Shown: piece by piece, positions 1 through 45,381 of the stretch
Layout: each line of letters opens with the position of its first letter
Position numbering within the stretch: position 1 is the first letter of the stretch
Source: an uncultured Fidelibacterota bacterium
GTDB lineage: Bacteria > Fidelibacterota > Marinisomatia > Marinisomatales > UBA1611
Assembly: GCA_902559415.1 (NCBI GenBank)
Contig: CACEHW010000001.1
Span: 1 to 45,381, forward strand
Direction of reading: 5' to 3'
DNA length: 45,381 nucleotides
Translations under genes and position numbers: made by a program
Notes under the pieces: model-generated
Databases searched by the model: none
Seen by the model: the letters and a program-made list of their open reading frames with translations, nothing else
Told to the model about the DNA's origin: nothing

Positions 1-2
1 GG

Positions 3-1085
3 TTCCAAGTTTTTAATAAGACAAAAGGCGAATATGTTTACAACGAGACGCCAACTTACGACTTAACTGGACAACCAAATTTTAGTGGTTCAAATTTAAT
101 ATTTAATGAAGAGAATGATCATTGGGCGATGAACAATGAAGTGCGCTCCGATGTATTTGACGGTATTCAATTAGATATTTCACAAATATTTACAACTCCT
201 TCAATAGATTCAGCAAATTCAGGCTGGGTGGGAGATAGTTATGGTGATGTAAATATTACTATTTCTACTAGAGAATCAAATTTAATTCCATGGGATTGTG
301 AAATTGTTTTTACGGAAGATATAAGCTATAGCTCTAAAGTAGAAAGTCCATTCGGGATTTATGATGAATATGATACTAGACTATGGTTTCCCAATAGGAT
401 TATTTTGGAGCAGTCTTTTGATTTTTATGTTGTAAATAAAACAAAAGTTGATGATAACGGTAATTACACATTAATGGATTTAGTAGTTCAAGACTTTGCC
501 TCATCGTCATGGGGTCTTGATGGTGAATATAATAAGTTTCAAGATAGAATTTTGGTAGGTGAAGTTGATTCATTAAATAACTGGCTGGGTACAGCTTTTG
601 TGATTGACTTTTTTAATATTGACAGTGTTTTCTTACCAAAAGCAGGCTCTAGGTATTCTATTAGTTGGAATAGAAATTTTTGGGCTTCAGATACATTTAA
701 ATTTAAAGTTGATAGCGTTAGAAAAATTGTTGAAAATAATCTAGAAGAGGATATGAAAGATATAAGAGTTGTTCCTAATCCTTATGTCGGTACTAATGCA
801 ATGGAAGAAGCTGTTATAAACTCGTTTCTAAATCAGCCTAGAAAGATTATGTTCACTAATCTCCCGTCCAACTGCGTTGTGACCATTTTTACTCCGAGCG
901 GGGTAAAAGTGAAAACAATTTATAAAAATGACGGAATAGATAATGGCATAATATATTGGGACTTGTTAAATCAAGAAGGGTTAGAAATTGCAGCTGGGAT
1001 GTATTTATACCATGTAAGACCAAATTTTACTGATAAATCGCTAAATGGATTAGAACAAACAGGGAAGTTTGCTGTTATAAAATGA
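3..1085 (+). CDS. Secreted protein with T9SS-like C-terminal sorting domain, 5'-truncated by window edge
   Basis: The frame is open upstream of the listed ATG to position 3 (FQVFNKTKGEYVYNETPTYDLTG...). The C-terminus IRVVPNPYVG...VTIFTPSGVKVKTI...GMYLYHV...GKFAVIK resembles a Por-secretion/FlgD-like tail. Confidence 0.75.
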   Translation, partial: FQVFNKTKGEYVYNETPTYDLTGQPNFSGSNLIFNEENDHWAMNNEVRSDVFDGIQLDISQIFTTPSIDSANSGWVGDSYGDVNITISTRESNLIPWDCEIVFTEDISYSSKVESPFGIYDEYDTRLWFPNRIILEQSFDFYVVNKTKVDDNGNYTLMDLVVQDFASSSWGLDGEYNKFQDRILVGEVDSLNNWLGTAFVIDFFNIDSVFLPKAGSRYSISWNRNFWASDTFKFKVDSVRKIVENNLEEDMKDIRVVPNPYVGTNAMEEAVINSFLNQPRKIMFTNLPSNCVVTIFTPSGVKVKTIYKNDGIDNGIIYWDLLNQEGLEIAAGMYLYHVRPNFTDKSLNGLEQTGKFAVIK

Positions 1086-2161
1086 AGAAAATTACTTTAT
1101 TTATTTTTATGCTATTTGTATCACTTTCTTATGGGCAATATAGGTTTGGGACAACGGCAGCAAATTTTTTAGAAATTGGTACAAGCAGCCGTGCTGTTTC
1201 AATGGGTGAAGCGTTTGTAGCTTTAGCTGATGATGTTAACTCAGCATATTGGAATCCAGCTGGGTTAGCTTTCGTGAATGGATTAGAATTTGGAGTTTCT
1301 TCACAGGATTGGGTAGTGGGGATTACCCATTCTACTTTTGCCACTGCGATTGATATGGGGAGCTATGGTACACTGAGTACGTGGTTTACTGATTTTGACT
1401 ATGGCTCTACTGAAGTAACAAATGTATTAAATCAGAATGGGACTGGAGAATATTTTAATGCAAACGAATTAGCGGCATCTATATCCTATGGTAGAAATAT
1501 TGTAGACTGGTTTGCTTTTGGTGCATCAATTAAAATGATTAGTTCCAATATTTGGCACTCAACTGCAAGCGCGATTGCGCTTGATTTAGGCGTAATAGTA
1601 AAAACAAATTTTTTCTCTAAGGCAAATGATAGAGAAAATGGTATGGCGATAGGAATGAGTATATCAAATTACGGTTCTAAAATGAGATATGATGGAATTG
1701 ACTTGATCAACCCAATCGATATTTTAGAAAATGAAAATGGTAATTATGAAAATGTAATCGGTCAGTACAGAACAGAATCATGGGAGTTGCCCTTAATTTT
1801 TAGATTAGGGTCTTCAATTAAGCCAATAAAAAACGAAGTTCAACAGCTTATAGTGTCTTTTGATGTTCTTCATCCTAATAATAATAGTGAATCTTTAAAT
1901 ATAGGTTCAGAATACTCTCATAAAATTATAGGCGGGCATATTTTCTCCTTAAGATCAGGAATAAAAGGCATTGGAATTGAACAGCCAAATGAATCAGAGC
2001 TTTTTAGTGGTTTTGACTTACCCTTCTCTACTTTAACTTTTGGTTTAGGTTATGAGAAAGCACTTCCCGGCAATAAAAGTGTTTCAATTGATTATTCTTA
2101 TCAATCAATTGGCGTACTTGGAGATGTTTCTCTTCTTACAATGCGTTTCAAATTATTTTAA
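1082..2161 (+). CDS. PorV/PorQ family outer-membrane protein
   Basis: Signal peptide, then FLEIGTSSRAVSMGEAFVALADDVNSAYWNPAGLA, the hallmark N-terminus of PorV/PorQ-family barrels. 4-bp overlap with the upstream gene. Confidence 0.85.
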   Translation: MKKITLFIFMLFVSLSYGQYRFGTTAANFLEIGTSSRAVSMGEAFVALADDVNSAYWNPAGLAFVNGLEFGVSSQDWVVGITHSTFATAIDMGSYGTLSTWFTDFDYGSTEVTNVLNQNGTGEYFNANELAASISYGRNIVDWFAFGASIKMISSNIWHSTASAIALDLGVIVKTNFFSKANDRENGMAIGMSISNYGSKMRYDGIDLINPIDILENENGNYENVIGQYRTESWELPLIFRLGSSIKPIKNEVQQLIVSFDVLHPNNNSESLNIGSEYSHKIIGGHIFSLRSGIKGIGIEQPNESELFSGFDLPFSTLTFGLGYEKALPGNKSVSIDYSYQSIGVLGDVSLLTMRFKLF

Positions 2162-2171
2162 TTTTTAAAAA

Positions 2172-3647
2172 ATGAAGCGGGTCTTCTCCTTAGCTCTTCT
2201 TTTTTTTATTTTTTATTTTTGTTCTTGCGAAAATTCTAAAAATAAAAGTACTGTAATTAATAATGTTAATAACAATTTATTAACTACTATCGGTGATAGA
2301 GAAATCACTGTAAATGATTTTATCAAACGCTGCGAATATGTCCCAAGACCAAACTATTGTAAAAACAACAATTATATTCACAAAAAAATTGCTCTTAATT
2401 CATTGATTGCAGAAAAATTATTGGCGATTGAATATGAAAAAAAGAATTTCAGCTTTACTAGCGCACAGATTAATCTCATTACTGGAAGAAAAGAGCAGTC
2501 TTTAAGACAAATGATGCTAAAAAAAAATGGTTTTGATAAAGTTGAGCCAAATCCTGCATTAGTAAGGTTGGTTGCTAAGCAAATAAAAAAAACTTACGAA
2601 ATATCTTTTCTAATCCTGACTGAAGAACAAAAGCAAAAGGTTTTATCTAAAAATTTAGAATCATTATCTACCATCCCAAGCAGTATAGGTGATTCACCAT
2701 CAATTAATTTTAGAAAGATCACTTTTAATGAAGAAATGCCACTTAAAGTTAAAGAAATATTGTATTTTTCTGAGCCTCAGGATAATGTTCTTTACGGACC
2801 TGTCTCTATAAATAAAAAGAGTTCTATGTTTTTTGAAATTGAAGGATGGAACACTGCAGTTTCTGTAACTGATGAGCAGAAGAAGCAATCGATTATTGAT
2901 GCGCAAAAATCATATAATGAATTAAATGCGCTGAAAATTTATGAACAGTATGTATCTAGTTTGATGAGGGGGAAGAAATTAGATTTTGACCCAAAGACAT
3001 TCCAATTATTTTCAGATAGGGTATCTGAAATATATTTAATTGAGAAGGACAAAAAAGAATCAGCTATGCAAAATAGTATATGGGATCAAGAAATAAAAAA
3101 AATAAAAGAAATTTCTTCATTTAATGATCTAAAGGATATAAAAAATCAAAATTTATTGTTTTTCGATAACAAAAACTATAGTGTGAAAGAGGTCTTAAAT
3201 TTAATTAAAACGCATCCCTTAGTTTTTAGGAATCGTAAAATTTCTAAAAATACTTTTGATAACGAATTAAAATATGCTTTAGCTGATCTTTTTAGAGATC
3301 AGGAGATAACAAAAAAAGCTTACAAATTAAATTATGATAAAGATAAAGCTATTATTAACATAGAAAGAAAATGGAAAGACTTTATTAGTTCTGAGGTAAT
3401 GAAGAAGAAATTAACAAAGGGGACTGATAGTGGACTAAAAATAATTTCTTCTAAGGTTGACTCTCTGCAAAAGATTTATTCAAATATTATAAGAATCGAT
3501 ACTGATAAATTTGAAAAAATCAAATTAACAAATATCGATTTAAATGTCATTTATACTAACCAAGCATATCCATTATTTGAGCCTTCTTTTCCAATTTTAA
3601 CAGATGATCATTTACTAGACTATGGTAAAAAATATAATTTTAATTAG
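2172..3647 (+). CDS. Lipoprotein, possibly SurA/PpiC-like peptidyl-prolyl isomerase-related chaperone
   Basis: Lipobox FYFCSC; IGDREITVNDFIKRCEY...LNSLIAEKLLAIEYEKK resembles the SurA N-terminal chaperone region; lysine-rich. Confidence 0.5.
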   Translation: MKRVFSLALLFFIFYFCSCENSKNKSTVINNVNNNLLTTIGDREITVNDFIKRCEYVPRPNYCKNNNYIHKKIALNSLIAEKLLAIEYEKKNFSFTSAQINLITGRKEQSLRQMMLKKNGFDKVEPNPALVRLVAKQIKKTYEISFLILTEEQKQKVLSKNLESLSTIPSSIGDSPSINFRKITFNEEMPLKVKEILYFSEPQDNVLYGPVSINKKSSMFFEIEGWNTAVSVTDEQKKQSIIDAQKSYNELNALKIYEQYVSSLMRGKKLDFDPKTFQLFSDRVSEIYLIEKDKKESAMQNSIWDQEIKKIKEISSFNDLKDIKNQNLLFFDNKNYSVKEVLNLIKTHPLVFRNRKISKNTFDNELKYALADLFRDQEITKKAYKLNYDKDKAIINIERKWKDFISSEVMKKKLTKGTDSGLKIISSKVDSLQKIYSNIIRIDTDKFEKIKLTNIDLNVIYTNQAYPLFEPSFPILTDDHLLDYGKKYNFN

Positions 3648-4596
3648 TATAGTTTTTTATACTACTTCTTGTAAAAAAAATGAAGAAGAAGAACAATTTG
3701 AAATACCTGGTTGCATGGATTCTTCTGCTTGGAACTACAACTCATCCGCAACAATTGATGACGGAGGTTGTTTTTATTTTGGTTGTACGGATATATCAGC
3801 GATTAATTATGATTCAGTTGCTACAGTTGATGATGGTAATTGTTTATATCAAGAAAGTATTGTAGATGGGTATCAATTATTCTGGAATGATGAATTTAAC
3901 CAAGACAGTCTTAACCTAAATTTTTGGAATATTGAAGAATGGTGGGAAGGAGCTTTTAATGAAGAAAGTCAAAGGTATGTTGACAGTAGAGAAAATATTA
4001 CCATTATTGATGGGAAATTATATATCAGAGCGAAAAAAGATTTACCATTTGATCCAAATAACCCATCCTATTCATCAGGGAGGATCAATACTAAGGGTAA
4101 AGTAGAATTACAGTACGGGTATTGGGAAATTAGAGCAAAACTACCACAAGGGGTTGGGACATGGCCTGCTATTTGGATGCTAAATTCTAAAATTGATTCA
4201 ATTGGTTGGCCTTATTGTGGAGAAATTGATATTATGGAGCATGTGGGATTTGACCCAAACAAAGTTTTTTTTAGTATTCATAATGCTAATTTATATGGTG
4301 GTGTTCACGGCACAAGTCAGCAAGGGGTATACGAATTAAATACTCTTGAGACATCCTTTCATAATTATGCAATTGAATGGGGAGATAATTTTATTAAAGG
4401 CTATATAGATGGTATTCTTTATTTTGATTACAGCAAAAATTCAACATCCTTTAATGATTGGCCGTATGATAATAAATTTTTTCTTATTTTAAATCTCGCG
4501 ATTGGAGGGGCATGGGGAGGTATTCAAGGAATTGACAATTCTATCTTTCCAGCATCTTTTATAATCGAATATGTTAGGTTATATACAAAACAATGA
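3622..4596 (+). CDS. GH16 family endo-beta-glucanase (laminarinase-like) lipoprotein with tandem GCxDxxAxNYxxxAxxDDGxC modules
   Basis: Catalytic motif GEIDIMEHVG; YGYWEIRAKLPQGVGTWPAIWML; lipobox YTTSC; two N-terminal Cys-rich repeats. Start overlaps the upstream stop by 26 bp. Confidence 0.92.
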   Translation: MVKNIILISIVFYTTSCKKNEEEEQFEIPGCMDSSAWNYNSSATIDDGGCFYFGCTDISAINYDSVATVDDGNCLYQESIVDGYQLFWNDEFNQDSLNLNFWNIEEWWEGAFNEESQRYVDSRENITIIDGKLYIRAKKDLPFDPNNPSYSSGRINTKGKVELQYGYWEIRAKLPQGVGTWPAIWMLNSKIDSIGWPYCGEIDIMEHVGFDPNKVFFSIHNANLYGGVHGTSQQGVYELNTLETSFHNYAIEWGDNFIKGYIDGILYFDYSKNSTSFNDWPYDNKFFLILNLAIGGAWGGIQGIDNSIFPASFIIEYVRLYTKQ

Positions 4597-5657
4597 GAAA
4601 TTATAAGTCACTTATAATTTTCATTTTTTTATTCAATAGTTATTTGCTTTCTCAAAAGCCATATCGGGGAGCAGAGTATCGTACAATTAACGAATTTTTA
4701 TATGGTCGTTTTGAAGTAAAAATGAAAACAGCAATAGGCTCTGGAGTTGTCTCTTCATTTTTTACTATTGATGATTATTGGGCAGAAGGCCAAAGCAGTA
4801 CTGAAAATTGGAGAGAAATCGATTTTGAGGCACTCGGGAATATTAGTAACGCAATCCAAACAAATATTATAACTGCTTATGAAACACACCATGAAGAAAT
4901 AATCTATACTCCATTTTATCCTTATAGTGACTTTCACGTTTACGCGTTTGAATGGACACCGCAGAGTATAAAATTTTTTGTTGATGGTCAGCTAGTTCGA
5001 GAAAACTATGATGACTATGTTTCTACTCTTAACACCGGTCAAAAAATTATGATGAACATTTGGCAACCAGTTTGGGAAAGTTGGGTAGGCGAGTTTGATG
5101 ATTCAATCTTACCTGTATATGCATATTATGATTGGGTAAAATATTATTCTTATACCCCGGGCGAAGGTGCTTATGGTAGTTTTAATAATTTCTCTTATGA
5201 GTGGGAAGATAATTTTGATACTTTTAATGATCAAATTTGGCAAAAAGCTACTCATACTTGGTCAGCTAATAATGCTCAATTTGTGCAACAAAATTCCGTA
5301 TTGCAAAATGGCTATCTAATACTTTGTTTAACAGATAATATGACCTATGGATATTCAGGTGAAGAATTATCTATAACTAAAAATGATAATCGCAATGAAC
5401 AATGCAGGTTTACTATTGCTCCGAATCCATTTAATTCTTCTTTTACATTTGAAATTCCTGAAAATTTCAGAGATAAACCGGCTGAAATAATTTTTTACAA
5501 TATAAAAGGGGTAGAAGTTTTACGTAAGAAATTTTTTTTAATAAGTGATAAAATAAAGGTTGATTTTACCAGAGCTAACTTATCAAGTGGACTATATTTA
5601 CTGCATGCAAAGACAGGGAAAGAAAATTTTTATTTTAAAGTAACTTATTTAAGGTAA
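4593..5657 (+). CDS. Circularly permuted GH16 1,3-1,4-beta-glucanase (Fibrobacter-type lichenase) with T9SS C-terminal domain
   Basis: RGAEYRTINEFLYGRFEVKMKTAIGSGVVSSFF..WREIDFEALGN..QTNIIT precedes, rather than follows, YEWEDNFDTFNDQIWQKATHTWSANNAQF..QNGYLILCLT. Tail APNPFNSSFTFEIP...GLYLLHAKTGKENFYFKVTYLR. Confidence 0.88.
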   Translation: MRNYKSLIIFIFLFNSYLLSQKPYRGAEYRTINEFLYGRFEVKMKTAIGSGVVSSFFTIDDYWAEGQSSTENWREIDFEALGNISNAIQTNIITAYETHHEEIIYTPFYPYSDFHVYAFEWTPQSIKFFVDGQLVRENYDDYVSTLNTGQKIMMNIWQPVWESWVGEFDDSILPVYAYYDWVKYYSYTPGEGAYGSFNNFSYEWEDNFDTFNDQIWQKATHTWSANNAQFVQQNSVLQNGYLILCLTDNMTYGYSGEELSITKNDNRNEQCRFTIAPNPFNSSFTFEIPENFRDKPAEIIFYNIKGVEVLRKKFFLISDKIKVDFTRANLSSGLYLLHAKTGKENFYFKVTYLR

Positions 5658-7636
5658 GTAATTTTTTTTATTAATTCTGAATTAGTATTTTTTATTTTTA
5701 ATAAAAATATTCCTGATGGTATATTTTTATAATCTTGTGAAGATTTCAAACCCCAGTTTAGTTTATTTAATCCTTTAGTGGCTGTTAAGTTTTTTTCAAA
5801 AACTTTATTCCCAATTAAATTAAATATTGTTATTTGTGTTTCACTCGCAAAAGAACTTTCCCATTGGATATTGAGATCTGCATTTAAAGGGTTTGGATAA
5901 CATATTAGATTGAAGTTGGTTGGGAATGATGAAATATCCATTTTATTAAATATAATATTTTTAAAATCAAATCCACCACTTATTGCCTTAATTTTAAGAG
6001 TAGATTTTTCTTGGATTGAAATATTTCCGAGATTTATTATACGCCATCCATCCCCTAAACCAATCGAGTTTGGGATGTTGATTGGTCCCAAAGTATCTCC
6101 AACTTCAGTAGTAGCCAGAATCATTCCATTGTTATCATAGGAAGATATTTCTAAAAATATTTTATAGTTGTCAGGTTTTTCAGATCGGATGGAGTATTTT
6201 ATCCATTCTCCATCTTCTATCCAACCGATGTGATAATCACCTGTTCCACCGCTACTAAACCCTATATCAACTCCATCGTTTCGATAAGACCACCCGTTGT
6301 TCCATGATTTTGTGTCTGGTGAAAATTTATTAGGATCTTCAGATTGGTTATCAAAATAAGCTACATAATTATTACCTGTATCATAATTAACCGCTGGTAG
6401 AAGCCCTGGCGCAATAAAGTTTGAAAATGATTCACTTTTTGAACTAAAGCTCGTATCAGACAGTGCTCTAGTTAATCCAATATTTACTTTACAAGAATCA
6501 AAATGGAGGCTTCTGGCCATTGAAATTAATCCTGCAAAGGCTTCAGCAGTGTCAGGCTTTATTCCATTCCCTCCCCAATAGTTAATTAGATTTTGGTATT
6601 CATCTGTTATTTTATAACTAAATAAGCTTGAAATTCTTTCTACACTTTTAAAATTCCACCAGCTCCATCCTATATTATTTCTATTAAAGAATTCTTTAAT
6701 CCCATTTGCCCAGACATTAGAATTCTCACCAAATTCCCCAACCCATAGGGGGACATTGTATTGTAATGCTATATCGTTTCTATATTGATTATACATTGTC
6801 ATGGTATCATTAATACCTCCTACATAATGATGAAAGCTGTATACAATATTTGGATCAAATGGTGGGAAAAGACCAGTGTGATCATTCCCATACCAATTAC
6901 CTTCAATTATTACCATATGATTCTGGTCTACAGCCCTGATAGAATCAATGCACTGCTCATATATATTTCTAAGGGTTGTTGCAACTCCAGGTCTTGCAGG
7001 CTCATTCAAAAGATCATAACCAGCAATTACAGGTTCACTTTTATAATAATTCGCAATATGTTTCCAAGTAGACGCTAGCCAGCGTTGATTTGTATAACTG
7101 GTAAAAAGTTCAGAATCTCCATTTAACTCAGAATCTGAAAAATCGCTAGTATTTTGCGCACCAGGAGCTGCGTGCATATCAAGAATTAAATAAACATTGT
7201 ACCTATTACCCCAAGCAACTAAAGAATCTAAAAGTTCAAAGCCCTCTGTGCTAAACTCCATAAAATTAGGCGAAAAATCTCTGTAATGGAGTGGAACTCT
7301 TAAAGCATTAAAATTATTATCAGATATGTATTTTACATCTTTTTCTGTGATGTAATTTTTTCTATATAAATCAAAAAACTCTCTTTTTTTATCTTCTCCA
7401 ACTAAATATTCAATAGCAGCCTCCATTCTCGATGTAGATGCATGCTCAATATAGCAATTCCACATATACCCTTCTAAAACCAACCAGCCACCAAGACCAA
7501 ATCCTTGGAGCATTATTTTTTCATTATTTTCATTAACAATTGTATCGCCACTTGTTTTTAAAAAATCTATTGCCAATATGTAATTAGTAAGCAAAAGAAA
7601 TAATATAATTTTTTTTATGACAGTATTAAAAACCAT
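5645..7636 (-). CDS. GH5 family glycoside hydrolase with CBM6/35-like domain and T9SS C-terminal domain
   Basis: LQGFGLGGWLVLEGYMW, DLLNEPARPG (acid/base), PLWVGEFGEN (nucleophile); CBM-like YRNDGVDIGFSSGGTGDYHIGWIEDGEWIKYSI; tail CYPNPLNADLNIQW...SGIFLLKIKNTNSELIKKITYLK. Confidence 0.88.
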   Translation of the reverse strand: MVFNTVIKKIILFLLLTNYILAIDFLKTSGDTIVNENNEKIMLQGFGLGGWLVLEGYMWNCYIEHASTSRMEAAIEYLVGEDKKREFFDLYRKNYITEKDVKYISDNNFNALRVPLHYRDFSPNFMEFSTEGFELLDSLVAWGNRYNVYLILDMHAAPGAQNTSDFSDSELNGDSELFTSYTNQRWLASTWKHIANYYKSEPVIAGYDLLNEPARPGVATTLRNIYEQCIDSIRAVDQNHMVIIEGNWYGNDHTGLFPPFDPNIVYSFHHYVGGINDTMTMYNQYRNDIALQYNVPLWVGEFGENSNVWANGIKEFFNRNNIGWSWWNFKSVERISSLFSYKITDEYQNLINYWGGNGIKPDTAEAFAGLISMARSLHFDSCKVNIGLTRALSDTSFSSKSESFSNFIAPGLLPAVNYDTGNNYVAYFDNQSEDPNKFSPDTKSWNNGWSYRNDGVDIGFSSGGTGDYHIGWIEDGEWIKYSIRSEKPDNYKIFLEISSYDNNGMILATTEVGDTLGPINIPNSIGLGDGWRIINLGNISIQEKSTLKIKAISGGFDFKNIIFNKMDISSFPTNFNLICYPNPLNADLNIQWESSFASETQITIFNLIGNKVFEKNLTATKGLNKLNWGLKSSQDYKNIPSGIFLLKIKNTNSELIKKITYLK

Positions 7637-7793
7637 TTGGTAATGTGTTAAGTTTTAGACTATTTATGTTGTTTTATTTAAAACAATTAATAGAAACAAA
7701 TTTAGGTAAAATACTCAATTTTTTTAAAAATAAAGATTGTAGAAAAATCTAATTATTTATTAAAAATAAATTGGAATAAAAAAAGAAAGAAAA

Positions 7794-9614
7794 ATGAATT
7801 TAATTTATAAGAATCTATTAACTATTGTTGCATTATTATTTATATCATTAATTAGTTGCTCAAGTAATAATGATAAATTCATATCAGAGTTGATAAAAAA
7901 GATGACATTAGAAGAAAAAATAGGACAGATGACACAAGTTGATTATCGTTACTTAAAAGATAAATCTGATATAGAAAAATATTTTTTAGGATCTATTCTT
8001 AGTGGTGGTGGATCAACCCCTCCGACAAATCAACCATCTTCTTGGGTTGATCTTTACAATGGGTTTCAAAAAGAAGCACTTAAAACGAGGCTTAAAATTC
8101 CATTGATATATGGAATTGATGCTGTTCATGGTCATAATAATGTTCTAGGAGCTACTATGTTTCCCCACAATATTGGTTTAGGCTGTGCCAATGATAAATT
8201 ACTTACGCAAAAAATTGCAGCTGCAACTGCAACAGAAGTAAAGGCTACAGGATTAGACTGGACGTTTGCCCCTTGCGTGGCTGTTGCGCAAGATGAAAGA
8301 TGGGGGAGAACATATGAAAGTTTTTCAGAAGATCCTAAAATAGTGACTGAACTTGGAGTTGCTTCAACCTTAGGGTATCAGGGCAGGACCTTAAATAAAA
8401 ATTCTGTGCTTGCTTGCGCAAAACATTTTGTAGGTGATGGTAACACGGTATTTGGTACGGGTACGAATTGGTATAAAATTGATAGAGGAGATGTTATATT
8501 AGAAGAGAAAGAACTTAGAGCTAAATATATAAAACCATTTAAGGAATCTATTAAAGCAGGAGTTGGAAGCATTATGATTTCTTACAATAGCTGGAAGGGC
8601 CAAAAGCTTCACGGTCATAAATATTTAATTGATGATATTCTTAGGAAAGAGCTCCAGTTTGATGGTATTGTAATCTCGGATTGGGCTGGCATAAATGAAA
8701 TTGACCAAGACTATAAAACTTGTGTTATTCAGTCAATTAATGCAGGAATTGATATGAATATGGTTCCAGGTAGTCTTAACCCTGATGATAACTCGTATGA
8801 TGATTTTATAAGATTAGCAATAGAATCAGTGAGAGAAGGTTCTATTCCAATGGAAAGAATTGATGATGCCGTATCAAGAATATTAAGAATAAAAAAGAAA
8901 ATAGGACTTTTTGATAATCCTATAAAGTCACCTCCTATTAAGAATATAGTAGGGTCTAAGAAACATAGAAATTTAGCTAGAGAAAGCGTTCGAAAATCCT
9001 TGGTTTTATTAAAAAATAATAATAAAACATTACCTTTAAAAAAGTCTGGGAAAAAAATTACATTAGTTGGCACTCATGCGGATAATATTGGATATCAATG
9101 TGGTGGGTGGACGATTCATTGGCAAGGAGGTTCTGGTGATATAACACCTGGTACTACTATTTTAGATGCCTTTAAGTCTGCTGTCAATGATTCAAATGAC
9201 ATTCATTACTCACCAAATGGAGATAATTTATTAGACCCCGATATAATTGTATTAGCCATAGGTGAAAAACCTTACACTGAGGGGGTAGGTGATAGAGATT
9301 CTCTTACGCTATCATCTGATGATAAAAGGATTTTAGAAAAAGTTAAAAAATCAAATAAACCATTTATTGTCATTCTAATATCTGGGCGTCCAATGATTGT
9401 AAATGATGCTTTAAATAATAGTAATGCCTTTATTGCTGCCTGGTTACCTGGTACAGAGGGAGAAGGTATTGCAGACGTAGTATTTGGAGATTTCGATTTT
9501 ACTGGTAAATTATCTATGACCTGGCCTAAGTCAATGGATCAAATACCAATCAATTATGGTGATAGTGATTATGATCCGTTATTTAAATTTGGTTTTGGCT
9601 TGTCTTACGAATAA
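7794..9614 (+). CDS. GH3 family beta-glucosidase, lipoprotein
   Basis: KKMTLEEKIGQMTQVD, GIDAVHGHNNVLGATMFPHNIGLG, nucleophile motif VISDWAGINEID; lipobox SLISCSS. Confidence 0.93.
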   Translation: MNLIYKNLLTIVALLFISLISCSSNNDKFISELIKKMTLEEKIGQMTQVDYRYLKDKSDIEKYFLGSILSGGGSTPPTNQPSSWVDLYNGFQKEALKTRLKIPLIYGIDAVHGHNNVLGATMFPHNIGLGCANDKLLTQKIAAATATEVKATGLDWTFAPCVAVAQDERWGRTYESFSEDPKIVTELGVASTLGYQGRTLNKNSVLACAKHFVGDGNTVFGTGTNWYKIDRGDVILEEKELRAKYIKPFKESIKAGVGSIMISYNSWKGQKLHGHKYLIDDILRKELQFDGIVISDWAGINEIDQDYKTCVIQSINAGIDMNMVPGSLNPDDNSYDDFIRLAIESVREGSIPMERIDDAVSRILRIKKKIGLFDNPIKSPPIKNIVGSKKHRNLARESVRKSLVLLKNNNKTLPLKKSGKKITLVGTHADNIGYQCGGWTIHWQGGSGDITPGTTILDAFKSAVNDSNDIHYSPNGDNLLDPDIIVLAIGEKPYTEGVGDRDSLTLSSDDKRILEKVKKSNKPFIVILISGRPMIVNDALNNSNAFIAAWLPGTEGEGIADVVFGDFDFTGKLSMTWPKSMDQIPINYGDSDYDPLFKFGFGLSYE

Positions 9615-9617
9615 CTA

Positions 9618-12600
9618 ATGTTTAAAAAACTATTTTTTTTATTAATTTTTTTTTCTTTTGCTTTACCTCAAAACATACAATTAAATGAAATAGTATCCTC
9701 AAATCAAGGTAGTTATTACGATGAAGATGGAGACAATCCTGACTGGATTGAGATTTACAACCCTACATCAAATAGTATATCTTTAAATGATTGGGGTTTG
9801 TCTGATGATATTGATGACTTGTACAAATGGCGGATACCCAATATAATTTTAGAATCAGAAGGTTTTCTTATGATAATGGCCTCTGACAAAGATCGCACCG
9901 ATGTGATATCAGAGTGGGAGACAATTATTGATCTAGGAGATCCTTGGTATTACTTTGTAGCGACTGAGGAGCCACCATCAAACTGGAATCAAATAGATTT
10001 TAGTGCTAATAATTGGAATATAGGAGCTAGTGGTTTTGGTTATGGGGATGATGACGATAACACAGAAATCCCAAATACAATGTCAATATATTTGGTAAAG
10101 CCATTTTCAATTTTCAATTTTGATCAAATAAAAAAAATAGCATTTCATATTGATTATGATGATGGATTTGTTGCCTATTTAAATGGACAAGAGATTGCTA
10201 GGGATAATATTGTAGGTAATCCGCCAGCATTTAATCAAGGCTCAGTGACATGGAGAGAAGCTGAGATGATAAACGGAGGGAACCCTTCACTTTTTTGGAT
10301 TGATTCAACTATAACTTGGGTTAGTGAAGGACAAAATGTATTAGCAATCCAAGTTCATAATTTTAATTTTAGTTCTTCGGATTTATCATGCATCCCCTTT
10401 CTTACTTTAGGTAGGGATTCTCAATCAGGGAGTTCTTTAAATATTGCTGAAGAAATAGACTTGCCCCTATCAATTCTCCACTCAAATTTTAAAATTAGTT
10501 CGAACGGAGAAACTATTTTAATTACAGATTCTGATGGCGTTTTAGTTGATTCTATTTACACTGGGATTCTTCAATCTGATGTATCAATTGGCAGAATAAA
10601 TAATGGTGAAAACTTTGGACTATTTTTAGGCCCTACCCCAAACGAAACAAATGGTGAAGAATCAGTATTGGGAATTTTAGCAGATATTACATTTTCACAA
10701 GAATCTGGTTTTTATAATGTGCCTATACTGCCTGTTTTGATAGACACACCAGATGAGAATGTTTCTATTTATTATACATTAGATGGTTCTGAACCGACTA
10801 CGAATTCACTTTTGTATACTAATAATCCGATATCGATTCAAGGTAATAGAGTATTGAGAGCCGCTAGTTTTAAATATGGGTGGATTAAATCACCCACTAA
10901 AACTAGTACATTTATTTTAGAAGGCGGGGATAACAATTTCCCAACAATCTTTTTATCAACAGACCCTGATAATTTTTTCGATTATAATACTGGCATATAT
11001 GAAATGGGGCCTAATGCATCTCTAGATTATCCACATTTTGGTGCGAATTTTTGGGAAGATTGGGAAAAACCTATTTTTTTTGAATTACTAGAGAATGATG
11101 GCACTTATTTTTCTTCTTCAGGAGGAGTAAAAATTTTTGGTGGTTGGAGTAGAGGACAAGCTCAAAAGTCACTATCTCTTTTTGCAAGAGGAGAGTATGG
11201 GAATACAGAATTTAATTTTCAATTTTTCCCTGATCTACAAATTGATTCTTTTCAGTCATTAGTACTTCGAAACTCTGGTAATGATTGGAATTTTACAATG
11301 CTTAGAGATGGATTTACCACTGGATTATTTAAGGATATTGACCTTGATATTCAAGCGTATCGCCCATTTTTAGTTTATTTAAATAGCGAATTTTGGGGAT
11401 TATATAATTTAAGAGAAAAAGTCAATGAGCACTTTATCGGTTCTCATCATCCTGTTGATCTAGATGAAATAGATTTAATTGAAGTACAAACTGCAAACCA
11501 AGGGACGACTAATAATTATGATGAGTTAATTAATTATGTAAGTCAGTCTGATATGACAGATCCTGCTGTCTTTGATTCTCTATCAAAATGGATTGATATT
11601 GATAATCATATAGATTACAATGTTGCACAAATATTTATTGACAATAGAGATTGGCCAGGTAATAATATTAAATATTGGAGACCGCAGTTAGATGATGGTA
11701 AGTGGAGATGGATCTTATATGATACTGATTTTGGTTTTGGCGTTCCTTGGATGGGTGGTGGTTATAATTTTAATACCTTAGAGTTTGCAGTTGAAGCGGA
11801 TGGGCCGAACTGGCCAAACCCACCATGGTCTACTTTTCTTTTCAGAAAATTACTTGAGAACAGTAGTTATCAGAGAAGATTTATAAATATTTTTTGTGAT
11901 AGGTTTAATTCGATTTTTCAATCTGACTATATGATTAATAGGTTAGATAGTATGGCCTTAAATATTCAAGATGTAATACCTGACCACCAGAATAAATGGC
12001 CTGATTCAGCAATTGATTGGGATTATCATGTCCAAGTTATAAGAACTTTTGCAGAAAACAGACCAGAGTACATGAGAAATTATTTGGACTCATTCTTTGA
12101 TTTATCAAATTTGGTTCAATCAAGGTTTTATTCTACTAGTGGAGGTAGTATTCAAATTAATACTATAATCCCTGATAGTTATCCTTGGTTCGGAGAATAT
12201 TATGAAGATATTCCAATAAGTGTAAAAGCAATTCCTGATAGTGGCTTTATTTTTGTAGGTTGGCCACAATATCCTGATTCTGGCGCATCAATGAATGTTC
12301 AAGTTTACGAAGATTTTAATCTGACCGCATTTTTTACTTCTTCCTTAGGTGGAGATACAATTGATTTAGTAATAAATGAGATTAATTATCACAGTTCCGA
12401 TTTATTTAATACTGGCGATTGGATTGAAATTTTTAATAATGGGGGTGAGTCAGTTGATCTTGATGGGTGGTATTTCATCGATGAAGACCCAGAACATAGA
12501 TTCACATTCCCAGCATACTCAAGTATTGAACCAGGTGATTATATTATTTTAGCTCAGGATACTATGTCGTTTTCTGATCTTTTCCCATATGTGCAAAATC

Positions 12601-13151
12601 TATATGGTCCATTTAATTTTGGATTAAGTGGCGGAGGGGAGGAAATTAGTTTATATGATTTTTCAGATCGGTTAATTGATAGGGTTGAGTATGATGATGC
12701 TTATCCCTGGCCTACCGAACCTGACGGGAATGGACCAACACTTGAACTGATTCATCCAGATTCTTTAAATGAATATGGCACATCATGGAGCTTTTCTGAG
12801 GGTAATGGAACGCCTGGATATTTAAATAGCATTTTTGAAGAATTAAATTTATCAGATGATGAAAACTATCCTTCTACATTTTCTCTACATTCTGCTTTCC
12901 CCAACCCATTTAATTCACATGTAAAAATTGTTTTTTCGCTTGCAGATGTAAGCCAAGTTAATTTAGCTATTGTTAATATTTTAGGAGAGACAATTCGAAC
13001 ATTTAAAAATCAATATTATACTAGAGGGTTAAACACCATAGTTTGGGATGGGAAAAATGATTTTGGGCATGATTTAAGTACCGGAATTTATTTTTGTAGA
13101 TTAAAATCAGAAAATATTGATAACAGCATTAAACTTCTTTACGTAAAATAA
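9618..13151 (+). CDS. CotH-like multidomain secreted protein: lamin-tail domains, jelly-roll insert, chitobiase-like Ig domain, CotH kinase domain, T9SS C-terminal domain
   Basis: LTD: IQLNEIVSSNQGSYYDEDGDNPDWIEIYNPTSN and VINEINYHSSDLFNTGDWIEIFNNGG; IYYTLDGSEPTTNSLLYT; CotH core GGVKIFGGWSRGQAQKSLSLFARGEYG...LRNSGNDWNFTMLRDGF...LYNLREKVNEHF; tail AFPNPFNSHVKIVFSL...TGIYFCRL. Confidence 0.88.
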   Translation: MFKKLFFLLIFFSFALPQNIQLNEIVSSNQGSYYDEDGDNPDWIEIYNPTSNSISLNDWGLSDDIDDLYKWRIPNIILESEGFLMIMASDKDRTDVISEWETIIDLGDPWYYFVATEEPPSNWNQIDFSANNWNIGASGFGYGDDDDNTEIPNTMSIYLVKPFSIFNFDQIKKIAFHIDYDDGFVAYLNGQEIARDNIVGNPPAFNQGSVTWREAEMINGGNPSLFWIDSTITWVSEGQNVLAIQVHNFNFSSSDLSCIPFLTLGRDSQSGSSLNIAEEIDLPLSILHSNFKISSNGETILITDSDGVLVDSIYTGILQSDVSIGRINNGENFGLFLGPTPNETNGEESVLGILADITFSQESGFYNVPILPVLIDTPDENVSIYYTLDGSEPTTNSLLYTNNPISIQGNRVLRAASFKYGWIKSPTKTSTFILEGGDNNFPTIFLSTDPDNFFDYNTGIYEMGPNASLDYPHFGANFWEDWEKPIFFELLENDGTYFSSSGGVKIFGGWSRGQAQKSLSLFARGEYGNTEFNFQFFPDLQIDSFQSLVLRNSGNDWNFTMLRDGFTTGLFKDIDLDIQAYRPFLVYLNSEFWGLYNLREKVNEHFIGSHHPVDLDEIDLIEVQTANQGTTNNYDELINYVSQSDMTDPAVFDSLSKWIDIDNHIDYNVAQIFIDNRDWPGNNIKYWRPQLDDGKWRWILYDTDFGFGVPWMGGGYNFNTLEFAVEADGPNWPNPPWSTFLFRKLLENSSYQRRFINIFCDRFNSIFQSDYMINRLDSMALNIQDVIPDHQNKWPDSAIDWDYHVQVIRTFAENRPEYMRNYLDSFFDLSNLVQSRFYSTSGGSIQINTIIPDSYPWFGEYYEDIPISVKAIPDSGFIFVGWPQYPDSGASMNVQVYEDFNLTAFFTSSLGGDTIDLVINEINYHSSDLFNTGDWIEIFNNGGESVDLDGWYFIDEDPEHRFTFPAYSSIEPGDYIILAQDTMSFSDLFPYVQNLYGPFNFGLSGGGEEISLYDFSDRLIDRVEYDDAYPWPTEPDGNGPTLELIHPDSLNEYGTSWSFSEGNGTPGYLNSIFEELNLSDDENYPSTFSLHSAFPNPFNSHVKIVFSLADVSQVNLAIVNILGETIRTFKNQYYTRGLNTIVWDGKNDFGHDLSTGIYFCRLKSENIDNSIKLLYVK

Positions 13152-13154
13152 GAG

Positions 13155-14135
13155 ATGATAAAAAAAGTTCTTTTAACACTTATTATTACAAATATAATTT
13201 TCGCAGAAAAAGATATATCTGACGACCTAGCCTACCAACTCGTTCTAGATAAAATAAATAAAAAAGATGTCCCCATTTCTTTTTTAAATGATGTTTTTAA
13301 AAGTTCTTCAATCGAAAAGCACATGGAAATACCAGAGCGTTTTGCTAAACCTTATGAAAAAAAATCGTGGGAGCAGTATAAAAAATTATTTATTAAAGAA
13401 TCTCGAATTGTTGCCGGGGTAAAATTTTATAGTGAAAATAAAGTTTTAATTATGCAGGTAGCAGAAAAATACAATGTAGACCCTTTTATTATTTTAAGTA
13501 TCGCTGGGATTGAGAGTAATTATGGTAAGCATTATAAAGGATTCACTGTTTTTAATTCACTTTACACTCAAATTCATGAAATGCCAAAGAGGGCTAAATG
13601 GGCATCCAAAGAGCTAGCTTCCTATCTAGAGTATTGTTATAAAGACGATGTGAATCCTCAAAGTATCGAAGGCTCCTATGCTGGCGCTTTTGGCTTTGGC
13701 CAGTTTATCCCATCTAGTTTTAATAGGTATTCAGTAGATTTTGACAATGATGGTGTCAGAAGGCCACATGACTGGCCAGATGTTTTAGGCAGCATAGCTA
13801 ACTATTTAGTAAAAAACGGGTACGTTCCTGGCAGCAGTGATTATTCCAAGGGTGGAGATATATGGAAATCAGTTTGGGCTTATAATCATTCTGATAATTA
13901 TGTTATGGCAGTACTTGGCCTCACCGAAAAAATTAGAGAAAGATGTAGTTATCTTCATTCAGATGTTGAAAATAGATTAAACTATGTTATTGAAAACTTT
14001 GATCCATTAGATAATAGATCTGTTAGTGATTTGCAAAAAGTTTTAAATGCGAATGGCTATGATCTAGAAATAGATGGGAGGCTTGGGGGGAATACTTTAG
14101 ATGCTCTTAGAGATGCTCAGTCAAAGCGGAATTAG
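13155..14135 (+). CDS. MltB-like lytic murein transglycosylase with C-terminal peptidoglycan-binding domain
   Basis: YNVDPFIILSIAGIESNYGKHYKGFTVFNSL...SYAGAFGFGQFIPSSFNRYSVDFDNDG; C-terminal VSDLQKVLNANGYDLEIDGRLGGNTLDALRDAQ. Confidence 0.88.
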   Translation: MIKKVLLTLIITNIIFAEKDISDDLAYQLVLDKINKKDVPISFLNDVFKSSSIEKHMEIPERFAKPYEKKSWEQYKKLFIKESRIVAGVKFYSENKVLIMQVAEKYNVDPFIILSIAGIESNYGKHYKGFTVFNSLYTQIHEMPKRAKWASKELASYLEYCYKDDVNPQSIEGSYAGAFGFGQFIPSSFNRYSVDFDNDGVRRPHDWPDVLGSIANYLVKNGYVPGSSDYSKGGDIWKSVWAYNHSDNYVMAVLGLTEKIRERCSYLHSDVENRLNYVIENFDPLDNRSVSDLQKVLNANGYDLEIDGRLGGNTLDALRDAQSKRN

Positions 14136-14144
14136 TGTCTTTCC

Positions 14145-15956
14145 CTAAAATCTCACAGTAAGCATAATTATCTTTTCGTCTCTTTTTATATCTACATTAA
14201 TAGATTCACCCTTTTTTATTGATTCTATCCTCTTCATATACTCATAAATATCATTAACAGGTTTTTTGTTTATTGATTTAATTATATCACCTGGTTTTAT
14301 ACCTGCTTTTGCTGCTGGTCCATTAGGGTCATAAATTTTATCTACTTTAAGGCCTTGGACTGTGCCACCATAATGGGGTATGATTCCTAATTTTACTTTT
14401 TGATTAATTTTTTGGACTTTTTGCTTTTTGGGGCCAGACAAGGTAAATATTGGTTTTGAATTTTCTCTGCTAATTTTAATTGTTAGATCATATATGACAT
14501 CAAGGATTTGTTTTTCACCTTGTGTGTTTATAGTCTGCCAATCGTCCTCAGGTAAGTGATAGTAGCTTTCAAAATCTCCGGTAAAAAAGAAAAGAACAGG
14601 AATATTTTCTGAGTAAAAACTTGCATGATCACTTGGTCCATATCCTGCTTGATTAAATTCAAATTTCAACCCTGAATCTTTTGAAAGAGAGTCGAGCATT
14701 GGTTCGAACATTGGAGAAGTGCCAACGCCACCTATGGTTAAAGTAGAGTCTTGCATTTTTCCAATCATGTCCATATTTATCATTGTTACTATATTACTTT
14801 TTTCTATCGTTGGGTTTTGAACAAAATATTTAGACCCCAATAAACCTTTTTCTTCAGCATCAAAAGCGATTAGAAGAATACTTCTTTTTAGCAATTGTCT
14901 ATTTGATTGAAGCTTGTGCGCAAGCTCAAGCAACCCAGCGGTTCCAGAAGCATTATCATTTGCACCATTATGTATTGCGCTAGTATCAGGTTTAAGTGAT
15001 CCAGAACCAGGACCGCCATATCCCAGGTGATCGAAGTGAGCACCAATAGCAATGAATTCATCACGATATTTATGATTTCTACTTATAACTTTTCCAACTA
15101 CGTTGGCGGCTCTTGAATAAATATCTTTTAACTCTACATTTGCTGATATTATGATTTCTGGGATGCGTAATGTTTCAGGCTTTAAATTTCTTCCCATTTT
15201 ATTTTGAATTATTGATCTTGAGCTTCCGACGGTCTTTAAAATGCCATCGGCAATATCATTAGAGATATGAATTGCAGGAATACCAGCTTTTGAGTAGCCA
15301 GGTATATACTTAAATGGTATTAAAGTTGAATCTTCAACTTGAGAAATAAAAATAATTCCAGCTGCTCCACGATCTCTAGCTTCAATCATTTTTTTATGCA
15401 AATCAGAATGTGGAGCAAAGGGGCTATGGGGGTTCTCTCTTTCTGGGCTATGTCGCATCACCATAACCCATTTACCATCTACATCAAGGCCTTTATAATC
15501 ATTCCATACCAAAGAGTCGGTAATCATATTTATACCATACCCTGCAAAAATAATCTGGCTTGATAAACTTGCATTTCCTGAAAACCAGAGAGGGATATAA
15601 TCTTCTTCTAACCTTAGAGGTCTGTCATTTAATTTTAATGAATTATTTTTTCCAATTTTGACACTGTCAAGAATGCTGAACGTTTGTTTAAAAGAACCAC
15701 TCTCACCAGCTGGTTGAACACCGTATGTTTTTAATTGATTTATTAAATATGCAATAACATCTCTTGATTGTCTAGTCCCAGGGTATCTACCTGCTCTTTT
15801 ATCATCAGACAAAAACTTTATGTGCTCTAAAATATCAGTTTTTGAAATATCAGGGGACCCTACATCACCAGGACCTACTTGACGAAACCAGTAGAAACAA
15901 AGTCCAACAACAATGATTATTAAAATAGTTGATAATAAACTTTTGTTTTCAGTCAT
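14145..15956 (-). CDS. M28 family metallopeptidase with PA insert and C-terminal PDZ domain
   Basis: IAIGAHFDHLGYGGPGSGSLKPDTSAIHNGANDNASGTAGLLELA; DAEEKGLLGSKYF; PDZ VDKIYDPNGPAAKAGIKPGDIIKSINKKPV; N-terminal anchor helix. Confidence 0.9.
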   Translation of the reverse strand: MTENKSLLSTILIIIVVGLCFYWFRQVGPGDVGSPDISKTDILEHIKFLSDDKRAGRYPGTRQSRDVIAYLINQLKTYGVQPAGESGSFKQTFSILDSVKIGKNNSLKLNDRPLRLEEDYIPLWFSGNASLSSQIIFAGYGINMITDSLVWNDYKGLDVDGKWVMVMRHSPERENPHSPFAPHSDLHKKMIEARDRGAAGIIFISQVEDSTLIPFKYIPGYSKAGIPAIHISNDIADGILKTVGSSRSIIQNKMGRNLKPETLRIPEIIISANVELKDIYSRAANVVGKVISRNHKYRDEFIAIGAHFDHLGYGGPGSGSLKPDTSAIHNGANDNASGTAGLLELAHKLQSNRQLLKRSILLIAFDAEEKGLLGSKYFVQNPTIEKSNIVTMINMDMIGKMQDSTLTIGGVGTSPMFEPMLDSLSKDSGLKFEFNQAGYGPSDHASFYSENIPVLFFFTGDFESYYHLPEDDWQTINTQGEKQILDVIYDLTIKISRENSKPIFTLSGPKKQKVQKINQKVKLGIIPHYGGTVQGLKVDKIYDPNGPAAKAGIKPGDIIKSINKKPVNDIYEYMKRIESIKKGESINVDIKRDEKIIMLTVRF

Positions 15957-15995
15957 AATAAAAATTTCTTGTCTTAATTTAACACTATTGAATTT

Positions 15996-16376
15996 ATGTC
16001 TATAAAAAACAATAATATTAAAATTAAAGCAATTTCTCGTTTTGTTAAAGACAGATCATCACCAGAGAATTCTATTTTTTTGTTTTCTTATGATGTTGAA
16101 ATAAAAAATAATAACGATTTCGAGGTGCAATTGCTATCTAGATATTGGCATATTCAAGATGGGGACGGTAATGTTGAAGAGGTCCGTGGTCCTGGTGTAA
16201 TTGGTCTACAACCACTAATTAAACCTAATGAAAGGTTTGGGTACTCCAGTTTTTGCCCTTTAAAAACACCATTTGGGATGATGAGTGGAGCATATCAAAT
16301 GAAACTGAATTCAGAAGAAATATTTGATGCCGCTATTCCTGCTTTTTCATTACACGCTACCGAACATGTTGATTAA
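15996..16376 (+). CDS. apaG: ApaG family protein
   Basis: LLSRYWHIQDGDGNVEEVRGPGVIGLQPLIKPNERFGYSSFCPLKTPFGMMSGAYQM, characteristic of ApaG. Confidence 0.93.
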   Translation: MSIKNNNIKIKAISRFVKDRSSPENSIFLFSYDVEIKNNNDFEVQLLSRYWHIQDGDGNVEEVRGPGVIGLQPLIKPNERFGYSSFCPLKTPFGMMSGAYQMKLNSEEIFDAAIPAFSLHATEHVD

Positions 16377-17099
16377 AAAGTCAATCGTAGTATAAATAAC
16401 AAATATTAAAACTAGCCATTTCCCGTATAGTCCTAATAAATGAATTGGTTTAGTGATTTTCCTAATAGATGTTTTATCATTCTTGAATTCAGTTGATTTA
16501 TCGCCTACTACTACTGAGCTATATTGCCAAAGATTATATCCAAATGTTTTTACTATATTAATATGATTTGTTTTAAATGATTCACTTCGATACATATTTT
16601 TGTATTTATCAAGTGGCAGTATATAATCTCCAGCGTCAAGAATATTCATTAAAATATTGGAAAAATATTTCCCATCAATTAATGCTGGTTCTATTCCTAG
16701 TATTTTACCATCATTTTTTAACACTCTTCGAAACTCTTTGAAAATAAGTTTGCAAGACTTTGTATTAATATGATGAAGACATAATGAAACAAATATCATA
16801 TCAAATGAATTATCTTCCCAAGGCAGCAAGTTTTTAGAAGAATTTATTATTGGAATTTTTTCAAATTTATATTTTGGATATTTTTCTCTAGAACTTTCTA
16901 CCCTGCTGATGTCTACCTCAGAGCCAATATAATCCTCTGAATGAAATAATTTTGAATTTGAACCAGTACCGCAACCAAAATCTAGAACTTTCATCCCTTT
17001 ACTATAGTGCTCGCCAACAAAATCAAATGTTGTCCTGCCTTGTAGTGGTACGACAATATTTCTATAAGCAAACGTCTCTAGTTTTTCAAAAAAACTCAA
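16350..17099 (-). CDS. Class I SAM-dependent methyltransferase with C-terminal hydrophobic segment
   Basis: GMKVLDFGCGTGSNSKLF; NSFDMIFVSLCLHHI; EFRRVLKNDGKILGIEP; C-terminal GKWLVLIFVIYTTIDFLINMF. Confidence 0.85.
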   Translation of the reverse strand: MSFFEKLETFAYRNIVVPLQGRTTFDFVGEHYSKGMKVLDFGCGTGSNSKLFHSEDYIGSEVDISRVESSREKYPKYKFEKIPIINSSKNLLPWEDNSFDMIFVSLCLHHINTKSCKLIFKEFRRVLKNDGKILGIEPALIDGKYFSNILMNILDAGDYILPLDKYKNMYRSESFKTNHINIVKTFGYNLWQYSSVVVGDKSTEFKNDKTSIRKITKPIHLLGLYGKWLVLIFVIYTTIDFLINMFGSV

Positions 17100-17101
17100 T
17101 T

Positions 17102-18067
17102 TTAACCCCTATATAATGACAAGACCCAAATAGCATCTTCCCTACTCATCTCTTTACCTAGTTTTCCTGCTGATACGGCTTGATCTTCATTTCTCTGACC
17201 TAAAAGAGCACAGCCAGTGGGGTTATCGTAGAGGATTGCTCCAATTAAAGCATGCATTATGGCTTCATTTTTAATGTGTGGGAATTTAGCTTCAATTTTT
17301 TTTCGATTAATTTTCATTTTTTTTATAAAGTCAATATTTTTGAACTCTTTAACAGTTTTTCTGAAATCACCTTTTGGAAAATCAGGGATTGTATCGTATT
17401 TACCTGTAAGTATACCATGTTTAATCGGTGAAAAAAAACAAACACCAAGATCATTTATCTTTACATAGTTTTTTAAACCTGATAATTCGTATTCAATATC
17501 ATTCACATTATATAATGGTTGTACTACATCTGGGTCTACATAATTAATAAATTTCATAATTCGTTTTGCTGACCAATCAGAAAGACCTATAAAACGTGTT
17601 TTCCCTTCATCTTTGAATCTAGATATTTGCTCTATCGCCCCATCAAGATATTCATCATTTTTACCAAAATTGCAATGATGTAAATAAAGAAGGTCAACAT
17701 ATTCTGTTTTAAGATTCTTTAATGATTGTTCCATTTTTAACTTCATATAATTGGGATCATACCAGTTTTTATGTGCGCCTTTATCCCAACCTACTTTTGT
17801 GGCAAGAAATATTTCTTTTCTTGAAATTTCATTCCACGTAGAACCTATAATTTTTTCTGAATGGCCCTCTCCATATACATCAGCTGTATCCCAATGGTTC
17901 ATTCCCAAAGAATATGATTTTAATAATGCATTCTTTGAGTCTTGATCGGTTTGATTAGACCAACCAATATTTGACCCACCACTAGTATTCTGCTTACCAT
18001 GCGACCATGCGCCAAGGCTTATTATTGACACTTTTTGGTTCGTCCGGCCTAATATTATTTTTTTCAT
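17102..18067 (-). CDS. Aldo/keto reductase
   Basis: LGRTNQKVSIISLGAWSHG; GMNHWDTADVYGEGHSEKIIG; LKTEYVDLLYLHHC; IGLSDWSAKRI. Confidence 0.9.
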   Translation of the reverse strand: MKKIILGRTNQKVSIISLGAWSHGKQNTSGGSNIGWSNQTDQDSKNALLKSYSLGMNHWDTADVYGEGHSEKIIGSTWNEISRKEIFLATKVGWDKGAHKNWYDPNYMKLKMEQSLKNLKTEYVDLLYLHHCNFGKNDEYLDGAIEQISRFKDEGKTRFIGLSDWSAKRIMKFINYVDPDVVQPLYNVNDIEYELSGLKNYVKINDLGVCFFSPIKHGILTGKYDTIPDFPKGDFRKTVKEFKNIDFIKKMKINRKKIEAKFPHIKNEAIMHALIGAILYDNPTGCALLGQRNEDQAVSAGKLGKEMSREDAIWVLSLYRG

Positions 18068-18125
18068 AATGTAATTAAATAAATAGGTTAAATAGTTACA
18101 TAGAACATATTAAAATTTATCCACT

Positions 18126-18461
18126 ATGAAGCAGGAATATTTAAAAATTTTGGATATTGGCCACAGTGGGAATTCTCCCGATGAAGCAATGACCCTTTTA
18201 GAAATAACAGTCAGCCAGTGTTCTTTTGAGAATAAAACGAAAGCTATTAAAGTTATTACAGGGCATGGTTCTGGGAGGTTGCGTGAGACTGTAAGAAGGT
18301 GGTGCAATGAGCAAGAAGGAAGATTTAAAGAGGTTATTTATGGTGAGGATTATGATATGTTTAATAAAAAAGCTGTTAATATGAGGAGTGATTGTGATCA
18401 ACCTAATGATATTGATTTTGGCAGAAAAAATGCTGCTGTAACGTATATATGGTTAAGGTGA
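18126..18461 (+). CDS. Stand-alone Smr-domain protein
   Basis: LDIGHSGNSPDEAMTLLE...KAIKVITGHGSGRLRETVRRWCNE resembles the Smr signature (xTGHGSGRLR). Confidence 0.7.
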   Translation: MKQEYLKILDIGHSGNSPDEAMTLLEITVSQCSFENKTKAIKVITGHGSGRLRETVRRWCNEQEGRFKEVIYGEDYDMFNKKAVNMRSDCDQPNDIDFGRKNAAVTYIWLR

Positions 18462-18462
18462 A

Positions 18463-19050
18463 ATGAAAAAATATATTGAGCCGGGCATCGTTTTTTTAAC
18501 AATTATAGTTTTACAATTATTGAGTTGTGCGGGCACAAATTATAAAAGATTAAGTTTAGAAGACCCTAATGCATTAATTGCAATTGAAGACTCTTTATTA
18601 TCGATAGATAAAAACAATCAAAGTATTAATGAGGCAATAGTTATTGCAAATAATAATGTTGCTAAGAATTATCTTGATAGTAACGAATTATCTTTGGCTG
18701 TTAAACATTTTGAAAAATCTATATCAATTAATGAAGAAAATAAAGATTCTCAATATGGGTTAATGGTAGCTGAAGGGAGGTTGCTAATAAAAAAGGGTAA
18801 TAAAAATGGTATTTGGGATGCTATTGAAAAGCTATCAAGAGCATCTTCTATCTATCCAAAACAGGGCGAACCCTTTTATTGGATTGCTGTTTCATATACA
18901 AAATTAGGTGATACTGAATTTGATCTTATACTTGAATCTTATGAAAAATCTTTATCTTTAGAATTAGATGAAAATATTAAATCTGAAGTAGAAGAAAACT
19001 ATAAAAAAGCAAAAAATCGAAAAAATAAATTAGATTCATTTTGGAAATAA
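18463..19050 (+). CDS. TPR-containing lipoprotein
   Basis: Lipobox LQLLSCAG; helical-pair repeats VAKNYLDSNELSLAVKHFEKSISINEENKDSQYGL and PFYWIAVSYTKLGDTEFDLILESYEKSLSL. Confidence 0.65.
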   Translation: MKKYIEPGIVFLTIIVLQLLSCAGTNYKRLSLEDPNALIAIEDSLLSIDKNNQSINEAIVIANNNVAKNYLDSNELSLAVKHFEKSISINEENKDSQYGLMVAEGRLLIKKGNKNGIWDAIEKLSRASSIYPKQGEPFYWIAVSYTKLGDTEFDLILESYEKSLSLELDENIKSEVEENYKKAKNRKNKLDSFWK

Positions 19051-19104
19051 AATTATATCCACTTCTTCTATTAAACTGACAATATATTAATAATTTATAA
19101 TTTC

Positions 19105-19133
19105 TTGACACGTGATTGATTATTAAGTAAAAT
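19105..19133 (+). promoter_or_regulatory. Sigma70-type promoter for the rotor/stator operon
   Basis: TTGACA (19105-19110), 17-nt spacer, TAAAAT (19128-19133), in the intergenic region upstream of the 19189 start codon. Confidence 0.75.
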
Positions 19134-19188
19134 TGCTCCCACTCTGCATTGTAAGATGCTTAGTGACTTAAAATATCCGAGGTAAGAA

Positions 19189-20358
19189 ATGAGATCACAA
19201 TTGAGCTTTATTAGGCGAGTTGTATGCTCGCTGTATGTTCTGTTGCTTTTTGGACACTCTGTGTCTTTGGCTGCAGATAAGTATACTGTTGAAGGTGTTG
19301 TTGAAGGCGCTGATGGCAAGGTACAGGTTAAACTCATCGATGGCGTAAAAGATTACGATGATAAAACTGATAGGAAAGATTCTTTTGAACTAAAAAGAGT
19401 CTTAGCGGGGAAGTACACTCTTCAGGTTATCCAGAAAAAAGAAGTTATTCATGAAGAGTCAATCAATGTAGAAGCAAATATTGATAATTTAGAAGTAAAA
19501 ATAGGTTCTTCTAGTGCTGCGTCTGGAGTAGTTACCAATATAGTTAATCCAGCTACAGAAGCAAATACACCTCAGCTGGCTTCTACACCTGTCCCCGTAC
19601 CCCAAACTGCTGCTTCCAGTGGCGGAGCATCCAATGATTTCATTTTAAATGAATTAAACTTTGAAATAAAAAAATTAACTGCTGAATTCAAACACTTAAG
19701 TCGTGAAATGGATGACTTAAAAGCTTTGAGTAAAATGTGGATTAACCCATTAACTATCTACTCTAAAGAAATTATTTTAAAAAATGGCAGTACTGTTTTT
19801 GGCAAAATTGTTTACCAAGATGATAAGTCTTTAAAGGTAGAAACGTTGGTAGGCTATTTAATTATTAAAAGAGATGAGGTAGTACGAATTGTTGATAATG
19901 TCATTACAGAGGATCAGCAAGAATATGTTCCTGAGCAGATTCGAGAAAGCTATGCACCTCCTCCTATGCCAAAATTAACAGTTCCTAAATATACTTCATC
20001 AAGCGTTTCTAGCAGGGATGCTGGAGAAAAATTTTCTGCTAATTGCGTTCTTATGGGTAATATTTCTGAAAAGAAAGATAGCCAGGGAAATGTTGTTTTT
20101 AATGGTGAGATTAAGAACATAGGTGGTCGCAGAGCAGATTTTGTTAAAATGGATTTCGTGTTCAGAAAAAATTGGAGCGGGGAGACCCGAACTTTAACGA
20201 CCTTCATTCAGGGTTCTTATAACACTTTTGATAGTGGTATTGTTTCTGACGCTAGTTTATTACCTGGAGCTCTTGGGAGATTTGAATTATATGTTCCACA
20301 AGACTTTGGTTCATTTATTGGTTACTCTTATGTAATTGATTGGGAAGAATATCAGTAG
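19189..20358 (+). CDS. Envelope protein: signal peptide, carboxypeptidase-regulatory-like domain, coiled coil, FxLYD-like domain
   Basis: YTVEGVVEGADGKVQVKLIDG...LAGKYTLQVIQ; coiled coil NELNFEIKKLTAEFKHLSREMDDLKAL; VLMGNISEKKDSQGNVVFNGEIKNIGGRRADFVKMDFVFR is FxLYD-like. Confidence 0.65.
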   Translation: MRSQLSFIRRVVCSLYVLLLFGHSVSLAADKYTVEGVVEGADGKVQVKLIDGVKDYDDKTDRKDSFELKRVLAGKYTLQVIQKKEVIHEESINVEANIDNLEVKIGSSSAASGVVTNIVNPATEANTPQLASTPVPVPQTAASSGGASNDFILNELNFEIKKLTAEFKHLSREMDDLKALSKMWINPLTIYSKEIILKNGSTVFGKIVYQDDKSLKVETLVGYLIIKRDEVVRIVDNVITEDQQEYVPEQIRESYAPPPMPKLTVPKYTSSSVSSRDAGEKFSANCVLMGNISEKKDSQGNVVFNGEIKNIGGRRADFVKMDFVFRKNWSGETRTLTTFIQGSYNTFDSGIVSDASLLPGALGRFELYVPQDFGSFIGYSYVIDWEEYQ

Positions 20359-20368
20359 ATCTTTAAAT

Positions 20369-21247
20369 ATGTATAGGTATTTATATATTATTTTAATTTG
20401 TTTATTTTCTGGTGTTTTTTGTCAGAATACTAATGGAGACACTTTTTTCTTAGATATGGGGGTTGTAATTAAATCAGAAAATGAAACAACTAATTCAAGC
20501 GGGTTAATTGGCAACACTTCTATTGAGAAATCTAATCGCCTCATCCAGAGAAAAAACACTGGATCTATTTACATGGCAACAACCTCCGATTTGATTTCAA
20601 CTATTGATAGGATTACTGATCAGGTTACAGTTATTGAGAAAGAGTTTGAATCAAAATTAGATAAGTTAGAAATTGAAAACTCTAATTTGAGAAATCAAAT
20701 TGTTAGTTTAAAACAAAGATTAAATATTGAAATTTTAGATGCGAAATCAATTGAAGCTGATTTAGTTAAGCCAGAAACAAATTCTTTAATTCCATCTACA
20801 ATTATATCAGAAACAACCGGATTAATTGAGGTAGTTGAGCCTCAAAGTGAGAATCCTATACATAAAATAGTATTGAAAGAATTCAATAATGATATTTACA
20901 CTGAGGGTGTTATATATTATAACAATGAGCAATATGATAAATGTATAGAATCTCTTAGCTCCTTGCCCTTAGATAAAAAAGAAATAAGGAGCACGAGTAA
21001 GGCATTGTTTTTCCTAGCTGATTCATATGAAAAAGTTGGACGATATAAACGGGCTCTGAGTTGTTTAGAAAGTTTATCATCATTTAATGATGATAATTAT
21101 TCTGAATTAATTCTTTTCAAAAAAGGAATTATTTATAGGGATATTGGGATGAATGATAAAGCACAGAGGGTATTTCAAACCTTAGTTGATTTTTATCCTG
21201 AAAGTGAGTTTAAAATATTTGCAGAACAAGAAATACAAAATATATAA
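20369..21247 (+). CDS. Periplasmic coiled-coil + TPR protein, CpoB/YbgF-like architecture
   Basis: Preferred start is the internal Met (MYRYLYIILICLFSGVFCQN signal peptide) rather than 20336. Coiled coil VIEKEFESKLDKLEIENSNLRNQIVSLKQRL, then TPR EGVIYYNNEQYDKCIESL...KALFFLADSYEKVGRYKRALSCL. Confidence 0.7.
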   Translation: MYRYLYIILICLFSGVFCQNTNGDTFFLDMGVVIKSENETTNSSGLIGNTSIEKSNRLIQRKNTGSIYMATTSDLISTIDRITDQVTVIEKEFESKLDKLEIENSNLRNQIVSLKQRLNIEILDAKSIEADLVKPETNSLIPSTIISETTGLIEVVEPQSENPIHKIVLKEFNNDIYTEGVIYYNNEQYDKCIESLSSLPLDKKEIRSTSKALFFLADSYEKVGRYKRALSCLESLSSFNDDNYSELILFKKGIIYRDIGMNDKAQRVFQTLVDFYPESEFKIFAEQEIQNI

Positions 21248-21253
21248 GATCAG

Positions 21254-22633
21254 ATGTATAGCAAAAAAAATATTGTAATTATATTAGTTATTGTATCAAG
21301 TGTTTTATTTGCATCTGCTCGAGTAGCTTATACTCGCCCGGGATTAATGATGCGAATTCCAACATCTAGTATCAAGAAGGCCCCTTATATTTTTAGAACT
21401 GGATTTGGAGTAGAACTACATAATTTTGATCCAATAAATACTGCGAAAGGTGTTTACTTTGATATGGAATTCGGGAAGGGGTTTGCTGCTGGGTTTTCTG
21501 CTGTCCAAGGCGGAGATACAACAGCCTTAGATCTTATTGGTGATTCTCAATATTCTCCCCAAGTGGAATTTGGTTTTCATTTTCAACAAAGAATTTTTGT
21601 TTATAATGATATTTCTTTATCTGCAGGTTTGCAAGATATTGTTTTTCAAAACAATCAAGAGGATGAACAAGTATTAAGTTTAAATACTGACCTTTTATCT
21701 TTCTTCCTTGTGTTGGCAAGTGAGAAAGACTTAGGTGATTATAAGATGAGCACTTTCATGGGCTTTGGTACGGGAGGCCTTGGACCAATGGATAGTGTCA
21801 AAGTAATAAGTGATTCAATACAAACGGCAAATGCGGGTGTCTTTGTTGGATTCTTATTGAAAACACCCTACTTCGGTAGAACTGGTGGAATGGATATTGT
21901 GGGTGAATTCGATGGAACAGGTGTCAATGTGGGACTCCGCATCCCCCTTACCTCGGATTACCGCCTGAACCTTGGGTTCGCCCACATAGAGCGTTTACCT
22001 AGTTGGAAAACGCGTTACTGGACCGGTCATCCCGCATTTACTATCGGGTTTGATATGGCAGTACCAAGAACTGGAAGTAGTTCAAGGTCTACTTCTAGTG
22101 GCCCTTCTAGTCAACCATTAATGAGTGGGGGTGTATTAAGCCCTAGAGATGGTTCAGTGCCTGCTTACATGGATTCTACAATTGCAATGGCTGACTATAC
22201 AGTGCTATCGCTAAGGGATTCAATGTTGATGATGAATAATGAAATGCGGAATCTAATGGTTCAGCTATCTGCTCTTGAACAGGAATCTCAATTTCTTGTT
22301 GATTCTTTAAAGCAGTTGAAGCTTGGTAAAAATGTTGCAGAAAAAAATATGAATGAGGCAATGAGGCACCTTTCAAGGAGTCTGCGTTATTTTTATGCTG
22401 GAGATTTCCGTGAAGCTTTAAAGGAAGTTGATTTATCATTGGAACTGAAGCCTGATTTAGCTTTAGCTTACGCTAGGCGTGGTTCTATATATTACAAGTT
22501 AGGTGATGTTCAAAGGGCCACCATTAATTGGAATCTTGCACTCAGGCTCGACCCTGAGTACGATGATGTTAGAAATATATTAAAAGCGCTTCACGAGAAT
22601 CGTCTCAAAGAAGCAAATTTGTTTGAGGAGTAA
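21254..22633 (+). CDS. Putative outer-membrane barrel-like protein with C-terminal coiled coil and TPR
   Basis: Signal peptide, Gly/aromatic beta-rich N-terminal ~280 aa, Ser-rich linker, coiled coil, then TPR AMRHLSRSLRYFYAGDFREALKEVDLSLELKPDLALAYARRGSIYYKLGDVQRATINWNLALRLDP. Confidence 0.65.
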   Translation: MYSKKNIVIILVIVSSVLFASARVAYTRPGLMMRIPTSSIKKAPYIFRTGFGVELHNFDPINTAKGVYFDMEFGKGFAAGFSAVQGGDTTALDLIGDSQYSPQVEFGFHFQQRIFVYNDISLSAGLQDIVFQNNQEDEQVLSLNTDLLSFFLVLASEKDLGDYKMSTFMGFGTGGLGPMDSVKVISDSIQTANAGVFVGFLLKTPYFGRTGGMDIVGEFDGTGVNVGLRIPLTSDYRLNLGFAHIERLPSWKTRYWTGHPAFTIGFDMAVPRTGSSSRSTSSGPSSQPLMSGGVLSPRDGSVPAYMDSTIAMADYTVLSLRDSMLMMNNEMRNLMVQLSALEQESQFLVDSLKQLKLGKNVAEKNMNEAMRHLSRSLRYFYAGDFREALKEVDLSLELKPDLALAYARRGSIYYKLGDVQRATINWNLALRLDPEYDDVRNILKALHENRLKEANLFEE

Positions 22634-22636
22634 TTT

Positions 22637-23425
22637 ATGGATATTGCATTAATTGTTGGTGTTATTCTAGGTCTTGCTGCTATGATTGGTAGTATTGCTT
22701 ATGCTCTATTTGTTGAGGGCTCAGCAGGGGGGTTCGGTAATTTTTTATCTGCGCCAAGTTTTGGAATCGTTTTTGGGGGTATGATTGCATCAATATTTGT
22801 TGCGTTCCCTATGCCGCACGTTGTTGCGCTAGGTAAGGCAATCGGCGCAGTATTAAAACCCGCTGATGATAAAATGGGGCCCTTAGTCGATGAAGCAGTT
22901 GACGTTGCTGATGTTGGCAGAAAAGGCGCTGCTGATTTAGAAAAAGCAGTTGATGGCATTAGAAATTATTTTTTTAAAGATGGTGTGCAAATGGTTGTTG
23001 ATGGTTATTCTCTTGATGAAATAACTGAAATCATGGAGACTAGAATTGAATACAGGGAAAAAAGAGAGAATGTCCAAAAGTCAATGTTAAAATCTATGGG
23101 TGATCTAGCACCAGCATGGGGTATGGTAGGTACTCTTATTGGTCTGGTTCTTATGTTAGCTGGTTTTGGTGGTGAAGGTGGAGCAGATAACCTTGGTGGT
23201 GGTATGGCAGCTGCTCTAATTACTACTCTTTATGGCGCTGTGTTTGCTAATTTATTTTTTCTTCCTATGGCTGATAAAATGGGTAATAAAACAACTCAAA
23301 CATCAATGTCAGCGGCTCTTTTAGTAGAAGCGGCTAGATTGATTCACCAGAAAAAACACCCACTCATTGTAAGAGAAAAGCTAAACTCATTTATTCCTCC
23401 AGGAGAATGGAAGACAGAGGGCTAG
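22637..23425 (+). CDS. motA-like: MotA-like stator protein
   Basis: Four predicted TM segments; ADVGRKGAADLEKAVDGIRNYFFKDGVQMVVDGYSLDEITEIMETRIEYREKR; GDLAPAWGMVGTLIGLVLMLAGFGG; GGGMAAALITTLYGAVFANLFFLPMADKM. Confidence 0.92.
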   Translation: MDIALIVGVILGLAAMIGSIAYALFVEGSAGGFGNFLSAPSFGIVFGGMIASIFVAFPMPHVVALGKAIGAVLKPADDKMGPLVDEAVDVADVGRKGAADLEKAVDGIRNYFFKDGVQMVVDGYSLDEITEIMETRIEYREKRENVQKSMLKSMGDLAPAWGMVGTLIGLVLMLAGFGGEGGADNLGGGMAAALITTLYGAVFANLFFLPMADKMGNKTTQTSMSAALLVEAARLIHQKKHPLIVREKLNSFIPPGEWKTEG

Positions 23426-23434
23426 GGCTTATTT

Positions 23435-24316
23435 ATGGCTGGCGCAGAATTTAAAAAAGGATATAATAAAGGTTTTGAAGATGGGGCTAACTCCGTTGAA
23501 GAGGGGCTTCCAGGATGGTTTGGAACTTTCGCAGATATGATGACCCTTTTGTTTGCGTTTTTCGTTTTATTAGCTGCTATTTCTACAATGGATCCTGTAA
23601 AGTTGCAAGAAATGTCAAATTCAGAAGGGAAGTCGCTTGGTAGTAAAATTAAATCTTCCGGTAAAGCAGAAGAAGAGGGGGAGTTTGAACCAATTAAAAA
23701 TTTAGCTGCAATGAAAAAAGAGATGGAAGAGACAATAGAAGAAATGAAGAAAGAAAACCCAAAAGGTGATCCGCCTATCGATATACAAACTAGCTCAAAA
23801 GGTTTGATTGTAAATATTAAAGGTGATTATGCATTCCCTATTGGTAAAGCTTCAATGAAAGAAGAATTAAAAGGACTTCTAGATGAAGAAATTATTCCAA
23901 AAATTCAAGCTAGCCCATTCCAGGTTGAGGTAGCTGGACATTCTGATTCTGATAGGATGCCTAAGAAATGGAGAAAAAACTTTGCTACTAACTGGGAATT
24001 ATCAGCAGCTAGAGGAGCGAGTGTTGTTAGGTATATGATTGATAAAGGAGTACCAGCTCCAAGATTATTAGCAGCTGGTTATGGTCCGTGGGCGCCTCAT
24101 GGGTTAGATAGCGTAAAAAAACAAAATCCTATGTGGAACCCATTAACATTAACCTGGAAAGACCCAGTATTAACTAAGGATGGTAAAGAGATGCCAACTG
24201 TCTTGGGTCTTAATATGAATGAAAGAATGAAATCTAAAAACAGAAGAATTCAAATTACTTTTTTAAATCCGCCACATCATGGTAAGGGGCGGTCAGCAAC
24301 AAGCTATGAAGATTAA
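23435..24316 (+). CDS. motB-like: MotB-like stator protein with OmpA-family peptidoglycan-binding domain
   Basis: LPGWFGTFADMMTLLFAFFVLLAAIS (MotB TM with conserved Asp at residue 34); OmpA-like QVEVAGHSDSDRM...NWELSAARGASVVRYMIDKGVPAPRLLAAGYG...MKSKNRRIQITF. Confidence 0.92.
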   Translation: MAGAEFKKGYNKGFEDGANSVEEGLPGWFGTFADMMTLLFAFFVLLAAISTMDPVKLQEMSNSEGKSLGSKIKSSGKAEEEGEFEPIKNLAAMKKEMEETIEEMKKENPKGDPPIDIQTSSKGLIVNIKGDYAFPIGKASMKEELKGLLDEEIIPKIQASPFQVEVAGHSDSDRMPKKWRKNFATNWELSAARGASVVRYMIDKGVPAPRLLAAGYGPWAPHGLDSVKKQNPMWNPLTLTWKDPVLTKDGKEMPTVLGLNMNERMKSKNRRIQITFLNPPHHGKGRSATSYED

Positions 24317-24337
24317 ATACATACCGAGGAGTATTTC

Positions 24338-26191
24338 ATGATAAAAATAGTTTTAAATATTAAAAAGAAATTAGCGGTACTATTAATCGCTGGTATTCTA
24401 ATTGGCCAAGGTTCGGGCTATCTAGCTCAAAAGCTTATGGTTGAAAACAACATTAGAGAAAGAGTTAAGGACGCATTATCAAAAATTATTGACAATAATA
24501 AATATGTCATTAATGTTGATATTGATCTAGAAATAAGTGATGAAGTTGAAGAGCAGATCACTGTTTTATCAAAAAGAGACTCAAGGGGACCATCAGGAGA
24601 TGATTTAATTGAACAAAATGATGTAGAAGAATCACTATCCAGTATCCAGCAGACTATTGAATCAGAAGAGGAATCTAGTAAATCTAGCTATTCAGTTGGT
24701 TTGCCGATACCTGGATTTGAAATGGACTTTACTAAATCTAATAAATCTTCTAAGAAAGTTGAAGAACCCAAACCTCCTGTCATATCAGCAAAGACTAAAA
24801 AACCTATTGAGGTTTCTTCGGCTGATCTTGATTCAAATGAACCTAAAGTTGATAAAATTTTATCTAGAACAAAACCTTCTAGGGCTGAAATTAAAAAAAT
24901 GTATATAAGCTTAATTCTCCAAGAAGGTGCAGCTCCTGAGCTAATCGAAAATATACGTCAATTAACTATGGCTGCTGCAAAATTTGATAGAAATCGTGGT
25001 GATAAACTAACTATCATGACTGCAAGTTTTAGGGAAAAGAGAGATCAGCGTTCAGCCGAACAAATAATGTTAAAAAGTATTGCTGAAAAAATTGAATTAC
25101 TTGAACAAAAAAGAGAGATAGAAGAAAACACTCAAGATGCTACATGGAAAGATGAACTTACTAGATATCGAGAAGAGGAATCTGCTAGAAGAGAAGACGA
25201 TAGGAAGTTTTTCGAAGGCCAAATTTCTCAGTTAGAACAACAAGCTAAAGAAAGGGCTTATGCTCAAGAGAAAAAGGACATGCTGTTGAGAGACTCTTTA
25301 AAACTAAAGAAGCTAAATGATGAAATAGTTGCTCTCAAAGCTATGTTAAAAAGCGCTGAAAAGCGAGACAGCCTTAAAGCTGTTAGCAAGCAAGAGCGTA
25401 TTGATTCTCTCAGGTATGTTAGCCTTAGTTCAGAATTAGATGAATTAGCAAAGTCACTTCAAGTAGCTGTAACCTCAAAATCAAAAGATGAAGAAGTTGT
25501 GTCAAAGCGTAAAATTCAAGAAGAAATGGAAGATAGAGAGAGGCAAAAAGAAGAAAGAGAAAAAGAAATAGCGGATAAAATCCGTGAACTTGACAGCGTT
25601 CAAGAAGAATTAGATAGATTGCATCAAGATATGGAAAAAGAAAGTGGAAATACTTTTATCATTTTAATTGTTCTTGGTGTCATTGTTTTCTTTTTAATAG
25701 CAGCTTTAGTTTTTATTCTTCTCCGAAATAATAATAGGCAGGCACCTGTTCCTCCTTGGATGATGCCTCCGCCTCCGCGCAAACCTAGAAGGAGAAAAAG
25801 AGGGCCTGCGAATAAAGAGAAAAAATCTGAGGAACCTCAAAAAAATCAAGAACCAGCATCAAGGCCTCAGTCTGAGGAGCCTGTAGTTACGCCACCTGCA
25901 CCTCAGCCTGAGCAGTCTGCTCAATCAGAAGTAGATAATAATTCGACTGAAAGTAATTCTCCAAAAGAAAGCGCTCTTCCATCTAGCGATGATGATCCTG
26001 ATGTAGTTCGTAGTGAAATAAATGATATTCGGAAATCTGTAGTATCAATGAGTGTTGGTCAGCCAGATAGGACAACTACGATTGTTAAGGAGTGGTTGGA
26101 ACAACCAGAGCCTACGCCACCTCCAGCAGAACCTGAGGAGGAAGCAGCTTCCGATTCAGACAGTGGAGACACTGAAGAGAAAGATAAGTAA
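24338..26191 (+). CDS. fliF-like: FliF-like MS-ring-derived protein (RBM3-like domain, inserted coiled coil, C-terminal TM, FliG-binding-like tail)
   Basis: RVKDALSKIIDNNKYVINVDIDLEISDEVEEQITV and IKKMYISLILQEGAAPELIENIRQLTMAAAKFDRNRGDKLTIMTASF resemble the two halves of FliF RBM3. TM NTFIILIVLGVIVFFLIAALVFILLRNN; tail IRKSVVSMSVGQPDRTTTIVKEWLEQ resembles the FliF C-terminal FliG-binding helix. Confidence 0.75.
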   Translation: MIKIVLNIKKKLAVLLIAGILIGQGSGYLAQKLMVENNIRERVKDALSKIIDNNKYVINVDIDLEISDEVEEQITVLSKRDSRGPSGDDLIEQNDVEESLSSIQQTIESEEESSKSSYSVGLPIPGFEMDFTKSNKSSKKVEEPKPPVISAKTKKPIEVSSADLDSNEPKVDKILSRTKPSRAEIKKMYISLILQEGAAPELIENIRQLTMAAAKFDRNRGDKLTIMTASFREKRDQRSAEQIMLKSIAEKIELLEQKREIEENTQDATWKDELTRYREEESARREDDRKFFEGQISQLEQQAKERAYAQEKKDMLLRDSLKLKKLNDEIVALKAMLKSAEKRDSLKAVSKQERIDSLRYVSLSSELDELAKSLQVAVTSKSKDEEVVSKRKIQEEMEDRERQKEEREKEIADKIRELDSVQEELDRLHQDMEKESGNTFIILIVLGVIVFFLIAALVFILLRNNNRQAPVPPWMMPPPPRKPRRRKRGPANKEKKSEEPQKNQEPASRPQSEEPVVTPPAPQPEQSAQSEVDNNSTESNSPKESALPSSDDDPDVVRSEINDIRKSVVSMSVGQPDRTTTIVKEWLEQPEPTPPPAEPEEEAASDSDSGDTEEKDK

Positions 26192-26208
26192 GGATTAGAG
26201 GTTAAGAT

Positions 26209-27153
26209 ATGATTACAGATTATAACCGCCTTTCAGGGCTTCATAAAGTTGCGATTCTTTTCTCAGTTTTAGGAGAGAGTCTTGCGATGTCTCTTATTAA
26301 AGGATTAACTCGCACAGAGGTAAGGAAGATTCGTGCGACTATTCGCGAGATGGATAGTGTTTCATTTACACTTAAAAGACGTATAATGGAAGAATTTTAT
26401 TTTGGCTTCTTGAGTGAACAGTTTTCCGAAGAGGGCGATGGTGAAGAAGATGAAGGTCCAATTAAACCATTTGAGTTTTTATCTCAAATGACAGATGAAC
26501 AGCTTATTGCTTTATTAGCAAATGAAGATGTCCCAGTTATTGCTATTGCACTAGCTCAGTTAGATTCATCAAAAAGAATGTCAATTTTAGAGCGCATGAA
26601 ACCTGAAGAGAAAGGTAAGGTTTTAATAGAACTCGGTAGTTTACAAGATGTGCCTTTAGAGGCGATCGTTGAAGTAGCGGGTAAGCTAAAAGAAAAAGCT
26701 TCATATTTACCAAAGCCAGTAGAATTTTCAAGAGGCGGTGCTAAAGAAATAGCAGATTTAATAGGTGAAATGGATGCTGATGAAGCTGAGAGATACATGC
26801 AAACTCTTCAAAATGAGAACCCAGAGTTATATAAAGATGTAAAAATGCTTGTCTTAACATTCGAAGATATTCTTGATAATTTCCCTGATGGGATTTTAAG
26901 AGATCTTTGTAATAGTGTTGAGTTAGATGCGCTATCCATGGCTATGAAAGGTATTGACCAAGAAATAGTTGATAGAGTTATTGGTAACTTGCCTCAAAAG
27001 AAACAAGCTATGTATGAGCCTGTAGAAGGGCCAAAGCCTAAAAGAGAAGTTGATGATGCTAGAAAGATAATTGTCTCTCAAGCTAAAGAAATGGAGAAAG
27101 AAGGTGCGTTTAATTTAGCTGATATGATGGGTGGTGGAGAAATGATTGAATAA
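26209..27153 (+). CDS. fliG-like: FliG-like motor switch protein
   Basis: GLHKVAILFSVLGESLAMSLIKGLTRTEVRKIRATI; PFEFLSQMTDEQLIALLANEDVPVIAIALAQLDSSKRMSILERM; GGAKEIADLIGEMD; VKMLVLTFEDILDNFPDGILRDLCNSVELDALSMAMKGIDQEIVDRVIGNLPQKK; ARKIIVSQAKEMEKEGAF. All three FliG domains are recognisable in order. Confidence 0.87.
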   Translation: MITDYNRLSGLHKVAILFSVLGESLAMSLIKGLTRTEVRKIRATIREMDSVSFTLKRRIMEEFYFGFLSEQFSEEGDGEEDEGPIKPFEFLSQMTDEQLIALLANEDVPVIAIALAQLDSSKRMSILERMKPEEKGKVLIELGSLQDVPLEAIVEVAGKLKEKASYLPKPVEFSRGGAKEIADLIGEMDADEAERYMQTLQNENPELYKDVKMLVLTFEDILDNFPDGILRDLCNSVELDALSMAMKGIDQEIVDRVIGNLPQKKQAMYEPVEGPKPKREVDDARKIIVSQAKEMEKEGAFNLADMMGGGEMIE

Positions 27154-27177
27154 TATAGTTGTCTAATATATTTTTTC

Positions 27178-27210
27178 AAAAGCCCTGATGAAATATTCAG
27201 GGCTTTTTTT
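27178..27210 (+). terminator. Rho-independent terminator at end of rotor/stator operon
   Basis: aaaAGCCCTGA-tgaaatat-TCAGGGCTttttttt: perfect 8-bp core stem (extendable by A/T pairs) with T-tract, between convergent genes. Confidence 0.92.
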
Positions 27211-27216
27211 ATTAAT

Positions 27217-29913
27217 CTAAACTAATTCAGCTTGAGCTGCTGATAATCTCGCGATAGGTACTCTGTAAGGAGAACAACTAACATAATCCAATCCATTGTT
27301 TCTACAGAAGTGTATTGAATTAGGATCTCCTCCATGCTCACCACATATTCCTATTTTAATTGAAGGATTTACTTTTCTACCGTATTCAACTGCCATAGTT
27401 ACTAGTTTACCAACTCCCTTTACATCTAAACTTTGGAAAGGATCACCTGGAAGTATATTACGATCTAAGTATTGTGGTAAAAACGAGCCAATATCATCTC
27501 TACTAAACCCATAAGTAGTTTGTGTTAAATCATTTGTCCCAAAGCTAAAAAATTCTGCATGTTTTGCAATTTCATCTGCAGTTAGGCATGCTCTTGGTAA
27601 TTCAATCATTGTTCCAACTAAGTAGTTTAGTTTAATACTATATTTCTCTTCTACTTTTTTAGCTACTTCTCGAACAATTTTTTCTTGATCAATATATTCT
27701 GTTACAGTCCCAACTAAAGGTATCATTATCTCTGGAAAAACATTTAAGCCATCTTTAATTAATTCAGCAGTTGCTTCTAATATTGCACTTGCTTGCATCT
27801 CCGTTATTTCAGGATATGCAATTCCAAGTCTACACCCACGGTGCCCTAGCATTGGATTTAACTCATGGAGACTTGCTATTCGTTGGCTAACTATTGAACT
27901 ATCTATACCAATATTTTTGGCGAGGTCATTGATTTGATCATCTTCTAAAGTAATGAACTCGTGAAGCGGTGGGTCCAGTAATCTGATGGTTACTGGTTTC
28001 CCCTCCATTGCCCTAAGAGTCTCTTTGAAATCTTCCTTTTGGAAAGGGAGAAGACCCATTACAGCTTCTCGTCGATCATCATCATTATCAGAAAGGATCA
28101 TTTTCCTCATAGCAAGAATTCTTGTTTCATCAAAAAACATATGCTCTGTTCTGCACAATCCTATTCCCTCTGCTCCAAATTTAATTGCTTGTTTTGCATC
28201 ATCCGGACTTTCAGCATTTGTTCTTATCTTAAGTTTTCTGAATTCATCTGCCCAAGTCATTAATTCTTTATACTCAAGATTTTTGTCAGGATCAGCTGGA
28301 ATTAAATCTAACTGTCCTAGATAAACTACCCCGAGTGTACCATTCATAGTAATCCAATCACCCTCTTTAATTATATCATCACCGACCGTAAGTTGTTTTT
28401 TCTCTACAGAAATATTTAATTCATTACAACCCACGATACAACATTTTCCCCATCCTCTTGCGACGAGAGCGGCATGAGAGGTCATCCCTCCTCTAGCAGT
28501 TAAAATTGCTTCTGCAGCATGCATCCCATGAACATCCTCAGGAGATGTCTCTTCTCTTACAAGAATAACATTTTCGCCTTTAGCATTCCAAGATTCTGCG
28601 TCATCTGCTGTAAAAACAACTCTTCCTTTTGCGCCTCCTGGCCCAGCTGGGAGACCTTTTGTTAGCTTAGTAGCATTATCCTCACTTGTTTTATCTAAAG
28701 CAGGATGAAGTAATTCATCTAATTGATTTGGGTTTACTCTCATTAATGCTGTCTTTTTATCAATCATATTTTCATGGTGCATGTCAACTGCCATTTTTAT
28801 TGCAGCAACGCCATTTCGCTTGCCTACTCTAGTTTGAAGCATCCATAGCTTCCCTTCTTGTATTGTGAATTCTATATCTTGCATATCAGAGTAATGTTGT
28901 TCAAGCTTATTTTTAATTTTAAATAGCTCATCATATATTTTTGGCATGGAGTCCTCTAAAGAGGGGAGATGACTTGTGTCATTTGTTTTAGTATCTTCAT
29001 TAAGTGGATTAGGAGTGCGAAGTCCAGCTACAACATCCTCCCCTTGAGCGTTAGTTAGCCATTCACCAAAAAATATATTTTCACCAGTTGCTGGGTTTCT
29101 AGTAAAGGCTACGCCAGTTGCTGATTCTTCTCCCGTATTGCCAAATACCATAGTCTGTACATTTACAGCAGTACCCCATTCTTCTGGAATGTTTTCTATT
29201 TTTCTGTAGCTGATAGCTCTAGCGCCATTCCAGCTTTTAAAAACTGCTTCAATTCCGCCCCATAATTGAGCTTCTGCATCATCCGGAAATTCTGCTCCAA
29301 GTGAAGATTTAATTTCATCCTTAAATATTTCAATTATATTTTTCCAATCATCTTCAGCAAGATCAGTGTCTCCTTCTAAGCCATTTTTGGTCTTATATGA
29401 ATCTAAATGATGTTCTAATTTTTGTCTTATCCCATACCCATCTGCAGGCTCAATCCCAGCAGCTTTTTCCATTACAACATCTGAATACATTGTTATAAGC
29501 CTTCGATATGCATCATATACAAACCTTGGATTATTTGTTTTTTCAATGAGTCCGGGGATTGTGCTGCTAGTTAGCCCAATATTTAAAACTGTTTCCATCA
29601 TACCAGGCATAGATTGTCTAGCTCCTGACCTCACAGAAAGGAGTAGGGGGTTTGTAGCATCTCCAAATTTGGTCCCCATAATTGATTCAACTTCAGATAT
29701 GCTGTCTTTTACTTCACTTGCTAAACTTTCAGGGAAAGACTTATTATTTTTATAATATTCTGTACATACCTCAGTTGTAAGTGTAAAACCAGGAGGAACT
29801 GGAATCTCAAGTAAGTTCATTTCTGCTAAATTCGCACCTTTACCGCCTAGCAAATTTTTCATGTCAGCCTTACCATCTGCTTTACCATTACCGAAGTTGT
29901 ATACATATTTCAT
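27217..29913 (-). CDS. ppdK: Pyruvate, phosphate dikinase
   Basis: LLGGKGANLAEMNLLEIPVPPGFTLTTEVC; LTARGGMTSHAALVARGWGKCCIVGC; GICGEHGGDPNSIHFCRNNGLDYVSCSPYRVPIARLSAAQAEL. Confidence 0.97.
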   Translation of the reverse strand: MKYVYNFGNGKADGKADMKNLLGGKGANLAEMNLLEIPVPPGFTLTTEVCTEYYKNNKSFPESLASEVKDSISEVESIMGTKFGDATNPLLLSVRSGARQSMPGMMETVLNIGLTSSTIPGLIEKTNNPRFVYDAYRRLITMYSDVVMEKAAGIEPADGYGIRQKLEHHLDSYKTKNGLEGDTDLAEDDWKNIIEIFKDEIKSSLGAEFPDDAEAQLWGGIEAVFKSWNGARAISYRKIENIPEEWGTAVNVQTMVFGNTGEESATGVAFTRNPATGENIFFGEWLTNAQGEDVVAGLRTPNPLNEDTKTNDTSHLPSLEDSMPKIYDELFKIKNKLEQHYSDMQDIEFTIQEGKLWMLQTRVGKRNGVAAIKMAVDMHHENMIDKKTALMRVNPNQLDELLHPALDKTSEDNATKLTKGLPAGPGGAKGRVVFTADDAESWNAKGENVILVREETSPEDVHGMHAAEAILTARGGMTSHAALVARGWGKCCIVGCNELNISVEKKQLTVGDDIIKEGDWITMNGTLGVVYLGQLDLIPADPDKNLEYKELMTWADEFRKLKIRTNAESPDDAKQAIKFGAEGIGLCRTEHMFFDETRILAMRKMILSDNDDDRREAVMGLLPFQKEDFKETLRAMEGKPVTIRLLDPPLHEFITLEDDQINDLAKNIGIDSSIVSQRIASLHELNPMLGHRGCRLGIAYPEITEMQASAILEATAELIKDGLNVFPEIMIPLVGTVTEYIDQEKIVREVAKKVEEKYSIKLNYLVGTMIELPRACLTADEIAKHAEFFSFGTNDLTQTTYGFSRDDIGSFLPQYLDRNILPGDPFQSLDVKGVGKLVTMAVEYGRKVNPSIKIGICGEHGGDPNSIHFCRNNGLDYVSCSPYRVPIARLSAAQAELV

Positions 29914-29952
29914 ATGTTTAATCTTTCTATTGTTTATTAATTGTAATCTGAA

Positions 29953-30972
29953 TTATTTATAAATATTTGAAATCCAAGGGTTGAATTTATATTTATTTTT
30001 CAATTTAGTGGAAACTTGCTTTGCAACTGCAATCATTTTGTATTCCCCATGCTGAACTCGGAACCAGGCTTTGCCTTTAACCCAAGCTTCAGTCACTTTT
30101 GAGGGGTAACCTAAATTTGTCATTTTTTTTGCAAATTTTTCGGCTGTATTTTTATTTTCAAATGAACTTAGTTGAATTGTATAATATTCTGTTTTTCCTA
30201 TTTTCCCTGTTTTTCTATGAACTTTTAGTTGAGAAGTTTTTGGGCTAATATTTAAGCTACCAACTTTAATAATAGGACTTAGAATCGCATTTTCTTTTTT
30301 AATTTTATTCAAAGTGTTAAGTGCTTTTTCTTTTGTATCATAATTATTGGTAATGATTCTATAAAATAAACCATTAGAGGTGTTTACTTTTTCTAAAGAT
30401 AAGAAGATATTATTTAGCTTAATACTTTTATATAATTTTTTTGCATTAAACTCATTTTTAAAAGATGCGATTTGCACATAATATTTTTTATCTTTTTTGC
30501 TTGGAGGTAATTTTATTTTTGATTGTTCATTAATTTTATTTTTGGATTTTATAGATGGTGTTTGATTATTCTCATTAGTTTCTAATTCCAAGGAACGCTT
30601 ATCCTTTGTTTTTATAGCCGCTAGGTATATTGAATCGACCCAACCTTCTTTTTTATTGAAGATAGTTTTATAATAGACTTTTTCACTTTTTGAGTCATCT
30701 AATAAAATTATTTTTTCAATTGCATTTACTTTTACAAATGCCGGAATTTCATCGATCGCAATTTTTTCAATTACATTACTATATAAGTTTGCATCTTTTT
30801 TGGTTACAAAGACAATTTCGATTGTCTCTTGAGAAATAATAGTGTTTTTATTCGCACAGCTGAATTGGGAAAAACTAAGTAAAATAGCGATAAAGGATAT
30901 GCTAAAATACTGAATGTATATTTTAAGAGCTGATTTTGTAAGAGAATCTTTGTATGTAGAGAGATATATCAA
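29953..30972 (-). CDS. SPOR-domain protein (two SPOR-like repeats, SH3-like N-terminal region)
   Basis: KKYYVQIASFKNEFNAKKLYKSIK and EYYTIQLSSFENKNTAEKFAKKMTNLGYPSKV...KAWFRVQHGEY. True start may be internal. Confidence 0.75.
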   Translation of the reverse strand: MIYLSTYKDSLTKSALKIYIQYFSISFIAILLSFSQFSCANKNTIISQETIEIVFVTKKDANLYSNVIEKIAIDEIPAFVKVNAIEKIILLDDSKSEKVYYKTIFNKKEGWVDSIYLAAIKTKDKRSLELETNENNQTPSIKSKNKINEQSKIKLPPSKKDKKYYVQIASFKNEFNAKKLYKSIKLNNIFLSLEKVNTSNGLFYRIITNNYDTKEKALNTLNKIKKENAILSPIIKVGSLNISPKTSQLKVHRKTGKIGKTEYYTIQLSSFENKNTAEKFAKKMTNLGYPSKVTEAWVKGKAWFRVQHGEYKMIAVAKQVSTKLKNKYKFNPWISNIYK

Positions 30973-31016
30973 AATATTATCATTAAAAACTATTTAGATA
31001 ATATTAATAAATAAAA

Positions 31017-34000
31017 TTAAAAAACAGGGGAGAAGTATCTAATTTCTTTTAGGTTTCCTTTATTGTTATAAAAATACCATTTATCAACCATTTTCCCTTT
31101 TTTATATGAGCCTTGCATTTCTTTACGTGTTTTGTCATAATCCCACCAACTAGTCCACGTACCATCTTTTTTACCAAGTTTATATTCACCTTCAGTGAGC
31201 TTTCCATCTTCAAAGTATGCTATCCATTTACCATTTTTCAAACCGTCGTCAAAAACACCTTCCTGTGTTTTTTTACCTTTATCATTATAAAATATCCATT
31301 TATCATGAGCATTACCATTTTTTAATGTTCCTTCTTTTTCTTTTTCACCATTCTCATAATAGAAGGTCCATTTTCCATTGTACACACCATTTTCGTATGT
31401 ACCAATATCTTTAATTTGTTGGTTGGAGTAATAAGTTGTCCATAGGCCATGTTTTTTACCATTTTTATAGGCACCTAGAGTTTCTTTTCCACCACTCCAT
31501 GTACCTTTTGGTTGAGATTCTGGTAGAGGCATTAAAACAACTTCGGGGACTTTTTTACTTTCATACCATCTTATCCAAGGTCCGTCTTTTTTACCATTCA
31601 ATAAGCGACCTAAGAATTCATATTCTTCTTCCTTGTTTTCATCAACAATCACGCCTGTAAATGGTGTAGTATTATCATCAATTTTATAAAGAAGTTCGCT
31701 TTCATCTATTTTTGCTAGGTCTTTGAATTTGACATGTTCGAGGTCCTGTCCATAGTCAAAAGTGAAATCAACTTGACCATCTTTATTCCAATATGTCCAA
31801 ACACCCTTAGGTTTTGTAAATTTTTTATCTATTTTAGCTGAGAGATTGCCTTCTTTTTTCTTATTTCCATTTTCATAATAATATGTTGTTAAACCATCTC
31901 GGACATTATTTTTATGGAAACCTTGTTCCATTATTTGATCACTATTTGGATACCAGTTTACCCAGGGGCCATTTGCAATTTCTTTCCCTGTTTCTGACTC
32001 TCCTTTATAGGTAACCATTTTTGATCTATATCCATCGACCCAATTTGTTGCAGGCCCGTTTAATTCGCCATTTTTCCAAAATTTCTCGTATTCCTTACCT
32101 AAGCTATCAGAAGAAGAAATGACCCACTTTGTTTCCCTTCCATTTAATAAATCATTGGCATACGTAAGCTCTTGCGTTACTGCGCCATCTTCATTATAGT
32201 AAAGCCATAATCCAGATCTCTTATTTTTTGCAAAAGTTCCTTCGCTACTTTTAATTCCTGTCTCGAACCAAGAAACCCATGCACCCTCTTTTTTACCATC
32301 AATATAATAACCTTCTTCTTCTTTATTATCATTCAGATACCACCACCAGCTCCACAGCTCGTTACTTTCATCTTTATAAACGCCATCTTTGTATTGCCAA
32401 TTTCCATTTTCAACATATTTGAGAGTAGGGTCTTCTTTGTACCATTTAGTCCATCTACCATGAGCGAGACCTTTTTTATATCGCTGTTCTTCTTTTAAGT
32501 GACCATTATCAAACCAATATTTGTATAGACTATCAACTTTCCCAAAGCTAAATGTTCCTTGTTCTTTAGATTTGCCATTATTGTACCATAATGACCACTC
32601 ACCATGTTTTTTGCCTCTGTAGTATTCTCCTTGAACTTCAACTTGTCCATTATCATACCATTGGACCCATTTACCATCTCTTTTACCATCTAAAAACCTT
32701 CCAAGAAGTTTATATCCTCGTTTCCCACCAATTTCTTCTACAATACCTATATATGGCTCATATTTACCAATTTTGTATGTGATGCCATCACGTTCTTCAA
32801 TCTCACCTAATGTTACTTTTTCTAGGCCATCTCCATAATCGAATTTTAACCATCTTTTTCCACCTTTTTCCCAGTATGTCCATTCACCTTCTCGTTCTTT
32901 ACCTCGCATAACCCCTTGTCTATCAAGGCCACCTTCTTTATACCATTTCGTTACTTTTCCATCGATAATATTATTAGTAAATGTTTCCTCATGAAGTTTA
33001 TGATATGCAGTGCCAGAAGAATCATTCCACATTGTCCAGACACCGTGCTTTTTTTCTTTTTTGTAAAAACCTTCTTTATCTTTAAGTCCATTTTTTCTCC
33101 ACCACACCCAATGCCCGTCTTTTTCTCCATCTAGATAGTTCGATTTCAAAGAGTCTACCCCTGAAGCATACCAATAATGCCAATCCCCATCTTTGGTCCC
33201 ATTTTTGTAATTAACATGAAACCTTTTATGTTGATCATTTTTATCACCATACCAACTTATATGTGAGCCGTGATGTACACCGTTGTCATAGTTTATTTCT
33301 TCTGTTTTTTGTCCGTTTTTTGCCCAGAAAATCCATTTATTATGTTTTTTATTATTTAAGTAATCACCGTCGAGTTCTTTTATTATCCCGCCTTCATACC
33401 ATCTAATGTATTTACCATTAAGTTTCCCATTTATATAGGTAGCTAAGAATTTTTTATTACCATTCTTATACCATGTTGTCCAGGTGCTATCTCGTTCACC
33501 GTTTTCAAAATTTCTTTCTCTTCTTTTTTGACCATCTTCAAACCATTCGGTCCATAAGCCTTCTTGGACTCCATCCACATAGTTAGTTTCTTCTTTTTTA
33601 ATACCCGTCTCTTCATAATAGATAGTCCACAGACCTTGTTGTTTGCCATGAATGTAATTTTTTTCTTCAACCTTATTACCATTTGAGCTCCAATAAGATT
33701 GTAAGCCACTAAATTTTCCATTTGAATAGTTTAATTCTGTCTTTCTTTTCCCATCTTTATAAAATTCAGTCCATGTACCGTCTCTATTACCATTTAAATA
33801 GTTCCCTTGTAGTTTTAACTTTGGCTTAAAATCAGGGATTACAACCTCAACGGAATCCCATTGATTATTATTTTCTAAAGTGTCTTTTGTATTTGCCTCA
33901 CCGTCTTCTCCATAATCATACCACCATACTTCTTCCCAATATTCATTCCAAGAGCCATTACGAACACCGTTAGCGTAATTGCCCTCTACCTTAACACCAC

Positions 34001-34100
34001 CATTATCGTATTTAGAAATAACGAGGCCATCGTTTTGTGCTAGAATGCAAGACAGCATTATCGCTGCAGTAAATAACTGTTTTATAGTTTTTATATACAT
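31017..34100 (-). CDS. Giant MORN-variant repeat secreted protein
   Basis: Signal peptide followed by dozens of ~22-25 aa repeats of the type GxYxNGxxDGxWTxWYxNGxxKxExxY, typical of MORN_2-like repeats. Confidence 0.9.
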   Translation of the reverse strand: MYIKTIKQLFTAAIMLSCILAQNDGLVISKYDNGGVKVEGNYANGVRNGSWNEYWEEVWWYDYGEDGEANTKDTLENNNQWDSVEVVIPDFKPKLKLQGNYLNGNRDGTWTEFYKDGKRKTELNYSNGKFSGLQSYWSSNGNKVEEKNYIHGKQQGLWTIYYEETGIKKEETNYVDGVQEGLWTEWFEDGQKRRERNFENGERDSTWTTWYKNGNKKFLATYINGKLNGKYIRWYEGGIIKELDGDYLNNKKHNKWIFWAKNGQKTEEINYDNGVHHGSHISWYGDKNDQHKRFHVNYKNGTKDGDWHYWYASGVDSLKSNYLDGEKDGHWVWWRKNGLKDKEGFYKKEKKHGVWTMWNDSSGTAYHKLHEETFTNNIIDGKVTKWYKEGGLDRQGVMRGKEREGEWTYWEKGGKRWLKFDYGDGLEKVTLGEIEERDGITYKIGKYEPYIGIVEEIGGKRGYKLLGRFLDGKRDGKWVQWYDNGQVEVQGEYYRGKKHGEWSLWYNNGKSKEQGTFSFGKVDSLYKYWFDNGHLKEEQRYKKGLAHGRWTKWYKEDPTLKYVENGNWQYKDGVYKDESNELWSWWWYLNDNKEEEGYYIDGKKEGAWVSWFETGIKSSEGTFAKNKRSGLWLYYNEDGAVTQELTYANDLLNGRETKWVISSSDSLGKEYEKFWKNGELNGPATNWVDGYRSKMVTYKGESETGKEIANGPWVNWYPNSDQIMEQGFHKNNVRDGLTTYYYENGNKKKEGNLSAKIDKKFTKPKGVWTYWNKDGQVDFTFDYGQDLEHVKFKDLAKIDESELLYKIDDNTTPFTGVIVDENKEEEYEFLGRLLNGKKDGPWIRWYESKKVPEVVLMPLPESQPKGTWSGGKETLGAYKNGKKHGLWTTYYSNQQIKDIGTYENGVYNGKWTFYYENGEKEKEGTLKNGNAHDKWIFYNDKGKKTQEGVFDDGLKNGKWIAYFEDGKLTEGEYKLGKKDGTWTSWWDYDKTRKEMQGSYKKGKMVDKWYFYNNKGNLKEIRYFSPVF
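31050..34000 (-). repeat. Degenerate tandem coding repeat (about 66-75 nt period) underlying the MORN-like protein
   Basis: Recurrent 'ccatttaccat(c/t)(t/a)...ttaccattt...ataccatt' units on + strand, matching repeat-unit codons (DG.W..WY.NG). Confidence 0.7.
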
Positions 34101-34210
34101 TTTTTATACAAATGGAAGAAGAGTAAATAAAGATTTACCCCCCCTCGGATTCCTTTTGTATTGGAAATTTAAAACAACAATGTCACAAAGTCAAAAAATG
34201 AATGAAAAAA

Positions 34211-35032
34211 TTAATTTTTCTTATTTAACCTAATCCAAAAGCTTTGTCCAAACTTATCATTCAGATTAATTAATCCCTCATTTGCATTATTTGTGCCTAG
34301 AAATACAGTTTCAGTCTCAAATTTATTATTTGTTCTAAGGTAGCCGCCTCCATCAGAAGCATTACCAATGAAAGTTGTTAGTTTTCCAAATTTATTGTAG
34401 GTCCGGAAATAGCCGCTACCAAGGAAAGAACCAGTTTCTCCAGAATTATCATAAATTCTAATCTGCCCTGAGCTATCAGCCCCGGTTCCGACATAGATAC
34501 TTTCTTGACCGCTAAAATTATATGTTCTCAAGTATCCACCGCCATTAGTTCCAGTTCCAAGGAATATTGTTCTTTCCCCAAACTGGTTATATGCCTGTAA
34601 ATAACCGTCCCCAATATAAGATCTTGTTTCTCCTTGCTTATCATAGATACGCAATTGACCTGAATTATCGGAGCCAGTTCCTAAATACGAAGTTTCGCGG
34701 CCAGAGTTATTGTAAGTTCTTATGTATCCACCGCCCATTCTTCCAGTACCAACATATGCAGATTCATCACCTTCACCATTATATGCTCTTAAATATCCAC
34801 CACCATCTTTACCAGTACCAACAAATAGAGTAGGTTCTCCAAATGTATTATATGTTTGCATATAGCCATTACCCATATAGCCCATTACTACTCCACGATC
34901 ATCCTCTACTGTAATACTTTTTACTACTAGATGACCAAGTTCATCTGTTTCAGGTCTAAATCCATATATAGATAAAAAAAGGAGAGTGATTAACACTCCA
35001 ATGATAGCACTTTTTACATCAATGAATTTCAT
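34211..35032 (-). CDS. Membrane-anchored repeat protein with ~18-23 aa xxxGTGxxGGGYLRTYNxxGxE repeats
   Basis: N-terminal TM SAIIGVLITLLFLSIYGF, then about ten repeats such as TIFLGTGTNGGGYLRTYNFSGQE / SIYVGTGADSSGQIRIYDNSGET. Confidence 0.8.
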   Translation of the reverse strand: MKFIDVKSAIIGVLITLLFLSIYGFRPETDELGHLVVKSITVEDDRGVVMGYMGNGYMQTYNTFGEPTLFVGTGKDGGGYLRAYNGEGDESAYVGTGRMGGGYIRTYNNSGRETSYLGTGSDNSGQLRIYDKQGETRSYIGDGYLQAYNQFGERTIFLGTGTNGGGYLRTYNFSGQESIYVGTGADSSGQIRIYDNSGETGSFLGSGYFRTYNKFGKLTTFIGNASDGGGYLRTNNKFETETVFLGTNNANEGLINLNDKFGQSFWIRLNKKN

Positions 35033-35076
35033 TGAGCCTCCAGAAATTAAATTTCATTGAAAATATAATGTATAAT

Positions 35077-36147
35077 TTAATCATATTCGTAAGTAATAAT
35101 ATTAATTAGTATTGGTTTTCCTGCTTCTGACGGCTTAAGCATATCGTAATCATGAACTCTATGTAAATGTCCATCTTCATTGTATCCAATTGTTTTTTTC
35201 TGTGTTAATCTACTTTTACTGTCAAATGTAGCTTGAATTATTTTTTTATTTTGACTGTTATTTCTAGTTTCAATTCTCCGAATCAGTTTTTTTGATTTGT
35301 CCGTAATGATTTTTGTTTTTCTACCCAATGCGTCATCATAGAGGTGTGTAATTTTTTTTTCTATATCTCCATTCATATCATAATGAGTTATCGAGCCTAT
35401 TCTTCCTGAAATATCGTATTCATATTTTTCAGAACCTATTGAATAGCCTCTTCTTGAATTTATGATTTCACTTATATTTCCATCATCATTATAGGAATAT
35501 GTGGTTTTTCTCATTATTGATGGGTCAAAATTTTCTTCTTTTATTACTATGCTGCCACTACTATCTGTTTCATAAACTGTGTGTTCAATAATAAAACCAG
35601 CATAAAATTCTTTGTGTTCTTCAATTCTGCCATTATCATCGTATTCAAAGCTCTCTCCCCAGGGCATATTTTTATTATCAGTAGACAAGCCACTTAGTTT
35701 GTTTGATATGTTTACCTTTGATGGATCAAACCTTACAATTTTCCATAAGTTTCCATTACTATAATATTTGTAAAACTCTTTCCACCTTAATGAATCATCA
35801 CTTGAGCCATATAGTTGCTTTGAAACTAGTTGATTCCCTAAATTATATTCATACTTAAAATGCATCAATCGTTCTAGACCTTCTATTTTTTGAAGCGATT
35901 TCCTATCTTTAAAATCAATATAGCCATATTTTTTTGACAATGGGATATTGTGAACATATAATGTGCTGTCTACAAGCTGATTTTTTAAATTATATCTAAC
36001 AACGGTTGACTGAGAAAGCTCTCTAGTCTCAGTGCCAAAATTCTGTGATATACTATAGCTTTTTATTATTTTTGTACTTGGCCCGGCGAAAAGAAAAAGT
36101 TCAGATGCTAATATCAAGCATAGTATTATATTTGAAGGTATTTTCAC
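35077..36147 (-). CDS. YD/RHS-like repeat secreted protein
   Basis: Signal peptide; YDDNGRIEEHKEF, YSYNDDGNISEIINSR, YEYDISGRIGSITHYDMNGDIEKK, GYNEDGHLHRVHDYD. Confidence 0.6.
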   Translation of the reverse strand: MKIPSNIILCLILASELFLFAGPSTKIIKSYSISQNFGTETRELSQSTVVRYNLKNQLVDSTLYVHNIPLSKKYGYIDFKDRKSLQKIEGLERLMHFKYEYNLGNQLVSKQLYGSSDDSLRWKEFYKYYSNGNLWKIVRFDPSKVNISNKLSGLSTDNKNMPWGESFEYDDNGRIEEHKEFYAGFIIEHTVYETDSSGSIVIKEENFDPSIMRKTTYSYNDDGNISEIINSRRGYSIGSEKYEYDISGRIGSITHYDMNGDIEKKITHLYDDALGRKTKIITDKSKKLIRRIETRNNSQNKKIIQATFDSKSRLTQKKTIGYNEDGHLHRVHDYDMLKPSEAGKPILINIITYEYD

Positions 36148-36366
36148 TATTCAGTTCCTTTTAACAATAGTATTTTATTTATGTTGCTATTATTTCACAA
36201 TAAGTAGGTAACATTTTTCAAATTATATCATTTAATAAATGTGTTTAAGATTACTATTAAAAATCGATTAAAATCATAAATTTTTCACACTTAAAGTAAT
36301 TGATTAAATCGAGTTATTTCTTGCAAGTCTATATATAATAGGCATTTAAAGAATATTAATTTATTG

Positions 36367-36396
36367 TTGACATTAGAATAAATAATGTTTTAATAT
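36367..36396 (+). promoter_or_regulatory. Sigma70-type promoter upstream of PEGA protein gene
   Basis: TTGACA (36367-36372), 18-nt spacer, TAATAT (36391-36396), 22 nt before the 36418 ATG. Confidence 0.6.
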
Positions 36397-36417
36397 TTAT
36401 TCATAGCGGAGTCCAAT

Positions 36418-37872
36418 ATGTTAAAAAATATGAAACATATCATACTATTTGCGTCCCTAATTGTAATGGGGATAGAGGCGTCAGTGCTTGAAGATATCAA
36501 GTATGATCCTAAGAGCAATGGTTTAATGATTAGCATTGAATATTCTGATCCTATCCCTGACGATAATATCATTGGTTGGAAATCAGATAGAAACTGGCTT
36601 TACATTACATTATTAGGTGTTAAGCATGTAAATGATATACATCCTAAGTCTGATCCAAATAATTTGATCAAAGAATTAGTCATAGATAGTTTTGATGAAT
36701 CTGTACAGATAGCTGTCTTATTAACGAAAAAAATTCATTGGTATGATATTATAAATAGTGAAGGCACTTCATCTGCTGTAGTCTTTATCCACACTGAAAT
36801 GAAAAATAGTATGCAGGCTAATTTGAAAGAGCATTTAGATAAAAATGGTAAATCTGTGTTCTCTGTTGTATCTCAGGAAGGGTTTCCAACATACAATACA
36901 AGTTTCCAAGCTGCCTTTAATAAAGCAAGAGAAGAACTTGGGGCAAATGCAATTTTTAGGTTTAAAGGTAAATTATATCACACGAACCATCCAAGCGAAG
37001 TTAATCCTAGCTTAGCTTCTGGGGTTGGCTCTTTAGAGGAAGTTCAAGATATTGATGATATTTTTTCTAATTATGCTGAAGCTACAGAAAAAATAGATAA
37101 TAAAGATTTTAACAAAAATTATTATGGAAAAAATTCAACTAGTGAGGTTGATGAATATTTCATTGAAGAAGATTCTGGAGAAGAATTGGCTGAATGGTCG
37201 GACTTAAATGAAAACAAGAAAAAAGAAAAAACTAAAAGTAGTCTTTCTTTCTGGGATAAAATGACTGCGGCAAGAGAAGATGATGAAAAGGCAAAACTAT
37301 TTGACAATCTAGAGTCTTCTAAAGGTCAATTAATTGAAGAGCTGGCTGATCATTCGATTATAAACGATGATTTAGATGGTAGGATTATAAAAGTTCCAAA
37401 GACATCATGGTGGCAGAAGCTACCTTTTGTATCTATTACAAAAAGTAAATTTGGTGTTTCGAGAAAACCAAAGAATGAAAAAGAATTATTACTTGGTCAA
37501 TCTGCTATAAGGGTTGATGCTAATCTAGAGGGTGTACCTATATATATCGATGGTAGATATGTTGGACATACACCTCTAAAGTCGCCTATTCGTGTTGAGC
37601 CAGGCTGGCATCAAGTGAGTGGGTTCTCTCCTCAATACTTAATGTATCTCAATACTGGTACTATTGATTACGTTTCTAATGATCCCATGTTACAGAATCA
37701 AATATTTGGGACAGAGACTCTATATGTAGAAGGAGGGAAAATTGCTAGATCAGAGATGCGCTTTGATTATGTAGGGCCTTCACTTCCAGTTAAGAAAAAG
37801 GATGGCGGGTGGCTAGTTGGCTTTCCAATTATTTTATCTTTCCTTTCATTAATTGCTTGGGGTGTTGCTTAA
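36418..37872 (+). CDS. PEGA-domain protein with signal peptide and C-terminal TM
   Basis: IRVDANLEGVPIYIDGRYVGHTPLKSPIRVEPGWHQVSGFS is a PEGA motif; C-terminal GWLVGFPIILSFLSLIAWGVA. Confidence 0.8.
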   Translation: MLKNMKHIILFASLIVMGIEASVLEDIKYDPKSNGLMISIEYSDPIPDDNIIGWKSDRNWLYITLLGVKHVNDIHPKSDPNNLIKELVIDSFDESVQIAVLLTKKIHWYDIINSEGTSSAVVFIHTEMKNSMQANLKEHLDKNGKSVFSVVSQEGFPTYNTSFQAAFNKAREELGANAIFRFKGKLYHTNHPSEVNPSLASGVGSLEEVQDIDDIFSNYAEATEKIDNKDFNKNYYGKNSTSEVDEYFIEEDSGEELAEWSDLNENKKKEKTKSSLSFWDKMTAAREDDEKAKLFDNLESSKGQLIEELADHSIINDDLDGRIIKVPKTSWWQKLPFVSITKSKFGVSRKPKNEKELLLGQSAIRVDANLEGVPIYIDGRYVGHTPLKSPIRVEPGWHQVSGFSPQYLMYLNTGTIDYVSNDPMLQNQIFGTETLYVEGGKIARSEMRFDYVGPSLPVKKKDGGWLVGFPIILSFLSLIAWGVA

Positions 37873-37931
37873 TTAATAAGGTTAATTTTTTTTTATTATT
37901 AATTAATTCTTCACATTTTTAGATTATTCCC

Positions 37932-39194
37932 TTGTCTGTTAAAAATAGACTAAAATCCTATATACTTAGTAAAAGTATTGGAAATAAAACAAGAAAAATA
38001 GGTATTGAAGTAGAGTGTTTTATTTTTGATAAAAATAAAAGAAGAATACCAGTTAATAAATGTGATACTTTTTCTGCTTCCGATCTTTTGGAAGAACTTA
38101 ATTTAAATTTTAAAAATTCTGCTGATCAATACTCGCTTGAGCCTGGAGGGCAAATTGAATGGGCAAGCCCTGTTTTTGAAAAAATCCAGGATCTCGATAA
38201 TGCGCTTTCAAAACACAAGCATTCAATCGATAATATTTTAAAAAGAGAAGGCCTTCAGTCTGTATATATTGGTGTTGATCCATTTAATGATCCATCTGAT
38301 ATTGAACTAATCAATCATAAAAAGTATAGTTTAATGAATGCTAATATGGAGAAAAAAGGGACTTTAGGTAAATGGATGATGAGGAATACCTCAAGTATTC
38401 AAATCAACTATGATATCAAAAGTGAAAAGGACATTGAGGAAACCATGTATATATTTGATTGTTTACATCCTGTTTTGTCTTATTTATTTTGTTACAGTCC
38501 ATTTCGCAATGGGGAAATTATTCATGATTTGAACTTTAGAAATCACATATGGGAGAACACAGATAGCGATAGATGCAGATCTTTGATTAATCACGGGATT
38601 TCAGGAGTAGAGGGGCTATTAGATTTGTATTGTGACTTTGTTTATGGAGTGCCTAGTATATTTAAAATTGATAATAAAAATAATATTCAGGGGTCTAATG
38701 TCTCGATTGGTGAAGAATTAAATAAAAAATATTTAAAAGGAGAGCTAAGGGAAGAAGATATAAAGGTTGCGCTACATCAAATATTTACAAATGTTCGTTT
38801 AAAAACTTTAATTGAATTAAGAGATATTGATTGTTTGCCAGTTAAATATGCTATGGCTCCTGTTGCCTTTACCTCTGGATTAATAAATGATATATCTATA
38901 AGGGAACGATTATTAGACGTTTTTAATAATTGGACATTTAATGAAAAGGTCTCTTGGAATAAACTTGCTTCTTCATTGGAGGGTAATAAAATCGGTCCAA
39001 ATAATAAAAAATTTATAGATTGGATTAAATTTTTTAGTGAATTGTCCTTAGAAGGTTTAGCTAAAAGAGGTTTTAGTGAAGAAAAATATTTTTTAGGATT
39101 TTTTGAGAATATTATTTCGAATGGAACTTTTAGCGAGCAGTTTCAAAAAAGGGCTGTAAAATCTAATAAGACTATTGAGGAATTGCTATTTTAA
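37932..39194 (+). CDS. gshA: Glutamate--cysteine ligase, plant/EgtA-type (GCS2)
   Basis: KIGIEVECFIFDKNKRRIPV; YSLEPGGQIEWASPVFEKIQDLDNAL; NTSSIQINYDI; TTG start likely. Confidence 0.82.
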   Translation: MSVKNRLKSYILSKSIGNKTRKIGIEVECFIFDKNKRRIPVNKCDTFSASDLLEELNLNFKNSADQYSLEPGGQIEWASPVFEKIQDLDNALSKHKHSIDNILKREGLQSVYIGVDPFNDPSDIELINHKKYSLMNANMEKKGTLGKWMMRNTSSIQINYDIKSEKDIEETMYIFDCLHPVLSYLFCYSPFRNGEIIHDLNFRNHIWENTDSDRCRSLINHGISGVEGLLDLYCDFVYGVPSIFKIDNKNNIQGSNVSIGEELNKKYLKGELREEDIKVALHQIFTNVRLKTLIELRDIDCLPVKYAMAPVAFTSGLINDISIRERLLDVFNNWTFNEKVSWNKLASSLEGNKIGPNNKKFIDWIKFFSELSLEGLAKRGFSEEKYFLGFFENIISNGTFSEQFQKRAVKSNKTIEELLF

Positions 39195-39289
39195 TAAAAT
39201 TATTTATACTTGATGAAACACAAGGTAAATAAGTTTAATTTTTGACTCATTATGAATGTCTGTTGTATCATTATTAGTTGCTATAAATT

Positions 39290-39955
39290 ATGAAATTATA
39301 CTTTAGCTCAAAAATTTTTCAAAAAGCTTTAGCTGCTTTCTCGGGAGGATTTCTTGTATTGTTTTTAGTTGGTCATCTTGCAGGGAATTTACAATTATTT
39401 ATCCCTGGAGAATTAGGCCAAAAACAGTTCAATGCATATGCTTTGTTTATGACAACAAATCCTGCGGTGATAGCTCTCTCATACGTAACCTACACATCAA
39501 TTATTCTACATTCAATATTAACTGTTTATCTTGTTATAAAATCTAAATTCGCGAGACCTATTAAATATCAGGTTAGTTCAGGGAATAGTAATAGCAGCTG
39601 GGCATCAAGGAATATGGCTTTTTTAGGGACAATGTTATTAATATTTATAATCATACATCTTAGAAGTTTTTGGTATGAGATGCATTTTGGTGATATTGGT
39701 ATAGATAAATGGGGGAATAAAGATTTGCATACTGTAACAGTTTCTGCTTTCCAAAATATTTTTTATACCGGATTTTATATTTTGTCAATGTTAATGCTCT
39801 CTTTTCATTTATCGCATGGAGTCGGGTCTGCATTTCAAACTCTTGGGCTGAACACTTCAAAATATGAAAAGTCTATTACTTTTTTTGGTAAAGGGATAGC
39901 CATCATAATACCATTAATTTTTGCAACCATACCAATTGTACTTTATGTTAGATAG
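39290..39955 (+). CDS. sdhC: Succinate dehydrogenase/fumarate reductase cytochrome b subunit
   Basis: [45 protein letters not shown]; adjacent to sdhAB. Confidence 0.92.
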
Positions 39956-41858
39956 CAAAATACCACCAGGAGACTTAGCTAATAAATGGTCTGACTATAA
40001 GTCAAAAGTACCGCTAGTAAGCCCAGCAAATAAGCTTAATATTGATGTTATTATTATTGGTACTGGATTAGCAGGTGCATCTGCAGCATCTTCTCTTGCT
40101 GAAATGGGTTATAATGTAAAAGCTTTTTGTTTTCAAGACAGTCCAAGAAGAGCTCATTCAATTGCAGCTCAGGGTGGTATAAATGCTGCAAAAAACTATC
40201 AAAATGATGGAGATAGCGTCTATCGGTTGTTCTATGACACCATTAAAGGCGGTGATTACAGATCTCGTGAAGCAAACGTTCATAGATTAGCTGAAGTGAG
40301 TACAAACATTATTGATCAGTGTGTAGCGCAAGGAGTGCCATTTGCCAGAGAATATGGTGGGACTCTAGATAACAGATCATTTGGTGGAGTGCAGGTATCT
40401 AGAACATTTTATGCTAGAGGTCAAACGGGGCAGCAACTTTTACTGGGGGCTTATAGTGCTCTAAGTAGACAAATTAGTAAGGGCTCTGTTGAGATGTATA
40501 ATAGACATGAAATGCTTGATGTAGTTATGATTGATGGTGTTGCTAGAGGAATAATCGCAAGAAACTTACTTACGGGACAATATGAGCGCCATTTTGGGCA
40601 TGCAGTTGTATTAGCCACTGGAGGATATGGTAATGTTTTTTATTTATCTACAAATGCAATGGGCAGTAATGTAACAGCAGCATGGAAGGCATATAAAAAA
40701 GGAGCTATGTTTGGCAATCCATGCTTTACTCAAATCCATCCAACTTGTATCCCTGTTTCTGGAGAGTATCAATCTAAATTAACATTGATGTCAGAATCGC
40801 TTAGGAATGATGGGAGAATTTGGGTGCCACTAAAGAAAGGTGACAATAGAGATCCAGAAAGTATACCAGAGGATGAAAGAGATTATTATCTTGAAAGAAG
40901 ATATCCAGCTTTTGGGAATTTAGTCCCTAGAGATATAGCATCAAGAGCTGCAAAAGAAAGATGTGATGAAGGCTATGGAGTTGGCACAACAAAGATGGCA
41001 GTATATTTAGACTTTAAAGATGCAATTAGAAATTTGGGTGAAGACACTGTCCGCTCTCGATATGGTAATCTTTTTCAAATGTATAATAAAATTACAGGAG
41101 ATGACCCCTATAAAACACCAATGAGAATTTACCCAGCTGTACATTATACCATGGGTGGACTATGGGTTGATTATAATCTAATGACCTCTGTCCCTGGTTT
41201 ATACTCTATAGGTGAATCAAATTTTTCCGATCATGGAGCTAATCGATTAGGAGCATCCGCTTTAATGCAAGGCCTTGCAGATGGATATTTTGTTCTACCT
41301 TACACTATTGGAGAATTTTTATCTAAAGATATAAGGACTGAGCGTATTTCTACTGAAGATGAGCATTTTATAAAAGCAGAAAAAGAAGCAAAAAGTAGAA
41401 ACGAAACTTTGCTTAATATTAAAGGTAAAAAGAGTGTTGAAAGTCTACATCGAGAATTAGGTAAAATTATGTGGGATAATTGTGGGATGTCTAGAAATGA
41501 AAAAGATTTAAAGAACGCATTGATTCAAATCAAAGATTTGAAAAAAGATTTTTGGGAGAATGTGTTTGTCCCTGGCTCAGATAGCGAGTTAAACCTTGAA
41601 CTTGAAAAAGCTGGTAGAGTCGCGGATTTCATAGAACTTGGTGAACTTATGATTTATGATGCTTTAGATAGAGAAGAATCTTGCGGAGGGCATTTTCGTG
41701 AAGAACACCAAACTCCAGAGGGAGAGGCCTTAAGAGATGACGAAAATTATACATTTGTATCTGCATGGGAATATAAAGGCGAAGATTTAGAACCAGAGCT
41801 ACACAAAGAAGATTTAAATTATAAAGAAGTCACTCCAACCCAGAGGAGTTATAAATAA
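39945..41858 (+). CDS. sdhA: Succinate dehydrogenase/fumarate reductase flavoprotein subunit
   Basis: [66 protein letters not shown] at 39945 is preferred over the listed TTG at 39921. Confidence 0.96.
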
Positions 41859-42611
41859 ATGAAAGAACTTTCAATTAAATTAAAAGTTTGGCGTCAAAAG
41901 AATTCAAAAGACAAAGGAAGATTTATTGATTATGATGTTCCTGGGCTTAACGAACATATGTCATTTTTAGAGATGTTAGATGTTTTAAATGAGCGTCTTA
42001 TATCACTGGGAGAAGAACCAATTGCCTTTGATCATGACTGTAGAGAAGGAATATGTGGGAGCTGCTCTATGGTTATAAATGGTAAGCCTCATGGACCACT
42101 AAAAGGCACAACCACGTGTCAGTTACATATGTATCATTTTAATGATGGTGACAGTATCGTTATCGAACCTTGGAGAGCAAAGCCATTCCCAGTAATTAAA
42201 GACCTAATTGTTGATAGAACCCCCTTTGATAGAATCATACAGTCTGGTGGATATATATCTGTTAATACAGGTAGTGCTCCCGATGGGAATGCTATCCCAA
42301 TTTCTCAAGAAGATGCACTGTATGCTTTTGATGCTGCTGCTTGTATTGGTTGCGGAGCATGTGTTGCTGCCTGCAAAAACGCATCTGCGAGTTTATTTGT
42401 ATCTGCTAAAGTTTCACAATTAGCGTCTTTGCCTCAAGGTCAACCAGAAAGGGATAAGAGAGTTGTCGCTATGGTAGATAAAATGGATGAAGAAGGATTT
42501 GGACATTGTACAAATACGGGTGCTTGTGAAGCCGAATGTCCAAAAGAGATTTCACAAGAATATATTAGAAAGATGAATTGGGAGTATCACAGAGCTAACA
42601 TAAAAGGGTAG
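41859..42611 (+). CDS. sdhB: Succinate dehydrogenase/fumarate reductase iron-sulfur subunit
   Basis: [62 protein letters not shown]. Confidence 0.96.
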
Positions 42612-42621
42612 TAAGAGAATT

Positions 42622-43236
42622 TTATTTTAATTTAAAATTCACAGGAATTGAAATCCAGACGCCCACCGCTCTTTCTCTTTGTTTAGCAGGTCTAAATCTT
42701 GTTTTCCTTATAGCCTCCATTGCTGCTTCATCTAAACCAGTATTTGGTATTCCCTTTAAAATTATTGTTTCTTTTACTCTACCTTTTTGATCAATAAAAG
42801 CTTGGACTACTACAACCCCTTCAATGCCAGCTTCTTGAGCTATTTCAGGATAAACTGGCCTAATAGCACTAATTGGTTTAGGGGGGTCATCATAAGGAAT
42901 GAATTTTACTTTAGGGCCACTTGGAGCGGGCGGTGCATCCCATGCTTCAAAATCATCAAAATCTAGGTCATCTAATGTTACATCATCTGCAATATCTTCA
43001 TCATCAGTTGGGACTGGGATTGAAGGCCTTGCTGGCGGTGGTGTATTATCAATTTGTTGAGTTTGAGGGATATCTATATTTTCAATCACAATTTGATCTA
43101 CGCTGCCAAACTCAGACTCAGTAACGAATCTTGGAAATACTAAAAATATAAAAACAAGGCTAAATATACCACAAAGTCCGGCGATTCTGACAGTTATGGG
43201 ATACTTACCTTTTAATGGGTTTGTATTCAGCTTCAT
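42622..43236 (-). CDS. tonB: TonB family energy transducer
   Basis: N-terminal TM, Pro/Asp-rich linker, C-terminal RPVYPEIAQEAGIEGVVVVQAFIDQKGRVKETIILKGIPNTGLDEAAMEAIRKTRFRPAKQRERAVGVWISIPVNFKL. Confidence 0.95.
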   Translation of the reverse strand: MKLNTNPLKGKYPITVRIAGLCGIFSLVFIFLVFPRFVTESEFGSVDQIVIENIDIPQTQQIDNTPPPARPSIPVPTDDEDIADDVTLDDLDFDDFEAWDAPPAPSGPKVKFIPYDDPPKPISAIRPVYPEIAQEAGIEGVVVVQAFIDQKGRVKETIILKGIPNTGLDEAAMEAIRKTRFRPAKQRERAVGVWISIPVNFKLK

Positions 43237-43646
43237 TATCGAACTAATGTTTTAGTAGAATAATTAAGCTTAAGCGCGTCAGCTTCTCTAAGTTCTTCAT
43301 GAATAGAAGATATTAGTTCCATTTTTGCTTCTTCATCAGCTTTTAAAGAAACAACTAACTGTGGGTCTGAGACTCTTTTTTCATACATTATTTTAGCAAC
43401 ATCTTGAACTGCAAAAAGTCTATCATTAATAGATACTAGCCCTTCTTTCGAAATCCAAATGTGAGCGGTATGTCTTTTACCTTTTAATTTTTCAATTTTT
43501 TCTGCTTTTGGAATATTTACAGGTAGTCCGGAATATTCACGCAATACTGTTGTTACCATAAAGAATATTAAAAGCATAAAAATAATATCAGGCATTGATG
43601 ATGTTGGTATTTCACTTGATATTTTTGTTTTTCTTGAAAAGTTCAT
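43236..43646 (-). CDS. exbD: ExbD/TolR family biopolymer transporter
   Basis: IPTSSMPDIIFMLLIFFMVTTVLREYSGLPVNIPKAE. Confidence 0.92.
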   Translation of the reverse strand: MNFSRKTKISSEIPTSSMPDIIFMLLIFFMVTTVLREYSGLPVNIPKAEKIEKLKGKRHTAHIWISKEGLVSINDRLFAVQDVAKIMYEKRVSDPQLVVSLKADEEAKMELISSIHEELREADALKLNYSTKTLVR

Positions 43647-44044
43647 TAGTTTGAATTCGCTATAGATATTTTTTTTGCATTAGCAATTTTGAGTTGATCA
43701 ATTACTCTTACATAATCGCTGTAAGCTGTTTTAGGGTGTGCCTTAACAGATACAATTAAAAGAGGGTTTTTGCTCAATCTTTTTTTAACAATTCTATTTA
43801 TTTGCTCTACTTCTGTTGGTTCTTCATCTAGAAGTACCTTCCCTTGAGAATTAATCAAGCAATTTAGAATATTCTTCTTTTTAATTTCTATTTCCACATC
43901 TCCCGCTGGAGGGAGAATTATTCCTAGGCCTTTATCAGTATCTATTGTTGTTGTTACAAGAAAGAATACCAATAATAAGAAGGCAATATCTGCCATAGAA
44001 CCTGTTGGGATCTCTCCACCTTTAAAACGACGATTGCTAATCAT
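43646..44044 (-). CDS. exbD: ExbD/TolR family biopolymer transporter (second copy)
   Basis: IPTGSMADIAFLLLVFFLVTTTIDTDKGLGIILPP. Confidence 0.92.
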   Translation of the reverse strand: MISNRRFKGGEIPTGSMADIAFLLLVFFLVTTTIDTDKGLGIILPPAGDVEIEIKKKNILNCLINSQGKVLLDEEPTEVEQINRIVKKRLSKNPLLIVSVKAHPKTAYSDYVRVIDQLKIANAKKISIANSN

Positions 44045-44054
44045 TTATTAAAAA

Positions 44055-44660
44055 CTATTTTGAGTCTTGGAGATATTCAACAATCTTGATAGACTGTTCT
44101 TCCATATCTAAAATAAGTTTATCAATCATTGAAACAAAAAAGTTTTGTGAAACTTGCATAATCATTGCTACAATTAGTCCAAATGCAGTTGTTAAAAGAG
44201 CTTGGGAAATACCACCAGCAACAACTGCTGGAGATATATCATTTGCCATTTTAATATCTTCAAAAGCTTTAATCATACCAACAACTGTACCGGTAAAACC
44301 AAGCATTGGGGCAATGGTTATTACTGAATTGATCCAAATCATATTTTTTTCAAGGAAAGCCATTTCTAATCCACCTGCATTTTGCACTGCTTTTTCAATT
44401 TCTTCTTTTTGTTTCCCAATCTTTGAAAGCCCTGCTAAAAATATTGATGCAACCGGCCCTGGAGTACTTTCACAAAACTCGATTGCCTTATCCTTTCCTG
44501 AATCATCGTAAATAGTTTTCACATCATCAAAAAACTTATCTGTATCAGAACTTGAATTAACTAACGAGTATGCTCTCTCTCCTACAACAGCTAAACCAAA
44601 AAGTAAGGCTATAAGGATTGGCCACATAAAGCCACCACCTTGTACGAAAAAATCAACCAT
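44055..44660 (-). CDS. exbB: MotA/TolQ/ExbB family proton channel
   Basis: GGGFMWPILIALLFGLAVVGERAYSL; APMLGFTGTVVGMIKAFEDI; ISQALLTTAFGLIVAMIMQVSQNFF. Confidence 0.94.
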   Translation of the reverse strand: MVDFFVQGGGFMWPILIALLFGLAVVGERAYSLVNSSSDTDKFFDDVKTIYDDSGKDKAIEFCESTPGPVASIFLAGLSKIGKQKEEIEKAVQNAGGLEMAFLEKNMIWINSVITIAPMLGFTGTVVGMIKAFEDIKMANDISPAVVAGGISQALLTTAFGLIVAMIMQVSQNFFVSMIDKLILDMEEQSIKIVEYLQDSK

Positions 44661-44738
44661 TTAATACCTCCATAATTATGAAATTATTTGTTTTGTAAAA
44701 ATTTAAATAAGCAATTTTATTTATAATCAGCTTATAAT

Positions 44739-45381
44739 TTAATTACGGTAACCCAAGAATGCATTAGCTTCATTAAAATATTTTATTGCTTCTGAAACCT
44801 GGTTATCAAGCGCAAGTCTAATGCTTGCAGATTCATCTTTCCCCCATATTGTTCCAGCAATTTCACTTTTTATTCTATTGTGAATAAATGATTCGTCCAA
44901 TTGCAAAGAATCAGAATTAAAGGAGATAGAATCACTTTCTAGATAATCAAGGAATTGAGAATACACAGCTTGGTTAACCTGCCAATCATTTTTAAATCTT
45001 ATAAAATTTTTAAATCCCAGATCATTTTGGGTTGCGTACGTTGAAGAAAAATTAAAGATAGGTCTTTCAGGGTTTCTTAAAAGTTTTTGAGTCTCTTTTG
45101 TTAATTTGTTTTTGTAAGGAATATATTTATCAGGAGTTATTCCTCCTCCGCCATAAACTGTTCGTCCTTGTCTGGTTTTATATTGAGGCCTCAGTTTTCT
45201 TAAACTATCTAGTACAGATTCTCTATCGTTTGCATAAAGCTCTTTATAGTAAGTTAGATCATCTCCTTCTTTAAATGGCCTCTGTATTAATCTTCCGCTT
45301 GGAGTGTAATACCTGGCCATTGTTATACGGATTGCTGACCCACCTTCTAATGGTAGTTGTCTTTGCACTAAGCCTTTCCCA
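44739..45381 (-). CDS. C-terminal part of S41 carboxyl-terminal processing peptidase, 5'-truncated by window edge
   Basis: Frame is open to the edge (GKGLVQRQLPLEGGSAIRITMARYYTPSGRLIQRPF), matching the S41/CTP GKGxVQ...LxxGxAxxLTxAxYYTPSGxxIQ motif. Confidence 0.88.
   Translation of the reverse strand, partial: GKGLVQRQLPLEGGSAIRITMARYYTPSGRLIQRPFKEGDDLTYYKELYANDRESVLDSLRKLRPQYKTRQGRTVYGGGGITPDKYIPYKNKLTKETQKLLRNPERPIFNFSSTYATQNDLGFKNFIRFKNDWQVNQAVYSQFLDYLESDSISFNSDSLQLDESFIHNRIKSEIAGTIWGKDESASIRLALDNQVSEAIKYFNEANAFLGYRN

Follow-up and report, generated by a model that had tools for sequence, protein, structure and literature searches.

A Fibrobacter-type circularly permuted GH16 glucanase with a T9SS tail in an uncultured Fidelibacterota bacterium, and the wider family around it

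Main finding

A 161-kb contig of a genome assembly that is 65% complete begins with the 45,381-nucleotide stretch analysed here (the window). This stretch encodes a naturally circularly permuted GH16 glucanase in which a signal peptide is followed by the GH16 core, then by the strands with which a GH16 lichenase usually starts and finally by a T9SS domain (Table 1). The 1,3-1,4-beta-glucanase of Fibrobacter succinogenes is a known natural circular permutant that has been regarded as a curiosity of one rumen bacterium. The permuted form is, however, far wider than this single described enzyme, and neither the secretion tail nor the adjoining GH16 gene is what is new in the window. Core-first order, junction, E-x-D-x-E motif, jelly-roll model and T9SS C-terminal domain are direct observations, and the protein most likely cuts beta-glucans internally, at the cell surface or outside the cell, probably in the manner of a lichenase; its substrate and secretion route are predictions. 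We hold with high confidence to the explanation as a whole, namely a Fibrobacter-type permuted GH16 that would be exported by the T9SS and act as a beta-glucan endo-hydrolase feeding the neighbouring enzymes, and that most likely descends from a single permutation.

Table 1. Features of the permuted glucanase gene and its neighbours (positions in the window unless a relative is named).
Feature	Position	Strand	Details and evidence
C-terminal part of ~1160-aa protein	3..1085	+	cut by contig start; conserved neighbour
PorV/PorQ-family outer-membrane barrel	1082..2161	+	NF033709, 192 bits (cut-off 90); synteny; co-occurrence
SurA-like N-terminal domain (weak); putative periplasmic chaperone	2172..3647	+	PF13623, 28.3 bits, just under cut-off 28.5
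Non-permuted laminarinase-type GH16	3622..4596	+	lipobox TTSC; best match 5wut, 2e-55
Complete gene of the circularly permuted GH16 glucanase, T9SS domain included	4593..5657	+	354 aa, ATG start
Signal peptide-like N-terminus	4593..4652	+	aa 1-20; hydrophobic by sequence; model helix aa 4-19
GH16 catalytic core	4656..5153	+	aa 22-187; alignments with Fibrobacter glucanase and 3i4i 75-231; PF00722
Catalytic motif E75-I-D77-F-E79	4815..4829	+	E-x-D-x-E without beta-bulge; invariant, n=81
Permutation junction Y-T-P-G-x-G-x-x-G	5151..5186	+	old C-terminus to old N-terminus; alignment columns
Lichenase N-terminal strands moved to C-terminal side	5190..5366	+	aa 200-258; segment searches, block swap, profiles
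T9SS C-terminal sorting domain	5415..5642	+	aa 275-350; PF18962 and TIGR04183 over cut-off; separate beta domain
GH5 glycosidase with T9SS tail	5645..7636	-	profile matches
GH3 beta-glucosidase-like protein	7794..9614	+	lipobox LISC; profile matches
~1160-aa protein without Pfam match in relatives	L145:2511-5993; L141:10919-14425

Evidence for the circular permutation

The block that forms the core here is usually the second part of a lichenase. Pfam placed the GH16 family PF00722 at aa 19–158 of the window protein (1.2e-28), and in a phmmer search of the PDB the Fibrobacter glucanase 3axd aligned without a break over aa 19–257 (2.2e-49), while native lichenases matched over the core only (3i4i, for example, over its residues 75–231). 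The C-terminal segment searched on its own found the C-terminus of the Fibrobacter enzyme (5e-7 as a single sequence) and, as a profile of 16 relatives, reached the Fibrobacter glucanase at 1e-16. Its next GH16 matches were the N-termini of native lichenases (3i4i 19–72, E 0.003; 3wvj 12–53; 1gbg 8–55), and all 15 PDB chains found by the profile at E <10 were GH16 proteins, those from sources other than Fibrobacter all being matched near their N-termini. Taken as a single sequence, this short segment matches native lichenases weakly (E 0.4); the case for permutation, as we read it, rests on profiles, block order and structure.

After the two blocks were swapped in silico, Fibrobacter matched in two fragments standing in the wrong order (125.7 + 30.6 bits). 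The 3i4i match, which had reached 111.5 bits over the core alone, rose to 123.9 bits and now covered residues 23–231, and 3o5s, 1gbg, 3wvj, 1byh, 1mac and 1u0a likewise became end-to-end matches. In hhalign, the segment profile matched the N-termini of six non-permuted GH16 proteins with P 2.6e-6. An hmmsearch shuffle test of the same profile on seven non-permuted homologues was clear in three (0/300 shuffles) and not significant in four, the best match lying directly upstream of the core in all seven. Moreover, the P, G and G columns of the junction are invariant in the alignment of permuted members, Fibrobacter included, no stretch resembling the junction motif was present at the end of the non-permuted homologues examined, and the W, D, F, W, N, G and L positions of the segment are common to the Fibrobacter enzyme.

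AlphaFold (pLDDT 89) yielded a confident jelly-roll for the GH16 part (about 95 over this domain), followed by a disordered linker (aa 262–275) and the tail as a separate beta domain. When this model was compared with the PDB by Foldseek, the first nine places all went to the Fibrobacter glucanase (1zm1_B, TM 0.93 by target, rmsd 1.7), after which came the engineered permutants 1cpm and 1cpn and then native lichenases, over ~160 columns only. The preliminary description had read the gene as a core followed by the usual lichenase start, in the layout of the Fibrobacter permutant, and both points are borne out by the searches, the block swap and the fold. That the C-terminal stretch is an unrelated module behind a truncated GH16, as might be supposed from the Pfam GH16 model ending at aa 158 with the segment uncalled, is hardly credible, being contradicted by the block swap, hhalign, the Foldseek match, the residues common to Fibrobacter and the segment and profile matches to both the Fibrobacter C-terminus and native lichenase N-termini.

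The layout was compared across 81 full members, comprising the window protein and the best 80 of 435 relatives. Their GH16 cores begin within about 50 aa of the N-terminus, and in this limited sample no member had the segment on either flank of its core at once, as an intermediate would. An assembly artefact is ruled out, because the same layout recurs in hundreds of contigs (435 confirmed relatives) and in L028, a 79%-identical sibling with the gene order of the window.

Among known systems, the closest is the Fibrobacter glucanase (1mve, 1zm1, 3axd), which shares the permutation, break point, junction motif and E-x-D-x-E and is collinear with the window enzyme over 238 residues at about 38% identity; the window enzyme differs in its TIGR04183-type tail, as far as the Fibrobacter sequence available for comparison, short of the full-length C-terminus, goes. 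Bacillus-type GH16 lichenases (1gbg, 3o5s, 3i4i; NCBIfam NF047856) share the fold and the catalytic motif, and both blocks align, but their block order is opposite, they have no T9SS tail and the loop DGWSNG of non-permuted homologues is lacking in the window enzyme. The engineered Bacillus glucanases 1cpm and 1cpn have a similar block order, with aa 27–234 aligned in one piece, but are laboratory constructs, unlike the natural permutant of the window.

Catalytic residues and substrate

The catalytic triplet aligns with E56, D58 and E60 of the Fibrobacter enzyme, residues whose roles are well established, and the Fibrobacter substrate-binding residues N72, N139, W141, W148 and W165 are kept as N91, N155, W157, W164 and W181. 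Two others differ: Trp203 of Fibrobacter corresponds to His221, invariant in all 81 members, and Arg137 to Met153 in the window enzyme, and substrate preference may therefore differ from that of the Fibrobacter enzyme. With the catalytic motif lacking the beta-bulge and these two replacements considered together, we call the enzyme only probably lichenase-like.

It is possible, though we favour it less, that this same permuted family acts mainly on laminarin or another beta-1,3-glucan and not on mixed-linkage glucan. The marine-type lineage, the laminarinase-type GH16, GH5 and GH3 neighbours and the presence of His221 and Met153 in place of the Fibrobacter Trp203 and Arg137 are consistent with such a substrate, but the E-x-D-x-E motif is of the lichenase kind in having no beta-bulge, in contrast to the bulged EIDIME (E-x-D-x-x-E) of the adjacent GH16, and the best NCBIfam match of the permuted protein is the beta-glucanase BglS model, albeit under its cut-off. 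On the preferred reading of a lichenase-like enzyme, the protein would be exported by Sec, pass the outer membrane through the T9SS and then be attached to the surface or released. There it would hydrolyse a beta-glucan internally by a retaining mechanism, the likeliest target being mixed-linkage beta-1,3-1,4-glucan, and would supply its products to the GH16 of laminarinase type, the GH5 and the GH3 that are encoded next to it.

The T9SS tail

Por_Secre_tail (PF18962) matched aa 277–347 with 29.9 bits (cut-off 27) and TIGR04183 matched with 26.2 bits (cut-off 23). Signal peptide and TIGR04183/PF18962 domain together resemble those of T9SS type A cargo glycosidases in Bacteroidota and relatives, from which the window protein differs in having a permuted GH16 as its catalytic domain. 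Each of the two models found the tail in 79/81 members. The two members without it, L042:3911-6490 and L052:3881-6493, are single chains of 860–871 aa that combine the permuted GH16 with GH5 and CBM6 modules and end in a stretch matching dockerin weakly. By eye, C-terminal dockerin-like repeats and an extra N-terminal domain also occur in a divergent Neomarinimicrobiota subgroup (L136–L139), although in L136 Pfam called GH16 only and no dockerin. A T9SS tail is present too on L135, the Bacteroidota-phylum sister of the Fibrobacter enzyme in our tree, and the basic terminal domain of several other Fibrobacter glycosidases has been proposed as a T9SS signal (PMC6851124). The combination of permuted GH16 and T9SS tail is therefore the rule, so that the preliminary description was right about the presence of the tail and mistaken in presenting it as new.

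The genome of the window contains 34 T9SS tails above cut-off. Its own 65%-complete assembly gave no match to the SprA translocon domain, which was found in 12/12 relatives and in 17/18 carriers from other groups. The tail could in principle be vestigial, or a cell-wall-type Ig domain, with export taking another route, and its scores little above cut-off and the dockerin-like repeats that replace it in a few relatives are compatible with this. We consider it unlikely, however, given the retention of the tail in nearly all members across several phyla, the number of such tails in the genome and the T9SS translocon of the relatives.

In addition, 57/81 members are of a long form in which a Malectin domain separates the permuted GH16 from the tail, and some genomes carry short and long copies side by side.

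Distribution and origin of the permuted family

The permuted domain was found in 70/245 genomes of the window's own phylum and in 36/396 of a second phylum, that of an Ignavibacteria MAG; named records with the permuted form include MAGs of Neomarinimicrobiota, Ignavibacteria, Calditrichota, KSB1 and Bacteroidota. The rotated form is common in related marine and subsurface bacteria, and the window copy is thus ordinary for its lineage. Plasmid records gave 153 GH16 matches, none of which covered 80% of the query, so that these are core matches only and no permutant was seen among them. We found no description in the open-access literature of permuted GH16 enzymes beyond Fibrobacter, and the breadth of the family seems undescribed so far. 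These data suggest a large permuted family in which the Fibrobacter enzyme forms a single branch. Across the many orthologues of this family, the effects of a natural permutation on stability, substrate and tail attachment become testable, with non-permuted relatives at hand for comparison.

In a tree of GH16 cores, the permutants, Fibrobacter included, split from their non-permuted relatives at 99/97, and a wider core tree with more divergent members placed all permutants on one side of a branch at 99/99, with Fibrobacter nested inside them and paired with L135 at 100/99. The phylogeny thus groups the permuted GH16 proteins with the Fibrobacter enzyme, in line with the kinship put forward at the outset. 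Since the P-G-x-G-x-x-G junction is common to Fibrobacter and the others, a single event is favoured, and the permutation most likely happened a single time, before the lineages leading to the FCB phyla and to Fibrobacter diverged or passed the gene between them. When L135 was omitted, placing Fibrobacter outside a clade of all other permutants remained compatible with the data (p-AU 0.387), and the proposal of a single event therefore depends on the junction and on the broader sampling. Independent permutations in Fibrobacter and Neomarinimicrobiota could be argued from that result and from the long branch of the Fibrobacter enzyme. Such a double origin is nevertheless improbable in view of the identical break point, the common junction and the nesting of Fibrobacter among the permutants, on the permuted side of the 99/99 branch, once L135 is added.

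One genome of the same phylum holds a non-permuted relative (L133), which is preceded, as judged by eye, by PKD-like repeats.

Gene neighbourhood and the PorV-family protein

The permuted gene begins within the last bases of the non-permuted GH16 gene, its start and that gene's stop sharing 4 bases (ATGA); at its other end it shares 13 bases with the convergent GH5 gene. The adjoining non-permuted GH16, of laminarinase type, is indeed there, as described earlier, but its placement is no novelty either: a similar GH16 is found no more than about 4 kb away in up to 28/80 loci (L028–L107). In the same loci and within the same distance, a PorV-family gene was found in 62/80, from several phyla, the large upstream protein in 48, GH3 in 41, GH5 in 37 and the SurA-like protein in 32, with three control genes scoring 0; CotH matches were left out of this count because many reflect shared tails only.

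Of 61 genomes, with PorV orthologues defined by at least 315 bits (the next best scoring 217), 22 had both PorV and the permuted GH16 and 35 had neither; 3 had PorV alone and 1 the GH16 alone. Both are therefore found in 22/26 genomes with either (Fisher p 2e-12, kinship ignored). Two of the three PorV-only genomes are short contigs and the third is G003.

The PorV-family protein may act as a shuttle for the T9SS, or it may be a FadL-like pore belonging to a locus for glucan uptake. More tentatively, the permuted GH16 might belong to a conserved beta-glucan locus of FCB phyla outside the classical Bacteroidota, in which the PorV-family barrel and the ~1160-aa protein, at the surface, would form a co-inherited capture/export module. 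On that same tentative reading the module would be unusual and the barrel dedicated, some relatives having a TonB receptor beside the ~1160-aa protein. A large ORF lies upstream of the set in the distant relative L145 and in the same-genus L142, with a TonB-dependent receptor in L145; the ~1160-aa protein had no Pfam match. The neighbourhood suggests a glucan locus that incorporates a PorV-family protein. The upstream PorV gene is the more interesting lead, and the conserved permuted-GH16 locus merits separate study.

In G003 (L141), which is of the same genus as the window, the block of permuted GH16, GH5, GH3 and CotH is missing and the flanks are intact, with PorV, the SurA-like protein, the non-permuted GH16 and a lytic transglycosylase all kept.
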